From positions 434,001 through 498,000 of the forward strand of contig NZ_JAAGOW010000005.1 of NCBI RefSeq assembly GCF_010499245.1: DNA of 64,000 bases, in the 5' to 3' direction. The notes beneath the pieces are model-generated. The model was not told where the DNA came from. It searched no databases and saw nothing but the letters and a program-made list of their open reading frames with translations. The position numbers and the translations under genes were made by a program. Source of the stretch: Variovorax sp. WS11 (GTDB taxonomy: Bacteria; Pseudomonadota; Gammaproteobacteria; Burkholderiales; Burkholderiaceae_C). Shown here piece after piece: positions 1-64,000 of this stretch. Positions within the stretch are counted from its first letter, which is position 1, and the number at the start of each line of letters is the position of its first letter.

Positions 1-780
1 GTATTCCATGCGCTTGGCCCAGATGGTGATCGGCAGCAGCACGGCGAAGTACGCCACCGCGATGAAGGTGTAGACCTCGAGCGGGCGGTAGGTGTCGTGC
101 GCGATCACCTGGCCCTGGTACAGCAGGTCCGGCACGGCCAGCACCGAGAGCAGCGAGGTGTTCTTCAGCTGCATGATCGACTGGTTCATCAAGGGCGGGA
201 CCATCTTCTTGAAGGCCTGCGGCAGGATGATCCGCCGCATCAGCTGGAAGCGCGTCATGCCCAGCGCCTTGGCCGCCTCGGTCTGGCCGAGGTCGATGGA
301 GATGATGCCGCCACGGACGATCTCCGAGTAGAAGGCGCCGCCGTACAGCGCCAGGCACAGGGTGGCGGCGCCCATCGCGGACATCTCGATGCCCGTGAGC
401 ACCGGCAGCGCGTAGTAGAACCACACCAGTTGCACCAGCACGGGCGTACAGCGGAACACCTCGATGTAGGCGCGCAGCGGCGCCGTCAGCAGCGGGTTGC
501 TGGAGAGCCTGCCGAGGCCGGTCAGCAGGCCGACCAGGAGGCCGAGGATCACGCAGATGACGGTGAAGACCAGCGTGTAGAGCAGGCCCGTGGCCAGCAG
601 GGTGCGGTACTTCCAGAGGACGGCGAAGTCCCAGTCGTAGCCGGCCGCCGCTGCGCCCGGCGCGACCCCCGTGAAGTGCTTCGCCGCGGCCCACAGGCCG
701 GCGATCGCAAGCACCACCAGCAGTGCCATCCCCAGGTGGGAGCGGCCCTTGTCTTCCGCCGCAGGCTCAGCGTATTGCAT
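1..780 (-). CDS. Amino-acid ABC transporter permease (His/Glu/Gln/Arg/opine type), 3' end cut by window
   Basis: Inner-membrane permease of a polar amino-acid importer. The frame is open from an ATG at 780 to base 1 (260 codons, no stop), so only the extreme C-terminus lies outside the window. The N-terminal hydrophobic segment (about residues 16-34) is followed by a ~20-residue linker and further membrane helices. The family EAA loop is visible as EAAKALGMTRFQLMRRIILP, the site that docks the ATPase, and is followed by MNQSIMQLKNTSLL, typical of HisMQ/GlnP-type permeases. It starts 10 bases after the receptor gene at 791-1627, so the two form an operon; the ATPase is presumably beyond the left edge. 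The substrate cannot be read from the permease, but the neighbouring catabolic genes suggest an amino acid. Confidence 0.9.
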   Translation of the reverse strand, partial: MQYAEPAAEDKGRSHLGMALLVVLAIAGLWAAAKHFTGVAPGAAAAGYDWDFAVLWKYRTLLATGLLYTLVFTVICVILGLLVGLLTGLGRLSSNPLLTAPLRAYIEVFRCTPVLVQLVWFYYALPVLTGIEMSAMGAATLCLALYGGAFYSEIVRGGIISIDLGQTEAAKALGMTRFQLMRRIILPQAFKKMVPPLMNQSIMQLKNTSLLSVLAVPDLLYQGQVIAHDTYRPLEVYTFIAVAYFAVLLPITIWAKRMEY

Positions 781-790
781 GACTGGCTCC

Positions 791-1627
791 TCAGAACTTG
801 ATTTCGGGCGGGAAGGCGCTCGCGGGCACGCCGGCGAGTTTCTCCATGTTCTTCAGGATGATGCTGCGCACTTCGCCCTTGGTGCGGACATCGGCCAGCC
901 ACGCGTTCGTCGCCTTCTGGAAGGCGGGATCGGACTCCTTGCGCAGGCCGATGCTCACCGGCGCGGTGTAGACGGGCTGGGGGATGTACATGGTGCCGAT
1001 CGATGCGCGCTTCGCGAGCAGCGGCTGCGCCAGCAGGATCACCAGGATCTGGCAATCGGAGCGGCCCGCCTGCAGCGCCATGGTGGCGGCGCCGGAGTTC
1101 TCGAGCCGGGTGACCTCGGCCTTGGGCAGCACCTTGGTGGCGAGCTGGTCATGGCTGGAGCCCACGTCCACCACGATCTTGGTCTCGGGCGTGTTGAGCT
1201 GCTCCCAGGTCTTCTGCGGATAGCCCTTCTTGCACACCGCCGTGTAGGTGTTGTCGAAGAGGGTCTCGCTGAAGTTGACGACCTCCTTGCGCGCGGGCGT
1301 GGGAGCCATGCCGAACATCGCGTCGATCTTGTTGGCCTGGAGGTCCAGCACCGCATTGCCCCAGGTGGTCTCGACATACTCGACCTTGGCGCCCAGCTTC
1401 TGCGCCAGGCTCTCGGAAAAGTCGGGACCGAAGCCCTCCCATTTGCCGGAGGCGAGGTCCTTGTTGAAGTAGGGAATGGCGCCGGCGACGGCACCCACGC
1501 GCAGGACCTTGGTCCGCTGCACCCGGGCCATCGCGCTTTCGGCTTCCTGCGCGGACGCAAGTCCGACCGCACACACACTCGTCAGCGCCACCAGGGCACG
1601 CAAGAAAAATCGCTTTGTCGTCAACAC
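791..1627 (-). CDS. Periplasmic substrate-binding protein of amino-acid ABC transporter (family 3)
   Basis: Secreted solute receptor feeding the adjacent permease. An in-frame ORF extends to 1693, but a GTG at 1627 is preferred because GGAG lies 5 bases upstream and it gives a clean signal peptide (basic KRFF, hydrophobic core, ASAQ cleavage region near residue 26). The mature protein begins with an RTKVLRVGAV strand and ends near KNMEKLAGVP, the family-3 fold. Length is about 278 residues. It is clearly related to the second receptor at 3030-3860 (shared RVGAV.G..PY..KDL.SG.W pattern), so the island carries two receptors for one membrane system. An alternative TTG start one codon downstream is equally possible. 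Confidence 0.88.
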   Translation of the reverse strand: MLTTKRFFLRALVALTSVCAVGLASAQEAESAMARVQRTKVLRVGAVAGAIPYFNKDLASGKWEGFGPDFSESLAQKLGAKVEYVETTWGNAVLDLQANKIDAMFGMAPTPARKEVVNFSETLFDNTYTAVCKKGYPQKTWEQLNTPETKIVVDVGSSHDQLATKVLPKAEVTRLENSGAATMALQAGRSDCQILVILLAQPLLAKRASIGTMYIPQPVYTAPVSIGLRKESDPAFQKATNAWLADVRTKGEVRSIILKNMEKLAGVPASAFPPEIKF

Positions 1628-1692
1628 GTCATCTCCATGCAAGAAGCTTGCCATTGAAAGAATAGGAAAGTAATGCTCTCCAGCCCGAGCCA

Positions 1693-1721
1693 AGTCTAGA
1701 AGTCAGTGCTGTCACATTCAA
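1693..1721 (-). promoter_or_regulatory. Candidate sigma70-type promoter for the receptor/permease operon
   Basis: On the minus strand TTGAAT (1721-1716) and TAGACT (1698-1693) are separated by exactly 17 bases and lie about 65 bases before the GTG start at 1627. Each hexamer matches the consensus at four of six positions. A shared operator-like motif lies just upstream at 1753-1779, the usual place for an activator. Position and spacing are seen; function is inferred. Confidence 0.35.
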
Positions 1722-1752
1722 CGTGGCACATCGTCAGGACGACGAAAAGTTC

Positions 1753-1779
1753 TCGTCGATCCGTCAGCGCCTTCGACGA
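1753..1779 (-). promoter_or_regulatory. Operator-like inverted repeat, copy 1 of a motif shared with 9772-9799
   Basis: TCGTCGA (1753-1759) and TCGACGA (1773-1779) form a perfect 7-bp inverted repeat with a 13-base gap. On the plus strand the right part, GTCAGCGCCTTCGACGA (1763-1779), matches 15 of 17 bases of the copy at 9783-9799. The site is 32 bases upstream of the candidate -35 box, as expected for a LysR-type activator. The intergenic region 1628-1881 holds nothing else recognisable. Confidence 0.55.
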
Positions 1780-1881
1780 CTTGGACGCTCGGTCATGGAT
1801 TGCGCAAGCTTCGCGCCAAGAGCCCCGCAAGGCGACTTCAGGTGGAAAGCGCATGAGCCATGACCTTGCGGTGCCTTCCCC

Positions 1882-2997
1882 CTAGCCGGCGAAGGCGATT
1901 CGCTGCTTCTCGACGATCTTCCAATCCACTTCGACGCCGATGCCGGGGCCGGTCGGCACATGCACATGGCCCGCAGCCACGGGCGTCATCTGCGCAAGCA
2001 CGTCTTCGAGAAACACGTACTTCGGCATGTAGAACTCGCATCCCAGCGAGACGTTGGGGCTCGCCGCAATGAAGTGCGACGCAGCGGCCAAGGCAATGCC
2101 GCCTTCCCAGAGCGTGCCTCCGTAGCACGGCAGGCCGGCCGTTTCAGCGATGGCGTTGACCTTCATCGCCTTCAGGATGCCGCCGCTTTTCATGAGCTTG
2201 ATGCTGATGATGTCGGCCGCACGTTCCTGCACCGTCCTCAGCGCCTCGGCGGGCGAGAACACGCTTTCGTCCGCCATGATCGGCGTGTCGAGTGCGGCGG
2301 CGAGTTGCGCCATGGTCGCGATCGCATCGCGCGGCACAGGCTGCTCGATGAAGGTGGGATTGAATGGCTCGACCTGGCGCAGTTGACGCAAGGCCTCGTA
2401 CGGCAGCAGCCCCTGGTTGTAGTCGATCCGCAGGTCGAAGGCGTCGCCGAGATGCTCGCGCAACAAGGACAGTCGCTTCAGGTCCTCGGCCGGCGCTGCA
2501 AATCCCGTCTTGACCTTGAAGATCCGGTGGCCCTCGGCCAGCATCTGCTTCGCCAGTTCGATGTCGGCGTGGATATCGGGATTCGCGATCGAGAACGAGA
2601 AGGGGATCGTGTCGCGGAACTTGCCGCCGATCAGCACGTGGAGCGGCACCTGGGCCAGCTTGCCGCAGATGTCGAACAAGGCCATTTCGACCGCCGCCTT
2701 GGCCTCGGGGTTGGCCACGAGCGCGCGGTCGCATTCCTGCATTCGTGCGGGAATGTCTCTCGGGTCCCTTCCGATCAACACCGGGCGCAGGAAAACGTCG
2801 ATCGCATGGAACACGTTCTCGTTGGTGCCCGAGAACACTTCCCAGGCCTGGGCCTCGCCCACGCCGTCGATCCCCTGGTCGGTACGAATGCGCAGCACCA
2901 CGCGTTTGATGGAAGCCTGAATCGTCCCCACGCCCTGCGAGCGCTTCATCTTGATCGGGGACTCCAGCAAGTTCAGTTCGATCTTTTCAATCTTCAT
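1882..2997 (-). CDS. Mandelate racemase / muconate-lactonising enzyme (enolase superfamily)
   Basis: 371-residue enolase-superfamily enzyme that would abstract the alpha-proton of a carboxylate substrate. The N-terminal capping domain (MKIEKIEL...) is followed by a barrel with the expected residues: the catalytic KVK pair (FKVKTG), metal ligands in LRIDYNQG, FIEQPVP and MADES, and the second-side lysine in IKLMKSGG. This arrangement is the muconate-lactonising subgroup, which contains cycloisomerases, N-acyl amino-acid racemases, dipeptide epimerases and proline-type epimerases or dehydratases. Next to a DadA-like oxidase and lysine-type dehydrogenases, an amino-acid racemase or epimerase is more likely than a cycloisomerase; this is inference. 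It is the last gene of the minus-strand operon, 32 bases after the receptor gene. Confidence 0.88.
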   Translation of the reverse strand: MKIEKIELNLLESPIKMKRSQGVGTIQASIKRVVLRIRTDQGIDGVGEAQAWEVFSGTNENVFHAIDVFLRPVLIGRDPRDIPARMQECDRALVANPEAKAAVEMALFDICGKLAQVPLHVLIGGKFRDTIPFSFSIANPDIHADIELAKQMLAEGHRIFKVKTGFAAPAEDLKRLSLLREHLGDAFDLRIDYNQGLLPYEALRQLRQVEPFNPTFIEQPVPRDAIATMAQLAAALDTPIMADESVFSPAEALRTVQERAADIISIKLMKSGGILKAMKVNAIAETAGLPCYGGTLWEGGIALAAASHFIAASPNVSLGCEFYMPKYVFLEDVLAQMTPVAAGHVHVPTGPGIGVEVDWKIVEKQRIAFAG

Positions 2998-3029
2998 GGT
3001 TGTGACCGTCTAGAGATGAGGAAAGGACT

Positions 3030-3860
3030 TCAGATCTGGAGCTGCGGAGGAATCTTGTCCTCGCCGACATCGCCGACTTTCTTGAGGTTCTCGATGAAGA
3101 TGCGACGCATGTTCCCGCTGGCGCGTTCGGCCTTCAGCCATTGGTTGATGTGCTGGAGCCATCGCGGATCGGACTCCTTGCGCACGCCGCCGTTGGAGGT
3201 CGCGGTCTCCTCGGGCGTCAGAATGACGACCTGGCCCACGCCGGGGTTCTTGCTGGTGACCGCCAACGCCAGGGGAAGGACCAGGATCTGCGCATCGGCA
3301 CGCCCCGTCTGGACCGAGAGCGTTGCGTCGACGGCGCTGTCCAGCCGGATCAGCTGCGCCTCGCCGAGCAGCCGCGTCGCGACGACGTCGTGCGAAGACC
3401 CCTTGTCGACGGCCACGCGGACCGACGGCTTGTTGAGATCGGCCCAGGTCTTCGGACTGAACCCCTTCTTGCAGACCGCCGTGAACGCGATGCGCAACAA
3501 GGGATCGGTGAAGTCAATGACCTGAAGCCGCGCCGGCGTCGGGTTCAGGCCGAAGAAGACATCGATCTTCTGGGATTGAAGCTCCAGCACCGAATTGCCC
3601 CAGCTCGTGGGCGTGATCTCGAGCTTCGCGCCGAGGCTCTTGGCCAGCTCGCGGTAGTAGTCGGCCATGCAGCCCAGCCATTCGCCACTGACGAGGTCCT
3701 TCTTGTAGTAAGGCAGGCCGCCGTCGACCGCGCCTACCCGAATGATCTTGGTGCGCGTCACCCGCTCCCACGTCGATTCGCCGCCTTGGGCGAAAGCCAC
3801 TGGATGAAGCGCAGCCGTGGCGGCGGCGAGCGATCCGCTCAGAAAATTGCGTCGTTGCAT
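3030..3860 (-). CDS. Second periplasmic amino-acid-binding protein (family 3)
   Basis: 276-residue receptor with an N-terminus carrying twin arginines (MQRRNFLSGSLAAA), so Tat export is possible, and a cleavage region near VAFAQ (about residue 25). Family-3 features include TKIIRVGAVDGGLPYYKKD and VFFGLNPTPARLQVIDFTDP. It is a paralogue of the receptor at 791-1627. It sits in the middle of a catabolic operon, between the FAD oxidoreductase (33-base gap) and the enolase, rather than beside a permease, so it probably docks on the permease at 1-780 or on one outside the window. Confidence 0.88.
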   Translation of the reverse strand: MQRRNFLSGSLAAATAALHPVAFAQGGESTWERVTRTKIIRVGAVDGGLPYYKKDLVSGEWLGCMADYYRELAKSLGAKLEITPTSWGNSVLELQSQKIDVFFGLNPTPARLQVIDFTDPLLRIAFTAVCKKGFSPKTWADLNKPSVRVAVDKGSSHDVVATRLLGEAQLIRLDSAVDATLSVQTGRADAQILVLPLALAVTSKNPGVGQVVILTPEETATSNGGVRKESDPRWLQHINQWLKAERASGNMRRIFIENLKKVGDVGEDKIPPQLQI

Positions 3861-3893
3861 GGTCAGGGGTCCTTTCGTTGCGTGGTGGAGTCG

Positions 3894-5150
3894 TCAACCG
3901 AGAAATCGAGCGGGTCGAAAAGGCACTGGATCGATGGCGGCCGCCTCGCCCGACATCATGGCGCCCAGCAGTGTGGCGGTCCCGGGCCCGGTGCTGAAGC
4001 CGATGTGCTGATGACCGCAGGCGAGCCACAGCCCCGGCCGGCCCGGGCACTCGCCGATCATGGGCCGGCTGTCGGGCAGGGTGGGCCGGCTGCCGAGCCA
4101 GGGGTCCGTCTCCAGGCGGCCCTCCAGCGGGAAGGCCTGCCTGGCCGCTGCTTCGGCCAGGTCCAGCTGCGCGAGGTTCTTCGGCGCGTCGCGGGCCGCG
4201 AGCTGGACCCCGGTGGAAAGGCGAAGCCCCTCTTCCATCGGCGACAGCACATAGCCGCCGCCGGTGTCGTAGATGGGGCGCCCGAGCCTGGCGCCATCGG
4301 CGGCGCGATAGTGCATGTGATAGCCGCGTTCGAAGGCCATGGGCACCGGCACGCCGAGCGCATCGCCGAGGAACTCCTTGCTCCACGGGCCGAGGGCGAC
4401 CACCACATGGTCGGCTTCGCGCGTGATGCCATCCGCCGATGCGATCCGCCACGCGCCGCCGGCGCCGGCTCGCTGCAGTCCGGAGACGGCCGCCACCTCG
4501 ATCCGACCGCCACGCGAAGCGAAGAGCTTTGCATAGGCCTCGACCACGCGCCCCGGGCTGTCGACCGAGGCCGTGTCCTTGATCCACAGCGCGCGCGGAA
4601 AGACGGGCTTCAGGTCGGGCTCCAGGTCCGACAGCTCGCGGGGATCGAGCGCCTGCGTCGCGACACCGAAGCGATCGAAGGTCTCGCGCGAACGCCGGCT
4701 CCCGTCGAAGGCCGTCTCGCTGCGATAGAGGAACAGCCAGCCGTTGGTCCGCAAGCGATGCGCGATGCCAGCCTCCGCCAGCCATCGGCGGTGCTCGTCG
4801 AACGACAGCCTGATCAGCGCGTCGAGCGCGGCCGTAGTCTCGTCGTAGAAGCGCTTGCGCGCGCGGTAGAGGAACGCGATGGCCCAGGAAAGATTGCGCG
4901 CCAGGAAGACAGGGTCGTACCGGAACTGCACGCTCGTGTTCTTCAGCAGCCTCGGCAGCGAGGACCACAGCCCCGGGTTGTTGAAGGGCACCAGCGAGCT
5001 GCGCGCCATCACGCCCGCATTGCCGTAGGAAGCCTCGCGCCCCGGTGCGCCCTTGTCGAGCAGCGTCACCGCCCAGCCGCGGCGCTGCAGCTCCAGCGCA
5101 CACGAGACACCGACGATGCCGGCGCCCAGGACCACCACCGTCTTCGTCAT
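3894..5150 (-). CDS. FAD-dependent D-amino-acid dehydrogenase / amino-acid oxidase (DadA/DAO family)
   Basis: 418-residue FAD oxidoreductase. The dinucleotide motif is immediately N-terminal (VVVLGAGIVGVSCALELQRR, residues 5-24), followed by SYGNAGV, typical of DadA-type proteins. The C-terminus carries GSRPTLPDSRPMIGECP and GHQHIGFSTGPGTA, the second FAD-contact region. The ATG at 5150 is chosen because the Rossmann strand starts directly after it; the long upstream extension in frame belongs to the neighbouring gene read out of frame. It follows an ALDH7-type dehydrogenase by 43 bases. In Pseudomonas, pipecolate oxidase AmaA is a FAD oxidoreductase next to the ALDH7 enzyme AmaB, so oxidation of pipecolate or a D-amino acid such as D-lysine is the leading hypothesis. 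Confidence 0.85.
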   Translation of the reverse strand: MTKTVVVLGAGIVGVSCALELQRRGWAVTLLDKGAPGREASYGNAGVMARSSLVPFNNPGLWSSLPRLLKNTSVQFRYDPVFLARNLSWAIAFLYRARKRFYDETTAALDALIRLSFDEHRRWLAEAGIAHRLRTNGWLFLYRSETAFDGSRRSRETFDRFGVATQALDPRELSDLEPDLKPVFPRALWIKDTASVDSPGRVVEAYAKLFASRGGRIEVAAVSGLQRAGAGGAWRIASADGITREADHVVVALGPWSKEFLGDALGVPVPMAFERGYHMHYRAADGARLGRPIYDTGGGYVLSPMEEGLRLSTGVQLAARDAPKNLAQLDLAEAAARQAFPLEGRLETDPWLGSRPTLPDSRPMIGECPGRPGLWLACGHQHIGFSTGPGTATLLGAMMSGEAAAIDPVPFRPARFLG

Positions 5151-5193
5151 CGGGCGATCGAGCCGGTCGGCCAAGCCTGTTCGCGCGTGCCCA

Positions 5194-6702
5194 TCAGACG
5201 AAGGTGATGCCCTGGGCCAGGGGCAGCTCGGTGGAGAAGTTGATCGTGTTGGTGGTTCTGCGCATGTATTGCTTCCAGGCATCCGAGCCGCTCTCGCGGT
5301 CGCCGCCGGTTTCCTTCTCGCCGCCGAACGCACCGCCGATTTCGGCGCCGTTCGGCCCGATGTTGACGTTGGCCATCCCGCAGTCCGAGCCCGCGGCGGA
5401 AATGAAGGTCTCGACCTCGCGCATGTCGTTGGAGAAGATGCAGGAGGAAAGGCCCTGCGGCACATCATTGTGCACGTCGATGGCCTGCTCGAAGTCGTCG
5501 TAGGTCAGCACATACAGCAGCGGCGCGAAAGTCTCCTGGCGCACGATGGCGCTCTGCTGCGGCATGTCGACGATCGCAGGCTGCACATAGAAGCCCTTCG
5601 GGAACTCCTCCTCGAGCACCCGCTCGCCGCCGGTCAGCACCCGGCCGCCCTGCGCCCTGGCTTCGGCGATGGCCTTCTGCATGGCGACGTAGGCTGCCTC
5701 GTCGATCAAGGGCCCGACCAGCGTTCCCGGCACCCGCGGATCGCCGATGCGCAGGCCCACATAGGCCTTCACCAGCTTCTGCAGCAGCGCCTCCTTGACC
5801 GAGCGATGCACGATGAGCCGGCGCAGCGAGGTGCAGCGCTGGCCCGCCGTGCCGACCGCGCCGAACAGGATTGCGCGCAAGGCCATGTCGAGGTCGGCGG
5901 CCGGCGTCACGATCATCCCGTTGTTGCCGCCGAGCTCGAGGATGCGCTTGCCGAAGCGGCTGGCCACCTTCGGACCCACGGCGCGACCCATGCGGGTGGA
6001 GCCGGTGGCCGACACCAGCGGAATCAGCGGGCTCTCCACGAGCGCCTCGGCCAGCGGCGCCTTGCCGATGACGATCTGGGCCAGGCCTTGCGGCGCCCGG
6101 TCGCCGAAGCGGGCGATGGCGCGCTCCAGCGCCTTGAAGGTGGCGAGGCCCGAGAGTGGCGCCTTCTCGGAAGGCTTGAAGATGACCGGATCGCCGCACA
6201 CCAGCGCCAGCGCCGCGTTCCACGCAAAGACGGCGCTCGGGAAATTGAAGGCCGTGATCACCGCCACCGGCCCCAGCGGATGGTATTGCTCCATGATGCG
6301 GTGGCCCGGCCGCTCGGAGACGATGGTCTTGCCGCACAGCTGGCGCGACTGCCCCATCGCGAACTCGCAGATGTCCACGCCTTCCTGGACCTCGCCCAGG
6401 CCCTCCTCCACGATCTTGCCGGCTTCCACCGAGACGACGTGGCCGATGTCGCGCTTCGCACTGCGCAGCTCCTCGCCCCACAGCCGGACCAACTCGCCGC
6501 GCACCGGCGCGGGGACCACGCGCCATTGGAGAAAGGCGGCCTTCGACCGGGCGACGATCTCGTTCATCGCGGAGGCCGGCGTCTCGTGCAGCCGGGCGAG
6601 CTCGGCGCCATCGATCGGCGAGCGCACCACCAGAGAGCCCCCTTGGACCTCGGCGGGCTCGATGCCGCAGCGCTTGAAGCAGGACAGCAGTTCTTCGCTC
6701 AT
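5194..6702 (-). CDS. ALDH7 (antiquitin) family L-piperidine-6-carboxylate / alpha-aminoadipate semialdehyde dehydrogenase
   Basis: 502-residue NAD-dependent aldehyde dehydrogenase predicted to oxidise alpha-aminoadipate 6-semialdehyde (in equilibrium with piperidine-6-carboxylate) to alpha-aminoadipate in lysine and pipecolate breakdown. The catalytic base is E257 (ILELGGNN) and the nucleophile C290 (GTAGQRCTSLRR). The C-terminal block GGEKETGGDRESGSDAWKQY followed by MRRTTNTINFS is the hallmark of the antiquitin/AmaB group and separates it from other ALDHs. Here one glycine of the usual GGGRESG run is aspartate. The start at 6702 follows the ThDP gene by 17 bases, so it is co-transcribed with it. 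Assignment to ALDH7 is firm; the in vivo substrate is inferred. Confidence 0.9.
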   Translation of the reverse strand: MSEELLSCFKRCGIEPAEVQGGSLVVRSPIDGAELARLHETPASAMNEIVARSKAAFLQWRVVPAPVRGELVRLWGEELRSAKRDIGHVVSVEAGKIVEEGLGEVQEGVDICEFAMGQSRQLCGKTIVSERPGHRIMEQYHPLGPVAVITAFNFPSAVFAWNAALALVCGDPVIFKPSEKAPLSGLATFKALERAIARFGDRAPQGLAQIVIGKAPLAEALVESPLIPLVSATGSTRMGRAVGPKVASRFGKRILELGGNNGMIVTPAADLDMALRAILFGAVGTAGQRCTSLRRLIVHRSVKEALLQKLVKAYVGLRIGDPRVPGTLVGPLIDEAAYVAMQKAIAEARAQGGRVLTGGERVLEEEFPKGFYVQPAIVDMPQQSAIVRQETFAPLLYVLTYDDFEQAIDVHNDVPQGLSSCIFSNDMREVETFISAAGSDCGMANVNIGPNGAEIGGAFGGEKETGGDRESGSDAWKQYMRRTTNTINFSTELPLAQGITFV

Positions 6703-6719
6703 GTTCTTTCCTTCGGTGT

Positions 6720-8471
6720 TCAGAGATAAGCCACGTCTTCCGGCGCCAGTGCCAGCGGGTCCAGGCCCTTCTTGCTGAGCCACGAATAGACCGGCGGGAC
6801 GCGATCCGCCAGGGACTCCACGCGGATGTCCATCAGGCAGGGACCGTCGTAGGCGAAGGCCTCGTCGAGCGCCTCGATCAGCTGCTCGGGCGTCTCGACC
6901 GTCCAGGCCTTGATGTCGAAGGCCTCGGCGATCGCCTGGCCGCGCGGCGGCAGGAAGTCGACGCCGAAGCATTCGTCATGGCCCTTGAGGCGGTGCAGGC
7001 CCTTGATCCAGCCGAAGCAGCCGTTGTTGAACAGCATCAGCAGCGCGGGGACGCGCTTGCGCACCAGCGTCTCCAGCTCGCCCACCGTCATGTTGAAGGA
7101 GCCATCGCCGAACATGCCGATGGGACGGCGATTCTTGTCGGCATACCAGGCACCCACCACCGCGGGAATCGCGGACCCCAGGCCGCCGAAGGCGCGCGGA
7201 ATCACGAAGCGGGTGCGGCGGTCGCCGATGCGCAGGAAGCGCGTCATGTAGGGCGTGGGCGTGCCGGCGTCCGAGAGGATATGGACGGTCTTGCCGTACT
7301 TCTCAAGGCGCCGGCTGAACTCGCGGACCACGCGTTCCGGCCGCAGCGGCACGCTGTCCAGCGCGAGCACCGACTCGGCATGCGCCCAGAAGTTGGCCCG
7401 GTATTCGTTGAGCGTGTCGACCCAGGGCTGGTGCTTCGAGGCATCGAAGTCCACCGGCGTCTGCGCCAGCATCTGCTGCAGCACGAGCTGGGCATCCCCC
7501 GCGATCGACAGCAGGTTCTCGTAGTTGTTGGCCAGCCGTTCGGGGTTGATGTCGATCTGGACCACGCGCTTGTTGAGGCTGGCCTTCGGGAAGGTCCAGC
7601 CCACCGTCACCACCGAGCCCATGCGCGAGCCGACGAAGATCGTGAGGTCGGAGTCCTCGAGCGCGCGGTTGGCATGCGGATGGAAGCCGTTGTCGCCGAT
7701 CACGCCGATCGCCAGCGGATGGTCGTCCGGCAGCGCGCCCTGCCCGGTGATGGTGTTGACCACCGGGACGTTCAGCCGCGCGGCCACCTCGGTGAGCGCG
7801 CTGCCCGCGCAGGAACGGTTCACGCCGCCGCCCGCGACGAAGAGCGGCTTGCGCGCCGCGGCCAGCAGGCGGAACAGTTCGTCGAGCTTGCCGGGCGCGG
7901 GCGCCATCGGGAAGGCCGGGAAGGTCTTGCACTCCTCCTCGGCATGCAGGGAGATCCTCGACGGGTCGACCTCGGCGAGCAGCATGTCCTCGGGGATCTG
8001 CAGGTGCACGGCGCCCGGCGTGCCCGAGCAGGCCACGCGGAAGGCGCGGCGGATGATCTCCGGCAGCTTCTCCGCCGACTTGATCTGCACCGACATCTTG
8101 GTCACCGGCTCGAAGAGCCTGGCGCAATCGAGCTCGGTGATCATCCCGCGGCCCTCGCCGGGCAGCGGCAGGTCGATGGTCAGCAGGATGACGGGCACCG
8201 AGGAGGCGTTGGATTCCGCCACCGGCGGCAGCGAATACATGGCGCCCGCGCCCGAGGGGCATTCGAAGATGCCGGGCTTGTCGGTCAGCCGCGCATAGGC
8301 GTCGGCCATGAAGCCGGCCGAGCGCTCGTCCCTCGCCATCACGTGTTCGATCTCGCCCTTGCGTTGCTGCAGCGCTTCGTAGAAGGGGACGTTGGTGTCG
8401 CCGGGCACGCCGAACAGGACGTCGACACCATAGTTGATCAGCATTTGAACGAGCACGTCTGCGCCACGCAT
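6720..8471 (-). CDS. Thiamine-diphosphate-dependent enzyme, acetolactate-synthase-like
   Basis: 583-residue ThDP enzyme with the three-domain layout of the acetohydroxyacid synthase/oxoacid decarboxylase family. The proton-relay glutamate is E49 (ARDERSAGF), the central domain follows, and the C-terminal ThDP motif begins at GDGSFNMTVGELE and ends with LMLFNNGCFGWIK. The ATG at 8471 is chosen because MRGADVLVQMLINYG is the normal family start. It lies between a lysine-6-dehydrogenase-like gene and an ALDH7 gene, a context in which acetolactate synthesis makes little sense. Decarboxylation or C-C cleavage of a 2-oxoacid such as 2-oxoadipate is possible but unproven. No FAD-specific signature was identified. 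Confidence 0.85.
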   Translation of the reverse strand: MRGADVLVQMLINYGVDVLFGVPGDTNVPFYEALQQRKGEIEHVMARDERSAGFMADAYARLTDKPGIFECPSGAGAMYSLPPVAESNASSVPVILLTIDLPLPGEGRGMITELDCARLFEPVTKMSVQIKSAEKLPEIIRRAFRVACSGTPGAVHLQIPEDMLLAEVDPSRISLHAEEECKTFPAFPMAPAPGKLDELFRLLAAARKPLFVAGGGVNRSCAGSALTEVAARLNVPVVNTITGQGALPDDHPLAIGVIGDNGFHPHANRALEDSDLTIFVGSRMGSVVTVGWTFPKASLNKRVVQIDINPERLANNYENLLSIAGDAQLVLQQMLAQTPVDFDASKHQPWVDTLNEYRANFWAHAESVLALDSVPLRPERVVREFSRRLEKYGKTVHILSDAGTPTPYMTRFLRIGDRRTRFVIPRAFGGLGSAIPAVVGAWYADKNRRPIGMFGDGSFNMTVGELETLVRKRVPALLMLFNNGCFGWIKGLHRLKGHDECFGVDFLPPRGQAIAEAFDIKAWTVETPEQLIEALDEAFAYDGPCLMDIRVESLADRVPPVYSWLSKKGLDPLALAPEDVAYL

Positions 8472-8557
8472 ATGTAGGACTCCAGGTTTGGATGGATGAA
8501 AGAAAAAGGAAAAAGGCAGGCCGCCGGCGGACTGCCGGCGCCGGCTGGCGGAATCGA

Positions 8558-9694
8558 TCAAGCGTGCGCGGGTTCGCCGGTGTGCTCTTGCGCCGCGGGT
8601 GCGACGCCGAGGCTGGTGTAGTAGTGGCCGACCTTGGTGGCCAGGAACTGCTCGAGCGGCACCTGCTCCTGCCCGACGAAGCCGGCTTGCGGCAGCTTGC
8701 CTTCCTGCAGCAGCTCGAGCACGCCCACCACGCCGGCCGCGGTGGTCAGCTCGATCGCGGTGCGCTGCTGGCCGCGCAGCGGGGCACCGAAGACGCGGCC
8801 CACGCGGGTCTCCTGCTCGAAGCGGCCCTCCCGCAGGCCCGAGGCGGCGGCGAACAGGATCACCACGTCTTCGCGGCTGTGCGGCACCGCATGCTCGAGC
8901 ACCTGGCGGAGAAGATCGCGGCGCTCGATCAGTCGCAGGTCATGCAGCAGGAAGTCCATGGCATCGCGGTGGCCCGGATAGCGGATCGTCTTGTAGTCGA
9001 GGTTGCGCACCTTGCCCTTCAGCGTCTCGCAGAGCGTTCCCAGTCCGCCGGAGGTGTTGAAGGCCTCGAAGGCCTCGGCATCCAGCGTGAAGGTCTCGTG
9101 CCCTTCGAGCGGCTGGACGGACACCAGCTGTCCGTTGACGATCGCATCGCACGCGTTGCAGTACTCGTTGATGACGCCGTCGATGCTCCAGGTGAAGTTG
9201 TAGCGCAGGCTGTTGGTCGCGTTGCGGGTCAAGGCGCCGACGCGCAGGCGCAGGTCGTAGAGCTCGTCGAAGCGCCCCGCGAGATGGCCGCCGAGCATGC
9301 CGATCACGCCCGGGGCCAGGCCGCTTTGGGGCATCAGGACCGAAGTCGCGGTGGCGGAGAGCTCCCGGATCGCACGCGTGGCGGCCACGTCCTCGGTCAG
9401 GTCGAAGTAGTGCACGCCCCGCCTGGCGGCCTCGGTGGCCACGCGGCGTGCCAGGTAGAACGGCAGCGCATTGATCACCACCGCATGCGCCGAGAGCGCG
9501 GCGCCCAGTTCGGCGTCGCTCTCGACGTTCAGTTCGATCCGGCGCACAAGGCGATCGCTCTCGACGCTGCGGCCCGGCTTCAGGTCCGCCAGGGTGACGG
9601 GAATGCGGTGGTACTCCGCGATCATGTCCGCCACGGTGCTGCCGACCTTGCCGGCGCCCAGGACCAGGACATTCTTGAATTGAAGCTTGGACAT
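8558..9694 (-). CDS. Saccharopine dehydrogenase-like protein, candidate lysine 6-dehydrogenase
   Basis: 378-residue NAD(P)-linked dehydrogenase with an N-terminal Rossmann motif (VLVLGAGKVGSTVADM, glycines 13, 15 and 18) and the saccharopine-dehydrogenase domain arrangement (VINALPFYLARRVATEAARR, then SGLAPGVIGMLGG). Single-domain members of about this length include lysine 6-dehydrogenase, which converts lysine to alpha-aminoadipate semialdehyde, the substrate of the ALDH7 enzyme two genes downstream. That match makes lysine or a close analogue the best guess. The ATG at 9694 is preceded by GGAGAAAG on the minus strand. First gene of a six-gene minus-strand operon (9694 to 1882) with an 86-base gap before the ThDP gene. 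Confidence 0.8.
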   Translation of the reverse strand: MSKLQFKNVLVLGAGKVGSTVADMIAEYHRIPVTLADLKPGRSVESDRLVRRIELNVESDAELGAALSAHAVVINALPFYLARRVATEAARRGVHYFDLTEDVAATRAIRELSATATSVLMPQSGLAPGVIGMLGGHLAGRFDELYDLRLRVGALTRNATNSLRYNFTWSIDGVINEYCNACDAIVNGQLVSVQPLEGHETFTLDAEAFEAFNTSGGLGTLCETLKGKVRNLDYKTIRYPGHRDAMDFLLHDLRLIERRDLLRQVLEHAVPHSREDVVILFAAASGLREGRFEQETRVGRVFGAPLRGQQRTAIELTTAAGVVGVLELLQEGKLPQAGFVGQEQVPLEQFLATKVGHYYTSLGVAPAAQEHTGEPAHA

Positions 9695-9709
9695 TTTCTT
9701 TCTCCAGTC

Positions 9710-9724
9710 GGGCAAGGCTTGCCC
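9710..9724. promoter_or_regulatory. 15-bp palindrome in the leader of the amino-acid catabolic operon
   Basis: GGGCAAG and CTTGCCC flank a single central base, 16 bases before the ATG at 9694. The site is inside the untranslated leader, between the likely promoter and the ribosome-binding site. It could be a repressor operator or an RNA hairpin affecting translation. Only the symmetry is seen. Confidence 0.35.
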
Positions 9725-9771
9725 CTTGAAAGAAATGTAGGAGTGAGGCGCGACGGATGGTAGAGAGCAGA

Positions 9772-9799
9772 TCGTCGAAAGAGTGAGTGCCTTCGACGA
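9772..9799 (-). promoter_or_regulatory. Operator-like inverted repeat, copy 2 of the shared motif
   Basis: TCGTCGAA (9772-9779) and TTCGACGA (9792-9799) form a perfect 8-bp inverted repeat with a 12-base gap. It begins 78 bases upstream of the operon start at 9694 and shares arms and inner sequence with 1753-1779. A weak -10-like TACATT lies between it and the gene. Likely bound by the adjacent LysR protein or another common regulator; this is inference. Confidence 0.55.
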
Positions 9800-9827
9800 A
9801 ATGACGGCTGGCTTCGTCAGCCTGTTG

Positions 9828-9852
9828 GCCGAGCCGCGAAACCGCGGTCGGC
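9828..9852 (-). terminator. Hairpin at the 3' end of the LysR gene
   Basis: GCCGA-G-CCGCG (9828-9838) pairs with CGCGGTCGGC (9843-9852): ten base pairs with one bulged G and an AAAC loop. It lies directly beyond the LysR stop at 9855. There is no uridine tract, so it may be a weak or factor-assisted terminator separating the LysR transcript from the downstream operon. Confidence 0.4.
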
Positions 9853-9854
9853 GC

Positions 9855-10772
9855 TCACCGGCGCTTGAACACCGAGAAGTTCTGCCGGATCTCCTCCACG
9901 AGCCGGCCGGCAGCCACGGACAGCGGCCGCCCCTGGCGCACGACCAGCCTCACTTTCGCCTTCCTGCAAAGCGGATGGGCGAGGTCCAGTGCCACGAGAT
10001 GGCCGGCCTCGACCTCCGGGGAGGCGGCCAGGCCGGCGCCGATGAAGGTCACACCGTCCGTGGACCGCACGAAGCGCTTGAGGCCCACCACCGAATTGCT
10101 GCGGAACGTGGGGTGCAGCTTCACATGCTCCGCATACTCGAGCAGTTCCACCAGCCTTCCGACGCCGTAGCCCGGCGGCATGAGGCCCAAGGGAAAGGCC
10201 AGGATCTGCCGCACTTGAAGGGGCCCGGCGATCTTCGTCAGCGGATGCCCCGCCCGAACCAGGAGCTTCGCCGGTGCCGCGGCACTGGCGACGACATGCA
10301 GCTGCGGATCGGACTGCGGGTTGTACGCGAGGCCGATGTTCGCCGAATCGTCCGCAATTGCGGCGAGCAACTCGCTCACGGGCAGCGCGTCGAGCACCAC
10401 CGAGAGCTTCGGATGCGCATTGCAGAACGGCGCCACGATCTCCTCCAGCAGGCCGTCGATGAAGCCCTCGCTCACGACGATGCGCACGCCTCCCGCATCC
10501 ATCGACTCGACAGCGCTCAGCCGCTCGGCCAGTTGTTCCCGATGCGCCTGGCAGCCCCTCCAGTAGTCGAGCAGGTGGAGCGCAGCATCGGTGGGCGCGA
10601 CGCCGCGCGCCTGCCTTTCGAACAGCGTCAGCCCCAGCTCTTCCTCGAGCAATGCGACCTGGCGCGTGATGACCGAAGGCGCCGTGTTGAGCGCATCCGC
10701 AGCGCCGCGGATGGAGCCGTGGACGAACACCTCATGGAAGTACTTCAGCCGCTTCTGGTTGATCTCACGCAT
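9855..10772 (-). CDS. LysR-family transcriptional regulator
   Basis: 305-residue LysR protein. The winged helix-turn-helix occupies about residues 8-65 ([20 protein letters not shown], then [20 protein letters not shown]); the effector-binding domain follows. Replacement of the common LTQPAVS helix by [11 protein letters not shown] is typical of one LysR subgroup. It is divergent from the Bug/M81 operon starting at 10915 and lies directly upstream of the amino-acid operon on the same strand, so either or both could be targets. A perfect inverted repeat in the divergent region (10792-10808) fits autoregulation plus activation of the Bug gene. Confidence 0.9.
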
Positions 10773-10791
10773 GGTTTCAGTCCGAGGAAGT

Positions 10792-10835
10792 GTTGCTCAT
10801 CGAGCAACGAAGTCCCCAACAAATTGCTGTTGCTC
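10792..10835. promoter_or_regulatory. LysR-box candidate: GTTGCTC inverted repeat plus a third half-site
   Basis: GTTGCTC (10792-10798) and GAGCAAC (10802-10808) form a perfect inverted repeat around ATC and contain a T-N11-A LysR core (T10794 to A10806). A third GTTGCTC lies at 10829-10835, 37 bases (about 3.5 helical turns) away. Together they match the strong recognition site plus activation site layout of LysR regulators between divergent genes (10772 minus, 10915 plus). Confidence 0.6.
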
Positions 10836-10914
10836 GAACGCATGCTACGCCAAACAATCCGCTTCGCCCAACGCCCTACCCACGAAAGACGCTGTTCGAA
10901 AGAAAGAGGACGCC

Positions 10915-11928
10915 ATGCCGAGACACATCTCCAGAAATCCCATCGCCCGCGTGCTTGCGATGACCGCCGCATTGCTCGGCGCAATCACCGGCGCGCCGGC
11001 CGCCGCTGCGGAGGCATTCCCATCCAAGCCGGTCACGATGCTGGTCGCCTTTCCGCCGGGCGGTCCTGCCGACGTGCTGGCGCGCGCCATGCAGCCGGCG
11101 ATGACGAAGCTGCTGGGCCAGCCCTTCATCATCGAGAACCTGCCCGGCGCCGGCGGCGCGGTCGCGGTGCAGCGGCTCCTGAGCCGGCCGGCCGACGGCT
11201 ACACCCTGATCATGGGTTCGCCCAACGAGGCGATCCTCGCGCCGCTGTCCAACGCCTCGGCGAAGTACAAGCCGGAAGAGCTCGCGCTGCTGGCGCCGAT
11301 CTCCAACCATCCGCTGGTGGTGATGGCCCGGAACGATCTGCCCTTCACCTCCCTCGAGGAAATCATTGCGGCGGGCAGGAAGCCCGGCAGCCAGAGCCTG
11401 AGCTTCGGCAGCCCGGGCCACGGGTCGATGTACCACATCGTTTCCGAATACCTGGCGCAGGTCACCGGCGCCAAGCTGCTTCACGTGCCCTACAAGGGCG
11501 CCACGCCGATGATGCAGGACCTCGTCGGCCAGCAGGTCGACATGACCATCCTGCCGAACCTCGGCGCCTCGATCCAGATGCTCGAGAGCCGCAAGATCAA
11601 GGCGCTCAACGTTCTCGACAGCCGGCGCATGCCGACGCTGCCGGATGTGCCGGCGGTCTCCGAAAGCGGCATCGCGCAGAAGAGCGAGCTCGTGTACTCG
11701 ATCTGGCTGGCCGTCATGGCGAAGAGCGGCATTCCGGACGATCGCTTGCGTGTGCTGCTGGAGGCCTCGCAGCAGGCCATTCAGTCGACCGAGATGGCGA
11801 AGGCGCTCGCGCAGTCCGGCGTCCAGCCGATGAAGCCGCAGTCCCTCGCGACCTCCGCGAAGTTCTATGCCGACGAGACGGAGAAGTTCAAGAAGATGGC
11901 GCGCTCCATCCAGTTGACAGCCCAGTGA
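10915..11928 (+). CDS. Bug/TctC-family periplasmic solute receptor
   Basis: 337-residue tripartite-tricarboxylate-type receptor. A signal peptide with the core VLAMTAALLGAITGAPAAAA precedes the family opening FPSKPVTMLVAFPPGGPADV. Other family marks are GQPFIIENLPGAGG, PADGYTLIMGSPN and LLHVPYKGATPMMQDLVGQQ. The ATG at 10915 is supported by AAAGAGGA seven bases upstream. Bug proteins bind carboxylates such as amino acids, citrate or aromatic acids in a two-lobed periplasmic site. It is followed after 32 bases by an M81 metallopeptidase gene, so the ligand may be that enzyme's substrate or product. No TctA/TctB partner is nearby. Confidence 0.93.
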   Translation: MPRHISRNPIARVLAMTAALLGAITGAPAAAAEAFPSKPVTMLVAFPPGGPADVLARAMQPAMTKLLGQPFIIENLPGAGGAVAVQRLLSRPADGYTLIMGSPNEAILAPLSNASAKYKPEELALLAPISNHPLVVMARNDLPFTSLEEIIAAGRKPGSQSLSFGSPGHGSMYHIVSEYLAQVTGAKLLHVPYKGATPMMQDLVGQQVDMTILPNLGASIQMLESRKIKALNVLDSRRMPTLPDVPAVSESGIAQKSELVYSIWLAVMAKSGIPDDRLRVLLEASQQAIQSTEMAKALAQSGVQPMKPQSLATSAKFYADETEKFKKMARSIQLTAQ

Positions 11929-11960
11929 CGCGCCACCGCACTTTTTGAAGAATGCCACCC

Positions 11961-13463
11961 ATGAACATCCTCGTCGCCGGTTTCCAGCATGAGACCAACA
12001 CCTTCGCTCCGACCCTGGCCACGTATGAAAGCTTCGTTCGCGGCGAAGACTTCCCCGGGCTTGCGCGCGGCGAAGACGTCCTGAGCTTGCTGAACGTCAA
12101 CCTGCCCGCGAGCGGCTTCATCAACTTCGTGCGCGCGCAGGGTCAGAGCGTTACGCCCGTCATCTGGGCCGGCGCGGGCGCCTCGGCCCACGTCACGACC
12201 GACGCCTACGAACGCATCGCCGGCGAGATCGTCCAGGCCGCGAGAACGGCGTCCTTCGATGCCATCTACCTGGACCTGCACGGTGCCATGGTCGCGCAGC
12301 ATCTCGACGATGGCGAAGGCGAACTGCTGGCGCGCATCCGCGCGGTCGTGGGGCCGGCGATGAAGATCGTGGTCTCGCTCGATTCCCATGCGAACGTCAC
12401 CGAGCAGATCCTGTCCCTGGCGAATGGCGTGGTCGCCTATCGCACCTATCCGCACGTCGACATGGCCGACACGGGCCGCAGGGCCGGCGAGCTCCTGATG
12501 GCGCTGACGCGCACGGACCAGCCGGCGCACCTCGTGGTGCGGCGCGTTCCTTTCCTCATTCCGGTGAACAGCATGTCCACCATGATGCAGCCCGCGCGTG
12601 GCGTGTACGACCTGCTGGAGGAGCTGGAGCCGCAAGTGCTCTCGCTCTCCTTTGCCCCGGGCTTCCCTGCGGCAGACTTCGCCGAATGCGGACCTGTCGT
12701 CTGGGGCTATGGCTTCGACAAGGCCGGGGTCGAACGAGCCATCGACACCCTGTTCGAACGCGTCTGCCACCCCGAAGACCAATGGGCGGTGCAATTCGAC
12801 GAGCCCGACGCGGCGGTGCAACGGGCCATGCGCGTGTCGGAGGCGGCGGGCCGCCCGGTGATCATCGCGGACACCCAGGACAACCCCGGCGTCGGCGGCG
12901 ACTCCAACTCCATGGGCATGCTGCGGGCGCTGCTCAGGCATGGCGCGAGGGACGCAGCCATCGGCCTGATCTGCGACCCGGCCGCCGCCGCGGCGGCGCA
13001 CGAAGCGGGCGTGGGCGGCCGAATCGACATCGCGCTCGGCGGATGCCCCCAGGTCGCAGGCGACGAGCCGCTGCGCGCGAGCTATGAAGTCGAAGCGCTT
13101 TCCGACGGCAGGTTCGTCTACGGCGGGCCGATGATGAATGGCAAGCAAGCCGACCTCGGGCTGATGGCGCGCCTGCGGATCGACGGTGTGCGCATTGCGG
13201 TGAGTTCAGCCAAGGCGCAGCTCCTCGACAGGAACATGTACCGCACGGTCGGCATCGATCCCGAGAAGATGAAGATCCTCGTGAACAAGAGCTCCGTTCA
13301 CTTCCGGGCCGATTTCGCCGCCATCGCCGAGGAGATTCTCGTGGTGCGCGCGCCGGGACCGTTCATCGCCGATCCTGCGGAGCTGCCGTGGAAGCGTCTG
13401 CGACCGGGCATGCGGATGAAGCCGAACGGCGCTGCGTTTTCACGCCAGCGCGGTAGCAACTGA
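11961..13463 (+). CDS. M81-family metallopeptidase (MlrC / microcystinase C-like)
   Basis: About 500 residues. N-terminal MlrC domain with the metal-site motifs HETNTF (residues 10-15), YLDLHGAMV and VVSLDSHANVTEQ; C-terminal domain with IIADTQDNPGVGGDSN. MlrC hydrolyses the linear peptide produced in microcystin breakdown, but most bacterial homologues sit in amino-acid or small-amide catabolic operons and probably cleave unrelated amide bonds. An in-frame ATG at 11952 has no properly spaced ribosome-binding site; 11961 (MNILVAGF) matches the usual family start. Co-directional with the Bug gene 32 bases upstream and presumably controlled by the divergent LysR protein. It ends nine bases from the convergent LysR gene. 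Confidence 0.88.
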   Translation: MNILVAGFQHETNTFAPTLATYESFVRGEDFPGLARGEDVLSLLNVNLPASGFINFVRAQGQSVTPVIWAGAGASAHVTTDAYERIAGEIVQAARTASFDAIYLDLHGAMVAQHLDDGEGELLARIRAVVGPAMKIVVSLDSHANVTEQILSLANGVVAYRTYPHVDMADTGRRAGELLMALTRTDQPAHLVVRRVPFLIPVNSMSTMMQPARGVYDLLEELEPQVLSLSFAPGFPAADFAECGPVVWGYGFDKAGVERAIDTLFERVCHPEDQWAVQFDEPDAAVQRAMRVSEAAGRPVIIADTQDNPGVGGDSNSMGMLRALLRHGARDAAIGLICDPAAAAAAHEAGVGGRIDIALGGCPQVAGDEPLRASYEVEALSDGRFVYGGPMMNGKQADLGLMARLRIDGVRIAVSSAKAQLLDRNMYRTVGIDPEKMKILVNKSSVHFRADFAAIAEEILVVRAPGPFIADPAELPWKRLRPGMRMKPNGAAFSRQRGSN

Positions 13464-13472
13464 GCGTCAGCG

Positions 13473-14429
13473 TCACGAACGCCACATGCCCTGCTGCGCC
13501 ATCTCGCCGACGATGCGCACCAGGTGGCCCGCCACGGCGGTGATGGCGCGCGATGGCCCCTTGGCCTTGGCGAAGGCCATCGCCACGGTGCGCTGGAACG
13601 GCGGCTCCACGATGCGCGCCGCCTGCAGCTTGCCCTCCTGCACTTCCTGCCAGACGGCATGCAGCGGCAGCACCGTGTACAGCCGCTCCTGCGCGGTCAG
13701 CTGCTTCTGCAGCGGCAACGAGTCGGCCTCGATCACCGGCGCCAGCGCGATGCGCGCCAGCCGCGCGCCCGCGTCGAGCGCGGTGCGCAGTCCGTTGGGC
13801 GCGCCGGGCAGGATGAAGGGCAGTCCGTTCAGGCTGGCGAAGGGCACCGAACCGGCCGCGGTCAGGCGGTCGCCGGCCGGGCCGATGAGATAGCTGTCGA
13901 CCGTGGCCAGGGCTTGCTCCTGCTCGGGCAGGGTGGGGCCGTAGCGGTACAGGATGGCGATGTCGACGCGGGCATCGGTCAGCCATTCCTCGACCTGGCC
14001 GCTGGAGCCCTCCAGCACCTTGAGGCCGACGCCGGCGTGGCGGGCGCGCACCTCGGCGAACAGCCGGCCGATCAGGATGGTGCCGATCGAAGGCAGGCTG
14101 CCCAGGGTGACGGTGCCCACCGGTTCGCGCAGGTCGGCGCGGATGCCGTGCTCCAGTGCCTGCGCACGCTCCAGCAGCTCCTTCACCTGCGGGAACAGGC
14201 GCAGCCCGGTCTCCGACAACTCCACGCCGCGGCCGGTACGGTTGAACAGCCGCGATCCGCATTCGCGCTCCAGCGCATTGACCTGGCGGCTCAGGAAGGA
14301 TTGGTTGCTGTCGAGGAACAGCGCGGCCCGCGTGAGGCTCCCCAGCTCCCCGATGGCGACGAACGAACGCCACTTCTGGAGATCGGCCGCGATGTCCAGT
14401 GCGAAGTCGGTGGCCTTGGGCTTGTGCAT
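13473..14429 (-). CDS. LysR-family transcriptional regulator
   Basis: 318 residues, a little longer at the N-terminus than usual (HTH from about residue 18: KWRSFVAIGELGSLTRAALF, then QSFLSRQVNALEREC). Standard effector-binding domain follows. Its ATG overlaps the stop of the alpha/beta hydrolase gene as TGATG, so the two are translationally coupled and the regulator is the third gene of an operon starting at 16182. A LysR gene as the last gene of the operon it probably controls implies feedback through the divergent region at 16183-16395. Confidence 0.9.
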   Translation of the reverse strand: MHKPKATDFALDIAADLQKWRSFVAIGELGSLTRAALFLDSNQSFLSRQVNALERECGSRLFNRTGRGVELSETGLRLFPQVKELLERAQALEHGIRADLREPVGTVTLGSLPSIGTILIGRLFAEVRARHAGVGLKVLEGSSGQVEEWLTDARVDIAILYRYGPTLPEQEQALATVDSYLIGPAGDRLTAAGSVPFASLNGLPFILPGAPNGLRTALDAGARLARIALAPVIEADSLPLQKQLTAQERLYTVLPLHAVWQEVQEGKLQAARIVEPPFQRTVAMAFAKAKGPSRAITAVAGHLVRIVGEMAQQGMWRS

Positions 14430-15214
14430 CAGGCCGGATTATCGAGCCGCCGCACCCATTCGGCGATGGCGGCTGCGACCGCCTGCGGCTGCTCCGGCAC
14501 CAGCGCATGACCGGCGCCGGCGATCACCTGTACCGTGACCTTGGCGCCCAGTGCGTCCGCCAGTTCTGCGCGCGTGGCCGGCGGGCGCCAGGCATCCTGT
14601 GCGCCCTGCAGGTCCAGCACCGGTGCATGGCTGCGGCCGAACCATTCGTCCTTCGGTGGATGCTGCCCGGCCTCGCGGTAGGCTGCCCGCCATTGCGGAT
14701 ACCACCCCTGCAGCCAGGGCCGCGGGTCGTTGCCCGGCGCGAACATGCAAAGCCGCAGGGCGTCGAGGCGCTCCTGCTCCTCGCGCGCAGGATCGGACGC
14801 AATGGCCAGCGCCTGCGCCATGCCGGCAGGGAACTCGCGCGCGGCGGCCCCCAGCACCACCACACCGCGCACGCACGCGGGATGGCGCAGGTCGGTGAGC
14901 CGCGCCACCCAGTGGCCGTAGGCATGGCCCACCACGACCGCCGGGGCGGCGTGGAGCTGCGCGATCACGCCGGCGACGTCGGCTGCCAGCGTCTCGAGCG
15001 TCATGCCCGCGGGTGGCGCACTGCTGCGGCCCATGCCGCGCGGTTGCGGCCGCAGCACGCGGAAGCCTTCGGACGCCAGCAGTTCGGCGAGCAGGTCGAA
15101 GTCCTCCGAATCCCTCAACGAGGACGGCAGCAGCACGATGGCCGGGCCGGTGCCCTCGACGACCACCTCGATGCGCGCCGGCCCGAGCTGCAGCAGTTCG
15201 CGCCGCCGGCTCAT
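14429..15214 (-). CDS. Alpha/beta-fold hydrolase
   Basis: 261 residues. Beta strand and oxyanion region (IVLLPSSLRDSEDF), nucleophile-elbow position VVVGHAYGHWVARL and C-terminal histidine motif GAGHALVPEQP. The elbow reads GHAYG, so alanine replaces the usual nucleophilic serine of G-x-S-x-G; catalysis may differ (for example cofactor-free dioxygenase-type chemistry) or be impaired. Start ATG at 15214 overlaps the Bug stop as ATGA, and the stop overlaps the LysR start, so the three genes are tightly coupled. Context suggests action on an ester, lactone or C-C bond of an imported acid; the substrate is unknown. Confidence 0.82.
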   Translation of the reverse strand: MSRRRELLQLGPARIEVVVEGTGPAIVLLPSSLRDSEDFDLLAELLASEGFRVLRPQPRGMGRSSAPPAGMTLETLAADVAGVIAQLHAAPAVVVGHAYGHWVARLTDLRHPACVRGVVVLGAAAREFPAGMAQALAIASDPAREEQERLDALRLCMFAPGNDPRPWLQGWYPQWRAAYREAGQHPPKDEWFGRSHAPVLDLQGAQDAWRPPATRAELADALGAKVTVQVIAGAGHALVPEQPQAVAAAIAEWVRRLDNPA

Positions 15215-16182
15215 TCCACCATCGCGCCGGATGCCTTGACGAGCCGGGCCCACTTGGGGATCTCGCTGCGGATCAGGGCGGAGAACTCGTCCGGCGTGGA
15301 CGCCGCGGGCTCGATGCCGAGCGCGGTGAGCTGCCGCTTCATGCCGGCGTCCGACATGGCGCGGATCACGGCCGCATGCAAGGCGGTCACGACCTCCTTC
15401 GGCGTGCCGGCCGGCGCGAGCACGCCCAGCCAGTTGGACACCTCGTAGTCGGGCAAGCCCGCCTCCGCCAGCGTCGGCACCTGCGCCAGCGCGGCCATCC
15501 GCGTGCGCGAAGTCACCGCCAGCGCGCGCACCCGGCCCGACTTGATGTGCTCTTCGTAGACCGTGAACGAGTCGAAGGTCGCATCGACGCGACCCGCCAG
15601 CAGGTCGGTGAGCAGCGGCGCGCTGCCCTTGTACGGCACGTGCACCAGGTCGACGCCGGCAAGGCTTTCGAACAGCGCACCCGAAAGGTGGCTGGAGCTG
15701 CCGTTGCCGGCCGAGCCGTAGGTGAGTTGGCCGGCCTTGGCTCGCGCCAGCGCGATCAGTTCGGCGACCGTGCGGGCCTTCACCGACGGGCTCACGACCA
15801 GGACGCGCGGCGTGATGTGCGTCAGCGCGATCGGCGCGAAGTCCTTCAGCGGGTGGTAGCGCAGCTTCGAATACAGCGCCGGATTGATGGCCTGCGTGCC
15901 CATGGTGCCGAACAGCAGCGTGTAGCCATCCGCCGGGGCGCGCGCCACGATCTCGCAGGCCACCGTGCCGCCGGCACCGCCGCGGTTGTCGATCACCACC
16001 TGCTGCCCGAGTTGCTCGCCCAGGTGCTGCGCCAAGCCGCGCGCCATCAAGTCCGCGGCGCCACCGGCCGGGAACGGCACGACCAGCCGCAACGGGCGCT
16101 CGGGGAAGGCGGCCCACGCGGCCAGCGGCGCGGCCGCAAGGGCGGCGGCCAGCAGGATGCGGCGGCGAGTCGGGCTGTGCAT
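15211..16182 (-). CDS. Bug/TctC-family periplasmic solute receptor
   Basis: 323 residues. The N-terminus MHSPTRRRILLAAALAAAP is an arginine-rich export signal ending near AWA. Family motifs: FPERPLRLVVPFPAGGAADL, QQVVIDNRGGAGGTV, PADGYTLLFGTMG and LVHVPYKGSAPLLTDLLAGR. The ATG at 16182 has AGGAGACAA at good spacing. First gene of the Bug-hydrolase-LysR operon, divergent from another Bug gene at 16396 across a 213-base region with strong inverted repeats. Confidence 0.93.
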   Translation of the reverse strand: MHSPTRRRILLAAALAAAPLAAWAAFPERPLRLVVPFPAGGAADLMARGLAQHLGEQLGQQVVIDNRGGAGGTVACEIVARAPADGYTLLFGTMGTQAINPALYSKLRYHPLKDFAPIALTHITPRVLVVSPSVKARTVAELIALARAKAGQLTYGSAGNGSSSHLSGALFESLAGVDLVHVPYKGSAPLLTDLLAGRVDATFDSFTVYEEHIKSGRVRALAVTSRTRMAALAQVPTLAEAGLPDYEVSNWLGVLAPAGTPKEVVTALHAAVIRAMSDAGMKRQLTALGIEPAASTPDEFSALIRSEIPKWARLVKASGAMVE

Positions 16183-16248
16183 GGTCTTGTCTCCTGGATT
16201 CACGGCGACTCTAGCCCTCTGTTCGGCGTGCGCCCATGCAGGCACGGA

Positions 16249-16296
16249 CAAGGCTGCTATGCAGGATGGGTCAGGCCGGCCTGCATAGCAGCCTTG
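16249..16296. promoter_or_regulatory. 17-bp perfect inverted repeat between divergent Bug operons
   Basis: CAAGGCTGCTATGCAGG (16249-16265) and CCTGCATAGCAGCCTTG (16280-16296) are exact reverse complements with a 14-base spacer. A second, outer inverted repeat, GCCCATGC (16232-16239) and GCATGGGC (16316-16323), surrounds it. The site lies mid-way between start codons at 16182 (minus) and 16396 (plus). A regulator operator serving both operons is the simplest reading; a cruciform or RNA hairpin is an alternative. Confidence 0.65.
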
Positions 16297-16395
16297 CGCG
16301 AATGGTGCATGGCTGGCATGGGCTGTCGCTCCTAGACTGCGCCATCGCCGCATCCGGCCGAACGCCGAACCCACCGCATCCCAGGAGACAACACC

Positions 16396-17379
16396 ATGGC
16401 CCCCACCCGCCGACTTTTTTCCGCCACGCTCGCCCTGACGTTCATGGGCGGCCTCCTCGCCGCCGGCAGCGCCGCGCAGGCCCAGGCGTGGCCCGCCAAG
16501 CCGCTCAAGCTCATCGTGCCCTACGCCGCAGGCGGTCCGACCGATGCCATTGCGCGGCTCCTGGCGGTGAAGGTGGGCGCCACCCTGGGCCAGCCGATGG
16601 TGGTGGACAACCGCGCCGGCGCGGGCGGCACCATCGGCGTCGATGCGACCGTCAAGGCGAGCGCCGACGGCTACACCTTCGCCCTGGTGGCGCCGGGCCC
16701 GCTGGCCGGCATGCCCAACCTGATGAAGGCGCCCTACGCGCTCGACGACCTCCAGTACCTGACGCTGGTGGCGAAGATCCCCAGCGTGCTGGTGGTCAAC
16801 AGCAAGTCGGGCATCGATTCGCTCGAGACGCTGGTGAAGAAGGCGAAGGCCGAGCCCGACAAGCTGAGCTACAGCTCGGCCGGCCCCGGCACCACGCCAC
16901 ACATCGGCATGGAGATCTTCAAGGACCAGGCCAAGATCAATATCCTGCACGTGCCGTACAAGGGCGCCGCGCCGGCCATTACCGGCCTGCTGGGTGGCGA
17001 AGTGCAGGTCGCCATGGTGGACCTGATGCCGGTAATGGCGCACATCAACAACGGCTCGCTGAAGGCGCTGGCGGTGGCCGCCGCCGGCCGCGCGCCCCAG
17101 CTGCCCAATGTGCCGACCACGGCGGAGAAGGGCTTGCCCCAGGTCACGATGGAAACCACCTACGGCATCGTCGCGCCCAAGGGCGTGCCGGCCGCGATCG
17201 CGACGCGGGTGCGCGAAGCCTTCATCGCCGCCGTCAACGCGCCCGAGATGAAGCAGCAGTTCCTGCAGCAGGGCGCATTGCCGGTCACCGCCACCAGCGC
17301 CGAGTACCAGCAGCTGATACAGGCCGAATCCGCCAAGTGGAAGGACATCATCGGCAAGGCCAAGATCACGCTGGAGTGA
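16396..17379 (+). CDS. Bug/TctC-family periplasmic solute receptor
   Basis: 327 residues. Signal peptide with hydrophobic core LALTFMGGLLAAGSAAQAQA; mature start WPAKPLKLIVPYAAGGPTDA. Family features include QPMVVDNRAGAGGTIGVDAT, SADGYTFALVAPG and ILHVPYKGAAPAITGLLGGE. CAGGAGACAACACC precedes the ATG. First gene of a plus-strand catabolic operon (Bug, enolase, Bug, crotonase, acyl-CoA dehydrogenase, CoA-transferase, GST). The second Bug gene two positions downstream suggests two ligands, or separate transport and sensing roles. Confidence 0.93.
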   Translation: MAPTRRLFSATLALTFMGGLLAAGSAAQAQAWPAKPLKLIVPYAAGGPTDAIARLLAVKVGATLGQPMVVDNRAGAGGTIGVDATVKASADGYTFALVAPGPLAGMPNLMKAPYALDDLQYLTLVAKIPSVLVVNSKSGIDSLETLVKKAKAEPDKLSYSSAGPGTTPHIGMEIFKDQAKINILHVPYKGAAPAITGLLGGEVQVAMVDLMPVMAHINNGSLKALAVAAAGRAPQLPNVPTTAEKGLPQVTMETTYGIVAPKGVPAAIATRVREAFIAAVNAPEMKQQFLQQGALPVTATSAEYQQLIQAESAKWKDIIGKAKITLE

Positions 17380-17404
17380 TGCGCTTCCCGCTGGACGCCT
17401 TGCC

Positions 17405-18472
17405 ATGAAGATCACAACAGCCACGTTGCAGCCCTGCACGCAGGCGCTGGCCGACCCGCAATGGAAGTTCGCGCGCGCCCAGGTGCCGCGGCTGGAGGGC
17501 TGGGTGCTGCGCCTGGCCGATCAGGATGGGCATGAGGGCCTGGGGTATTGCCACGCCATTCCAGCCATCTCCACCCACGGCGCCGGCGCCGAAGCGGGAC
17601 TCGCCTTCCTGGCGCAGAGCCTGGTCGGCCGGCCGGTGGACGACCTCGCCGGCACGATGGAAGAGATCGACACCACGCTGGCCTACCAACCCACCGTGAA
17701 GGCCGCGATCGACATGGCGCTGCACGATCTGCTGGCGCGTCGCCTGGGCGTGCCGGTGCACGTGCTCCTGGGCGGCAAGCTGCGCGACGCAGTGGCCCTG
17801 TCGCGCATCCTGCCGATCAAGACGCCGGACGAGATGGCCACCATGGCCGGCCGGCTGGCCGATGAGGGCTACAGGCAACTGAAGCTGAAGCTCTCCGGCG
17901 ACACCGACCTCGACGTGCAGCGCATCGCAGCGGTGCGCGCCGCCGTCGGCGAGGGAGTGGCACTCACGCTGGACCCCAACCAGTCGTACAACGCCAAGCA
18001 GATGATCGCCGCCTTCCGCCGCATGGAGCGCTACGGCATCGCGCTGATCGAGCAGCCGGTGCCGGCCGCCGATGTCGCGGGCCTGGCCTTGGTGACGCGC
18101 ACCTTGCCGGTGTCGATCGAGGCCGACGAAAGTGCCCAGAGCGTGCGCGACGTGTTCCGTCTGGTTTCGGAGCGTGCCGTGGACGTGATCAACCTGAAGC
18201 TCACCAATCTCGGCGGCATCCGCCGCTTCCTGCAAGCCGTGCGCATCTGCGAGGCCGGCGAAGTCGGCTGCCGCATGGGCGCGGCCTTCGGGCCCGCGCT
18301 GCTGCAGGCCATGAGCCTGCAGGCCGCCAGCGTGATCCGGCGCTTGCCCCATGCCTGCGAGCTGTCGGAGCACTTGCACCTGCAGGACGATCCCTTTACG
18401 CCGTTGCCGGTGCACGACGGACAGCTGCGGCTGCCGGAAGGTCCCGGCTGCGGCGTGCGCTACAAGAATTGA
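17405..18472 (+). CDS. Mandelate racemase / muconate-lactonising enzyme family protein
   Basis: 355-residue enolase-superfamily enzyme. Capping domain at residues 1-110, then barrel residues: lysine pair in QLKLKLSG, metal ligands in LTLDPNQSY, LIEQPVP and EADESAQS, and the opposite-face lysine in NLKLTNLGG. This matches the muconate-lactonising subgroup. It sits between two Bug receptors and ahead of CoA-ester beta-oxidation-type genes, so it may cycloisomerise, epimerise or dehydrate an imported acid before CoA activation. The gap to the preceding gene is 25 bases and to the next seven. Confidence 0.88.
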   Translation: MKITTATLQPCTQALADPQWKFARAQVPRLEGWVLRLADQDGHEGLGYCHAIPAISTHGAGAEAGLAFLAQSLVGRPVDDLAGTMEEIDTTLAYQPTVKAAIDMALHDLLARRLGVPVHVLLGGKLRDAVALSRILPIKTPDEMATMAGRLADEGYRQLKLKLSGDTDLDVQRIAAVRAAVGEGVALTLDPNQSYNAKQMIAAFRRMERYGIALIEQPVPAADVAGLALVTRTLPVSIEADESAQSVRDVFRLVSERAVDVINLKLTNLGGIRRFLQAVRICEAGEVGCRMGAAFGPALLQAMSLQAASVIRRLPHACELSEHLHLQDDPFTPLPVHDGQLRLPEGPGCGVRYKN

Positions 18473-18479
18473 GGAAGAC

Positions 18480-19445
18480 ATGAAGACAAGTATTCGCCGG
18501 GGCGTTGCCCTCCTGCTGGCCGCGTTGGCCGTCGGCGCCGCGGCGCAGGACTATCCGAGCCGGCCGCTGCGCCTGGTGGTGCCCTTCGCGCCGGGCGGCG
18601 GCGCCGACATCGTGGCCCGTGCCGTGGCGGCCCCGCTCGCCAAGCGGCTCGGGCAGCCGGTGGTGGTCGACAACAAGCCGGGCGGCGGCGCCACGCTGGC
18701 CGCCGACCTGGTCGCCAAGGCGCCGGCCGACGGCTACACGCTGCTGTACACCACGCCAGGCCCGCAGATGGCCAACCCCTACCTGATGGCGAAGCTGCCC
18801 TACGACGCGGTGCGTGACCTGGTGCCGGTGTCGGAAGTGGCCATCGTTCCCAATGTGCTGGTGGTGAACAAGGATCTGCCCGTGCGCACGCTCAAGGAGT
18901 TCATCGCGTACGCCAAGGCCAATCCCGGCAAGGTCAATTTCGCCAGCGCCGGCCAGGGTGCCAGCAGCCACCTGGCGGGTGAGTCGTTCAAGCAGTCGGC
19001 CGGCGTGTCCATCGTCCACATCCCCTACCGCGGCACCGGTCCGGCACTGAGCGACCTGCTGTCGGGTCAGGTGCAGATGGCGATCGACAGCATCGCGGTC
19101 TACAAGCCGCACATCGACAGCGGCGCCTTGCGCGCGCTCGGTGTGGCCACTGCCAGGCGCTCGCCCCTGCTTCCCGACGTACCCCCCATCGCCGACGAGC
19201 TGAAGGCCTTCGATGCGGCGCCGGTCAACTACATCTCGGTGCCGGCGAAGACGCCGCAGGCGGTCATCGACCGTCTGAACCGGGACATCAACGCCGTGCT
19301 GCAGTCGCCGGAACTCAAGCAGCAGCTCGCCGCCAACGGTGTCGTTGCCCAGGGCAGCACGCCGGCCGAAATGGCCGCGCTGATCCGCAGCGAGGCGGCC
19401 AAGTGGAAGACAGTGATCGAAGTCTCCGGCGCCAAGCTCGATTGA
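18480..19445 (+). CDS. Bug/TctC-family periplasmic solute receptor
   Basis: 321 residues. Short signal peptide (KTSIRRGVALLLAALAVGAA, cleavage near AAAQ), then YPSRPLRLVVPFAPGGGADI. Motifs QPVVVDNKPGGGATLAADLV, PADGYTLLYTTPG and IVHIPYRGTGPALSDLLSGQ. The ATG at 18480 has GAGGAAG directly upstream and only seven bases separate it from the enolase stop. Second receptor of this operon; it differs clearly in sequence from the one at 16396, so it is not a recent duplicate. Confidence 0.93.
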   Translation: MKTSIRRGVALLLAALAVGAAAQDYPSRPLRLVVPFAPGGGADIVARAVAAPLAKRLGQPVVVDNKPGGGATLAADLVAKAPADGYTLLYTTPGPQMANPYLMAKLPYDAVRDLVPVSEVAIVPNVLVVNKDLPVRTLKEFIAYAKANPGKVNFASAGQGASSHLAGESFKQSAGVSIVHIPYRGTGPALSDLLSGQVQMAIDSIAVYKPHIDSGALRALGVATARRSPLLPDVPPIADELKAFDAAPVNYISVPAKTPQAVIDRLNRDINAVLQSPELKQQLAANGVVAQGSTPAEMAALIRSEAAKWKTVIEVSGAKLD

Positions 19446-19470
19446 ACCTGAACAAGCAAAGGAACCCTCC

Positions 19471-20247
19471 ATGAACGACCTGACGCAACTCGAAGTGCGC
19501 ATCGACGACTTCGTCGCCACCCTCACCATGAACGCGCCGCCGGTGAACGCACTGACCCGCACGCTCAACGACGAACTCACGCTCGCGCTCGATCGCATTT
19601 CCGAGATGGACGAGGTGCGCGCCGTGTTGCTGACCGGCGCCGGCAAGGTGTTCTGCGCCGGCGCCGACCTCAAGGGCCGGGCCTCGGTGATCAAGGGGCC
19701 GGGCGACCTGCCGGCCCATTCGCGCCGCACCCGCGAGTGCTTCCATGCGATCCGCGAATGCGCGAAGCCGGTGGTGGTCGCCATCAACGGCGCCGCGCTC
19801 GGTTCCGGCGTGGCCATGGTGGCTTCGAGCGACGTGCTGATCGCCTCCGAGAAAGCGTCGCTGGGCCTGCCCGAGGTGGACGTCGGCCTGCTGGGCGGCT
19901 GCCGCCATGCCATGCGCCTGTTCAGCCACTCGCGCCTGCGCCGCATGGCGCTCACCGGCATGCGCGTGGACGGCGCCGAGCTGTACCGGCTGGGCGTGGT
20001 GGAGGCTTGCGTGCCGCCCGAGGCGCTGATGCCCAAGGCGCTGGAGATCGCGCGCACCATCGCCTCGAAGAGCCCGGTGTCGACTCGAATGGGCAAGCAC
20101 ACCCTGAACGTGATCGAGGACATGAGCCTGCGCGACGGCTACCGCTACGAGCAGGACATGACGGCACAGATCGGCAAGACCGACGATGCCAAGGAAGCGC
20201 AGCGCGCCTTTGCCGAGAAGCGGGCGCCGGTCTTCACCGGCCGCTGA
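19471..20247 (+). CDS. Enoyl-CoA hydratase/isomerase (crotonase) family protein
   Basis: 258 residues, cytoplasmic. Crotonase fold with oxyanion-hole segments VFCAGADLKG and NGAALGSGVAMVASSD and the LGLPEVDVGLLGG helix start. The second catalytic glutamate position (PEV) is kept, but the first (the E of the CEL motif in rat crotonase) is replaced by alanine in GSGVAMV. Such proteins are often isomerases, lyases or thioesterases rather than simple hydratases. It precedes an acyl-CoA dehydrogenase and a CoA-transferase, so it acts on a CoA ester produced by that operon. AAAGGAAC lies before the ATG. Confidence 0.88.
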   Translation: MNDLTQLEVRIDDFVATLTMNAPPVNALTRTLNDELTLALDRISEMDEVRAVLLTGAGKVFCAGADLKGRASVIKGPGDLPAHSRRTRECFHAIRECAKPVVVAINGAALGSGVAMVASSDVLIASEKASLGLPEVDVGLLGGCRHAMRLFSHSRLRRMALTGMRVDGAELYRLGVVEACVPPEALMPKALEIARTIASKSPVSTRMGKHTLNVIEDMSLRDGYRYEQDMTAQIGKTDDAKEAQRAFAEKRAPVFTGR

Positions 20248-20319
20248 GCGCTGTCGCTCGGGTGATCGACAGGGCCGGCCACCCCGGGTCCAATGGCGAC
20301 TTCGTCCCAAGGAGCGCCC

Positions 20320-21537
<1,218 letters not shown>

Positions 21538-21647
21538 AGGGGCGCAAAGGACGAGTTGCGCGCGGGCGCATGACAGGGTTGACAGCTACCCGGTAGTCGG
21601 GCGGCGCGGCGATTCCGAGAATGCAAGGCATCAAGGAGATTCGCCCA

Positions 21648-22877
21648 ATGAGCACTGCCACCGGCCCGCTGTCCCACGTCAAGGTCCTCGACGTCAGCCG
21701 CATCCTCGCCGCCCCATGGGCAGGCCAGATCCTCGCCGACCTGGGCGCCGAAGTCATCAAGGTCGAACGGCCGGGCGCCGGCGACGACACCCGCAGCTGG
21801 GGACCGCCCTTCTTGAAGGACACCGAGGGCCATGACACCCGGGAAGCCGGCTACTACCTCGCGGTCAACCGCGGCAAGCGCTCGATCACGGTGAGCCTCG
21901 AGAAGCCGGAAGGCCAGAAGATCGTGAAGGAGCTGGCGTCCCGCGCCGACATCGTGCTGGAGAACTACAAGGCCGGCACGCTGGCGCGCTACGGGCTCGA
22001 CGAGGCCTCGCTGCGCGAGATCAATCCGCGCCTGATCTACTGCTCGGTCACCGGCTTCGGCCAGACCGGCCCGCGCCGCGACCAGCCGGCCTACGACTTC
22101 CTGATCCAGGCCATGGGCGGCCTGATGAGCGTGACGGGCGAGAAGGACGGCCGGCCCGGCGGCGGACCGCAGAAGGTGGGCGTGCCCATCGTCGACATCA
22201 TGACCGGCATGTACGCCGCCGTGTCCGTGCTGGCGGCGCTGGCGCGGCGCGACCGGACCGGCGTCGGCGACACCATCGACATCGCCATGCTCGACGTGCA
22301 GGTCGCGACGCTCGCCAACCAGGCCATGAACTACCTGGTCTCGGGCAAGGTGCCGCGCCGCAACGGCAATGCTCACCCCAACATCCAGCCGCAGGACGTG
22401 TACGCCTGCGCCGATGGCGACGTCATCCTGGTGGTGGGCAACGATGGCCAGTTCGCCAAGCTGTGCCAGGTGTTCGGCCAGCCCGAGTGGGCGGCCGACC
22501 CGCGCTTCGCCACCAACGCCCAGCGGGTGCGCAACATCGGCGAGCTGTCGGCGCTGCTGCGCGACCAGTTCGCCGAATGGGAGCGCGAGAAGCTGATCGC
22601 CGCGCTCGACGGCGCCGGCGTGCCCTGCGGGCCCATCAACACCGTGGCCGACGTGTTCAAGGATCCGCAGGTCAAGGCACGCGGGCTGCTGCGCCACGCG
22701 CCGCACCCGAGCGGCGTGAACGTCCCGCAGGTCGCCAGCCCGATGCGCTTCGGCGGGGAGGCGCTGCCGGCCGGCAGCGCGCCGCCTGTGCTCGGCCAGC
22801 ACAGCGAGGCGATCCTCTGCGAACTGGGCTACGCCGGCGCCGACATCGAAGCGCTGCGGAAGGCGGAGGTGATCTGA
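21648..22877 (+). CDS. CaiB/BaiF-type (family III) CoA-transferase
   Basis: 409 residues. Starts with the family pattern LSHVKVLDVSRILAAPWAGQ and has DLGAEVIKVERPGAGDDTR, VTGFGQTGPRRDQPAYDFL and the predicted catalytic aspartate D183 in VGVPIVDIMTGM. Family III enzymes transfer CoA between carboxylic acids through a mixed-anhydride intermediate on this aspartate. AAGGAG nine bases before the ATG at 21648 decides the start over one at 21621. The 110-base gap after the acyl-CoA dehydrogenase is the largest in the operon and could hold an internal promoter. The stop overlaps the GST start as TGATG. Confidence 0.92.
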   Translation: MSTATGPLSHVKVLDVSRILAAPWAGQILADLGAEVIKVERPGAGDDTRSWGPPFLKDTEGHDTREAGYYLAVNRGKRSITVSLEKPEGQKIVKELASRADIVLENYKAGTLARYGLDEASLREINPRLIYCSVTGFGQTGPRRDQPAYDFLIQAMGGLMSVTGEKDGRPGGGPQKVGVPIVDIMTGMYAAVSVLAALARRDRTGVGDTIDIAMLDVQVATLANQAMNYLVSGKVPRRNGNAHPNIQPQDVYACADGDVILVVGNDGQFAKLCQVFGQPEWAADPRFATNAQRVRNIGELSALLRDQFAEWEREKLIAALDGAGVPCGPINTVADVFKDPQVKARGLLRHAPHPSGVNVPQVASPMRFGGEALPAGSAPPVLGQHSEAILCELGYAGADIEALRKAEVI

Positions 22878-23494
22878 TGGCCGCCCCCCTGACCCTGCAC
22901 TGGTCGCCCAAGTCACCCTACGTGCGCAAGGTGATGGTGTGCGCGCATGAACTGGGCCTCGTGCCGCAGCTGAAGCTGGTGCGCTCGGTAGCCGCCATGC
23001 TCCGGCCGAACCCGGAGATCATGGCGGTCAACCCGCTGTCCAAGATCCCGACGCTGGTACGCGAGGACGGCTCCGTGCTCTTCGATTCGGTGGTGATCTG
23101 CGAGTACCTCAACGCGCGGGCCGGCGGAACGCTGTTCCCTGCGGAAGGCGAGCCGCGCTGGCAGGCGCTGCGCCGGCACGCCTTCGGCGATGGTCTGCTC
23201 GATGCCCTGATCCTTTGGCGCAACGAGCGCGAGCGCCAAGTGCCGCTGCAGCCGCTGTTGGAGGCCTTCGAATTGAAGACGCGCGCCTCGCTGCGCATGC
23301 TCGACGCGGAAGCGGCGGCGCTCGCGGCAGAGCCCTTCTCGATTGGCCAGGTCACGGTGGGCTGTGCGCTCGGCTACCTCGACTACCGCTTCGACGCCTT
23401 CGGCTGGCGGGCGCAGGCACCGCGACTGGCGGACTGGTTCGATGTGCTGTGCAGGCGGCCCTCCTTCCAGGCGACCCGGCCAGTCGATGGCTGA
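22877..23494 (+). CDS. Glutathione S-transferase family protein
   Basis: 205 residues. N-terminal thioredoxin-like domain (LTLHWSPKSPYVRKVMVCAH, then NPLSKIPTLVREDGSVLFDS with the cis-proline) and an all-helical C-terminal domain with WFDVLCRRPSFQATRPV. SPKSPYVRKV places a serine where GST active-site residues lie. Start overlaps the preceding stop (TGATG) behind GGAGGT, so translation is coupled. In catabolic operons GSTs often add or remove glutathione from reactive or isomerisable intermediates; the substrate is not readable here. Confidence 0.9.
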   Translation: MAAPLTLHWSPKSPYVRKVMVCAHELGLVPQLKLVRSVAAMLRPNPEIMAVNPLSKIPTLVREDGSVLFDSVVICEYLNARAGGTLFPAEGEPRWQALRRHAFGDGLLDALILWRNERERQVPLQPLLEAFELKTRASLRMLDAEAAALAAEPFSIGQVTVGCALGYLDYRFDAFGWRAQAPRLADWFDVLCRRPSFQATRPVDG

Positions 23495-23512
23495 CGGGGG
23501 CAAACACCCATC

Positions 23513-23542
23513 TGGACGATCAACTGTTCCAGTCCCTATGAT
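23513..23542 (+). promoter_or_regulatory. Candidate promoter giving a near-leaderless transcript
   Basis: TGGACG (23513-23518), an 18-base spacer and TATGAT (23537-23542, five of six consensus bases). The downstream ATG at 23549 begins only seven bases after the -10 element, so transcription would start at or within a few bases of the start codon. Confidence 0.4.
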
Positions 23543-23548
23543 TGTGGG

Positions 23549-23857
23549 ATGAACCGCGAGAGTGAAGAACAGCTGCTGGCCCTCGGCGCCGCCCAGGCAA
23601 AGCGCTTCGACGTCCATGAATGGCAAGACTTGGCCGCGAAGGGTCCGGTCTTGAAAGACGAGGTTGCGGCTGCGGCCCTGTTCCTGGCAGGCGGCTACTG
23701 GTATGGACATGAGGACGAGCTCTTCCAGGTCGCCGACTCGCTCGCTCCCGGTTGTCGCGGCCACTTTGCAGCGCTCTCCAAGAAAGTTCACTTCGATTGC
23801 AGTCGCTTCAATAGCATGCTGAAAGCCCGTATCCGGCATGAATCACGCCACACCTGA
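23549..23857 (+). CDS. Small hypothetical protein upstream of a nucleotidyltransferase remnant
   Basis: 102 residues, not recognised. Mixed alpha-helical composition with FLAGGYWYGHEDELFQVADS in the middle; no signal peptide or membrane segment. It overlaps the nucleotidyltransferase frame by 20 bases, a typical two-gene module arrangement, so it may be that protein's partner. A promoter-like sequence lies immediately upstream. The codon pattern is less GC-biased at third positions than the flanking catabolic genes, which would fit an acquired cassette; this was judged by eye. Confidence 0.55.
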   Translation: MNRESEEQLLALGAAQAKRFDVHEWQDLAAKGPVLKDEVAAAALFLAGGYWYGHEDELFQVADSLAPGCRGHFAALSKKVHFDCSRFNSMLKARIRHESRHT

Positions 23858-24389
23858 ACTTGCCGCTGCCTTGTCGATCATGCTCGACAAGATCGAAGCG
23901 ACCCTGCGCGAGAGCGGCTATCAGGGCGAACCCATCGCGATGTACCTCGCAGGCGGTCTGGCAGTGAACTACTACTGCGGGACGCGCTTCACGACTGACG
24001 TGGACGCGAGCTTCTCGAGGCGTGTCGCTTTGAACTACCGGGACTTGGTCGTGGACTTCAAGGACGCCGCTGGCAAGGACAGCCAAATTTACTTCGACAC
24101 GTCCTATTCTCCGACGCTCGGCCCGATGCACGAGGACTACGAGGACGATGCGATCGAATGGACTGGTATCGGCAACGAGCGTCGGCTTGTCAAGGTGATG
24201 GTCCTGGCACCCGTGGACAAGCTCGAGTTCCCGTCCTCCGGGGTAGGGGTACGACGGCGTCAGTGGAAGGCAGCGAGAAAAGTGGGCTCGCCCGGAGAGG
24301 CTCTGTCGTGGCGCATCAGCGGTAGAGGCTTTCCGCGTTGGTGCTCAGAACCTGGCGCACCACGGCATCGCTGCCCGCCCATTCCATGA
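23838..24389 (+). pseudogene. Truncated nucleotidyltransferase-fold protein (DUF6036-like)
   Basis: The first ~130 residues look genuine: AMYLAGGLAVNYYCGTRFTT followed by DVDASFSR is the GG...R.T.D.D pattern of nucleotidyltransferase-fold proteins related to DUF6036 and AbiEii-type toxins. After LAPVDKLEF (about base 24235) the translation becomes low-complexity arginine and proline sequence, where relatives continue with a helix around an SKLxRxxxRDxxD segment. The last 74 bases overlap the amidohydrolase gene on the other strand. A 3' truncation or frameshift near 24230-24240 is the simplest explanation. No antisense or downstream fragment of the missing part was found before 24316. Confidence 0.6.
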
Positions 24390-25137
24390 ACATATCCAAC
24401 AGCTGAACCGGATCCGGAGCCGGCGTCACGCGCAGGTGGGGCCAGTCGCTGCCCCACAGCAGTCGCTCGGGATTGGCGGCGACCATCTTCTGCTGGAACT
24501 CGCGCCCGACCTCCCAGTCGCTCTCGTTCAACAGGTTGCGGTAGGCGCACAGCTTCACCCACACTCTTCCCGTCTCCAGGAGGCCGAGCAAGGTCCGGAA
24601 GCCGGGGTCGTCGACGCCCGCCTTCGGATCGAAGCCGCCCATGTGGTCGATGACGACGGGGACTGGCAGCGCCCGCAGCTGCGCGGCGATCTCGCCGAGT
24701 GCGCGGCAGTCGGTCCAGAGCTCCGCATGCAGCCCGGCATCTGCGAGTTGGGGCGCGAGCGCGTGCAGGTCGGCCAGCGACGCGCTGCCCGCGAAGTTGG
24801 CGCCGGTGCCGCTGCGGTGACTGAAGCGGGCGCCACGCACGCCGTGCGCCCGCAGGTCCGCGAGGCCCAGGGAACTGCCGGGCCGCACCACGACCACGCC
24901 ACGCAGCGCGGGCTGAACCGCCAGCGCATGCAGCAGCAGCGAGTGGTCATCGCCATAGGCGCTGGGATGGACCAGCACGCCGTTGCCGAGGCCGAGGCGT
25001 CGCAACAGCGCGGTGTACTGCGGCTCGATTGCCTCCGGCGGCGTGTAGCTGCGCTCCGCCGCCAGGGGGAAGCGTTCGTAGGGGCCGAAGAGGTGGGCGT
25101 GGCAGTCCCAGCTGCCCGGCGCGTCGGCGGCGTTCAT
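24316..25137 (-). CDS. Amidohydrolase family protein (2-pyrone-4,6-dicarboxylate lactonase-like)
   Basis: 273 residues. The metal-binding H-x-H motif is at the N-terminus (WDCHAHLFGPYERFP), followed by VLVHPSAYGDD, VIDHMGGFDPKAG and the C-terminal LLWGSDWPHLR. This is the amidohydrolase-2 (COG3618) pattern shared by PDC lactonase and sugar lactonases. The ATG at 25137 overlaps the stop of the upstream gene as ATGA, so the two are coupled. Probably hydrolyses a lactone or a cyclic intermediate of an aromatic or sugar acid. Confidence 0.88.
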   Translation of the reverse strand: MNAADAPGSWDCHAHLFGPYERFPLAAERSYTPPEAIEPQYTALLRRLGLGNGVLVHPSAYGDDHSLLLHALAVQPALRGVVVVRPGSSLGLADLRAHGVRGARFSHRSGTGANFAGSASLADLHALAPQLADAGLHAELWTDCRALGEIAAQLRALPVPVVIDHMGGFDPKAGVDDPGFRTLLGLLETGRVWVKLCAYRNLLNESDWEVGREFQQKMVAANPERLLWGSDWPHLRVTPAPDPVQLLDMFMEWAGSDAVVRQVLSTNAESLYR

Positions 25138-25706
25138 CGCAGCGCTTCGTGCTGCGGCAGCGGGAAGGCAGGCTGCACGCCTTCGGGCAGCGGGATCTCG
25201 TGGCAGTTGAGCGTCATGGCGACCATGGTGTAGTAGCCGATCAGCGCCGTGAGCTCGACCACGGTGCGCTCGCCGAAGCGCTGCAGCACCGCGGCATAGG
25301 TCGCGTTCGAAACCGATTTGTCGCGGTTCAGCTCCACCGCATAGCGCCACACGAGCGCATCGTCTTGCGACATCCCCGGCGGCTCGGTCTGCGCCAGCAA
25401 GGCATCGATGATGGACGGCTCGATGCCGGCCTTCTCGCCCTCGATGCGATGCGCGTACCACTCGAAGGGTGAGCGGCAGGCGCGTCCTGTCACCAGGATG
25501 GCGATCTCCGACAGCCGCGGAGGCAGCGAGGTGCCATAGCGCAACAGCGCGCCGAACGCCTGCCACCGGTCTGCGAGTTCGGCGTTGTGCAGGACCGCGC
25601 GCAACGGTCCCTGGATCTTTCCGCGCGGACCGGAAACGATCTTGTCGTACACCGCCCGCTGGGCAGCGTCCATGATGTCTGGGGAAGGGAGTGAGATCCG
25701 TGGCAT
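25134..25706 (-). CDS. Carboxymuconolactone decarboxylase (CMD/AhpD) family protein
   Basis: 190 residues. CMD-domain features: RLSEIAILVTGRACRSPFEW followed by YAHRIEGEKAG, and LTALIGYYTMVAMTLNCHEI near the C-terminus. The cysteine/histidine arrangement is the gamma-carboxymuconolactone decarboxylase type (C-R-S-P-F-E-W-Y-A-H) rather than the C-x-x-C redox type, so it is not a peroxidase. ATG at 25706 (MPRISLPSPD) is the family-like start; an in-frame ATG at 25742 would add twelve unlikely residues. First gene of a two-gene operon with the amidohydrolase. Such pairs occur in protocatechuate-type and other aromatic-acid pathways. Confidence 0.85.
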   Translation of the reverse strand: MPRISLPSPDIMDAAQRAVYDKIVSGPRGKIQGPLRAVLHNAELADRWQAFGALLRYGTSLPPRLSEIAILVTGRACRSPFEWYAHRIEGEKAGIEPSIIDALLAQTEPPGMSQDDALVWRYAVELNRDKSVSNATYAAVLQRFGERTVVELTALIGYYTMVAMTLNCHEIPLPEGVQPAFPLPQHEALR

Positions 25707-25851
25707 GGCATGTTCCAGAGGACGCGACCGGAAGGTCGACACGATGTGGCCATCATAGGCAACGACAGCGCGCCGGCCTCCAGGTTCACAGCAACGCTGC
25801 TATGCGGAAACTCGCAAGGCGAAGCGGTCGACCGATGGGTGCCATCTCGCT

Positions 25852-26844
25852 TCATCGAGCGCTGGTTCGGCCCCGCGACTTCGCAGCCCCGACGCCCCCA
25901 AAGAGCGCGACCCCGAGGTCCGTCGGATCCTTCGCATCGAACGCGCTGGTCTGGAACAGCTTCGAGAAGTCGCAGACTTCCTGCGCCAGGTTCGCGATCG
26001 ATGACATCAGCGAGCTCTGGCCCCCGCTTCGGTACAGGGCCACATAGTTCACCAGCGGCAAGGCGGGCGAGGTCTTCAGGACCGCCAGCGCGCGGCGGTC
26101 GATCAGGGGCTGCAGGCAGGCGCGCGGCAGGTAGCTGACGCCGATGCCGGCCACCGTGAAGCCGATCAGCGCGAGCATGTTGTTGCTGTTGATGGTCCTG
26201 GCTTGCGCCAGCGCCAGCGGGCGCAGCCAGGGCTCGAAGAGGATGGCGGTGCCCGAGGTGCCGCCCTGCGTGAGGATCGTGGTGGCAGCCAGCTCGTCCT
26301 GGCTCACCAGCCGCGAGGTCGGCAGCAGGCCGGGCTTGCACATCCACACCAGTTGCACCGTGCCCAGATGCAGCTTCGCCAGCCGGGGCTGGGCCACCAC
26401 CTCCGGAACGATGATCAGGTCCATCTCGTCGGCCAGCAGCCTGTCGCGCAGGTTCACGCTCGCGTCGACGTCGGGTTCGACGACGATCTTCGGATAGTTC
26501 TTGCGCAGCAGCCGAACGAAGCGCGGCAGCCAGGTGATGGCCGTCAGTTCGGTGACGCCGATGCGCACGCGGCGCGAGATGACCGCGGGATTGCTCAGCT
26601 GCTCGACCGCCGCGTCGCGCTGCTCGAGCAGCCGCTTGGCCAGATGCAGCACCTCTGCGCCTCTCTCCGACAGCTTGGCGTTGCGCTGCGCGCGGTCGAA
26701 CAGCGGCGCGCCCAGCGAGGACTCCAGCTCCTGCACGCGTTTGGAGATGGCCGACTGGGTGGTGTTGAGCTTGCGCGCGGCCGCGGCGAAGCCGTTGAGC
26801 TCGGCGATCCAGTAGAGGGCTTCGAGTTGCTTATAGGTGAACAA
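25852..26844 (-). CDS. LysR-family transcriptional regulator (CysB/Cbl-like N-terminus)
   Basis: 330 residues. HTH at the extreme N-terminus (MFTYKQLEALYWIAELNGFA, then LNTTQSAISKRVQELES). Effector domain follows. About 25 residues after the normal family end are alanine, glycine and arginine rich and may be disordered. Divergent from the RraA/aminotransferase/ABC operon (26969 onwards) and upstream of the CMD-amidohydrolase operon on the same strand. An A+T-rich stretch with an inverted repeat (26882-26909) in the divergent region is the likely operator. Confidence 0.9.
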   Translation of the reverse strand: MFTYKQLEALYWIAELNGFAAAARKLNTTQSAISKRVQELESSLGAPLFDRAQRNAKLSERGAEVLHLAKRLLEQRDAAVEQLSNPAVISRRVRIGVTELTAITWLPRFVRLLRKNYPKIVVEPDVDASVNLRDRLLADEMDLIIVPEVVAQPRLAKLHLGTVQLVWMCKPGLLPTSRLVSQDELAATTILTQGGTSGTAILFEPWLRPLALAQARTINSNNMLALIGFTVAGIGVSYLPRACLQPLIDRRALAVLKTSPALPLVNYVALYRSGGQSSLMSSIANLAQEVCDFSKLFQTSAFDAKDPTDLGVALFGGVGAAKSRGRTSAR

Positions 26845-26881
26845 GGCGGTTCCGGCGCAGGATGCAGTTCAATCACTTTAG

Positions 26882-26909
26882 GCGATAGCCAGCTAGTAGT
26901 AAATATCGC
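26882..26909. promoter_or_regulatory. Candidate LysR operator in a divergent, A+T-rich region
   Basis: GCGATA (26882-26887) and TATCGC (26904-26909) are inverted around 16 bases rich in A and T, unusual for this GC-rich window. A run of seven T follows (26910-26917 region). The site lies between starts at 26844 (minus) and 26969 (plus). Symmetry is seen; function is inferred. Confidence 0.4.
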
Positions 26910-26968
26910 TTTTTTTAATCTGGTGCGCGGCCAACAATTCGTCCATCGCCACTTGTCGCTCCAACGCA

Positions 26969-27628
26969 ATGTCCAGCCTTTCCATCAACGCGGCGCCCGC
27001 CCTCCTGCCCCCGGCCCAGGTCGAGGCCTTGCGGGGCATTGCGGTCTCGCACCTCAGCGACAACCTGCATCGGCTGTCGGGCATGGGTGGCCTGCGCCGC
27101 TTCCACCGCGGCGCCAGGCTGGCGGGCACGGCCTTCACGGTGAAGGTGCGGCCCGGCGACAACCTGCTGATCTACAAGGCGCTGACGATGATGTCGCCGG
27201 GCCACGTGCTGGTGGTCGACGGCGCGGGCGACGCCACCAACGCACTGGTGGGCGAGCTCATCTTGCGCTACGCGCAGCGGCACGGCTGCGCGGGCTTCGT
27301 GGTCGACGGCGCGGTGCGCGACACCGCCGCCTTCGTCGAAGCCGACTTCCCTTGCTACGCCAGGACTTCGATCCATCGCGGGCCCTACAAGGCCGGGCCG
27401 GGCGCCATCAACGTGCCGGTCGCCATCGATGGTCAGGTGGTCGCGCCCGGCGACGCGATCGTCGGCGACGAAGACGGCCTTCTGTGCTTTCCCGCGGCCG
27501 ATGCCGCCGCGCTGATTGCGGCCGCGCATCGAAGCGCCGCCTTCGAATCCGACATCAAGGCGGAGATCGCCAATGGCCAGCGCGAGCAGAGCTGGCTGAC
27601 GCGAATGCTCCAGGCCCACGGCCTCTGA
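26969..27628 (+). CDS. RraA-family protein (4-hydroxy-4-methyl-2-oxoglutarate / CHA aldolase-like)
   Basis: 219 residues. The RraA fold is seen from SHLSDNLHRLSGMGGL, VKVRPGDNLLIYKAL, ALVGELILRYAQRHGCAGFV, VDGAVRDTAAF and GDAIVGDEDG. The R-D pair in DGAVRD and the GE motif match the metal and pyruvate-binding residues of the class II aldolases of this family (HMG/CHA aldolase, oxaloacetate decarboxylase) rather than the non-catalytic RNase E inhibitor. Context is an amino-acid uptake operon with an aminotransferase, so the product of transamination may be a 2-oxoacid cleaved or decarboxylated by this enzyme. Confidence 0.88.
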   Translation: MSSLSINAAPALLPPAQVEALRGIAVSHLSDNLHRLSGMGGLRRFHRGARLAGTAFTVKVRPGDNLLIYKALTMMSPGHVLVVDGAGDATNALVGELILRYAQRHGCAGFVVDGAVRDTAAFVEADFPCYARTSIHRGPYKAGPGAINVPVAIDGQVVAPGDAIVGDEDGLLCFPAADAAALIAAAHRSAAFESDIKAEIANGQREQSWLTRMLQAHGL

Positions 27629-27655
27629 ACACCGGAACCTGGAGACACCTTTCCC

Positions 27656-28858
27656 ATGACGATCCTCGCCGAGCGCCTGAGCAGCGTCAAAGCTTCACCC
27701 AGCATGATGGCCAAGAGCCGCGTCGACGGCCTGCGCGCCGCAGGCCGGCGCATCATCGACTTCACGATCGGCGAGCCGGACTTCCCGACGCCGCCGCACA
27801 TCGTCGCCGCCGGCGTGGAGGCCCTGCACGGCGGGCAGACGCGCTACACGGCCTCGACCGGCACGCCCGCCCTGCGCCAAGCCATCGCCGACAAGCTCGC
27901 ACGGGAAAACCAGCTCGCCTTCACGCCGGAACTGGTGGTGGTCGGCTGTGGCGCCAAGCAGATCATCCACGAGGCGCTCGCCGCTTCGCTCAACGCCGGC
28001 GACGAGGTCATCGTCCCCGCCCCCTACTGGGTCTCGTACCCCGACATGGTCGCAATCCAGGGCGGCGTGCCGGTCGTCGTGCCTTGCGGCAAGGCGAGCG
28101 GATTCAAGCTGACGGCCCCGGCCCTGGAAGCGGCCATCACGCCGAGGACACGCTGGGTGATCCTGAACTCGCCCAACAACCCGAGCGGTGCGGTCTACAC
28201 CGAAGCGGAGCTGGGCGCCCTGGCCGAAGTCCTGTCGCGGCATCCGTCGGTCTGGCTGCTGACCGACGAGATCTACGAGCATTTCGTCTACGGCGCTGCC
28301 GTGCACCGCTCGATGCTGCAGGTCGCGCCGGCGCTCGCGGAGCGCACGCTGATCGTCAACGGCATGTCGAAGAGCTACGCGATGACCGGATGGCGAATCG
28401 GATTCGGCGCCGGACCGCTGCCGCTCATGCGGGCCATCGCCCTGCTGCTGTCGCAGAGCACCTCATGCGCGGCGGCGATGAGCCAGGCGGCCGCCGTGAC
28501 CGCGTTGAACGGGCCGCAGCAGTGCGTGGCCGCGGCGGTAGCCGATTTTTCTGCGCGGCGCGACCGGATGGTCGAGCTGCTGAACGCCGTCCCGGGCATC
28601 GACTGCAGCGAGCCCGACGGCGCCTTCTACGTGTTCCCCGACGTGAGCGGTCTCCTGGGCAGGCAGCGGGCCGATGGCCGGGTGCTCGGCAACGATCTGG
28701 ACGTGATGCTCTTCCTGCTCGAGGAGGCCGGTGTCGCGACGATCGACGGCGCCTCCTACGGCATGCCCGGCTTCCTGCGCATTTCCTTTGCCACCTCGAT
28801 CGACCAGATCGAACAGGGCTGCCGGAACATTCGAGAGGCCTGCGCCTCCTTGCGCTGA
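27656..28858 (+). CDS. PLP-dependent class I/II aminotransferase (aspartate aminotransferase-like)
   Basis: 400 residues, fold type I. Family marks: IIDFTIGEPDFPTPPHIVAA, TRYTASTGTPALRQAIADKL, SPNNPSGAVYT (substrate-loop asparagine), LTDEIYEHFVY and the PLP lysine in VNGMSKSYAMTGWRIGF. C-terminal LRISFATS supplies the substrate-binding arginine. It transaminates the amino acid imported by the ABC transporter encoded immediately downstream, giving a 2-oxoacid that the RraA-like enzyme upstream could process. The 27-base gaps on both sides indicate one operon. The substrate cannot be decided between aspartate, aromatic and other amino acids. Confidence 0.92.
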   Translation: MTILAERLSSVKASPSMMAKSRVDGLRAAGRRIIDFTIGEPDFPTPPHIVAAGVEALHGGQTRYTASTGTPALRQAIADKLARENQLAFTPELVVVGCGAKQIIHEALAASLNAGDEVIVPAPYWVSYPDMVAIQGGVPVVVPCGKASGFKLTAPALEAAITPRTRWVILNSPNNPSGAVYTEAELGALAEVLSRHPSVWLLTDEIYEHFVYGAAVHRSMLQVAPALAERTLIVNGMSKSYAMTGWRIGFGAGPLPLMRAIALLLSQSTSCAAAMSQAAAVTALNGPQQCVAAAVADFSARRDRMVELLNAVPGIDCSEPDGAFYVFPDVSGLLGRQRADGRVLGNDLDVMLFLLEEAGVATIDGASYGMPGFLRISFATSIDQIEQGCRNIREACASLR

Positions 28859-28884
28859 TTCATCCAATCACGGAGTACGACCCC

Positions 28885-29724
28885 ATGCCACAGCAGCACT
28901 TCTTCCCCAAGCGTTTCGTCGCCCTCGCGGTGGGACTTCTGGCCTTCACCGGCATCGCCTCGGCCGACCAGTTCGCCACCATCAAGCAGCGCGGCAGCCT
29001 GGTCTGCGCGACCTTGGGCACGGCCGAGCCCTTCAGCTTCTCGGACCGGGCGACGCGCGAGATCCGCGGCTACGACGTCGACTTCTGCAAGGCCGTGGCG
29101 GACAGCCTGGGCGTCAAACTCGAGCTCAAGCTGGTGGCGGTCGAGGCACGCATTCCCGAGCTGAGCCAGGGCCGCGTGGACATCGTCGCAGCCAACCTCG
29201 GCTACTCGCCCCAGCGGGCCGAGCAGATCGACTTCAGCCACCAGTACTTCGTGAGCCAGCAGAAGATCATGGTGCGCACCGGCGACGGCATTCGCGCCTT
29301 CAGCGGCCTGAACGGCAAGCGAATCAGTGCGCCCAAGGGGTCGTCTTCCGAGCAGGCCGTCAAGGCGAAGGTGCCGGGCGCCGAGCTGCTGACCTTCCAG
29401 GATCCGCCGAGCGCCTTCGTCGCCCTGCTGCAAGGCAAGGTGGACGGCTTCGCCCTGTCCGAGCTCGCATCGACGCGCTTCATGCGCCAGGCGGCGGGCA
29501 AGACCGAACTCATGCTCCTGCCGGAATCGATGATGGCCGAGCCCTGGGGCCTGGGCGTCCGCAAGGGCGAGCCGGCCCTGCTCAAGCATGTGAACGACAC
29601 GCTCGCGGGCATGGAGCGTTCGGGCGAGGCCGCGAAGATCTTCGACAAGTGGCTGGGGCCGGCGACCCTGTACAAGTCGAGCCGCGACTTCTCGATCGGC
29701 CCGATCGCCACGGCTGCCCGCTGA
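28885..29724 (+). CDS. Amino-acid ABC transporter substrate-binding protein (family 3)
   Basis: 279 residues. Signal peptide FFPKRFVALAVGLLAFTGIA ends at SAD. The mature protein has IKQRGSLVCATLGTAEPFSF, GYDVDFCKAVADSLGV, VDIVAANLGYSPQRAEQIDF and FDKWLGPATLYKSSRDFSIG, classical family-3 receptor features. First of a complete receptor, permease, permease, ATPase set (28885-31893). The pocket residues do not match the lysine/arginine/ornithine group clearly, so a polar or acidic amino acid is as likely. The spacing of eight bases to the permease start supports co-expression. Confidence 0.93.
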   Translation: MPQQHFFPKRFVALAVGLLAFTGIASADQFATIKQRGSLVCATLGTAEPFSFSDRATREIRGYDVDFCKAVADSLGVKLELKLVAVEARIPELSQGRVDIVAANLGYSPQRAEQIDFSHQYFVSQQKIMVRTGDGIRAFSGLNGKRISAPKGSSSEQAVKAKVPGAELLTFQDPPSAFVALLQGKVDGFALSELASTRFMRQAAGKTELMLLPESMMAEPWGLGVRKGEPALLKHVNDTLAGMERSGEAAKIFDKWLGPATLYKSSRDFSIGPIATAAR

Positions 29725-29732
29725 GCGCCGTC

Positions 29733-30431
29733 ATGACCGGCCAGCTCCTGTCCCTCGATCTGCTGGCCGGCGATCATGGCTCACTGCTGTGGCGCGGACT
29801 GCTGATCACGCTGCTGCTGACGCTGATCTCCTGGTCGATCGCGTTCGCGGTCGGGGCAGTTCTCGCGTCCGTGCGCGCCTTGCCATCGCGCGTGTGCGAC
29901 CGCCTGGTGGCGCTGTACGTGGCCTACCACCGCAACGTGCCGCTGCTGGTGCAAGTGCTGTTCTGGTACTTCGGCGTGACCGCCGTGCTGCCGGCGGCGG
30001 TGCAGCAGTGGCTCAACGGGCACGGCGGCGGCCTCGTGCCCGGCGCTGTTGCCCTCGGCCTCTGCCTGGGCGCGTATGTCTCGGAGGACCTGCGAAGCGG
30101 CATCCGCACCGTGGCACACGGACAGATCGAGGCGGCCCGTGCCATCGGCCTGAACTTCGTGCAGACGATGCATTGCATCGTGCTGCCGCAGGCGCTGCGC
30201 GCCGCGCTGCCGGCGCTGGTGAACGACACCCTGCTGCTGTTCAAGAACACCAGCCTGCTGATGGCCATCGGCGTGGCCGAACTCACCTATGCCACGCGGC
30301 AGATCGAGGGGCAGACCTTCCGCAGCTTCGAGATCTTCGCTGTCTCGACGCTCATCTACCTGGGCGTGTCCTTCGTGATCATGGCGACCGGCCACCTGCT
30401 CGAACAGCGATTTCAAACGGCGAGGCGCTGA
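29733..30431 (+). CDS. Amino-acid ABC transporter permease, first subunit
   Basis: 232 residues with about five hydrophobic helices, the first at residues 16-40 (LWRGLLITLLLTLISWSIAF). EAA loop: [20 protein letters not shown] followed by VLPQALRAALP; conserved NDTLLLFKNTSLLMAIGVAEL follows. It pairs with the second permease two bases downstream to form the heterodimeric channel typical of polar amino-acid importers (GltJK, HisMQ). The ATG at 29733 lies inside a short spacer after the receptor stop and gives a natural N-terminus. Confidence 0.92.
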   Translation: MTGQLLSLDLLAGDHGSLLWRGLLITLLLTLISWSIAFAVGAVLASVRALPSRVCDRLVALYVAYHRNVPLLVQVLFWYFGVTAVLPAAVQQWLNGHGGGLVPGAVALGLCLGAYVSEDLRSGIRTVAHGQIEAARAIGLNFVQTMHCIVLPQALRAALPALVNDTLLLFKNTSLLMAIGVAELTYATRQIEGQTFRSFEIFAVSTLIYLGVSFVIMATGHLLEQRFQTARR

Positions 30432-30433
30432 AC

Positions 30434-31171
30434 ATGCTCGACATCGTGCGTGAATACTGGCTGCTGTTCCTGGTCGGCAACTACCCGAACGGACCGCTCG
30501 GCGGACTGGCGCTGACCCTGATCCTCTCGGTGCTGGGCATCTGCCTTGCATTTCCGTTGAGCGTCGTGCTGGCGCTGATGCGCACCAGCCCCTGGGCCCT
30601 GCTGCGGGCACCGGCCCTGGCCTTGATCTACGTGGTGCGCGGACTCCCGCTCATCATGTTCATCTTCTGGACCTACTTCGCCATCCCGGCGCTGCTGGGG
30701 CACACGGTGTCGGGCTTCGTGACCATGCTGTGCGCACTGGTCATCTACGAGAGCGCCTATCTGGCCGAGGTGATCCGCGCCGGCATCGAGGCACTGCCCA
30801 AGGGCCAGGTCGAAGCGGCCCGCGCCATCGGGCTCAGCCACATGCAGACCCAGCGCCTCATCGTGCTGCCGCAGGCGCTCTACAACATGCTGCCCAGCAT
30901 GCTGAGCCAGTTCATCTCGACCATCAAGGAGACCTCGCTCGGCTACGTGATCAGCGTGCAGGAGCTCACCTTCGCGGCCGGCCAGGTCAACAACATGCTG
31001 CTGACGCAGCCCTTCGAGGTCTACGCGCTGCTCGCCCTCACCTACTTCGCGCTCTGCTTCGCGCTGACCTCGGTGGTGCGCTGGATCGAGCGGCGTATCC
31101 AGCGCGGGCGCAGGTCCATGCCGGCGGCCGCGGCCTCCCCGGCTGCATCGGCAGAAGGAGCCATCGCATGA
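30434..31171 (+). CDS. Amino-acid ABC transporter permease, second subunit
   Basis: 245 residues. N-terminal membrane helix [23 protein letters not shown] loop [20 protein letters not shown] followed by [34 protein letters not shown] is the usual segment after the loop. The last ~25 residues ([16 protein letters not shown]...) are an alanine-rich cytoplasmic tail. Only two bases separate it from the first permease, and its stop overlaps the ATPase start as ATGA, so subunit synthesis is coupled. Confidence 0.92.
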
Positions 31172-31893
31172 TCAGCTTCAGCAGGGTGGGCAAGTGGTAC
31201 GGCGACTACCAGGCCCTGGCCAACATCAACGCCGAAGTCGCCAGAGGCGAGGTCGTCGTGGTCTGCGGGCCTTCGGGCTCGGGCAAGTCCACGCTGATCC
31301 GGACCGTGAACCGCCTCGAAGAGATCCAGCAGGGCACGATCAGGGTCGAGGGGGTCGACACCCACGAGCGGGGCGGCAACATCAATCGGATACGCAGCCG
31401 CATCGGCTTCGTCTTCCAGCAGTTCAACCTCTTTCCGCACCTGAACGCGCTGCAGAACGTCTCGCTCGGGCCGGTCAAGGTCGCCGGTGCGTCGCGGGCC
31501 AGTGCCGAAGCGCGTGCGCGCGAGCTGCTGGCCAAGGTCGGGCTCGGGCACAAGTGCGACGCCTTCCCGTTGCAGTTGTCGGGTGGCCAGCAGCAGCGCG
31601 TGGCGATCGCGCGGGCACTGGCGATGAACCCGCCGGTGATGCTCTTCGACGAACCGACGAGCGCGCTCGACCCCGAGATGGTGGGCGAGGTACTGGCGGT
31701 CATGAAATCGTTGGCGAGAGACGGCATGACCATGGTCTGCGTCACGCACGAGATGGGCTTCGCGCGCGAAGTCGCCGACCGGGTCTGGTTCATGGACGCG
31801 GGGCGCATCGTCGAAGAGGCCACCCCGGACGAATTCTTCGAGCGGCCTTCGTCGGAGCGCGCGCAGAAATTTCTTGCCGAGATTCGGCATTGA
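31168..31893 (+). CDS. Amino-acid ABC transporter ATP-binding protein
   Basis: 241-residue cytoplasmic ATPase of the GlnQ/HisP group. Walker [10 protein letters not shown] (about residues 32-40), Q-loop [11 protein letters not shown], signature LSGGQQQR, Walker [14 protein letters not shown] and switch histidine VTHEMGF are all intact. Start ATG overlaps the permease stop (ATGA) behind AGAAGGAG. It ends the LysR-regulated uptake and aminotransferase operon. A small hairpin at 31985-32007 may terminate it. Confidence 0.95.
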
Positions 31894-31984
31894 GCGATGA
31901 ATTGCTCCGACCGCGCCCGGCCCGCGAAGTCCGTTGCCGTCAGATCGGCTCTCGAGCCGCCGCTGGTGCATGGCGATTTTCTGG

Positions 31985-32007
31985 ACCCGGCGTGCAAGCC
32001 GGCGGGT
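31985..32007. terminator. Weak hairpin between convergent genes
   Basis: CCGGC (31987-31991) pairs with GCCGG (31998-32002), and ACCCG with CGGGT offers an alternative, longer pairing. It lies between the ATPase (plus) and vapC (minus) genes. No T tract follows on either strand, so termination is a guess. The rest of 31894-32021 shows nothing recognisable. Confidence 0.25.
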
Positions 32008-32021
32008 AGCCGACCAAGTCG

Positions 32022-32426
32022 TCAAGTCCAGTTCTCGATCTGCAGATCGTCGACACGACAGAACTCACGTTCGTTGTTGGTGACCAGCACCCAGCCTTCG
32101 GCACGAGCATGAGCAGCGATCCAGAGGTCGTTGTTGCCGATAGGCAGACCTCTGCGCTCGAGGGTGCTGCGGATCTGGCCGTAGTGCTGGCCCACTGCAT
32201 CTGTGAGCGGTACGACCTGAATGACATTCTGCAGTTGCTGCAGTGCAGCCAAGGCCTTTGAGCGAGCTTGGCTCTTTTCAGCGCCATGTTGCAATTCACC
32301 CAGCGTGATGACCGACATGGCGAGAACGTCAGCACTCAGTTGTTCAAAGCGCGCGCGAACAGAGGCCGGATTGTGCTTGGCGATGTAGATGCAGATATTG
32401 GTGTCAAGAAGGTAGCGAATGGCCAT
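32022..32426 (-). CDS. vapC: VapC-type PIN-domain ribonuclease toxin
   Basis: 134 residues. PIN-domain acidic residues are in place: D8 (LLDTN), E44 (TLGELQHG) and D100 (GNNDLWIAAHA), with TNNEREF near residue 116 completing the metal site. LLDTNICIYIAKHNP is typical of the VapC subgroup that cleaves initiator tRNA. The ATG directly follows the vapB stop (TGAATG, no gap), so toxin translation depends on vapB. No truncation is seen, so the module looks functional. Confidence 0.93.
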   Translation of the reverse strand: MAIRYLLDTNICIYIAKHNPASVRARFEQLSADVLAMSVITLGELQHGAEKSQARSKALAALQQLQNVIQVVPLTDAVGQHYGQIRSTLERRGLPIGNNDLWIAAHARAEGWVLVTNNEREFCRVDDLQIENWT

Positions 32427-32657
32427 TCAGAACGGCTCCCGCTCTTGGGGGGGACTTTCGTTCCGACCCTCATCCATGAAGTCGGCGGGCATGCTGATGA
32501 GTGCGTCAAAAATGGCGACCGCGCTGACAGGCCGCTCTCGCAGCACGATGTCGTTGCCTTGGCGAAAAATCTCCACCTGCTCGGCTGTGAGTCGAAACTC
32601 CTTCGGAAGGCGCACAGCTTGGCTGTTGCCGGACTGGAAGACACGGGCATAAGTCAT
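32427..32657 (-). CDS. vapB: VapB-type antitoxin (AbrB/SpoVT fold)
   Basis: 76 residues. N-terminal swapped-hairpin DNA-binding domain ARVFQSGNSQAVRLPKEFRL (residues 4-23); the C-terminal part (about 45-76) is acidic and proline rich and would wrap the VapC active site. AGGAGG lies seven to eight bases before the ATG. Tandem palindromes 20-40 bases upstream (32677-32697) are its probable operator, giving autoregulation by the VapBC complex. Confidence 0.92.
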   Translation of the reverse strand: MTYARVFQSGNSQAVRLPKEFRLTAEQVEIFRQGNDIVLRERPVSAVAIFDALISMPADFMDEGRNESPPQEREPF

Positions 32658-32676
32658 AGGGAAAGCCTCCTTCTAT

Positions 32677-32697
32677 GTATATACAAAAAGTATATAC
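32677..32697. promoter_or_regulatory. VapBC operator: two GTATATAC palindromes
   Basis: Two copies of the self-complementary octamer GTATATAC (32677-32684 and 32690-32697) separated by AAAAA, so the whole is a near-symmetrical 21-bp element with half-sites 13 bases apart. It overlaps the expected vapBC promoter. AbrB-fold VapB antitoxins bind such A+T-rich inverted repeats. Confidence 0.75.
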
Positions 32698-32816
32698 CTG
32701 GACCGCACCGCTGGTCAACGCGAGACGCCGCAGCGTCGCCATGTCGCGCTGTAGCATCCCGTCGCAGCTTGGCTATCCCCTGCTACCGAGCGCCCAAAGC
32801 CCCCTTCGCGTACACG

Positions 32817-33695
32817 ATGCCCGCCACCGATTTCCCCGTCTTCGACAGCTCCGACTTCAGCGGCGAAGCTGGCGCGTTCTACTTCGACCTCGTACGTCTC
32901 GAGAACCGTCCGGACATCCCGCGCGGCTTTCCGCACCGCCACAACTACTATCACCTGCTGTGGATGAGCGAGGCGGCCGGCACGCATCTGCTCGACTTCG
33001 AGACCTTCGCGGCGCGCGCCAACGCGGTGTTCTTCGTCTCGCCCGGCCAGCTGCACGCCTGGGCCTCGACCGTGCCGCCGAAGGGCTTCGTCATCAACTT
33101 CAGCACCGAGTTCTTCGTGCAGATGTTCCCGCGCGCCGACGACATCGCGCAGTACCCGTTCTTCCACATTGCCTCGGACGCGCCCGTGCTCTACCTCGAC
33201 CAGGCCCAGCACGACGCGCTGCTGCCGCTCTTGCACGAGATGGAAAGGGAAATGCTCGGAGGGGCCGAGGGGCGCCTGGACATCGTGCGCTCCTACCTGC
33301 TGGTGCTGCTCACGCGGCTGCGTCGGCTCTATCCGGCGCGCAGCGCCGACGGCGCTTCTCCGCAAAGCTACGCGCTGACCCGGCGCTTCAAGCTCCTGAT
33401 CGACCAGCACTATCTCGACTTCGGTCCGCTGCGCGACTATGCGCAGCGGCTGCATGTCACGGAGCGCCAGCTCAACGATGCCGTCAAGCGCACGCTCGGC
33501 AAGACCGCCGGCGAACTGGTGCACGAGCGCCTCGTGCTCGAGGCCAAGCGGCTGCTGTGCAACACCGACAAGGGCGTCGCCGAAATCGCGTTCCATCTTC
33601 GCTTCGAGGACCATGCCTACTTCAGCCGCTTCTTCAAGAAGCGCACGCAGCTGACGCCCGGCGAGTTCAAGAAGCGCTACGGCACGCCCCGCTAG
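32817..33695 (+). CDS. AraC/XylS-family transcriptional regulator
   Basis: 292 residues. N-terminal cupin-like effector domain with the metal or ligand-site pattern HRHNYYHLLWM and VFFVSPGQLHAW; C-terminal double HTH, second helix pair in GVAEIAFHLRFEDHAYFSRF followed by FKKRTQLTPGEFKKRYG. The 159-base interval to vapB holds no other gene. It reads toward the ThDP-enzyme/Bug/NIPSNAP genes that start 140 bases downstream and is their likely activator. The start at 32817 gives MPATDFPVFD; no strong ribosome-binding site is visible. Confidence 0.9.
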   Translation: MPATDFPVFDSSDFSGEAGAFYFDLVRLENRPDIPRGFPHRHNYYHLLWMSEAAGTHLLDFETFAARANAVFFVSPGQLHAWASTVPPKGFVINFSTEFFVQMFPRADDIAQYPFFHIASDAPVLYLDQAQHDALLPLLHEMEREMLGGAEGRLDIVRSYLLVLLTRLRRLYPARSADGASPQSYALTRRFKLLIDQHYLDFGPLRDYAQRLHVTERQLNDAVKRTLGKTAGELVHERLVLEAKRLLCNTDKGVAEIAFHLRFEDHAYFSRFFKKRTQLTPGEFKKRYGTPR

Positions 33696-33701
33696 CCGGC
33701 T

Positions 33702-33713
33702 GGGGCAAGCCCC
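33702..33713 (+). terminator. Small GC-rich hairpin after the AraC gene
   Basis: GGGGC and GCCCC flank an AA loop, six bases after the AraC stop codon at 33695. There is no T tract. It may be a weak terminator or a pause site. The remainder of 33714-33835 should contain the promoter of the ThDP gene, but no convincing hexamers were found. Confidence 0.25.
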
Positions 33714-33835
33714 GGGCTCGGGCCGCCGAAAAGTACAAGACGGACTCGCAATCGTCCTAACGCCCCAGGCTATCGGCCCCCTAAAGTTCATCCCTCCTCA
33801 ACTCCGCGGCCGCGATGGCGGTCCGATGGCTGGCG

Positions 33836-35518
33836 ATGAACGATTCCCTCCAACGCCGCACCGGCGGCCAGTTGATCGTCGACGCGCTGTTCGCGCAAGG
33901 CACCGACACCGTGTTCTGCGTGCCGGGCGAGAGCTACCTCGACGTGCTGAACGCGCTTCATGCGCAGCAGGACGCCGTGCGCGTGGTGGCCTGCCGCCAC
34001 GAAGGCGCCGCCGCTTTCATGGCCGAGGCCCACGGCAAGCTCACCGGCCGGCCCGGCGTCTGCATGGTCACGCGCGGGCCGGGTGCCACCAATGCGAGCA
34101 TCGGCGTGCACACCGCCTTCCAGGACTCGACGCCGATGATCCTGCTGATCGGCCAGGTGGGGCGCGACATGATCGAGCGCGAGGCCTTCCAGGAGGTCGA
34201 CTACCGTCGCATGTTCGGCCCCTTCGCGAAATGGGTGGCGCAGATCGACGACGTCGCGCGTGTGCCCGAGTTCATGGCGCGCGCCTACTCGGTGGCAATG
34301 TCGGGGCGCCCCGGCCCCGTCGTGCTGGCGCTGCCCGAGGACATGCTGACCGACTCCGCCTTTCCGGTCGCGGCACCGCGCGTGGACGTGCCGCAGGCGC
34401 ATCCCGCGCCCGACGCGATGCTGCGCCTGCGCGAGCTCCTTGCCGCGGCGCAACGGCCGCTGCTGCTGCTCGGCGGTCCCGGCTGGGGTGCTCCGGGCCG
34501 CGAGGCGATCGAGCGCTTTGCCGTGCAGAACGGCCTGCCCGTGGCCTGCGCCTTTCGACGGCAGGATCTCTTCGACAACAGCCATCCGCAGTACGTCGGC
34601 GAGATCGGCATCGGCGTCAATCCCGAGCTGGCCAAGGCGGTGCGCGAGGCCGACCTGCTGATCGCCGCCGGCACCCGATTGGGCGAGATCGTCACCAGCG
34701 GCTACACGCTGCTCGATGTTCCCGTGCCGCGCCAGCGACTGGTGCACGTGCTGCCCTGCGCCGAGGAACTGGGGCGCGTGTACCAGCCGGCACTCAAGAT
34801 CCTGAGCAGCCCCGACCCCTTCGCGCAGGCCGCGGGCGCGATGCCTCCGATCGAGCGCGCACCCTGGCGTGCATGGCTCGACCGGCTGCGCGGCCACTAC
34901 GAGCGTTATGTCGCACCCTCGACGCGCGAGGCCAAGCTCGACCCGGCGCGGGTCATCCAGACGCTGCGCGACACGCTCGAGCCCGAAGCGATCCTCACCA
35001 ACGGCGCCGGGAACTACAGCGCCTGGGCGCACCGCTACTACCCCTTCTCGCGCCCGCACACCCAGCTCGCGCCCACCAGCGGCGCGATGGGCTACGGCGT
35101 GCCTGCGGCCATCGCGGCCAAGCTGCAGCATCCGTCGCGCCAGGTGGTCTGCCTGGCCGGCGACGGCTGCTTCCTGATGACGTCGCAGGAGCTCGCGACC
35201 GTGAAGCGCCACGCACTCTCGATCGTCTTCATCGTTTTCAACAACGGCATGTACGGAACGATCCGCATGCACCAGGAAGTGAACTACCCGGGCCGGCCCA
35301 TCGGCACCGAGCTCTGCAATCCGGACTTCGTGGTCTATGCGGAATCCTTCGGCCTGCACGCCGAGCGGGTCGAGCGCAGCGAGGACTTCGCGCCGGCGCT
35401 GCAGCGCGCCCTCGCCGCGGGCGGCGCGCTCATCGAGCTGGCGATCGAGCCCGAGATCCTGACGCCGCGCGCCACGCTGAGCGAGCTGCGCGAGAGCGCC
35501 TTGCGCGCAGCCGCCTGA
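33836..35518 (+). CDS. Thiamine-diphosphate-dependent enzyme, acetolactate-synthase-like
   Basis: 560 residues. Relay glutamate E56 (VVACRHEGAAAFMAEA), then VTRGPGATNASIGVHTAFQD, middle domain, and C-terminal ThDP motif GDGCFLMTSQELATVKRHAL ending FIVFNNGMYGTIR. Strongly family-like, with MNDSLQRRTGGQLIVDALFA as a normal start (33836), although an in-frame ATG at 33815 exists. Anabolic acetolactate synthase would have a small regulatory subunit beside it; none is here. Placement with a Bug receptor and a NIPSNAP gene suggests a catabolic role, for example decarboxylation or ligation of a 2-oxoacid. It differs from the ThDP enzyme at 6720-8471. Confidence 0.87.
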   Translation: MNDSLQRRTGGQLIVDALFAQGTDTVFCVPGESYLDVLNALHAQQDAVRVVACRHEGAAAFMAEAHGKLTGRPGVCMVTRGPGATNASIGVHTAFQDSTPMILLIGQVGRDMIEREAFQEVDYRRMFGPFAKWVAQIDDVARVPEFMARAYSVAMSGRPGPVVLALPEDMLTDSAFPVAAPRVDVPQAHPAPDAMLRLRELLAAAQRPLLLLGGPGWGAPGREAIERFAVQNGLPVACAFRRQDLFDNSHPQYVGEIGIGVNPELAKAVREADLLIAAGTRLGEIVTSGYTLLDVPVPRQRLVHVLPCAEELGRVYQPALKILSSPDPFAQAAGAMPPIERAPWRAWLDRLRGHYERYVAPSTREAKLDPARVIQTLRDTLEPEAILTNGAGNYSAWAHRYYPFSRPHTQLAPTSGAMGYGVPAAIAAKLQHPSRQVVCLAGDGCFLMTSQELATVKRHALSIVFIVFNNGMYGTIRMHQEVNYPGRPIGTELCNPDFVVYAESFGLHAERVERSEDFAPALQRALAAGGALIELAIEPEILTPRATLSELRESALRAAA

Positions 35519-35553
35519 CCCGCATTCATTCTTTCAACGACAAGGAGACACAC

Positions 35554-36531
35554 ATGAACAAACTGCTGCGGGCTTCGGCCCTGGCGGCACTGGGTGCCTG
35601 CGTGCTCATGCAGGCCCACGCGCAGAGCCCCGCCGAGTTCCCCACCCGCCCGATCCGCATCGTGGTGCCTTTCGCCGCCGGCGGCGCGACCGACGTGATC
35701 GCGCGCGTGGTGGGGCAGAAGCTCTCGGACCAGCTCGGCCAGCCCGTGGTGGTCGACAACAAAGCCGGCGCCAACGGCAACATCGGCGCCGTGGCCGTGG
35801 CCCGCGCCGCGCCCGACGGCTACACGATCCTGATGGCGACCTCGAGCCACGCGATCAACGCGACGCTCTACCGCAAGCTCGACTACAGCCTGACGAAGGA
35901 CCTCGCCGCGCTGTCGAACCTGGCCTCGGTGCCGCTGGTGCTGGTGGTCAACCCCGGCGTGCCGGCGCGCAGCGCGGCCGAGTTTGCGGCCTTCGCGAAG
36001 GCGCAGGGCGACAGGATCAACTTCGCCTCCGGCGGTACCGGCACCGCGGCGCACCTGGCGGGCGAGCAGTTCAACACCCTGCTCGGCACCCGCATGCTGC
36101 ACGTGCCCTACAAGGGCGGCGCGCTGGCGCAGACCGACCTGATCGGCGGCCAGGTGCAAGCGATGTTCGCCAACCTGCCCGAGGTGCTGACGCAAGTGCA
36201 GGCCGGCAAGCTGCGCCCGCTGGCGGTGACCGGCAAGGACCGCCGCGCCAACCTGTCCGAGGTGCCGACCTTCGCCGAAGCCGGCTATCCGCAGATGGAA
36301 GCGCGCTCGTGGTTCGGCCTCTTCGCACCGGCCGGCACCCCGGCGCCGGTGGTGGCCAGGCTGTCCGCATCGATCGCGCAGGCGGTGGCCGACCCGGGCG
36401 TGCAGGCACGCCTCAAGGAACTCGGCGCCGACCCCATCGGCGACCGGCACGACGCCTTCCAGCCCTTCGTCGCGCAGGAAGTGAAGCGCTGGGGCGCGCT
36501 GGTCGAGCGCTCCGGCGCGACCGCGGACTGA
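35554..36531 (+). CDS. Bug/TctC-family periplasmic solute receptor
   Basis: 325 residues. Signal peptide LLRASALAALGACVLMQAHA followed by QSPAEFPTRPIRIVVPFAAG. Motifs QPVVVDNKAGANGNIGAVAV, APDGYTILMATSS and MLHVPYKGGALAQTDLIGGQ. CAAGGAGACACAC precedes the ATG. It follows the ThDP gene by 35 bases. The ligand is likely an acid that the ThDP enzyme, or a partner elsewhere, metabolises. Confidence 0.93.
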   Translation: MNKLLRASALAALGACVLMQAHAQSPAEFPTRPIRIVVPFAAGGATDVIARVVGQKLSDQLGQPVVVDNKAGANGNIGAVAVARAAPDGYTILMATSSHAINATLYRKLDYSLTKDLAALSNLASVPLVLVVNPGVPARSAAEFAAFAKAQGDRINFASGGTGTAAHLAGEQFNTLLGTRMLHVPYKGGALAQTDLIGGQVQAMFANLPEVLTQVQAGKLRPLAVTGKDRRANLSEVPTFAEAGYPQMEARSWFGLFAPAGTPAPVVARLSASIAQAVADPGVQARLKELGADPIGDRHDAFQPFVAQEVKRWGALVERSGATAD

Positions 36532-36574
36532 GGCTGCAGATCCCTTTGTTGAATCCCGAGGAAACCGAACTCAC

Positions 36575-36892
36575 ATGCTCTACGACGTACGCACCTACAC
36601 CTGCCGGCCCGGCACGCTGAAACGCCATCTCGCGCTCTATGCCGAGCACGGCTTCGACATCCAGCGCCGCCACCTCGGAGAGCCTCTGGCCTATCTGCAG
36701 ACCGAGACCGGCAACGTCAACAGCTACACGCACATCTGGGTCTTCGCCGATGCGGCGGACCGCGCCGGCAGGCGCGCGGCGATGCAGCGCGATCCCGCGT
36801 GGGCGAGCTATCTAGAGAAGAGCGCGCAGGCCGCCTATCTGGTGTCGCAGGAGACGAAGCTGATGGTGCCGGTGCCGTTCTTCGAGCCCTGA
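36575..36892 (+). CDS. NIPSNAP-family protein
   Basis: 105 residues, ferredoxin-like alpha/beta dimer fold. MLYDVRTYTCRPGTLKRHLA opens the domain; VNSYTHIWVFADAADRAGRR and QRDPAWASYLEKS follow, all typical of NIPSNAP proteins. The family occurs often in TctC/Bug operons and aromatic or organic-acid catabolic clusters, with unknown biochemical role. It lies 43 bases after the Bug gene and ends the operon. Confidence 0.9.
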   Translation: MLYDVRTYTCRPGTLKRHLALYAEHGFDIQRRHLGEPLAYLQTETGNVNSYTHIWVFADAADRAGRRAAMQRDPAWASYLEKSAQAAYLVSQETKLMVPVPFFEP

Positions 36893-36947
36893 TGAGGCGG
36901 CCATCGTCTTCGCGAACCGTACCTCTTCCGACGACAATCCGCAGGCC

Positions 36948-37394
36948 ATGAAAGCCACTTCCTATGGGGTGCTCATCCTCAACGAGCAAGGCCAGCTCCT
37001 GCTGGCGCACGCCACCGGGCAGAAGCACTGGGACATCCCGAAGGGTGGCGCGGAAGAAGGCGAGTCCGCGCGCGAGGCGGCCATCCGCGAAGTCCGGGAA
37101 GAGACGGGCATCGAACTGACTGCGGATTCGATGGAGGAGCTTGGGCGCATGGCCTATCTCCCCCGAAAGGAACTGCACCTGTTCCGTGTCGCCCTGCACA
37201 CGCGCGACTGCGATATCGCGGCATGCAAATGCACGAGCTTCTTCCCTCACCACGCGTCAGGCGTGATGACTCCTGAAGTGGACCAGTTCAGGTGGGTGGA
37301 CATCGCCGATGTCCCGGCGCTTGCTGCGAAGTCGATGACGGCGCTGCTTCGGAGGCTACCGGGCTTCGAGGGGATGCCGCCGGTCGAAGGTTAG
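36948..37394 (+). CDS. Nudix hydrolase
   Basis: 148 residues. A complete Nudix box is visible (GX5EX7REUXEEXGU): GGAEEGESAREAAIREVREE followed by TGIEL, residues about 33-57. The ATPKGG-like entry is DIPKGG. Members hydrolyse nucleoside diphosphate derivatives (dinucleoside polyphosphates, oxidised nucleotides, RNA caps); the substrate is not decidable from sequence. It is isolated, 55 bases after the NIPSNAP gene, and converges on an alpha/beta hydrolase across a hairpin. Confidence 0.92.
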   Translation: MKATSYGVLILNEQGQLLLAHATGQKHWDIPKGGAEEGESAREAAIREVREETGIELTADSMEELGRMAYLPRKELHLFRVALHTRDCDIAACKCTSFFPHHASGVMTPEVDQFRWVDIADVPALAAKSMTALLRRLPGFEGMPPVEG

Positions 37395-37561
37395 GAATCC
37401 GGGCCCACAACCCAGGACGTCCAACGCGAAGGCAGAATTGGGCATGATCGCTCAGTGCTATTGCCGTGCCGTGGCGCTCAGGTTTGGCTTCGAGCCCATC
37501 GCCTCTTCTCCGCGCGACCGAAAAGAAGACTGACGGCTGCGGGTGTGGATTCAACCGGTCG

Positions 37562-37584
37562 TTCGCAGACCCGGTGTCTGCGAA
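37562..37584. terminator. Strong 9-bp hairpin between convergent genes
   Basis: TTCGCAGAC (37562-37570) and GTCTGCGAA (37576-37584) are perfectly complementary around a CCGGT loop. It lies three bases from the alpha/beta hydrolase stop and 167 bases from the Nudix stop, so it probably terminates the former and may work in both directions. The interval 37395-37561 shows no other gene. Confidence 0.55.
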
Positions 37585-37587
37585 GCC

Positions 37588-38391
37588 TCAATGCGCGGTG
37601 ATCCAGGCCGCAATACGGCCCACCACCTCGGTCTCCAGGCCGTTGTAGCCGTGGTAGGACCAGGCCTCGCAGGCGTCGCCCCTGCTGATGCCCCCGCTGA
37701 CTGCGATGAGTTCCTTGCGCGGCGCGGCCGTGAACTTCTCCATCAGGCCCGGCGCCTCGCTGAAGTCGCACAGCTTGCAACCGTCCTGCTGGTGGTGCAC
37801 CACCAGCACCGGCACAGCCACACGCTCCAACGGCATGGCCGGTACTGCGCGGCCGCGCGGGTCGCTCAGGATGGCGGAGGTCAGCACCAAGCCGTCCGGC
37901 CCTCCATCGACACGCGGCAATTGCGTGGCGGTCCAGGCGGCCGACTGCGTGCCGCGGCTCGTGCCCACCAGCCACACCGGCACCCCGGTCTTGTCGCGCA
38001 ACCATGCGATCACCGCCTTGAGATCGGCCACGTGCTCGGGCGACTGCCGAAAGCCATTGAGAAACGGCGCCGACTGCCGGTCCGAAGGCGCATCGACCAC
38101 CGCCACGGCGAGACCCTGCTGGGCGAACAGGTCGCGCGTGCGCACAAGGAAATTGCCGTCGCCCCACTTGGCGCTGCCGTTGGCAAATAGCTGCAGGCCA
38201 CCATGGCCGCCTGCCAGAAGAATGGCTGCGGCGCGCGGCTTGTCGGGAGCGAGGTAGATGAAGCGCTGCGTCACGCCGGGCCGAGTCGGGATGTCCACCA
38301 CCTGAGCCGCAGTCTGCGCCCTCAGCGGCAGGAGCAGGCCGAATGACAGCAGAAACAGAAGCAGCCGCCAGCGGCGCATGGAGAGTTTCAC
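37588..38391 (-). CDS. Exported alpha/beta-hydrolase-like protein
   Basis: 267 residues with a signal peptide (basic SMRRWRL, core LLLFLLSFGLLLPL, cleavage near RAQTAAQ). The nucleophile elbow reads VWLVGTSRGTQSA (G-T-S-R-G), strand motifs AAAILLAGGHGGLQL and VPVLVVHHQQDGC; a pair of cysteines occurs in QQDGCKLCDF, possibly a disulphide. The GTG at 38391 is chosen because AAGGAG lies six bases upstream; an ATG four codons later is possible. It stands alone between a hairpin and divergent DUF1272 gene. The substrate is unknown. Confidence 0.82.
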   Translation of the reverse strand: MKLSMRRWRLLLFLLSFGLLLPLRAQTAAQVVDIPTRPGVTQRFIYLAPDKPRAAAILLAGGHGGLQLFANGSAKWGDGNFLVRTRDLFAQQGLAVAVVDAPSDRQSAPFLNGFRQSPEHVADLKAVIAWLRDKTGVPVWLVGTSRGTQSAAWTATQLPRVDGGPDGLVLTSAILSDPRGRAVPAMPLERVAVPVLVVHHQQDGCKLCDFSEAPGLMEKFTAAPRKELIAVSGGISRGDACEAWSYHGYNGLETEVVGRIAAWITAH

Positions 38392-38481
38392 AATGAACTC
38401 CTTGGAAAGATGAGAGGGGAGGTTCCTTGTCCGGTGCGCTTCGCTTAAGCTTCCTTGACCAGACTACCAGAGGCCTTCGCC

Positions 38482-38730
38482 ATGCTCCAGATGCGTCCCG
38501 GATGCGAGTGTTGTGACCGAGACTTGCCGCCAGATTCGACTGCCGCACGGATTTGCTCCTTCGAGTGCACGTTCTGCAGTGACTGCGCCGCCCAGCGCTT
38601 GGCCGGAATCTGCCCGAACTGCGGCGGCGAGTTGCTCCCGCGCCCACGGCGGTCGGCTGCCAAGCTCGAGAAATACCCGGCTTCGACCACACGGGTGTTC
38701 AAGCCCGAAGGTTGCGCGGCCGCCCCTTGA
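38482..38730 (+). CDS. DUF1272-domain zinc-ribbon protein
   Basis: 82 residues. Four CxxC-type pairs: CECCDRDLPPD, ICSFECTFCSDCA and ICPNCGGELLPRP, as in the DUF1272 family (small zinc-binding proteins of unknown function). The start MLQMRPGCECCDRDLP matches the family N-terminus; an in-frame ATG at 38455 would add nine residues. AGAGGC lies upstream. The last ~25 residues are a basic tail. Confidence 0.85.
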   Translation: MLQMRPGCECCDRDLPPDSTAARICSFECTFCSDCAAQRLAGICPNCGGELLPRPRRSAAKLEKYPASTTRVFKPEGCAAAP

Positions 38731-38803
38731 GCTTCACCTCGCCGCGCCGGTCGCGACATCGGCACAGACCTTCCAATCAACCGCCATAGCTGCCAAGACG
38801 AGC

Positions 38804-39277
38804 ATGAGCATTCCTTCAAGCATCGCGATGTTCTGGGACGCTTTCTGCGCCGAGCTTGGAGAGGATGGCTCCGACCGGTTCTTCGAGGCATTCCACTTCG
38901 ATGACAACGAGGCCACCGCCAACGAACTTGCCGACCTTGTGCTTGCCGGCGTCAAGCGGGCCACTGCCGGTCTGGTCTGGTCATTCGAGAACGCGGGTGG
39001 TTCACCACCCAAGCCCGGTGCCCTCAGCGTCGTCACCTACTGGGACGGAAGGCCTGCCTGTGTCATCGAAACTCTGCAGGTCGAGGTGTTGCCATTCGAC
39101 CAAGTCACCGCCGAATTCGCAGCCATCGAAGGTGAAGGCGATGCGTCGTTGGAGTACTGGCGCCGCGTGCACTGGGCCTACTTTGGCCGCGAGTGCGCGC
39201 GCATGGGTCGAGAACCCAGTCTGACCATGCCTGTCGCGTGCGAGCGGTTCAATGTCATCTACCGAGGCAAGGCTTGA
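38804..39277 (+). CDS. ASCH-domain protein
   Basis: 157 residues. After a helical N-terminus (MFWDAFCAELGEDGSDRFFE) comes the ASCH barrel: LADLVLAGVKRATAGLVWSF, KPGALSVVTYWDGRPACVIE and EYWRRVHWAYFGREC. ASCH proteins are PUA-related and thought to bind or hydrolyse RNA or modified nucleosides; this form (YqfB/DUF437-like) is common as a free-standing gene. It is 73 bases after the DUF1272 gene on the same strand and converges on the RibD-like gene with 17 bases between. Confidence 0.85.
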   Translation: MSIPSSIAMFWDAFCAELGEDGSDRFFEAFHFDDNEATANELADLVLAGVKRATAGLVWSFENAGGSPPKPGALSVVTYWDGRPACVIETLQVEVLPFDQVTAEFAAIEGEGDASLEYWRRVHWAYFGRECARMGREPSLTMPVACERFNVIYRGKA

Positions 39278-39280
39278 ATC

Positions 39281-39302
39281 GAAGCGGGACGCTTTTACTT
39301 TC
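39281..39302 (+). terminator. Small stem-loop with T-rich tail after the ASCH gene
   Basis: AAGCG (39282-39286) and CGCTT (39290-39294) around GGA, followed by TTACTTTCT. It lies between the ASCH stop and the convergent RibD-like stop. The short stem plus T-rich tail fits a weak intrinsic terminator for the plus strand. Confidence 0.4.
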
Positions 39303-39936
39303 TCACGAATTTCAGGTGAATCACGTTCGGCGCCGCGACTGTTTTCACCATGGCGAGGTCGTGCAGGGCTTGGTCGTCGTCGAACAGGCGCTCGCCACTG
39401 CCGAGTAAGGTCGGGACCAGATGAAGCTGCATTTCATCGACCAGGCCGGCCTTCAAGTATTGCTGCGCAGCGCGCGCGCCGCCCGACAGCGCTACGTCCT
39501 TCCCGCCCGCCGCACGCCGAGCCTGATCCAGCGCACTCTCAATGCCGTCGGTCACGAACGTAAAGCTCGTGCCACCCTCCAGGATCAACGGGTCGCGCGC
39601 GTGATGCGTCAGCACGAACACCGGGTGATGAAACGGCGGATTGCGACCCCACCAGCCGTTCCAGGCATCCGTCTTGTCCCACGGGCCCGGACCGCCGCCG
39701 AACATGTTGCGGCCCATGATGGTTGCGCCAATGTTGGCAAGTTCTTCCTCCATCACCGGCGTGCTCTCGTTCACCACGCCGCCTTCCATGCCATGCGGAC
39801 GCCGCCAAGCCTCCAGCGGGAATACCCACTCGTGCAATCGCTCGCCGCCGATGCCGAGTGGCTCCTGCAGGCTTTGGCTCGGACCGGCGACGAACCCGTC
39901 CAGCGACATCGAGATCCTGAGTCGAAGCTTTGACAT
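39295..39936 (-). CDS. Dihydrofolate-reductase-like protein (RibD C-terminal domain)
   Basis: 213 residues. MSKLRLRISMSLDGFVAGPS is the usual start of RibD_C/YwjB-type reductases. Conserved segments include ATIMGRNMFGGGP and VFVLTHHARDPL, and a C-terminal DEMQLHLVPTLLGSGERLFD. These NADPH-binding proteins act on folate or pteridine-like substrates in general, but most members are uncharacterised. ATG at 39936 follows AGAGGTG located in the last codons of the LysR gene; an in-frame GTG at 39945 overlaps that gene's stop. The two genes are therefore translationally linked. Confidence 0.87.
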   Translation of the reverse strand: MSKLRLRISMSLDGFVAGPSQSLQEPLGIGGERLHEWVFPLEAWRRPHGMEGGVVNESTPVMEEELANIGATIMGRNMFGGGPGPWDKTDAWNGWWGRNPPFHHPVFVLTHHARDPLILEGGTSFTFVTDGIESALDQARRAAGGKDVALSGGARAAQQYLKAGLVDEMQLHLVPTLLGSGERLFDDDQALHDLAMVKTVAAPNVIHLKFVRK

Positions 39937-39941
39937 GCTGT

Positions 39942-40907
39942 TCACCTCTTAATACGCCTGGCAGGTCCAGCCGGCATCAGCTCGGCGGCCGCGGTCCGCA
40001 GGCATTGCATCAGTTGCCCCGTCGCCGGCGTCGGGTCGCGCCCCTGCATCGTCATCATGCCGACCGGCGGCAGCTCGATCGGAACCGCCAGTCCGAGCGC
40101 CTTGACCAGGCCCTCGCCTTCGAAATGCCGCGCCACGCCGAGCGCCAGAAAGCCGACGGCGGATCGCTCGCGAATGCAGCTGAGCGTCACCAGGAAGGAA
40201 GCGGTTTCGACGATGTCCGCAGGCGGGACCAGCCGATGCTTGTAGAACATCTGCTCCAGCTTCATGCGCGACGACGCCCAGGGCGGAGGCACCACCCACG
40301 GCAGCTGGACGAGCTGGCTCCAGCCCGGCTTGGCGGCGGACGCCAGTTCGTGGTCGGGCCGGACCACGACGCACATGGGCTCGGCATACAAGGGCTCGGT
40401 CTTCAGGTCCGGCGCCGCATAGCCCGGCTCGAGCCGGCCGACGAAGAGGTCCAGTTCGCCGACGCGCAAGCGCGGCAGCAGCCGGGTCAGATCGCCCTCC
40501 TCGATCATCACGGTGGTCTGCGTCGAGCGCTCCTTCAGAAGCGCGACGGCACGCATCAGCAGGGACGGCGTGGCGACCACCATGGCGCCGACGCTGGTGC
40601 GGCCCGCGGCGCCGCTCGCCACGGCCGCGATCTCGTCGCGCGTGCGGCCGTAGTCGGCCAGCACCGAGCGCGCGAAGCGCACCACGGCCGAGCCGTAGGC
40701 GGTCGGCTCCGTTCCGCGTGTCGAGCGCAGGAACAGCTCGAGGTCGAACATGCGCTCGATCTCGGCCAGCATCTTCGATACGGCCGGCTGAGTCACCGAC
40801 AGGAATTCGGCGGCGCGGCCAAGATGGCGAAACTCGTCGAGCGCCACCAGCAGCTGCAGGTGCCGCAGCTTCAGGTTGGAGCGAAGCACACGATCGATGT
40901 CAGGCAT
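39942..40907 (-). CDS. LysR-family transcriptional regulator (GbpR/PcaQ-like)
   Basis: 321 residues. N-terminal HTH: LRHLQLLVALDEFRHLGRAA, then VTQPAVSKMLAEIERMF. The start (about 10 residues before LRHLQ) is typical of the GbpR/CbbR/PcaQ subgroup. Divergent from the Bug/dehydratase/aldolase operon across 106 bases, so it is that operon's probable activator. Its stop is overlapped by the RibD-like gene. Confidence 0.92.
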   Translation of the reverse strand: MPDIDRVLRSNLKLRHLQLLVALDEFRHLGRAAEFLSVTQPAVSKMLAEIERMFDLELFLRSTRGTEPTAYGSAVVRFARSVLADYGRTRDEIAAVASGAAGRTSVGAMVVATPSLLMRAVALLKERSTQTTVMIEEGDLTRLLPRLRVGELDLFVGRLEPGYAAPDLKTEPLYAEPMCVVVRPDHELASAAKPGWSQLVQLPWVVPPPWASSRMKLEQMFYKHRLVPPADIVETASFLVTLSCIRERSAVGFLALGVARHFEGEGLVKALGLAVPIELPPVGMMTMQGRDPTPATGQLMQCLRTAAAELMPAGPARRIKR

Positions 40908-40945
40908 TCTTCATAACCTAAAGAGAAAGAAGAGAGTCGATAACT

Positions 40946-40962
40946 TCATTGGATTGTAATGA
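40946..40962. promoter_or_regulatory. Candidate LysR box in the divergent region
   Basis: TCATT (40946-40950) and AATGA (40958-40962) are inverted around seven bases and include a T-N11-A spacing (T40950 to A40962). The region 40908-40990 is unusually A+T-rich for the window. Function is inferred from position between the LysR gene and the Bug gene. Confidence 0.35.
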
Positions 40963-41013
40963 TGACACCTTGAACAATCGGGGCTTCCCACGATGCATTC
41001 AGGAGACAAGACG

Positions 41014-41997
41014 ATGCGATCCAATCGCCGCCAGTTCGTGCTGGGCAGCCTCGGTGCTGCCCTGCTTCCGCTTGCCGCCACGCGCGCTGCCGCGGCCGGC
41101 TACCCCGAGCGCCCCATCACCTTCATCTGCCCCTGGCCCGCCGGCGGCACCGCGGACGTCACCATGCGCGCGCTGTGCACCGCGGCAGGCAGGGAGCTCG
41201 GCCAATCGGTCGTGGTGGACAACAAGGCCGGCGCCTCCGGGATGATTGGCTTGAAGGCACTGGCGAGCGCCAAGCCCGACGGCTACACCATCGGCCAGAT
41301 CCCGATCTCGGTGACGCGCTTCTCGCAGCTCGGCATGGTGCAGGTCGATCCGCTCAAGGACCTCAGCTACATCGCACGCGTCTCGGGCCAGACCTTCGGC
41401 ATCGCCGTGCGCGCCGAAGCGCCCTGGAAGACGCTGAAGGACCTGGTGGCCGATGCCAAGGCCAACCCCGACAAGATCACCTACGGCACCGCGGGCCTGG
41501 GCGGCGCGACGCATGTCGGCATGGAGGAGTTCGCCATCGCCGCCGGCGTGAAGTTCAACGCGATCCCCTTCAAGGGCGGCTCCGAGGCGCTGCAGGCGCT
41601 GATGGGTGGCCACGTCGACGTACTGGCCGACTCCAGCTCGTGGGCGCCGCACGTCAAGTCGGGCAAGCTGCGCCTCCTGGCCACCTGGGGCGAGCAGCGC
41701 ACGGCGGAGTTCAACGACGCGCCCACGTTGAAGGAGGCCGGCTACAACGTCGTGGTGGATGCCCCCAACGGCATCGGCGCGCCGAAGGGCCTGCCCGCGG
41801 ACATCGCCGCCCGGCTGCGCGCGGCCTTCAAGGCCGCCGCCGCAAGCCCGGAGTTCGCTGCGGCCTGCGCCAGGATCGACGCACCGCTGATGTACCTCGA
41901 CGCGCCGGACTACGAGAAGTACGTCAGCGCCAGTGTGGCCAAGGAAAAGGTGCTCATCGAGAGGCTCAAGCTGAAGGAGCTGATGAGCAAGAACTGA
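41014..41997 (+). CDS. Bug/TctC-family periplasmic solute receptor
   Basis: 327 residues. Twin-arginine-like leader (MRSNRRQFVLGSLGAALLPL, RRQFVLG) suggests Tat export, unlike most Bug proteins in the window. Family marks: YPERPITFICPWPAGGTADV, QSVVVDNKAGASGMIGLKAL, KPDGYTIGQIPIS and FNAIPFKGGSEALQALMGGH. The ATG at 41014 has AGGAGACAAG. First gene of an operon with UxaA-type dehydratase, ALDH and HpcH aldolase, so the ligand is probably a sugar acid or related hydroxy acid. Confidence 0.92.
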   Translation: MRSNRRQFVLGSLGAALLPLAATRAAAAGYPERPITFICPWPAGGTADVTMRALCTAAGRELGQSVVVDNKAGASGMIGLKALASAKPDGYTIGQIPISVTRFSQLGMVQVDPLKDLSYIARVSGQTFGIAVRAEAPWKTLKDLVADAKANPDKITYGTAGLGGATHVGMEEFAIAAGVKFNAIPFKGGSEALQALMGGHVDVLADSSSWAPHVKSGKLRLLATWGEQRTAEFNDAPTLKEAGYNVVVDAPNGIGAPKGLPADIAARLRAAFKAAAASPEFAAACARIDAPLMYLDAPDYEKYVSASVAKEKVLIERLKLKELMSKN

Positions 41998-42020
41998 AGC
42001 GACGCCGCCAGGAGATCCGC

Positions 42021-43571
42021 ATGACCGCTGTTGCCACCACTGCCGACACCACCCCTTCGCCGCTGATCCGGCTGCACGAGAACGACAACGTGCTGATCGC
42101 CCGCGCGCCCATCGCGCTGGGCCAGGCCGTGCCGGAGCTCGGCCTGCGCATGCGTGCGCAGGTGCCCGCCGGCCACAAGATCGCGGCACGCCGCATTGCC
42201 GCCGGCGACAAGGTCAAGAAGTACGACACCGTCATCGGCGCGGCCATGCGCGACATCGAGCCCGGCGAGCACGTGCACACGCACAACCTCGAGCTGGTCG
42301 ACTTCGACCGCGACCCGGGCTTCTGCGAGGACGTGCGCCCCGTCGACTACGTCCCCGAGGCCGAGCGCGCCACCTTCATGGGCATCGTGCGGCCCGACGG
42401 CAGCGTGGCCACGCGCAACTTCATCGGGCTGATCTCGTCGGTGAACTGCTCGGCCACCGTCATCAAGCAGATCGCGGCGCACTTCACGCCCGAGCGTCTG
42501 GCGCCATACCCGAATGTCGATGGGGTGGTGGCCTTCGCGCAGACCAGCGGCTGCGGCATGTCCTCTCCGAGCGAGCACTTCGACGTGCTGCGCCGGACGA
42601 TCGCCGGCTATGCCCGCCATCCGAACCTGGCCGGCGTCCTGATCGTGGGCCTCGGCTGCGAACGCAACCAGGTGGCCGATCTGGTTTCGTCGCAGGGACT
42701 GGAGCCCGGCCCGCACGTGCGGACCTTCGTCATGCAGGACACGGGCGGCACCCGCGCCACCATCGCCGCAGGCATCGCGGCCATCGAGTCCATGCTGCCG
42801 ACCGCGAACGACGTCAAGCGCGAGCCCGTCAGCGCCGCGCACCTGAAGATCGGTCTGGAATGCGGGGGTTCGGACGGCTTCTCCGGCATCACCGCCAACC
42901 CGGCGCTGGGCGCGGCGATGGACATCCTGGTGCGCCACGGCGGCACCGCCATCCTCTCGGAGACCCCGGAGATCCATGGCGTGGAGTTCATGCTGACGCG
43001 CCGCGCCGTCAGCCCGGCGGTGGGCCAGAAACTGCTCGACCGCCTCGCCTGGTGGGAAGCGTACACACGCGGCCACAACGGTCAGTTCAATGGCGTCGTG
43101 GGACCGGGCAATCAGGCCGGCGGCCTGGCCAACATCTTCGAGAAGTCGCTCGGGTCCGCGATGAAGGGCGGCACCACGCCGCTGCAGGCCGTGTACGAAT
43201 ACGCCGAGCCGATCGACAAGGCCGGCTTCGTGTTCATGGATTCGCCCGGCTACGACCCGGTGGCCTCGACCGGGCAGATCGCCAGCGGCGCGAACCTGAT
43301 CTGCTTCACCACCGGCCGCGGCTCGATGTTCGGCTCCAAGCCCTCGCCAACCCTCAAGCTGGCGAGCAACACGGCCATGTTCACCCGCCTCGAAGACGAC
43401 ATGGACATCAACTGCGGCCTCATCCTCGACGGCGAACTCGACGTGCAGCAGATGGGCGAGCGCATCTTCCAGCACATCCTGCGCGCCGCTTCGGGCGAGG
43501 CGACCAAGAGCGAGCTGCTGGGCCTGGGCGATCACGAGTTCGTGCCCTGGCACATGGGCATCGTGAGCTGA
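42021..43571 (+). CDS. UxaA/GarD-family sugar-acid dehydratase
   Basis: 516 residues. N-terminal SAF domain (residues about 15-100: LIRLHENDNVLIARAPIALG, then EHVHTHNLELV), then the large dehydratase domain with FVVAQTSGCGMS-like FAQTSGCGMSSPSEH, GLGCERNQV, LECGGSDGFSGITANPALG and FMDSPGYDPVASTGQIASGA. Cysteines C172-type, in GLGCERN and in LECGGSDG match the iron-binding residues of altronate/galactarate dehydratases. It removes water from an aldaric or aldonic acid such as galactarate or altronate; which one is not decidable. AGGAGATCCGC precedes the ATG. Confidence 0.88.
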   Translation: MTAVATTADTTPSPLIRLHENDNVLIARAPIALGQAVPELGLRMRAQVPAGHKIAARRIAAGDKVKKYDTVIGAAMRDIEPGEHVHTHNLELVDFDRDPGFCEDVRPVDYVPEAERATFMGIVRPDGSVATRNFIGLISSVNCSATVIKQIAAHFTPERLAPYPNVDGVVAFAQTSGCGMSSPSEHFDVLRRTIAGYARHPNLAGVLIVGLGCERNQVADLVSSQGLEPGPHVRTFVMQDTGGTRATIAAGIAAIESMLPTANDVKREPVSAAHLKIGLECGGSDGFSGITANPALGAAMDILVRHGGTAILSETPEIHGVEFMLTRRAVSPAVGQKLLDRLAWWEAYTRGHNGQFNGVVGPGNQAGGLANIFEKSLGSAMKGGTTPLQAVYEYAEPIDKAGFVFMDSPGYDPVASTGQIASGANLICFTTGRGSMFGSKPSPTLKLASNTAMFTRLEDDMDINCGLILDGELDVQQMGERIFQHILRAASGEATKSELLGLGDHEFVPWHMGIVS

Positions 43572-43609
43572 GCCTTCTTCGTGACCCGAACCACCGAATC
43601 CCGCACCCC

Positions 43610-45079
43610 ATGCCCCTGACGCTTTCCCGACCCGGCCTGCTGCGCAGCGCCAACTTCATTGCCGGCGAGTGGCGTGCCGCCACCGGCCGCACGCTCGACG
43701 TGACGGACCCCGCCACCGGCGCACGCATCGCCCAGGTGCCGGACAGCGGCGCCGACGAGGCGCGCAGCGCCGTCGATGCCGCGCACGCCGCGTTCGCGGG
43801 CTGGCGCAAGCTGCCGGCCAAGCAGCGCGCACAGATCATCAAGCGCTGGAACGACCTCGTGATGGCGAACCAGGACGACCTGGGCAAGCTGGTCTCGCGC
43901 GAGCAGGGCAAGCCGCTGGCCGAAGGCAAGGGCGAGATCGCCTACGCCGCCAGCTACATCGAGTGGTTCGCCGAGGAGGCGACACGCGCCAACGGCGAGC
44001 TCATTCCCGCGCCGCTGCCGGGGCGCCGCATGTTTGCGCTCCGGGAGCCGGTCGGCGTGGTCGCCGCGATCACGCCGTGGAACTTTCCGGCCGCGATGAT
44101 CGCGCGCAAGATCGCCCCCGCACTGGCCGCGGGCTGCACCGTGGTGTGCAAGCCGGCCGAGGACACGCCGCTGACCTCGCTGGCGCTGGTGGCGCTGGCC
44201 GAAGAGGCGGGCGTGCCGCCGGGTGTGCTCAACATCGTCACCGCCTCGCGCGAACGCACGCCCGAGGTGGTCGACGTCTGGCTGGACGATCCGCGCGTGC
44301 GCAAGATCACCTTCACCGGCTCGACGCCTGTGGGCAAGCACCTCGCGCGCCGTTCGGCCGACACGCTCAAGAAGCTGTCGCTGGAGCTGGGCGGCAATGC
44401 CCCCTTCATCGTGTTCGAGGATGCCGATCTCGATGCCGCGGTCGAAGGGCTGATGGCCGCCAAGTTCCGCAACGGCGGGCAGACCTGCGTGTGCCCCAAC
44501 CGCGTGTTCGTGCACGGCAGCGTGCATGACGCCTTCGCCGACAAGCTGGTCGCGCGCGTCGCCGCGCTCAAGGTCGGGCCCGCGACCGATCCGGCCTCGC
44601 AGATCGGGCCGATGATCAATGCGCGCGCGGTCGAGAAGATCGAGCGCCACGTCCGCGACGCGGTGGCGCGCGGCGCGCGCGTGCTCACCGGCGGCGAGCG
44701 CCTGGCGGCGCTGGGCCCCCACTACTACGCGCCGACGGTGCTCATCGACGCCGACGCCACGATGGCCTGCGCCTGCGAGGAAACCTTCGGCCCCGTGGCA
44801 CCGATCACGCGCTTCGACACCGAGGCGGAGGTGATCGCGCAGGCCAACGACACGCCCTTCGGACTGGCCGCCTACTTCTACTCGCAGGACGTGCGCCGCA
44901 TCTGGCGCGTGGCCGAGGCGCTGGAGACGGGCATCGTCGGCATCAACGAAGGCGCGCTGGCGGCCGAGGCGGCGCCCTTCGGCGGCGTGAAGGAGTCGGG
45001 CTATGGCCGCGAGGGGTCGGTCCACGGCCTGGACGACTACCTGCACACCAAGTACGTGTGCCAGGGCGGGCTGGATTGA
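43610..45079 (+). CDS. NAD(P)-dependent aldehyde dehydrogenase (succinate-semialdehyde / 2,5-dioxovalerate DH group)
   Basis: 489 residues. [40 protein letters not shown], catalytic base in [19 protein letters not shown] and nucleophile in [19 protein letters not shown] (two cysteines, the first being catalytic) are intact. The C-terminus [22 protein letters not shown] is typical of the GabD/DavD/KGSADH group. In the sugar-acid context, oxidation of 2,5-dioxovalerate or tartronate semialdehyde is plausible. No strong ribosome-binding site is seen. The stop overlaps an upstream ATG of the next gene (TGATG). Confidence 0.9.
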
Positions 45080-45093
45080 TGGAGATGACGGTC

Positions 45094-45894
45094 ATGAACA
45101 ATTCATTCAAGCACGCACTGCTCAACAAGCAGCCGCAGGTCGGCCTGTGGCTGTCGATGGCGCAGCCCTACAGCGCGGAGGTCTGCGCGACCGCCGGCTT
45201 CCAGTGGCTGCTGATCGACGGCGAGCACGCCCCCAACGACGTGCGCAGCACCCTGGCGCAGCTGCAGGCGGTCGCGGCCTATCCCGGCCAGCCGGTCGTG
45301 CGTGCCGTGAGCGGCGACACCGCGCTGATCAAGCAGCTGCTCGACATCGGCGCCCAGAACCTGCTGGTGCCCATGGTCGACACCGCCGCGCAGGCGCGCG
45401 CGCTGGTCGCGGCCACGCGCTATCCGCCGGAGGGCGTGCGCGGCGTCGGCGCTGCCGTGGCACGGGCCTCGCGCTGGGGCGCGCGGCGCGACTACCTGGG
45501 CGCGGCCAACGACGAGGTCTGCCTGCTGGTGCAGGCCGAGACCGCCACCGCTCTCGACAACCTCGAAGAGATCTGCGCGGTGGACGGGGTGCACGGCGTG
45601 TTCATCGGCCCGGCCGACCTGGCGGCGTCGATGGGCCACCGCGGCGCGCCGGGGCATCCGGAGGTGCAGGCCGCCATCGACCGCGCGATCCGGACCATCG
45701 TTGCGAGCGGCAAGGCTGCCGGCACGCTGACGGCGGAGCTCGCGCTGGCACGCAGGTACCTCGAGCTCGGCGCCACCTTCGTGGCAGTCGGCATCGACGT
45801 CACCCTGCTCGCGCAGGCCGCGCGCCGCCTGGCCAGCGAATTCGGCCTCGGCACCGAGAGCGCGATGAGCGCCGCCGGCGCCTCCGCTTATTGA
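45094..45894 (+). CDS. HpcH/HpaI-family class II aldolase
   Basis: 266 residues. Starts from an ATG at 45094 with GGAG nine bases upstream; an in-frame ATG at 45079 overlaps the ALDH stop. Family marks: [32 protein letters not shown] (metal-ligand glutamate and histidine), [32 protein letters not shown] and [14 protein letters not shown]. These are the 2-keto-3-deoxyglucarate / 4-hydroxy-2-oxoheptanedioate aldolase features. It would split a 2-oxo-3-deoxy acid, the product of the UxaA-type dehydratase, to pyruvate and an aldehyde oxidised by the ALDH. Confidence 0.92.
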
Positions 45895-45916
45895 ACATTG
45901 CCACCCGCGGCGCGCA

Positions 45917-47080
45917 TCAAGGGGCTCGCGACTCCTTGAAGACGCGGCGCGCCAGCGTGGAACGGTGCAGCTCCGAGGCGCCGTCGTAGATGCGGAAGGG
46001 GCGCATCTCGCGCAGGATCATCGAGACCGGCGCGTCTTCGGACATGCCGAGCGCCCCCATGATCTGCGCGGCGCGATCCGCCACCCGTCCCACCGCTTCC
46101 GACACGAACACCTTCACCATGGCCGATTCGTGCTTGATGCTTTCGTTGGCGTCGAGCTTCGCGGCGGCGTGCCAGGTCATCAGGCGTGCGGCATGCAGGT
46201 CGATGTGCGAATCCGCCACCATTGCCTGCACCTGCTGCAGCTGCGCCAGGGGCTGCCCGAAGGAGCTTCTGCGCTTCGCGTAGTCCTGCGCCAGCGACAT
46301 CGCACGCGAGGCGCGCCCGATGAATCGCATGCAGTGCGACAGGCGTGCCGGTTCGAGCCGGATCTGCGCGTAGGCGAAGCCCCGGCCCACCTCGCCCAGC
46401 ACCGCGTCGTCGCCGACGAAGCAGTCCTGGAGCTCGATCTCGCCGTGGCCGCCGATCTGGAAACCGTCGATGCTGGCGATGTTGCGCACCACGCGGTAGC
46501 CGGGGTTGTCGGCATCGACGATGAAGATCGTCGCGCCCTCGCCCGTCCTGGCCAGCACCAGCGCGAACGAGGCGCCGACCGCGCCGCTGATGAACCACTT
46601 GCGCCCGGAGATCGACCATCCGCTGGGGCGGCGCTCGGCCACGGTCTGCAGCATCGATGGGTCGGAACCCGCGCCCGGCTCGGGTTCGGTCATCGCGAAG
46701 CAGGACCTCGTCTCGCCGCGTGCCAGCGGCGCGAGGTAGCGCTGTTGCTGCGCCGGCGAGCCGTCGGTCAGCAAGTTGATCATGTTCGGCTGGTCCGGCG
46801 GCGCGCAGTTCATCGCCAGCGGCGCGAGAAAGCTGCGGCCCGCCTCTTCGAGGATCACCGAGCGGTCGCGCCAGGACAAGCCCAGGCCGCCCCAGGCCGC
46901 CGGGAGCTGCGGCCCGTAGATGCCCGCCTCCCTGGCCTTGGCGCGCAACAGATGGGTCGTCTCTTCGAGGGCGTTCAGGTCGTGCGCGAGCGCCGGGCTC
47001 TCGCGCGGGATGGCCTCCTCATCGACGAAGCGCTGCACCGCCTCGCGCAGGACGGGAAGCCGATCGCTGTAGCCGAACAT
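45917..47080 (-). CDS. Acyl-CoA dehydrogenase family protein
   Basis: 387 residues, FAD dependent. MTEPEPGAGSDPSMLQTVAE and WSISGRKWFISGAVG form the FAD/substrate region; the C-terminal RIYDGASELHRSTLARRVF carries Asp where medium-chain enzymes have catalytic Glu (IYEGT). Asp in this position is usual in some ACAD11-like and phosphotransferase-linked relatives, so activity may be on unusual acyl-CoAs. It starts nine bases after the other acyl-CoA dehydrogenase and forms an operon with it and the Bug gene. Confidence 0.9.
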   Translation of the reverse strand: MFGYSDRLPVLREAVQRFVDEEAIPRESPALAHDLNALEETTHLLRAKAREAGIYGPQLPAAWGGLGLSWRDRSVILEEAGRSFLAPLAMNCAPPDQPNMINLLTDGSPAQQQRYLAPLARGETRSCFAMTEPEPGAGSDPSMLQTVAERRPSGWSISGRKWFISGAVGASFALVLARTGEGATIFIVDADNPGYRVVRNIASIDGFQIGGHGEIELQDCFVGDDAVLGEVGRGFAYAQIRLEPARLSHCMRFIGRASRAMSLAQDYAKRRSSFGQPLAQLQQVQAMVADSHIDLHAARLMTWHAAAKLDANESIKHESAMVKVFVSEAVGRVADRAAQIMGALGMSEDAPVSMILREMRPFRIYDGASELHRSTLARRVFKESRAP

Positions 47081-47089
47081 GCCGGCGCC

Positions 47090-48250
47090 TCAGCCGCCGT
47101 ACCCGGCTTGCGCCAGAGTACGTTTGGCGATGTTGAGCTGGTGGATCTGGCTCGTGCCTTCGTAGAGCCGGAACAGCCGCACGTCGCGGTAGAAGCGCTC
47201 CATGCCGTGATCCGCGATGTAGCCGTAGCCGCCCAGCATCTGCACGCAGCGGTCGGCCACGCGGCCGCACATCTCGGAGGCGAAGTACTTGCAGATCGAC
47301 GCCTCCATCGTCACGTCGATCCCCTCGTCGCGCTTGCGCGCGGTGTCCAGCACCAGCGCCCGGGCGGCATGGATCTCGGTCTGGCTGTCGGCGATCAGGG
47401 CCTGGACCAGCTGGAAGCTGGCGAGCGCCTGGCCGAACTGCTTGCGCGTGGCCACGAAGGTCACCGCGTCTTCCAGCATGCGGATCGCCGGCCCGATGCA
47501 CAGGGCGGCCAGGTGGATGCGCTGCTTGTTGAGCACCTTCATCGCGGTCTTGAAGCCCTGGCCCTCGCGGCCGCCGATGACGTTCTCCGCCGGCACGATG
47601 CAGTTGTCCATGTGCACCTCGGACACCGGCGAGCCGGCCTGGCCCATCTTCTTGTAGGCCGGGCCGGTGCTGAGCCCCGGCATGCCGCGCTCGACCAGGA
47701 AGGCCGTGACGCCGCGCGCCGACAGGTCTGCAGGGTCGGTGCGTGCCATCACCGTGAACAGGCCTGCGATCGGCGCGTTGGTGATGAAGCACTTGGTGCC
47801 GTTCAGCACGTAGTGCTCGCCTTCGCGCTGTGCCGAGCTGCGCAGCGAGACGGCATCCGAACCGGCTTCCGGCTCCGTCAGGGCGAAGGCACCGGTGAGC
47901 TCGCCGCTGGCGAGCCGGGGGAGGTAGCGCCTTTTCTGCGCCTCGGTGCCATCGGCCACCAGGGCCTCGGAACCGATGCCGGTGTTGGTGCCGACTCGGG
48001 CCCGGAACGCCACCGAACACTGCGACAGCTCCAGCGCGGCCAGCACCAGCTCTTCGGTCGTCATGCCCGCGCCGCCATAGGCTTCGGGGATCGACCAGCC
48101 GAACAGGCCTTGTGCTGCCATGTCGGCCACGAGGTCGGCGGGCACCTCGTCGGCCTCGGCCACGCGCGCCTCGTTCGGGACCAGCCGCTCGCGCACGTAG
48201 CGGCGAAGGCTGCTCAGGAATTGCTCGAAGGCTTGGGGATCACGCTGCAT
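47090..48250 (-). CDS. Acyl-CoA dehydrogenase family protein
   Basis: 386 residues. FALTEPEAGSDAVSLRSSAQ, YVLNGTKCFITNAPIAGLF, ATRKQFGQALASFQLVQALI and YRDVRLFRLYEGTSQIHQLN show a standard short/medium-chain acyl-CoA dehydrogenase with the catalytic Glu in YEGT and the glycine-rich MLGGYGY loop. The ATG at 48250 gives MQRDPQAFEQFL. It pairs with the divergent-sequence dehydrogenase at 45917, perhaps as alternative specificities or a hetero-oligomer, and follows the Bug gene by 14 bases. Confidence 0.92.
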   Translation of the reverse strand: MQRDPQAFEQFLSSLRRYVRERLVPNEARVAEADEVPADLVADMAAQGLFGWSIPEAYGGAGMTTEELVLAALELSQCSVAFRARVGTNTGIGSEALVADGTEAQKRRYLPRLASGELTGAFALTEPEAGSDAVSLRSSAQREGEHYVLNGTKCFITNAPIAGLFTVMARTDPADLSARGVTAFLVERGMPGLSTGPAYKKMGQAGSPVSEVHMDNCIVPAENVIGGREGQGFKTAMKVLNKQRIHLAALCIGPAIRMLEDAVTFVATRKQFGQALASFQLVQALIADSQTEIHAARALVLDTARKRDEGIDVTMEASICKYFASEMCGRVADRCVQMLGGYGYIADHGMERFYRDVRLFRLYEGTSQIHQLNIAKRTLAQAGYGG

Positions 48251-48264
48251 GTCTCGCTCCTCGA

Positions 48265-49233
48265 TCAGTCCAGCTTCGTGCCGGTGGATTTGACCAGCGC
48301 CGCCCAAGAGGCCGTCTCGGTCTTGATCACCGCGGCGAACTGCGCCGGCGTGTTGCCGACCGGCTCGGCGCCCAGGTCGATCAGGCGCTTGCGGAAGTCC
48401 GGCTTGGCCAAGACCTTCGTCGCGGCGGCGTGCAGGCGCTCGACGATGTCCGGCGGCGTGGCGGCGGGCACCATCAGGCCCTTCCATGCGCCGAAGGCGA
48501 AGCCCTTGACGCCGGACTCCACAACGGTCGGGACGTCGGGTGCAGCCGTGGCCCGCTTGTCGGTGGAAACGGCCAGCGCCCTGAGCTTGCCCGACTGCAC
48601 ATGGGGCCAGAGGGCCGGCATGTTGTCGATCATCATCGCGATCTGTCCGGCGAGCAGGTCGTTCAGCGCCGGGCCCGTGCCCTTGTACGGAACGTGGACC
48701 ATCGTGGTGCCGGTGAGCTGATTGAACCATTCGCCCGCCAGGTGCGCCGGGCTGCCGTTGCCCGGCGAGCCGAAGCTGACCTCGGTCGGCCTGGACTTGG
48801 CGTAGGCGATGAACTCGGGCACCGTCTTCGCCGGGATCTTCGGGTTGATCGCCATCAGGTTCGGTTCCTGGATCAGCAGAGTCACCGGCCGCAGGTCCTT
48901 GGCCGGGTCGTAGGGCATCCTGGCGTAGAGGCTCGGGTTGATGACGGTCGGGCCCGCGGCGGCGATCAGCAGCGTGTAGCCGTCGGGCGGCGCCTTGGCG
49001 ACGAAGTCACCGCCGATGTTGCCGCCGGCCCCGGCCTTGTTCTCGACGATGACCGGCTGCCCCAGCTCGGGACGCAAGGCCTCGGCGAGCAGCCGGGCGA
49101 GCACGTCGGTGGAGCCACCGGGCGCAAAGGGCACGATGAGTCGAATCGGCTTGGCCGGATAGCCCGGCTCGGCGTGCACGGCGGAAGCCAACGCCAGCAG
49201 GCTGGCGGCGGCCATCAGGAACATCTTGCGCAT
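48265..49233 (-). CDS. Bug/TctC-family periplasmic solute receptor
   Basis: 322 residues. Signal peptide FLMAAASLLALASAVHA, mature start EPGYPAKPIRLIVPFAPGGS. Motifs QPVIVENKAGAGGNIGGDFV, PPDGYTLLIAAAG and MVHVPYKGTGPALNDLLAGQ. First gene of the minus-strand Bug-ACAD-ACAD operon, divergent from tandem IclR regulators across 153 bases. Ligand probably a fatty or dicarboxylic acid activated to CoA; the CoA-transferase at 51009 may be the activating enzyme. Confidence 0.93.
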   Translation of the reverse strand: MRKMFLMAAASLLALASAVHAEPGYPAKPIRLIVPFAPGGSTDVLARLLAEALRPELGQPVIVENKAGAGGNIGGDFVAKAPPDGYTLLIAAAGPTVINPSLYARMPYDPAKDLRPVTLLIQEPNLMAINPKIPAKTVPEFIAYAKSRPTEVSFGSPGNGSPAHLAGEWFNQLTGTTMVHVPYKGTGPALNDLLAGQIAMMIDNMPALWPHVQSGKLRALAVSTDKRATAAPDVPTVVESGVKGFAFGAWKGLMVPAATPPDIVERLHAAATKVLAKPDFRKRLIDLGAEPVGNTPAQFAAVIKTETASWAALVKSTGTKLD

Positions 49234-49302
49234 GGGGGTCTCCAGGAAATTTCGTGTGGAATCGGTGGGCGCTGCAAGCCCTGAAGACTACCGATGGGCA
49301 TG

Positions 49303-49325
49303 ACATATGGAAAACCATGTTTCTC
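49303..49325. promoter_or_regulatory. Candidate IclR operator in the divergent region
   Basis: ATGG-AAAA-CCAT (49307-49318) is a perfect inverted repeat, extended imperfectly to ACAT...ATGT, in an A+T-rich stretch between starts at 49233 (minus) and 49387 (plus). IclR-family proteins recognise short palindromes with TGGAAA/TTTCCA-type arms. Symmetry is seen; binding is inferred. Confidence 0.4.
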
Positions 49326-49386
49326 TATCTTGAACGCCGGCATGCGTCGCGGGACGTAGCATCCAAGGCGCAACCAAGGCCCTGAC

Positions 49387-50157
49387 ATGCCCACCGCCCG
49401 CCACCCCGACCCCGACTTCGCGACCACGCTGCAGCACGGCCTGCAGGTCCTGCACTGCTTCACCGTCGGCGAACCCGCACTCGGCAACAAGGAGCTCGCG
49501 GAGCGCACGGGCCTGTCGAAGGCGACCATCTCGAGGCTGACCTACACCCTGGCCGCGCGCGGCCTCGTGGTCTTCGATGCGCACCTGCGGCGCTATCGCC
49601 TGGGCTCCACGGCGCTCACGATCGGCTATCCGCTGATGGCCAGCCTGCGCATCCGGCAAGTCGCGCGCTCGCGCATGAAGCAGCTGGCCGACGAAGTGGG
49701 CGGCTCGGTGTCGCTGGGCATGCGGGACCGCACGCGCATGGTCTACGTCGAGACCAGCCGCGGGCACGACCTCAGCGCATGGCGGCCCGATATCGGGGCG
49801 GCCATCCCGATGCTGCCCACGGCGATGGGCCGCAGCTGGCTCGCGCAGGCGCCGCAGGGACTGCGCGAAGAAGTCCTGGCGCAGATCGAGGCGTCGGAAC
49901 CCGGCCAGGTGCAGTCGTACGGCGCCGACCTGATCCAGGCGCAGGCCGATCTGAAGCGAAAGGGCTTCTGCATCTCCCGCGGCGCGTGGCGCAGCGACGT
50001 GCAGGCGGTCGCCGTGCCGATCCTGATCCCCCAGGATGGCGAGACGCTGGTTCTCAACTGCGGCGTGCTCACCGCGCGGCTCGCACCACGTCAGCTCGAG
50101 CAGCGCATCGGGCCCCGCCTGGTCGAGCTGGCGCGCAGCGTGGAGGCCGACCTGTGA
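49387..50157 (+). CDS. IclR-family transcriptional regulator, first of a tandem pair
   Basis: 256 residues. N-terminal winged HTH FATTLQHGLQVLHCFTVGEP and LAERTGLSKATISRLTYTLA; C-terminal effector domain ending ALAPRQLEQRIGPRLVE-like. It overlaps the following paralogue as GTGA. Divergent from the Bug/ACAD operon, so it probably controls those genes. About half of its residues match the second IclR protein by eye. Confidence 0.92.
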   Translation: MPTARHPDPDFATTLQHGLQVLHCFTVGEPALGNKELAERTGLSKATISRLTYTLAARGLVVFDAHLRRYRLGSTALTIGYPLMASLRIRQVARSRMKQLADEVGGSVSLGMRDRTRMVYVETSRGHDLSAWRPDIGAAIPMLPTAMGRSWLAQAPQGLREEVLAQIEASEPGQVQSYGADLIQAQADLKRKGFCISRGAWRSDVQAVAVPILIPQDGETLVLNCGVLTARLAPRQLEQRIGPRLVELARSVEADL

Positions 50158-50933
50158 ACGAGACCGACGACAAGGACCGGCAGTTCGCCACCACGCTCGC
50201 CAGCGGCATCGACCTGCTGCTGTGCTTTCACGCCGGCGAGCCGAGCCTGGCCAACAAGGACTTTGCGGAACGCACGGGCCTCTCCAGGCCCACCGTGGCC
50301 CGCCTGACGCACACGCTGACGCTGCTGGGCTACCTGCGGCGGGACACTGCCACGGCCCGATACCGGCTCGGTGCCGCGGTGCTGGGCCTGAGCCACCCCC
50401 TGCTGGCCAGCATGCGCATCCGACCGATTGCGCGGCCGATGATGGAAACCCTGGCGCGCGAGATCGAGGGCGCCGTCTCGCTGGGCCTGCGGCACCGCAT
50501 CCACATGGTCTACGTCGAGACCGCGCGGGACAGCGAGGATTTCGTGGTGACGCCCGACATCGGCGCGCCGATCCCGATGCTGGCCACGGCCATGGGCCGC
50601 GCCTGGCTGGCCCGCGCCACGGCCGAAGACCGCCGTTCGCTGCTGAACCAGATACGGGTCGCCGCGCCGGCCGAGTTCGAGCGCTACGCCGAGGCAGTGA
50701 CCCTGGCCCGCGAGGAACTGGCCAGCGACGGCTTCTGCAGCGCACGGGCCGACTGGCAGCCCAACCGCCATGGCTTTGCCGTGCCGCTGCAGGGGTGGGT
50801 GGATGGCACGCAGTTCGTGCTGAACTGCGCGGTGGCGTCCAAGCGCGGCGGCTTTGCGCAGATGCGCCGGGAGATCGGGCCGCGGCTCGTCACGCTGGCG
50901 CACAGCGTCGAGTTCGCGCTGGGCCTGCGGTAG
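50154..50933 (+). CDS. IclR-family transcriptional regulator, second of a tandem pair
   Basis: 259 residues. GTG start at 50154 overlaps the first gene's stop (GTGA) behind GGAGG, so translation is coupled. HTH FATTLASGIDLLLCFHAGEP and FAERTGLSRPTVARLTHTLT; effector domain with MVYVETARDSEDFVVTPDIG. Nearly every structural element of the upstream paralogue is shared. Co-expression of two paralogues in one transcript suggests either a heterodimer or two effector specificities for one regulon. Confidence 0.92.
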   Translation: MNETDDKDRQFATTLASGIDLLLCFHAGEPSLANKDFAERTGLSRPTVARLTHTLTLLGYLRRDTATARYRLGAAVLGLSHPLLASMRIRPIARPMMETLAREIEGAVSLGLRHRIHMVYVETARDSEDFVVTPDIGAPIPMLATAMGRAWLARATAEDRRSLLNQIRVAAPAEFERYAEAVTLAREELASDGFCSARADWQPNRHGFAVPLQGWVDGTQFVLNCAVASKRGGFAQMRREIGPRLVTLAHSVEFALGLR

Positions 50934-51008
50934 CCACGATCGTTCTGGCGTTCAGGATATCGAAACACGAGTTGCGGCAAATGGACCGCTGCAACGAGAC
51001 TTCGAACC

Positions 51009-52253
51009 ATGCAATCCGTCGAACACCCCACCGCCATCGCGCAAACGCCGCCGCCTGCCGCCCAGGGGCCGCTGGCCGGCATCCGCATCCTGGACATGGC
51101 CACCGTGATCGCGGCGCCCTTCTCGGCCTCCCTGTGCGCCGACCTGGGGGCCGAGGTCGTCAAGCTGGAGCTGCCGGAGGGCAACGACCCCCTGCGCTCC
51201 CTGTCGCCGACCACGCCGGAGCACGCGCTGTTCTGGAAAGTCTCGAACCGCGGCAAGAAGGGCGTGTCGCTCGACGTGCGCAAGCCGGAAGGCCGCGCGC
51301 TGTTCCTCCGGCTGATCGAGTCCTTCGACGTGCTGGTCGAGAACTTCCGCACCGGCACGCTCGACAAGTGGGGGCTGGATGCGGCGACGCTGTGGTCGGT
51401 CAACCCGAAGCTGATCATCCTGCGCGTCACCGGCTTCGGCCAGACCGGACCTTATGCGCAACGCCCGGGCTTCGCCCGCATCTTCGAGGCGATGAGCGGC
51501 TTCGCCCACCTGACCGGCGAAAGCGGCCGCAGTCCGCAGCACATGAACTACCCGCTCGGGGACGTGATCGCGGGCTTGTTCGGCGCTTTCTCGATCGCCA
51601 CCGCGATCGCGGAACGCCATCGCCACCCTGAGGCGCCGGGCCGCGAGATCGACCTCGCGGCGACCGAGGCGATGTTCCGCTTGCTGGAGGCGCTGCCGGT
51701 CGAGCACGAGTTGCTGGGGCAGGCGCGCAGCCGTTCCGGCAGCCGGGCCACCTACACCGCGCCCTCCAACATGTACCGCACCGCGGACGATCAATGGGTG
51801 ACGCTGGTGGGCTCCTCCGAGCCCATCTTCAAGCGCATCTGCCAGGCCATGGGCCAGCCCGCGCTCGCAGACGATCCGCGCTTCGCCACCACGCCGGACC
51901 GGGTTCGAAACATCGACGAGATCGATTCGATCGTCGCCGCGTGGTGCGCGTCCCGGACGCTGGCCGAACTGTCCGAGGCCCTGACCCGCGGGGGCGTGCC
52001 CTACAGCAAGGTCTATGCGGTCGATGACGTGATCGCCGACCCCCATTTCATTGCCCGCGAAGCCATCATCCGCCTGCCCGATCCGGACCTGGGTTCGCTG
52101 CCGGCGCCCATGATCGTGCCGCGCTTCTCGGGCTTCAAACCCGCTGCGCCGCGCACCGGGCCAGCCGCGGGCGAACACAACGCGGAGATCTACGGCGCAC
52201 TGGGCCTTCCCGCCGATGAACTGGACAAGCTCCGGCGCGACCGGGTGATTTGA
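51009..52253 (+). CDS. CaiB/BaiF-type (family III) CoA-transferase
   Basis: 414 residues. Family start LAGIRILDMATVIAAPFSAS, DLGAEVVKLELPEGNDPLRS, VTGFGQTGPYAQRPGFARIF and the predicted catalytic aspartate D185 in NYPLGDVIAGLFGAFS. The final segment DELDKLRRDRVI is usual. It follows the IclR pair by 75 bases on the same strand and could supply acyl-CoA to the divergent acyl-CoA dehydrogenases. It is only distantly similar to the CoA-transferase at 21648. Confidence 0.92.
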   Translation: MQSVEHPTAIAQTPPPAAQGPLAGIRILDMATVIAAPFSASLCADLGAEVVKLELPEGNDPLRSLSPTTPEHALFWKVSNRGKKGVSLDVRKPEGRALFLRLIESFDVLVENFRTGTLDKWGLDAATLWSVNPKLIILRVTGFGQTGPYAQRPGFARIFEAMSGFAHLTGESGRSPQHMNYPLGDVIAGLFGAFSIATAIAERHRHPEAPGREIDLAATEAMFRLLEALPVEHELLGQARSRSGSRATYTAPSNMYRTADDQWVTLVGSSEPIFKRICQAMGQPALADDPRFATTPDRVRNIDEIDSIVAAWCASRTLAELSEALTRGGVPYSKVYAVDDVIADPHFIAREAIIRLPDPDLGSLPAPMIVPRFSGFKPAAPRTGPAAGEHNAEIYGALGLPADELDKLRRDRVI

Positions 52254-52316
52254 CAGCCCGATGGCGCCGGAGACTTGGAGTTAGCATCGGCAAGGAGACA
52301 CGCAGTCAGGAATTCA

Positions 52317-52991
52317 ATGCGGATATTGCTCGTCGAGGATGACCGGGTGCTGGCCGACGCGCTGTCGCGGGCGCTGGTGCAGTCCGCCCATGCCGTCGAC
52401 GTCGTCTCCACCGGCGAGGAGGCCGACCACGCCCTTGCCGCCGGCAGCTATGACCTCGCCATCCTGGACATCGGCTTGCCGGGGCTGAGCGGACTGGATG
52501 TGCTGAAGCGCCTGCGGGCGCGCAAGTCCACCATGCCCGTGCTGATGCTCACCGCCTTCGACACCCTCGCAGACCGCGTCCGCGGGCTCGACCTGGGCGC
52601 CGACGACTACCTCGCCAAGCCCTTCGACCTGCCGGAGCTCGAGGCACGCGTGCGGGCGCTGCTGCGCCGCAGTACCCAGTCCACGCCCCACCTCGAGCAT
52701 GGCCGGCTGCGCTTCGACACCGTGGGCCGCCGCGTGTTCCACGACAAGCGGCCGCTGGAACTGTCGCCGCGCGAGCTCGCGCTGCTCGAACTGCTGCTGA
52801 TGCGCGCGGGGCGTGTCGTGAGCAAGGAGCAGATGGTCAATCACCTCTATGGCTGGGGCGACGAGGTCGGCGACAACGCGATCGAAGTCAATGTCTACAG
52901 GCTGCGCAAGAAGCTGGAGCCGCTCGGCTGCGAGATCCGCACCGTGCGCGGCATGGGCTACCTGATCGACAGCAGCGATGCGGAGGTCTGA
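52317..52991 (+). CDS. OmpR/PhoB-type response regulator (TctD/QseB-like)
   Basis: 224 residues. Receiver domain with the acidic pair EDD (7-9), phospho-acceptor D51 (LAILDIGLPGLSGLD), and DDYLAKPFDLPEL; C-terminal winged HTH SPRELALLELLLMRAGRVVS and NVYRLRKKLEPLGCEIRTVR. AGGAATTCA lies upstream of the ATG at 52317. Its stop is overlapped by 14 bases by the kinase gene. In enterobacteria TctDE controls the tricarboxylate receptor operon tctCBA; with eight TctC-family receptors in this window a similar role is tempting. Confidence 0.92.
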   Translation: MRILLVEDDRVLADALSRALVQSAHAVDVVSTGEEADHALAAGSYDLAILDIGLPGLSGLDVLKRLRARKSTMPVLMLTAFDTLADRVRGLDLGADDYLAKPFDLPELEARVRALLRRSTQSTPHLEHGRLRFDTVGRRVFHDKRPLELSPRELALLELLLMRAGRVVSKEQMVNHLYGWGDEVGDNAIEVNVYRLRKKLEPLGCEIRTVRGMGYLIDSSDAEV

Positions 52992-54369
52992 GCCGCGGCT
53001 GCAGCGCAAGCTGCTGGCGTGGCTGCTCGGGCCGCTGGCCGTGCTGCTGGTGCTCGATACCGCCGCCGCCTACTGGAGCTCGTGGCGCTTCTCCAACCTC
53101 GCCTACGACCGCGCGCTGCACGAGATCGGACGCGAGATCGCGCTGCATGTGAAGCTCGACGGAACGCGGCCCCGGCTCGAACTCTCGGAGGCCGCGGCCA
53201 ACATCCTGGTCGTGGATCAGGAAGACCAGCTCTTCTACCGCGTTCTCGGCGACGATGGCGCCGATCTGGGCGGCGATCCGCAGCTGCCTGCGCCGCGCAC
53301 GGGCAAGCCCGCCAAGCCGGACTTCTACGGCGACACGGTGCGCGGCGAGGCGGTGCGGATGATGGTGGCCTCGATGCCCATCGGCCCGGACGCCGGGCCG
53401 CCGCTGGTCCTGGTGCAGGTGGCCGAGACGCTCAACAAGCGGGAGCGCCTGGCCTGGGAGATGGTGGCCAACGTGGTGCTGCCGCAGCTGCTCCTGATCG
53501 TCATGGCGACGGCCGTGGTCTGGTTCGGCGTTTCGCGCGGGCTCGCGCCGCTGCAGCGCCTGCGGCGCGCCGTGTCGGACCGCTCGCACCTGGACCTGAG
53601 CCCGATCGACACCCACGACGTTCCGGGCGAGGTGCGGCCGCTGGTGGACGAGGTCAACGAGCTGATGGCACGCCTGGGGCGAACCTTCGATTTCCAGAAC
53701 CGCTTCGTGGCCGATGCCGCGCACCAGCTGAAGACGCCGGTCAGCGGGCTGAAGGCCCAGATCGAGCTGGCGCTGCGGGAGAGCGATCCGCAGCGGGTGC
53801 GCCATTCGCTCGCGCAGCTCTACCTCAGCGCCGACCGGCTGTCGAGGCTGGTGCGCCAGCTGCTTTCGCTGGCCCGCAACGAGCCCGGCGCGCTCGACTC
53901 CATGCAGTTGCAGCCGCTGGACCTGAATGCCCACGCCCTGGAAGTGAGCATGGAGTGGGCGCCGCAGGCGATCAAGCGCAACATCGACCTGGGCTTCGAA
54001 GGTGCCGATCATCCGCTGATGATCGACGCCGACCGGGACCGCCTGCGCGAGCTGGTCAACAACCTCATCGACAACGCGATCCGCTACAGCCAGCCGGGCG
54101 GCCGGGTGACTGTGCAGGCCGGCCAGATCGGAAGCGACCAGTGCCGCCTGGCCATCAGCGACGACGGCACCCGGATCCCGGTGGAGGAGCGCGCCCGCAT
54201 CTTCGAGCGCTTTCACCGCCTGCTCGGGACGCAGGAGGATGGCAGCGGCCTCGGGCTCGCCATCGTCAGCGAGATCGCCACGCTGCACGGCGCGCGCATC
54301 ACGCTGGAGGAAGACGCCGACGGCGTGGGCAACACCTTCAGCGTCTTCTTCCCCTTGCGCGCAGCCTGA
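52978..54369 (+). CDS. Sensor histidine kinase (TctE/QseC-like)
   Basis: 463 residues. Two membrane helices (about 12-33 and 164-186) enclose a ~130-residue periplasmic sensor. HisKA H-box VADAAHQLKTPVSGLKAQIE with H249; N-box NNLIDNAIRYSQPGG; F-box IFERFHRLLG; G2 GSGLGLAIVSEI. The G1 box, normally DxGPGIP, reads DDGTRIP (codons at 54163-54183 region): the second glycine is arginine. This residue contacts the nucleotide lid, so ATP binding or kinase activity may be altered. The other boxes are intact. Start overlaps the regulator by 14 bases. Confidence 0.9.
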   Translation: MRRSEPRLQRKLLAWLLGPLAVLLVLDTAAAYWSSWRFSNLAYDRALHEIGREIALHVKLDGTRPRLELSEAAANILVVDQEDQLFYRVLGDDGADLGGDPQLPAPRTGKPAKPDFYGDTVRGEAVRMMVASMPIGPDAGPPLVLVQVAETLNKRERLAWEMVANVVLPQLLLIVMATAVVWFGVSRGLAPLQRLRRAVSDRSHLDLSPIDTHDVPGEVRPLVDEVNELMARLGRTFDFQNRFVADAAHQLKTPVSGLKAQIELALRESDPQRVRHSLAQLYLSADRLSRLVRQLLSLARNEPGALDSMQLQPLDLNAHALEVSMEWAPQAIKRNIDLGFEGADHPLMIDADRDRLRELVNNLIDNAIRYSQPGGRVTVQAGQIGSDQCRLAISDDGTRIPVEERARIFERFHRLLGTQEDGSGLGLAIVSEIATLHGARITLEEDADGVGNTFSVFFPLRAA

Positions 54370-54385
54370 TCGGCGCAGGCGCGCT

Positions 54386-54429
54386 CTGTCAGCTTGCTGA
54401 CAGCTTGCGGACATCCGGCTGTCAGCCGG
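54386..54429. promoter_or_regulatory. Palindrome cluster with repeated TGTCAG/TGACAG after the kinase gene
   Basis: CTGTCAGC-TT-GCTGACAG (54386-54403) and CCGGCTG-T-CAGCCGG (54415-54429) are two perfect inverted repeats in the 143-base gap before terC; a further TGACAG follows at about 54442. They may be the kinase-operon terminator, an operator for the two-component regulator, or part of the terC leader. Confidence 0.5.
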
Positions 54430-54472
54430 CCGGCAGAAAGGTGACAGGACAGGTCTCTACGCTCGCGGGTGG

Positions 54473-54491
54473 CGAAACCGAAGTGGTTTCG
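54473..54491 (+). promoter_or_regulatory. Leader hairpin just upstream of terC
   Basis: CGAAACC (54473-54479) and GGTTTCG (54485-54491) pair perfectly around GAAGT, ending 11 bases before the AAGGAG ribosome-binding site of the TerC gene. TerC genes in many bacteria follow manganese-sensing yybP-ykoY riboswitches; the conserved internal loops of that RNA were not recognised here. Confidence 0.4.
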
Positions 54492-54512
54492 AACCCCAAC
54501 CAAGGAGACACC

Positions 54513-55229
54513 GTGTCGTTTTTGTCGAGTCCCGAATTCTGGATCGCCCTGTCGCAGATCATCCTGATCAACATCGTCCTGAGCGGCGACAACGCCGTCG
54601 TGATCGCGATGGCCTCGCGCTCGCTGCCGCCCGCCCAGCAGAAGAAGGCGATCATCTTCGGTAGCGTCGGCGCCATCGTGCTGCGCGTGATCCTCACCTT
54701 CTTCGCCGTCTATCTGCTGACCCTGCCGTACCTCAAGCTGGTGGGCGCAGCGCTGCTGCTCTGGATCGGCGTGGGCCTGCTCCAGGGCGAGGACGACGAG
54801 GAAGGCGTGGAAGGCCACGCCGGTCTGGCGGCCGCCATCAAGACCATCGTGCTGGCCGACCTGGTCATGAGCCTGGACAACGTCGTCGGCGTCGCTGCTG
54901 CAGCGAAGGGCAATGTTCCGCTGCTCGTCTTCGGTCTGGTGATCAGCATTCCCCTGATCATCTTCGGCAGCACCCTGATCCTGAAACTGATGGATCGATT
55001 CCCGGTCATCATCGTGCTCGGTGCCGCCCTGCTCGGCTGGGTGGCCGGCGAGATGGCGATCACGGATCCGGCCATCGCCGGCTGGGCCGCCGAGCGCCAC
55101 ACGCTGCACACGGCGGTCCCTGCGCTCGGTGCCATGTTCGTGGTGGCGATCGGCAAGTGGCTGGGTAGCCGCAGCGCACAGCGCCGCGAACAACTGCAGG
55201 CAGCGACGAAGAAGCAACCCGCCGTCTGA
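54513..55229 (+). CDS. TerC-family integral membrane protein
   Basis: 238 residues with about seven hydrophobic helices. The two signature acidic motifs of the TerC/YkoY family are present: ILINIVLSGDNAVVIAMASR and VLADLVMSLDNVVGVAAAA. TerC/Alx proteins export manganese or related metals. GTG start at 54513 follows CAAGGAGACACC at ideal spacing. It starts a two-gene unit with the Usp protein ten bases downstream. It is presumably read from a promoter in the palindrome-rich leader rather than from the kinase operon. Confidence 0.9.
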   Translation: MSFLSSPEFWIALSQIILINIVLSGDNAVVIAMASRSLPPAQQKKAIIFGSVGAIVLRVILTFFAVYLLTLPYLKLVGAALLLWIGVGLLQGEDDEEGVEGHAGLAAAIKTIVLADLVMSLDNVVGVAAAAKGNVPLLVFGLVISIPLIIFGSTLILKLMDRFPVIIVLGAALLGWVAGEMAITDPAIAGWAAERHTLHTAVPALGAMFVVAIGKWLGSRSAQRREQLQAATKKQPAV

Positions 55230-55239
55230 GGGTGCCCGC

Positions 55240-55671
55240 ATGACGCGAATCCTGGTTCCCATCGACCCGGATCAGCCCGCTCGCACGCGCTCGGCCATCG
55301 AACAAGTGCTGCGCATGCGCCGAAGCGAGCAGGTGAGCATTCGCCTGCTGCGGGTGCAGCCCAAGGTCTCGGGTCATGTCGCGATGCTCTTCGACCCGCG
55401 CGAGCTGCTCGACCTGCAGCTGGATGCAGGCGCCGAGGATCTGCAGTACGCGCAGAAGCTGCTCGACCTGGCCGGCGTGCCCTACAGCACCACCGTGCTG
55501 GTGGGACGCACTGCCGAGACGATTGCTGCGGCCGCTCGCGACTACGGTTGCAACCGCATCGTCTTCGGCCGCGACGAGCCCGGCCTGGCCGGAACGATCT
55601 TCGGCTCGCTGGCGCAGCAGGTGCGCCAGCACCTGGGTGCGAACGGAGACCCCCAGGTCATCGGCTCCTGA
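55240..55671 (+). CDS. Universal stress protein (UspA) family
   Basis: 143 residues. ILVPIDPDQPARTRSAIEQV at the N-terminus and YGCNRIVFGRDEPGLAGTIF with the C-terminal glycine-rich motif (GSLAQQVRQHLGANG) show the Usp fold; the ATP-binding G-2x-G-9x-G pattern is only partly kept. Ten bases after the TerC stop, so probably co-expressed in metal or general stress. A strong inverted repeat follows at 55681-55711. Confidence 0.85.
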   Translation: MTRILVPIDPDQPARTRSAIEQVLRMRRSEQVSIRLLRVQPKVSGHVAMLFDPRELLDLQLDAGAEDLQYAQKLLDLAGVPYSTTVLVGRTAETIAAAARDYGCNRIVFGRDEPGLAGTIFGSLAQQVRQHLGANGDPQVIGS

Positions 55672-55680
55672 ACGAGAAAT

Positions 55681-55711
55681 GCCTGGTTGGGCCGCGAACG
55701 CTCAACCAGGC
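55681..55711. terminator. Bidirectional hairpin terminator between Usp and LysR genes
   Basis: GCCTGGTTG (55681-55689) and CAACCAGGC (55703-55711) are perfectly complementary; a G-U and a G-C pair extend the stem and leave a nine-base loop. On the minus strand it is followed by ATTTCTCGTT, a T-rich tail, and it includes the LysR stop codon. Well placed to stop transcription of both convergent genes. Confidence 0.6.
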
Positions 55712-56616
55712 TCGCCTTCCCCGTGAAGCCGGATGATCAGCGAGCGCAGCCATGCGTTCGCAGGATCCTTGTTGTAGCGGCCATGCCAGAACAGGTTGAT
55801 CGCGATCTCGGGCAGCTTGGCCGGGTGGCGGACATAGGACAACCCGAAGGGCTCCGCCAAGGCCTGGGCGAGCCGCTCCGGAACGGTGGCCACTAGGTCG
55901 GAGTCATGCAGGATATGCCCCACCGCGACGTAGTGCGGCACGGTCAGGACGATCTTGCGGGCAATGCTCCTGCGCCGTAGAAGCTCGTCCGCCCTTCCGT
56001 GCCCGGTGCCCTCCGAGACCACGATGACATGCTCGGCTGCAGAGAATTCGCGCAGCGATATTTCCCGCTTGTCGAGCGCATGGCCACGCCGGAACATGCA
56101 GACGTAGTGCTGCTTGAAGAGCCGGCGCTCGAAGTAGCCGACCTTCAGCTGCGGCAGCAGGCCGATGGCCAGGCTCACATGGCCCGCTTCCATCTCGTCG
56201 CGAAGATTGACCGCCGCATTGCGAACCGTGCTGAGCGAAACACGGGGCGCAATGCGCGCCAGCTCCTTCATGAGCTTGGGCAGGAAGTAGATCTCCCCGA
56301 TGTCCGTCATGCCGACGGTGAAGGCACGTGTCGAGGTCGCCGGGTCGAAGGACGCCTGCTGATTGATCGCGGCATGGATGACCTGCAAGGCGCGCGCGGT
56401 CGGTTCGGCCAGCTGCTCGGCGAACGGCGTCGGCTCCATGCCCTTGGGCGTTCGCAGGAACAAGGGGTCGTCCGTGAGCTTGCGCAAACGCGCCAGCGCA
56501 TTGCTGACCCCGGGCTGCGACAGCCCGAGGCTCTCGGCCACCTTCGAGACCCGGCGGTCGATGAGCAGCTGGTTGAAGACAACCAGCAGGTTGAGGTCGA
56601 TGTCCTTGAGCTCCAT
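55702..56616 (-). CDS. LysR-family regulator of the NagR/NahR/DntR group
   Basis: 304 residues. MELKDIDLNLLVVFNQLLID and LGLSQPGVSNALARLRK form the HTH; TVGMTDIGEIYFLPKLMKEL, RRLFKQHYVCMFRRGHALD and VPHYVAVGHILHDSDLVATV closely follow the recalled pattern of NagR/NahR/DntR proteins, which sense salicylate-type aromatics. ATG at 56616 is chosen by that homology; an ORF extension to 56751 would overlap the divergent oxygenase gene. Divergent from the Rieske oxygenase operon (start 56739), it is very likely its activator. Confidence 0.93.
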   Translation of the reverse strand: MELKDIDLNLLVVFNQLLIDRRVSKVAESLGLSQPGVSNALARLRKLTDDPLFLRTPKGMEPTPFAEQLAEPTARALQVIHAAINQQASFDPATSTRAFTVGMTDIGEIYFLPKLMKELARIAPRVSLSTVRNAAVNLRDEMEAGHVSLAIGLLPQLKVGYFERRLFKQHYVCMFRRGHALDKREISLREFSAAEHVIVVSEGTGHGRADELLRRRSIARKIVLTVPHYVAVGHILHDSDLVATVPERLAQALAEPFGLSYVRHPAKLPEIAINLFWHGRYNKDPANAWLRSLIIRLHGEGEPG

Positions 56617-56681
56617 GCCCGCCCCCACATTCGCGAAATCAATCTGCACTATTGCCCACATTCTATTGATCGATGACAGGG

Positions 56682-56696
56682 GAATCGCGATGATTC
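56682..56696. promoter_or_regulatory. Candidate operator between the LysR and oxygenase genes
   Basis: GAATC (56682-56686) and GATTC (56692-56696) are inverted around GCGAT, in the 122-base divergent region. Several other short symmetric elements (TTGATCGATGA near 56666) occur beside it, so the exact LysR box is uncertain. Confidence 0.35.
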
Positions 56697-56738
56697 GATG
56701 ACCCCACGACGTGCGACAGCACACACAGGAGACAAGAC

Positions 56739-58004
56739 ATGGATGACGCAACGGCCGTCTTTCCCAAGCAGATCCATTGGGAAAGCCAGGGCACCAGCCG
56801 CATACCGTTCATGGCCTACACGCAGGCCGATCAGCATCGCCAGGAACTCGAGCGCCTCTTCTACCGCGGCCACTGGTGCTACGTCGGCCTGGAGGCCGAG
56901 ATCCCGAACGCCGGTGACTTCAAGCGCACGGTGATCGGCGAGCGCTCCGTCATCATGGTGCGCGATGCCGACGGCAGCATCAACGTGGTCGAGAACGTCT
57001 GCGCCCATCGCGGCATGCAGTTCTGCCGCGAGCGACATGGCAATCGCAAGGACGGCGGCTTCACCTGCCCGTACCACCAGTGGAACTACACCCTCAAGGG
57101 CGATCTGCAGGGGGTGCCCTTCCGCCGCGGCGTCAAGCAGGACGGCAAGGTCAACGGCGGGATGCCGGCCGACTTCAAGACGGCCGATCACGGCCTCAAC
57201 AAGCTGAAGGTCGCAACGCGCGGCGGCGTGGTCTTTGCGTCCTTCGATCCGGAGGTCGAATCGCTCGAGGACTTCATGGGCCCGGCGATCCTCGGCTACT
57301 TCGATCGCCTGTTCAACGGCCGCAAGCTGAAGATCCTGGGCTACAACCGCCAGCGCATCCCGGGCAACTGGAAGCTGATGCAGGAGAACATCAAGGACCC
57401 CTACCACCCGGGCCTGCTGCACACCTGGTTCGTGACCTTCGGACTTTGGCGCGCGGACAACAAGTCGGAGCTGAAGATGGACCGGCACCACCGGCACGCC
57501 GCCATGATCTCGACCCGCGGCACGAGCGGCAAGGCCGACCAGGTCACGCAGGTCTCGAGCTTCAAGGAGAGCATGCAGCTCAACGACGACCGCTTCCTGG
57601 ACATCGTGCCCGAGCCCTGGTGGGGCGGCCCCACCGCAGTGATGATGACGCTGTTCCCGAGCGTGATCTTCCAGCAGCAGGTCAACAGTGTCTCGACCCG
57701 GCACATCCAGCCGAGCGGCCCCGGGAACTTCGACTTCGTCTGGACGCACTTCGGCTTCGAGGACGACGACGAGGCCATGACGCAGCGGCGCCTGCGCCAG
57801 GCCAACCTCTTCGGACCCGCGGGCTTCGTGTCGGCGGACGACGGCGAGGTGATCGAGCTGTCGCAGAAGGGCTTCGAGCAGAAGCCTTTCCATCGCACGC
57901 TGGCCGAGCTGGGTGGGCGCGAGGTCGGCGACACCGACCACATGGTCACCGAAACGCTCATCCGCGGCATGTACGAGTACTGGCGCAAGGTCATGGAGGC
58001 TTGA
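56739..58004 (+). CDS. Rieske aromatic-ring hydroxylating oxygenase, large (alpha) subunit; salicylate 5-hydroxylase-like
   Basis: 421 residues. Rieske cluster ligands C88-x-H90 (ENVCAHRGMQFC) and C110-x-x-H113 (TCPYHQW). The non-heme iron site is D220-x2-H223-x4-H228 in ENIKDPYHPGLLHTW, with a further acidic segment GFVSADDGE near residue 365. The pattern recalls NagG-type salicylate 5-hydroxylase and related monohydroxylating enzymes more than naphthalene dioxygenases; substrate not certain. AGGAGACAAGAC precedes the ATG. The beta subunit follows three bases later. Confidence 0.92.
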   Translation: MDDATAVFPKQIHWESQGTSRIPFMAYTQADQHRQELERLFYRGHWCYVGLEAEIPNAGDFKRTVIGERSVIMVRDADGSINVVENVCAHRGMQFCRERHGNRKDGGFTCPYHQWNYTLKGDLQGVPFRRGVKQDGKVNGGMPADFKTADHGLNKLKVATRGGVVFASFDPEVESLEDFMGPAILGYFDRLFNGRKLKILGYNRQRIPGNWKLMQENIKDPYHPGLLHTWFVTFGLWRADNKSELKMDRHHRHAAMISTRGTSGKADQVTQVSSFKESMQLNDDRFLDIVPEPWWGGPTAVMMTLFPSVIFQQQVNSVSTRHIQPSGPGNFDFVWTHFGFEDDDEAMTQRRLRQANLFGPAGFVSADDGEVIELSQKGFEQKPFHRTLAELGGREVGDTDHMVTETLIRGMYEYWRKVMEA

Positions 58005-58007
58005 GAG

Positions 58008-58478
58008 ATGAACTTCCAGGACTACTTCGAGCTGAACCAGCTCTACGCCAACTACGCCAGCGCCGTGAGCTCCGGCCAGTGGGAGCTCTGGCCGGAATTC
58101 TTCACCGACGATTGCACGTACCGGCTGCAGCCGCGCGAGAACTTCGATCGGGGCTTTCCGCTGGCCACGCTGTCCTTCGAGAGCAAGGGCATGCTGAAGG
58201 ACCGGGTGTACGGCATCCGCGAGACGCTGTTCCATGACCCGTACTACCAGCGCAACGTCACCGGCGCGCCGGTGGTCCGCAAGGCCGAAGCTGGCCGCTA
58301 CGAATGCGAGGCCAACTACGCGGTGTTTCGCACCAAGCTCTCCGAGCTGTCCTCGGTCTTCAACGTCGGGCGGTACATCGATGTCGTCGTGCGTACCGAA
58401 GAGGGCCTGAGGTTCGCCTCTCGCCTGGTCATCTACGACAGCGAGATGATCCCCAACTCCGTCATCTATCCGATCTGA
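58008..58478 (+). CDS. Aromatic-ring hydroxylating oxygenase, small (beta) subunit
   Basis: 156 residues. Cystatin-like fold typical of oxygenase beta subunits ([40 protein letters not shown]). It stabilises the alpha3beta3 assembly and has no cofactor. The start is three bases after the alpha stop, with TTGAGAG upstream, so expression is coupled. Confidence 0.9.
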
Positions 58479-58486
58479 GGCCCGCC

Positions 58487-58804
58487 ATGAGTGATTTGCA
58501 ATGGACCGATGCCGCGCCGGTCGACGATGTTCCGGCGGACGACGTGATCGGCATCCTCGTGGACGGCCATGACGTGGCGCTGTACAGCGTCGACGGCCAG
58601 ATCTTCGCGACCGACAACATCTGCACGCACGGGCATGCGCGCCTGTGCGAGGGCTTCCTGGAAGGGCACGAGATCGAGTGTCCCTTGCACCAGGGCAAGT
58701 TCGACGTGCGCACTGGGCAGCCGAGCTGCGCGCCGGTGACCGAAGCGATCAAGTCCTATCCGGTCAGGATCGAAGCCGGCCGCGTGTTCCTCGCGCTGGA
58801 CTGA
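58487..58804 (+). CDS. Rieske-type ferredoxin of the oxygenase
   Basis: 105 residues. Cluster ligands C46-x-H48 ([10 protein letters not shown]) and C65-x-x-H68 (ECPLHQGKF) form a Rieske [2Fe-2S] centre of the BphF/NagAb type. It carries electrons from the reductase at 60267 to the oxygenase. Starts eight bases after the beta stop. Note that the transporter gene separates it from the reductase gene. Confidence 0.93.
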
Positions 58805-58911
58805 ACCCGCTTTCCCTTGGCAACGCTCCGCGGAATGCGCCGCGGTGTGGCTGCCGCATGCCCAGGCCGCGCAAGACGGCTCCATCCACGACCAGACATT
58901 CAGGAGACTCG

Positions 58912-60270
58912 ATGCGCCAGATAGACGTGCACGCGCTTGCCGACAAGGCGCGCTTCAACCGCTTCCACGGCCTGGTGCTGTTCTGGAGCGCCCTCATCAT
59001 CATCTTCGACGGCTACGACCTCGCCGTCGTCGGCATCGCCCTGCCTGCCATCATGCAGAGCATGAACGTCGCCCCGGCGAACGCGGGCCTGATGGTGAGC
59101 TCGGCGCTCTTCGGCATGATGTTCGGCAACATCATCCTCGGGACGATTGCCGACAGGATCGGAAGGCGCTGGGCCGTCGTCATCTGTGTCGCGCTGTTCA
59201 GCGTCTTCACGGCTGCCGCGGGCATGACCAACGATCCGGTGGTGTTCAGCATCTTCCGCTTCATCGCGGGCATCGGCATCGGCGGCGTGATGCCCAACGT
59301 CGTGGCCCAGATGACCGAGTACTCGCCACTGAAGATCCGCAGCATGATGGTCACGCTGATGTTCAGCGGCTACTCCGTCGGCGGCATGCTGGCGGCGCTG
59401 GTGGGCAAGGGGATGATCGAGCGCTTCGGCTGGTCGTCCGTCTTCCTCGTGGCCGGCCTGCCGGTCCTCCTCATCCCCTTCATCTTCCGCTCCTTTCCCG
59501 AATCCATGCCCTTCCTCATCCGGAAGAAGCGCTTCGAAGAGCTGCGGGATATCGCGTCGCGCCTGGAGCCTGGCTACAAGCCCGAAGCGAGCGACCGATT
59601 CGCCCTGCCCCAGGAAGACAGGGCGGACAGCGCGCCGATCCGGCACCTCTTCCATGAAGGCCGCGGCTTCAGCACTTTCATGTTCTGGCTCTCGTTCCTG
59701 ATGTGCCTCTTCATGGTGTATGCGCTCAGTTCGTGGCTCACCAAGCTGATGGCGAGCGCGGGCTTCAGCCTGGGGTCGGCCTTGACCTTCGTGCTGGTGC
59801 TGAACTTCGGCGCGATGATCGGCGCGATCGGCGGTGGATGGCTGTCGGACCGCTTTCCCATCAAGCATGTGCTGATCGGGATGTATGTGCTGGCCGCGAT
59901 CTCCATCACGCTGCTGGGCCAGCCGCTGCCCACGCCGGTCTTGTTCCTGATGGTCGGGCTCGCCGGCGCCACGACCATCGGCACGCAGATCGTGAACCTG
60001 GCCTACGTGGGTCAGTTCTACCCGATGGCGGTGCGCAGCACGGGCATCGGCTGGGCGCTGGGGGTCGGTCGCATCGGCGCGCTGGCCGCGCCGATCGTGA
60101 TCGGTACGCTCGTGGGCATGGCGCTTCCTCTGCAGCAGAACTTCATCGCGATCGCCGTCCCGGCCCTGATTGCGGCGGTGGCGACCCTGCTCATCAACCA
60201 CCGTCGCTCGGCATCCGCGCACCACGAGGATGTCAACGCGATGATCCCTGACGCGGTACCTGCCAAATGA
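58912..60270 (+). CDS. MFS aromatic-acid:proton symporter (AAHS family)
   Basis: 452 residues, twelve predicted membrane segments. The family motif IIFDGYDLAVVGIALPAIM is in helix 1, and GTIADRIGRRWAVV in the helix 2-3 loop with its repeat GGGWLSDRFPIKHVL in the second half. AAHS carriers (PcaK, BenK, MhbT, GenK) import benzoate-, protocatechuate- and gentisate-type acids, so this is the substrate or product carrier of the operon. CAGGAGACTCG precedes the ATG; its stop overlaps the reductase start as ATGA. Confidence 0.92.
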   Translation: MRQIDVHALADKARFNRFHGLVLFWSALIIIFDGYDLAVVGIALPAIMQSMNVAPANAGLMVSSALFGMMFGNIILGTIADRIGRRWAVVICVALFSVFTAAAGMTNDPVVFSIFRFIAGIGIGGVMPNVVAQMTEYSPLKIRSMMVTLMFSGYSVGGMLAALVGKGMIERFGWSSVFLVAGLPVLLIPFIFRSFPESMPFLIRKKRFEELRDIASRLEPGYKPEASDRFALPQEDRADSAPIRHLFHEGRGFSTFMFWLSFLMCLFMVYALSSWLTKLMASAGFSLGSALTFVLVLNFGAMIGAIGGGWLSDRFPIKHVLIGMYVLAAISITLLGQPLPTPVLFLMVGLAGATTIGTQIVNLAYVGQFYPMAVRSTGIGWALGVGRIGALAAPIVIGTLVGMALPLQQNFIAIAVPALIAAVATLLINHRRSASAHHEDVNAMIPDAVPAK

Positions 60271-61481
60271 ACACCGAAACCATCGTCATCGTGGGCGCCG
60301 GCCAGGCCGGCGGCTGGGCCGCACAGACACTGCGCAGCGAAGGATTCAAGGGCAAGATCGTGCTGATTGGCGACGAGCCGCATCGCCCCTACGAGCGGCC
60401 GCCTCTGTCCAAGGCAGTGCTTGCGGGCGACGCGCATGCGGACACCACCAGCCTGGTGAAGCCGGAGGCCTTCGACCTGCTCGACATCGACTGGCGGCCG
60501 AAGGTCACTGCGACCCGCATCGACAGGCCGGCCAGGCTACTCCACCTGACGCAGGGCGAGCCCGTCTCCTACGACAAGCTGATCCTGTGCAACGGCGGCC
60601 GGGCGCGCCGGCTGGATGTTCCGGGCGCGGACCTGCAGTGCGTCCACATCCTGCGCAGCATCGAGGATGCGGCGGCGCTGGGCGCGGCCCTGTCGGCCGG
60701 CAAGCACTTGCTGATCGTGGGCGGCGGCTGGATCGGGCTCGAAGTGGCCGCGACCGCGCGCAAGAAGGGCATGCAGGTGACCGTGGTCGAGGCCCTGCCC
60801 CGGCTGTGTGAGCGCACCGTTCCGCCGCTGATCTCCGACTACCTGCTGCGGCTGCATCGCTCGCACGGCGTCGAGGTCGTGCTCGGCACGGGCGTCCAGC
60901 AGTTCGCACGCACGCCCGGAGGCATGTGCGCCACGCTCGGCGACGGACGCGAAATCGCCTGCGATGCGGTGCTCGTCGGCATCGGCCTGGTGGCCAACGA
61001 CGAGCTCGCGCGCGAAGCCGGGCTGGCGTGCGAGGGCGGCGTGATGGTCGATGCGCAGTGCCGCTCGTCCGATGCCGACATCCTGGCCGCCGGCGACGTC
61101 GCGGCCTGGCATTGCGAGTGGGCGGGGCGGCGGATGCGGCTGGAGTCCTGGCAGAACGCCCAGGAGCAGGGAATCGCCGCTGCGCGCGCCGCGCTCGGCA
61201 TCGAGGTGAACCACCAGCCGCTGCCCTGGTTCTGGTCGGACCAGTACGACATCAACCTGCAGATCTTCGGCATGCCCGCGCCTTCGCATCGGGTCGTCGT
61301 GCGGGGTGACCCGGACACCCACAGCTTCGTCGTCTTCTTCCTCGACGAGGACAAGGTCGTGGCGGCACTGGGGCCCAATTCCGCCAAGGACCTGCGCTTC
61401 GCCCGGCGCCTCATCGAGCGCCGCACCAGCGTCGACCCGGAGCGGCTCGCGGACATCCACGTGCCGCTCGCCAAACTTTGA
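60267..61481 (+). CDS. Ferredoxin reductase, FAD-dependent (BphA4/PdR type)
   Basis: 404 residues. Two dinucleotide folds: FAD motif IVIVGAGQAGGWAAQTL (residues 6-22) and NAD(H) motif LLIVGGGWIGLEVAATAR; C-terminal domain with SDQYDINLQIFGMPA as in BphA4/ThcD reductases. It passes electrons from NADH to the Rieske ferredoxin at 58487. Start overlaps the MFS stop (ATGA). This two-component electron supply differs from the iron-sulphur flavoprotein NagAa of the classic salicylate 5-hydroxylase system. Confidence 0.93.
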   Translation: MNTETIVIVGAGQAGGWAAQTLRSEGFKGKIVLIGDEPHRPYERPPLSKAVLAGDAHADTTSLVKPEAFDLLDIDWRPKVTATRIDRPARLLHLTQGEPVSYDKLILCNGGRARRLDVPGADLQCVHILRSIEDAAALGAALSAGKHLLIVGGGWIGLEVAATARKKGMQVTVVEALPRLCERTVPPLISDYLLRLHRSHGVEVVLGTGVQQFARTPGGMCATLGDGREIACDAVLVGIGLVANDELAREAGLACEGGVMVDAQCRSSDADILAAGDVAAWHCEWAGRRMRLESWQNAQEQGIAAARAALGIEVNHQPLPWFWSDQYDINLQIFGMPAPSHRVVVRGDPDTHSFVVFFLDEDKVVAALGPNSAKDLRFARRLIERRTSVDPERLADIHVPLAKL

Positions 61482-61514
61482 CGCAGGTCATACGAAGCTG
61501 TCGGCAAGGCCACA

Positions 61515-61919
61515 TCAGGCATCGCTGGTCTCTGGAAGCTTCGCAATCACCTTGATCTCGAACTGGAAGCCATAGAGCCAAGTCACGCCGATGCCCGTCA
61601 GCGTCGGGTGCGGCGCGTCGCCCCAATACTCCGGCACCACCTTCCAGATCGTTTCGAAGGTCGATTCGGGATCGACGATAAAGACGGTCACGTCGACCAC
61701 ATCGTCGAACGTGCAGCCCGCAGCCGCCAGGATCGCGTTGAGATTGTCGAATGCGAGCCGGACCTGCGCCTCCAGTTCGGGCTCGGGAGAGCCGTCCGGG
61801 CGGCTGCCGACCTGCCCCGAAACGAACAGGAAGCCGTTGGACCGGATCGCCGGCGAATAGCGATTCTTCTCGTAGAGCGCCTGGCGGCCGGCAGGAAAAA
61901 CGACGTCACGCTTGGTCAT
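61515..61919 (-). CDS. RidA/YjgF-family deaminase
   Basis: 134 residues. RidA features GFLFVSGQVGSRPDGSPEPE, VRLAFDNLNAILAAAG and DVVDVTVFIVDPES. Members hydrolyse reactive imines/enamines, though several in aromatic clusters are aminoacrylate-independent. It converges on the reductase gene and is divergent from the LysR gene at 62070, which is a likely regulator. It may act on a product of a catabolic pathway rather than being housekeeping. Confidence 0.9.
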   Translation of the reverse strand: MTKRDVVFPAGRQALYEKNRYSPAIRSNGFLFVSGQVGSRPDGSPEPELEAQVRLAFDNLNAILAAAGCTFDDVVDVTVFIVDPESTFETIWKVVPEYWGDAPHPTLTGIGVTWLYGFQFEIKVIAKLPETSDA

Positions 61920-61944
61920 GGGTTGGGTTTCCTTATTTCTGTAG

Positions 61945-61959
61945 GGGTCGAATCGACCC
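61945..61959. promoter_or_regulatory. Candidate LysR box in the RidA promoter region
   Basis: GGGTCG-AAT-CGACCC is a perfect 6-bp inverted repeat with a three-base centre, 26 bases upstream of the RidA ATG and about 110 bases upstream of the LysR start at 62070. It overlaps the likely RidA promoter. Symmetry seen; binding is inferred. Confidence 0.45.
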
Positions 61960-62069
61960 GGTGTTGACGATGAAGGGACTTTAGGAAGGCTTGCATCCGG
62001 GATCAACGAGCAAGGCCAACAATCACAATTTGCAAAACCCAAACAATCCTCGAGACCTCTGGAGCCGAG

Positions 62070-62996
62070 ATGGACCGTTTCGATGCGATGCAGGCATTCG
62101 CTCGCGTGGTGGAAGCACGCAGCTTCACCAAGGCGGCGGAGACGCTTCACATGAGCAAGACCAGCGTGACGCAACTGGTGCAGCAGCTGGAAGCGCGGCT
62201 GCGCGTCAAGCTGCTCAACCGGACCACGCGCAAGGTCAACGTCACCGCCGATGGCGCGGCCTACTACGAGCGCGTGGTGCGCCTGCTGGCCGACATGGAC
62301 GATGCCGAGACCAGCCTCTCGAGCGCCTCGGCGTCGCCCAGGGGCCGGCTGCGGGTGGATGTGCCCAGCCCGCTGGCTCGCATGATCCTGGTGCCGGCAT
62401 TGCCGGCATTCCACGCGCACTACCCCGACATCCAGCTCCACATGGGCGTGAGCGATCGCATGGTGGACCTGATCGGCGAGAACGTGGACTGCGTCGTGCG
62501 CGGCGGCGAGCTCACCGACCCGTCGCTGATGGCACGCCGCGTTGGCGACCTGCAGCTCGGGGTTTACGCGGCGCCGGGCTACCTGGAGCACGCCGGCACC
62601 CCCTCGCACCCATGGGAGCTGGAAGACACGCATCACCGCATCGTGGGCTTCCTGGGGTCGAGCACCGGCAAGATCTTTCCGTACGTCATGCAACGCGACG
62701 GCGAGCGCATCGAAGGGCAAGGCCGCTACGCGTTCGCGGTCGACGACGGCAATGCCTACCTCGCGGCCGGCCTGGCCGGCCTGGGAATCCTCTGGCTGCC
62801 GCACTACATGGCCAAGCCGCATCTGGCGCGCGGCGAGCTGGTGCCCCTGTTCGAGGGCTGGCGCCTCGATCCGATGCCGCTGTACGTGGCGTTTCCGCCG
62901 AACCGGCATGTCAGCACCAAGCTGCGGGTGTTCATCGAGTGGGTCGCTGAGCTGATGGCACGACATGCGCCCGTCAGCGCCGGACGCGACTCGTGA
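62070..62996 (+). CDS. LysR-family transcriptional regulator
   Basis: 308 residues. HTH MDRFDAMQAFARVVEARSFT and HMSKTSVTQLVQQLEARLRV. The effector domain includes VRGGELTDPSLMARRVGDLQ and GLGILWLPHYMAKPHLARGE, the CrgA/DmlR-type pattern. Divergent from RidA, which is its most probable target. It ends 84 bases before the GntR gene. Confidence 0.92.
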   Translation: MDRFDAMQAFARVVEARSFTKAAETLHMSKTSVTQLVQQLEARLRVKLLNRTTRKVNVTADGAAYYERVVRLLADMDDAETSLSSASASPRGRLRVDVPSPLARMILVPALPAFHAHYPDIQLHMGVSDRMVDLIGENVDCVVRGGELTDPSLMARRVGDLQLGVYAAPGYLEHAGTPSHPWELEDTHHRIVGFLGSSTGKIFPYVMQRDGERIEGQGRYAFAVDDGNAYLAAGLAGLGILWLPHYMAKPHLARGELVPLFEGWRLDPMPLYVAFPPNRHVSTKLRVFIEWVAELMARHAPVSAGRDS

Positions 62997-63015
62997 ACGG
63001 CGAGGCCATCGGTTC

Positions 63016-63040
63016 GATCGGATCCGATCTTGGATTCGAA
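63016..63040. promoter_or_regulatory. 14-bp palindrome and TTGGAT element upstream of the GntR gene
   Basis: GATCGGATCCGATC (63016-63029) is a perfect palindrome, followed directly by TTGGATTCGAA (63030-63040), which shares TTGGAT with a pair of sites downstream of the gene (63767-63787). Located 41-65 bases before the GntR start at 63081. Fits an autoregulatory operator. Confidence 0.5.
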
Positions 63041-63080
63041 AGTAAGATAGCGGTCTTTGAAGCTGCGCGCGAGGTTCTGG

Positions 63081-63725
63081 ATGGCTGCCGATTCGACGAA
63101 TGGCGAACTTGTTTTGTCCGCAGATTCAGTCACGACCGCGCTGCGCGACATGATTCTGACGGGCTCGTTGGGCATCGGGGTCCAGCTCCGACAGGAGGCG
63201 CTGGCCAAACGCTTCGGCGTCAGCCGCATCCCTGTGCGCGAGGCATTGAAGCGGCTCCAGGCCGAGGGCCTTGTCCAGCACACCCCCCACCAAGGCTCCA
63301 TCGTCGCGAGCCAGTCCATCCCCGAACTGCTCGAGACCCTGGACATCCGAATTGGCCTGGAAACGCGTGCCCTGAAACTTGCCATCCCGCTGATGAAGGC
63401 ATCGGACCACAAGGCGGCGCGCGAGATCATGGCCAGGTACGACGCGAGCGACTCGCCGCTCGAATGGACCGAACTCAATCTGGAGTTTCATCTGTGCCTG
63501 TACAGGCCATGCGGCCGGCCCAGGCTGCTGAAGATGATCGAGGAGATCGTGCGCGGAATCGGCATTCACCTGCGCGCCCAGCAGTCGTACAAGGCCGGGC
63601 GCAAGTCCCCCCAGTCCGAGCACCGCGAAATCCTCAAGGCTTGCGTGGCGCGTGACGTGCCCTTGGCGATCGAGCTGCTCGAGAAGCACATCGAGCACAC
63701 GCAGAGCGCGCTTCAGGACGACTGA
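63081..63725 (+). CDS. GntR-family transcriptional regulator (FadR/FCD type)
   Basis: 214 residues. N-terminal winged HTH SVTTALRDMILTGSLGIGVQ, LRQEALAKRFGVSRIPVREA followed by LKRLQAEGLVQHTPHQG; C-terminal FCD helical domain with the metal/effector histidines in WTELNLEFHLCLYR and SEHREILKA. Start at 63081 (MAADSTNG) is preferred to 63057. It is followed by a Bug gene (63861) with TTGGAT repeats between them, so it probably represses that gene in response to a carboxylate effector. Confidence 0.92.
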   Translation: MAADSTNGELVLSADSVTTALRDMILTGSLGIGVQLRQEALAKRFGVSRIPVREALKRLQAEGLVQHTPHQGSIVASQSIPELLETLDIRIGLETRALKLAIPLMKASDHKAAREIMARYDASDSPLEWTELNLEFHLCLYRPCGRPRLLKMIEEIVRGIGIHLRAQQSYKAGRKSPQSEHREILKACVARDVPLAIELLEKHIEHTQSALQDD

Positions 63726-63766
63726 ATCAGGCAGGCCTGGACAAGAGGGTCGAACCGCGTCTATTA

Positions 63767-63787
63767 TTGGATCCAGTTTTGGATACC
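63767..63787. promoter_or_regulatory. Direct TTGGAT repeats upstream of a Bug gene
   Basis: TTGGATCC (63767-63774), including the palindrome TGGATCCA, and TTGGATACC (63779-63787) repeat the TTGGAT unit with 12-base spacing. The motif also occurs at 63030-63035 upstream of the GntR gene. Probably GntR-protein binding sites in the promoter of the gene at 63861. The rest of 63726-63860 shows no other feature. Confidence 0.5.
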
Positions 63788-63860
63788 TTCCGGGACCATG
63801 TATTCAAGGCCGATGGCCGACGCACGGTCGTCTTGTTCATCACACACAGCTAGGAATCCC

Positions 63861-64000
63861 GTGGCACATCAATCGCAAGCCCGAACCCGGCGCCGCGCGC
63901 TGAAGCGAATCGCCGTTTCGATCGGCCTGGGCATGGCGGGCGGCACGCTCCCCATGCACGCCGGCGCGCAGGACCCCTACCCCTCGAAGCCGATCAAGCT
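63861..64000 (+). CDS. Bug/TctC-family periplasmic solute receptor, start only (cut by window)
   Basis: 140 bases, no stop before the window ends. Translation from a GTG at 63861 with TAGGAATCCC upstream gives an arginine-rich signal peptide with core RIAVSIGLGMAGGTLPMHAG, then AQDPYPSKPIKL, the usual Bug mature start (YPSKPIKL, then a VPF segment expected). It is the eighth Bug-type receptor in the window. The presence of the upstream GntR gene and repeats suggests GntR control. Confidence 0.85.
   Translation, partial: MAHQSQARTRRRALKRIAVSIGLGMAGGTLPMHAGAQDPYPSKPIK

Follow-up and report, generated by a model that had tools for sequence, protein, structure and literature searches.

PutR of Caulobacter crescentus is described in PMC6168545 as a local Lrp-like activator, responsive to its substrate, of an amino-acid catabolic gene that is its divergent neighbour. 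LysM of Sulfolobus is an archaeal, lysine-responsive member of the Lrp family, and the main local target given for it is the lysine biosynthesis operon (PMC4977709, PMC4046817). Regulators of the BkdR, MdeR and AsnC type are local Lrp/AsnC proteins divergent to their targets, the palindromic site of FL11 has a 5-3-5 layout, and the periodicities named for homologues in the same source are 7-8, 18 or 30-31 bp (PMC8707732).

The 64,000-nucleotide stretch of the soil bacterium Variovorax sp. WS11 analysed here (the window) contains two of three operator arrays through which a local Lrp/AsnC-family protein probably activates a small regulon of lysine uptake and degradation. The proposed regulation is like that of PutR, as that source presents it, in that a local Lrp-like activator would control amino-acid catabolism; it is unlike it in that the amino acid is lysine and not proline, that the array is common to several promoters, and that the gene for the regulator frequently lies away from its target (PMC6168545). 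Like LysM, as described in PMC4977709 and PMC4046817, the protein belongs to the Lrp family and may respond to lysine, and LysM (NF040947) is its best NCBIfam match; unlike LysM, it is bacterial, goes with lysine uptake and degradation genes, and scores 76.9 bits, so far under the family cut-off of 180 that it is not filed as LysM. The step between half-sites, 20-22 bp, differs from the periodicities that PMC8707732 names for homologues. If true, the layout of about 21 bp would imply a distinct manner of wrapping or stacking dimers, and so regular a step offers a clean test case for the contact of Lrp/AsnC oligomers with a promoter. Searches limited to open-licence PMC papers turned up no earlier case of this lysine route under Lrp/AsnC control. 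One tentative possibility is that this is an undescribed local activator of lysine uptake and degradation in the Variovorax group, with a rigid array locked to the -35 box and perhaps a fourth half-site between the -35 and -10 boxes.

Lysine uptake and degradation genes

The genes of the two operons, all on the minus strand, make up an island for the uptake and degradation of lysine. The uptake operon starts with SBP1, a family-3 periplasmic amino-acid receptor (791..1627; SBP_bac_3, 5.2e-21 on 791-1621). Its best NCBIfam match is a lysine/arginine/ornithine receptor, at 89.4 bits under the cut-off of 256, and from orthologous starts we infer that it begins at GTG 1627. It is followed by a permease (1..780) that runs past the left window edge, and by an ATPase that is the next gene, outside the window.

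The first gene of the catabolic operon, SacDH (8558..9694; PF16653, PF03435), encodes a saccharopine-dehydrogenase-like protein that is probably a lysine 6-dehydrogenase. Next come a thiamine-pyrophosphate enzyme (6720..8471; PF00205, PF02776, PF02775), the L-piperidine-6-carboxylate dehydrogenase P6CDH (5194..6702; NF050084, 772.9 bits with a cut-off of 730) and DadA, a D-amino-acid-dehydrogenase-like FAD-dependent oxidoreductase (3894..5153; PF01266, 2.8e-63), whose best NCBIfam score of 159 bits is under the cut-off of 383. The operon ends with a second family-3 receptor, SBP2 (3030..3860), which as a separate gene in two relatives has an array of its own, and MLE, a mandelate-racemase/muconate-cycloisomerase-like gene (1882..2997) that follows SBP2 at the separate loci as well. 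As in the 2-oxoadipate/HglS lysine route of Pseudomonas putida presented in PMC7286885, there is an HglS homologue above the family cut-off; unlike in that route, lysine apparently enters via the saccharopine-dehydrogenase-like enzyme.

Arrays of half-sites upstream of predicted promoters

In each promoter GWCGA half-sites recur about every 21 bp and are followed by 8 bp, a -35 box, 17 bp and a -10 box. The array of site 1 (1730..1779, minus strand) consists of GTCGAA (1777-1772), GACGAG (1757-1752) and GACGAT (1735-1730), with steps of 20 and 22 bp; the predicted -35 box TTGAAT (1716..1721) of the uptake promoter lies 8 bp past the last half-site, and the predicted -10 box TAGACT (1693..1698) 17 bp further, both on the same strand. 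The array of site 2 (9771..9818, minus strand) consists of GACGAA (9818-9813), GTCGAA (9797-9792) and GACGAT (9776-9771) with steps of 21 bp, and the same distances lead to a poor -35-like box TACCAT (9757..9762) and a -10 box TACATT (9734..9739) predicted for the catabolic promoter on the minus strand. A third array, site 3, was found 7.1 kb left of the window. The layout GACGAT-N8-(-35)-N17-(-10), with predicted boxes, is identical at all three promoters of this genome, and 15 positions are invariant among 44 aligned promoters.

The original prediction described two inverted repeats, TCGTCGA-N13-TCGACGA (1753..1779) and TCGTCGA-N14-TCGACGA (9772..9799). Their 7-base arms, gaps of 13 and 14 and coordinates are correct, both are intergenic and lie upstream of the operons named, and direct reading confirms the match of 15 of 17 bases between the right halves. 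However, the two repeats are fragments of larger promoter-locked operators and are not equivalent relative to the promoter: read on the minus strand, the arms of site 1 are half-sites 1 and 2 of its array, and those of site 2 are half-sites 2 and 3. In the window TCGTCGA-N11..16-TCGACGA occurs twice, as against 0 occurrences in 100 shuffles. Genome-wide the arms alone are not specific, as with gaps of 8-20 they occur 11 times in 8.49 Mb versus 4 for a backward control.

The arrays have the features of Lrp/AsnC-type operators: pseudo-palindromes 13-17 bp long, built around a short centre and recurring in phase. The best single palindrome at site 1, ATCGTCAGGACGACGAA (1730..1746), matches TTCGTCAnnnTGACGAA in 12 of 14 positions; at site 2 the degenerate palindrome GCCGTCATTTCGTCGAA (9792..9808, minus strand) matches in 10 of 14 by direct count. 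At least 11 of 14 positions are matched in 9/18, 23/52 and 6/20 promoters of three groups, compared with 0.8-1.2% of shuffles; the 23 are genus SacDH promoters, scoring 11-13. Thus 38 of the 90 promoters reach this level, and 52, site 2 included, are below it. Within the window there are 7 palindrome matches versus 1.6 expected; the only one with 2 mismatches is at site 1, and site 2 is absent. As a genome-wide key the single palindrome was discarded: it is too degenerate, with 574 matches at up to 3 mismatches versus 258 for the backward control. Specificity resides only in the composite array.

Distribution of the arrays

The array model has 88 positions and predicts targets in unannotated genomes. 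In the leave-own-out version R2, trained only on other Variovorax genomes, it gives exactly three matches at E <= 1e-4 in the 8.49 Mb genome: site 1 (2.2e-14), site 2 (3.2e-12) and site 3 (1.4e-7). No array was found before the Lrp/AsnC gene, HglS or the aminotransferase of this genome. Among 101 genus genomes R2 matches 45, of which 25 contributed a training sequence; every one of the 45 carries both SacDH (52 genomes in all) and the Lrp gene (51 in all), and in each of them a match lies at most 200 bp upstream of SacDH on the same strand. As the genomes are related, such counts overstate independence. R2 also marks the separate copies of SBP2 and MLE in two relatives. One match (G018:C7) was discounted as a chance hit; the DNA there reads as coding, and a match resembling LysR (28% identity) lies close by. 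In other genera, for which 20 of 26 loci were fetched, R2 finds the promoter in 7/20, and one of these loci (L092) has no Lrp gene in the 11 kb covered.

A search of related genomes and a weight matrix for the whole genome had been suggested with the original sites. The array does recur upstream of SacDH in relatives, and R2 retrieved sites 1, 2 and 3; the 7-base arms, however, are kept letter for letter in none of the 15 orthologous SBP1 promoters aligned with site 1. The inner-arm core GACGA is present in all 15; conservation of the outer arm (1773-1779) is poor. Rigid position weight matrices failed across promoter classes and were dropped, as neither class singled out the other. Matrices from 27 SacDH promoters (29 aligned near promoters without L062 and L064, the 23 more divergent L066-L088 being left out) found sites 2 and 3 and barely site 1, with a score of 9.2 on the opposite strand, below the chance value of 9.5. 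Matrices from 15 SBP1 promoters found site 1 alone; from the 18 SBP1 promoters L063 and L064 were dropped before counting, which leaves 16. An additional base in the half-site spacing of SBP1 promoters accounts for part of this failure.

The model R3, built from SacDH promoters of other species only, has sites 2, 3 and 1 as its top three distinct places over the window and the left flank. It gives 8.8e-17 for site 2, and 3.6e-12 and 1.8e-11 for the separate SBP2-MLE promoters of the two relatives. Site 1 scores 17.4 bits on the strand opposite to its promoter and 11.0 bits (E 0.025) on the promoter's own strand; the best unrelated place reaches 14.8 bits. The likeness of site 1 to the other arrays is thus only modest, and this is the weak point of the shared-regulator reading. 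It leaves room for a second factor, recognising half-sites of a similar kind, that would read site 1, the Lrp/AsnC protein controlling the catabolic operon and site 3. In favour of this, R3 matched only 3 of 15 orthologous SBP1 promoters in the loci given to it (E <= 1), and a single one of these matches is colinear. We consider such a second factor rather unlikely: the half-site core and the distances to the -35 and -10 boxes are the same at site 1, its palindrome is better than that of site 2 (12 versus 10 of 14), and the 17 SBP1-holding loci among the 51 fetched genus loci all have the Lrp gene. That the two promoters, with conserved and related operators, share a common regulator is very likely, as originally proposed; the protein proposed for this role was another one.

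Candidate regulators

The Lrp/AsnC-family gene (G000:C1:427599-428093) lies outside the window. Its product has an N-terminal AsnC-type helix-turn-helix (PF13404, 50.7 bits, cut-off 27) and a C-terminal ligand-binding RAM domain (PF01037, 60.7 bits, cut-off 25). The gene is present in 51 of the 52 genus genomes with SacDH and in none of the 49 without it; the single exception (G007) has only a 13.5-bit match upstream of SacDH. It is inside the fetched stretch in 48/51 operon loci of the genus, and in 15 of the 20 loci from other genera, in 12 of them divergent to SacDH.

From the computed arrays, their conservation, their register to the predicted promoters, the gene set and the Lrp/AsnC association we infer that this protein binds the arrays, activates the promoters and senses lysine or an intermediate. 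Sites 1, 2 and 3 would be promoter-locked arrays of one lysine regulon, all bound by this protein encoded outside the window. Its oligomers would touch a single face of the DNA at half-sites spaced by about two helical turns (20-22 bp), the bound array would end right above the -35 box, and RNA polymerase would be recruited at high levels of lysine or of a pathway intermediate. For lysine use in Variovorax the analysis puts forward a candidate regulator with a regulon of three promoters.

Lrp-like proteins can be repressors, activators or both (PMC4977709), PA2577 is given as a repressor (PMC8707732), and the arrays might block polymerase. It is unlikely that they do, since the half-sites are upstream of the predicted -35 box and end 8 bp short of it, and the poor -35 box of the catabolic promoter, TACCAT, is what would be expected under activation.

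It is very unlikely that the regulator is the other LysR-type protein, whose gene (L005:10280-11224) has HglS on one side and the transporter ATPase on the other. This gene is near lysine genes in 7/51 fetched loci (at least 73% identity) and also in this genome, but at E <= 1e-90 it occurs in only 13/52 genomes with SacDH, 3/49 without it and 11/45 with arrays, and it was rejected on co-occurrence and context.

The LysR-type protein at 9855..10772 (minus strand), which was originally suggested as the probable regulator of both sites and whose gene is directly upstream of the catabolic operon here, is very probably not their regulator, because it does not follow the operon across genomes (orthologues in 11/52 genomes with it, 9/49 without it and just 8/45 with arrays) and has a gene context of its own. 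This corrects a plausible but wrong assignment to a neighbour. The 51 operon loci that were fetched and mapped contain no match to it above 26% identity, and the arrays are not conserved beside its gene across genomes. With 10 of its 21 matches fetched, the orthologue is divergent to a TctC-M81 pair in 9/10 loci, and the conserved region between them differs in sequence (TTGC...GCAACGAAG...TTGCTGTTGCTCGAA). The corresponding divergent LysR/TctC region of this genome (10773..10914) has its own conserved repeats, TTGCTCATCGAGCAA and TTGCTGTTGCTCGAA, and is likely to be the real target of this LysR protein.

Half-site arrays at the uptake and catabolic promoters

The catabolic and uptake promoters are preceded by similar arrays of half-sites, both on the minus strand. 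Read toward the gene, the catabolic array (site 2) consists of GACGAA, GTCGAA and GACGAT at 9818, 9797 and 9776, in 21-bp steps, and the uptake array (site 1) of GTCGAA, GACGAG and GACGAT at 1777, 1757 and 1735, in steps of 20 and 22 bp. At both sites the last half-site is followed by 8 bp, a predicted -35 box, 17 bp and a predicted -10 box (TACCAT and TACATT at site 2, TTGAAT and TAGACT at site 1). The inverted arms of the original prediction are indeed present, as TCGTCGA-N13-TCGACGA at 1753-1779 and TCGTCGA-N14-TCGACGA at 9772-9799. They coincide with the last two half-sites of site 2 and with the first two of site 1. The arm pair has two matches in the window and none in 100 shuffles; arms alone are not rare in the genome (11 matches with gaps of 8-20 in 8.49 Mb, versus 4 for a backward control).

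Site 2 precedes a six-gene operon. Its first three products are a saccharopine-dehydrogenase-like enzyme (SacDH), a TPP enzyme and L-piperidine-6-carboxylate dehydrogenase (NF050084, 772.9 bits; cut-off 730); the other three are a DadA-like oxidoreductase, the family-3 receptor SBP2 and an MLE-like enzyme. Site 1 lies upstream of the genes for SBP1, another family-3 receptor, and for a permease and an ATPase. The left flank contains HglS, 2-oxoadipate dioxygenase/decarboxylase (NF049974, 689.7 bits with a cut-off of 550), along with an FAD-linked oxidase, an aminotransferase and two regulators, one of the Lrp/AsnC family and the other a second LysR protein. Judging by gene families, the likely route is lysine to piperideine-6-carboxylate, 2-aminoadipate, 2-oxoadipate, 2-hydroxyglutarate and 2-oxoglutarate. 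In the window the catabolic operon (1882-9694) stands in tandem with the uptake operon. In several relatives (L039, L041, L042, L046) the two diverge from a single intergenic region with both arrays in it, so that the catabolic operon of the window looks inverted.

Of 101 genomes of the genus Variovorax, 52 carry a SacDH orthologue (E <= 1e-60), and the promoters were compared in the loci of all 51 relatives. An alignment of 44 promoters (27 SacDH, 16 SBP1 and one further), trimmed by hand to the same length and register, has 15 invariant positions. They include a G-N-C (positions 68 and 70 in the alignment's first row) inside the spacer between the -35 and -10 boxes. Located 22 bp past the final half-site, it might be a fourth half-site or contact.

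Distribution of the array

A model of all 44 promoters (R1) has three strong matches in the genome of strain WS11 (57.6, 53.6 and 47.1 bits; next 18.4). Since the genome's own sites had been in its training set, a second model (R2) was built from 40 promoters, with no own sequence and with the closest relative left out. The original prediction had called for a whole-genome model search and a scan of relatives. In the WS11 genome, at E <= 1e-4 and with the stricter many-genome filters, R2 recovers site 1 (2.2e-14), site 2 (3.2e-12) and a third array, site 3 (1.4e-7), and no other place. At the same cut-off it matches 45 of the 101 genus genomes. All 45 belong to the 52 that carry SacDH, and each has a match on the SacDH strand, no more than 200 bp upstream of the gene; 25 of these genomes gave training sequences and 20 gave none. 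Six further genomes with both SacDH and the Lrp gene fall below the cut. In the R2 search of fetched loci, five of them (L077, L082, L083, L084, L086) have a match of 20.2-24.8 bits upstream of SacDH; the sixth, L075, has none. A match in G018 is probably in coding DNA and was taken as chance. In other genera R2 recovers the promoter in 7 of 20 fetched loci, including L092, which has no Lrp match in the 11 kb covered.

Site 3 (L005:4820-4907, G000:C1:426820-426907), left of the window, has the same array and spacing, GACGAA-21-GACGAT-N8-TTGTGC-N17-TAGACT. A matrix derived from the promoters of 27 SacDH genes, excluding those of the window and the closest relative, scores 40.4 at site 2 (23.2 on the other strand), 23.0 at L005:4854-4908 and 9.5 at the best unrelated place. 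Downstream of site 3 are a protein without a Pfam family, which we take to resemble aspartate/glutamate racemases, and an aspartate-dehydrogenase-like gene. Unforeseen R2 matches in G087 and G100 precede separate SBP2-MLE pairs (76% identity to SBP2 and 82-84% to MLE in the operon of the window). By eye, both pairs (L156, L155) are followed by a reading frame resembling a short-chain dehydrogenase.

Because both promoter classes had been in the R2 training set, a third model (R3) was trained solely on SacDH promoters, 25 in number and all from other species. In the window and flank (78 kb, 2 kb of it counted twice) its three highest-scoring separate places are site 2 at 57.3 bits, site 3 at 21.2 and site 1, which scores 17.4 on the plus strand and 11.0 (E 0.025) when read colinearly on the promoter strand. 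No unrelated place exceeds 14.8. The separate SBP2-MLE promoters score 44.5 and 42.3. Among the 15 orthologous SBP1 promoters in the loci searched, R3 has matches at E <= 1 only in L058 (18.9) and L039 (10.3), both on the opposite strand, and in L041 (9.5), where the match is colinear; unrelated places reach 18.5. Given these scores, the SBP2-MLE promoters clearly form one sequence class with sites 2 and 3, and site 1 is related to it but more diverged. Site 1 is counted as a member mainly for its half-site core, its spacing to the promoter boxes, its palindrome and its gene linkage. The consensus TTCGTCAnnnTGACGAA was read from other-genus loci with the Lrp gene divergent to SacDH (perfect in L104). 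At least 11 of its 14 positions agree in 9 of 18 SBP1 promoters, 23 of 52 genus SacDH promoters and 6 of 20 other-genus promoters, the last group being no independent test as the consensus comes from such loci; shuffles give 0.8-1.2%. The Lrp gene is present in all 17 fetched genus loci holding SBP1.

Candidate regulators

The Lrp/AsnC protein (PF13404, PF01037) has orthologues (at least 73% identity) in 51 of the 101 genomes. Every one of these also has SacDH, and the 49 genomes without SacDH give no match at E <= 1e-30. The chance of such co-occurrence is 3e-28 if genomes are independent, a figure inflated by relatedness. The gene lies inside the fetched stretch at 48 of 51 loci; in G036 it is 0.3 kb past the edge and in G046 on another contig. 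The only genus genome with SacDH and no Lrp gene, G007, has a weak array match at its SacDH promoter (only 13.5 bits). The neighbourhood there (L066) differs by eye, with an aminopeptidase-like frame upstream and an aminotransferase-like one downstream. Outside the genus an Lrp match is present at 15 of 20 fetched loci; at 12 of them it is the gene mapped opposite and divergent to SacDH, nine times with at least 64% identity. The whole is a well-supported candidate for a new local Lrp/AsnC regulon, of known type.

We infer activation, ligand and binding by this protein. Half-sites upstream of the -35 box in fixed register, the poor catabolic -35 box and the habits of the family suggest an activator that would stack dimers along one face of the DNA. 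In the cited passages, the Lrp-like PutR is a proline-responsive activator of proline catabolism (PMC6168545) and LysM is lysine-responsive (PMC4977709, PMC4046817). Periodicities of 7-8, 18 or 30-31 bp are named there for many homologues (PMC8707732); the step of 20-22 bp seen here is not among them.

Shared control of both promoters, as originally proposed, is likely, but the probable regulator named then, the LysR protein of 9855-10772, does not fit: it is present in 11 of 52 genomes with SacDH and 9 of 49 without. The second LysR protein was also rejected (13 of 52 and 3 of 49). In nine of ten fetched loci the LysR gene of 9855 is divergent to TctC-M81, across a conserved region of unrelated sequence. 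In the window this region (10773-10914) contains the repeats TTGCTCATCGAGCAA and TTGCTGTTGCTCGAA, conserved in relatives, and is probably that protein's own operator.
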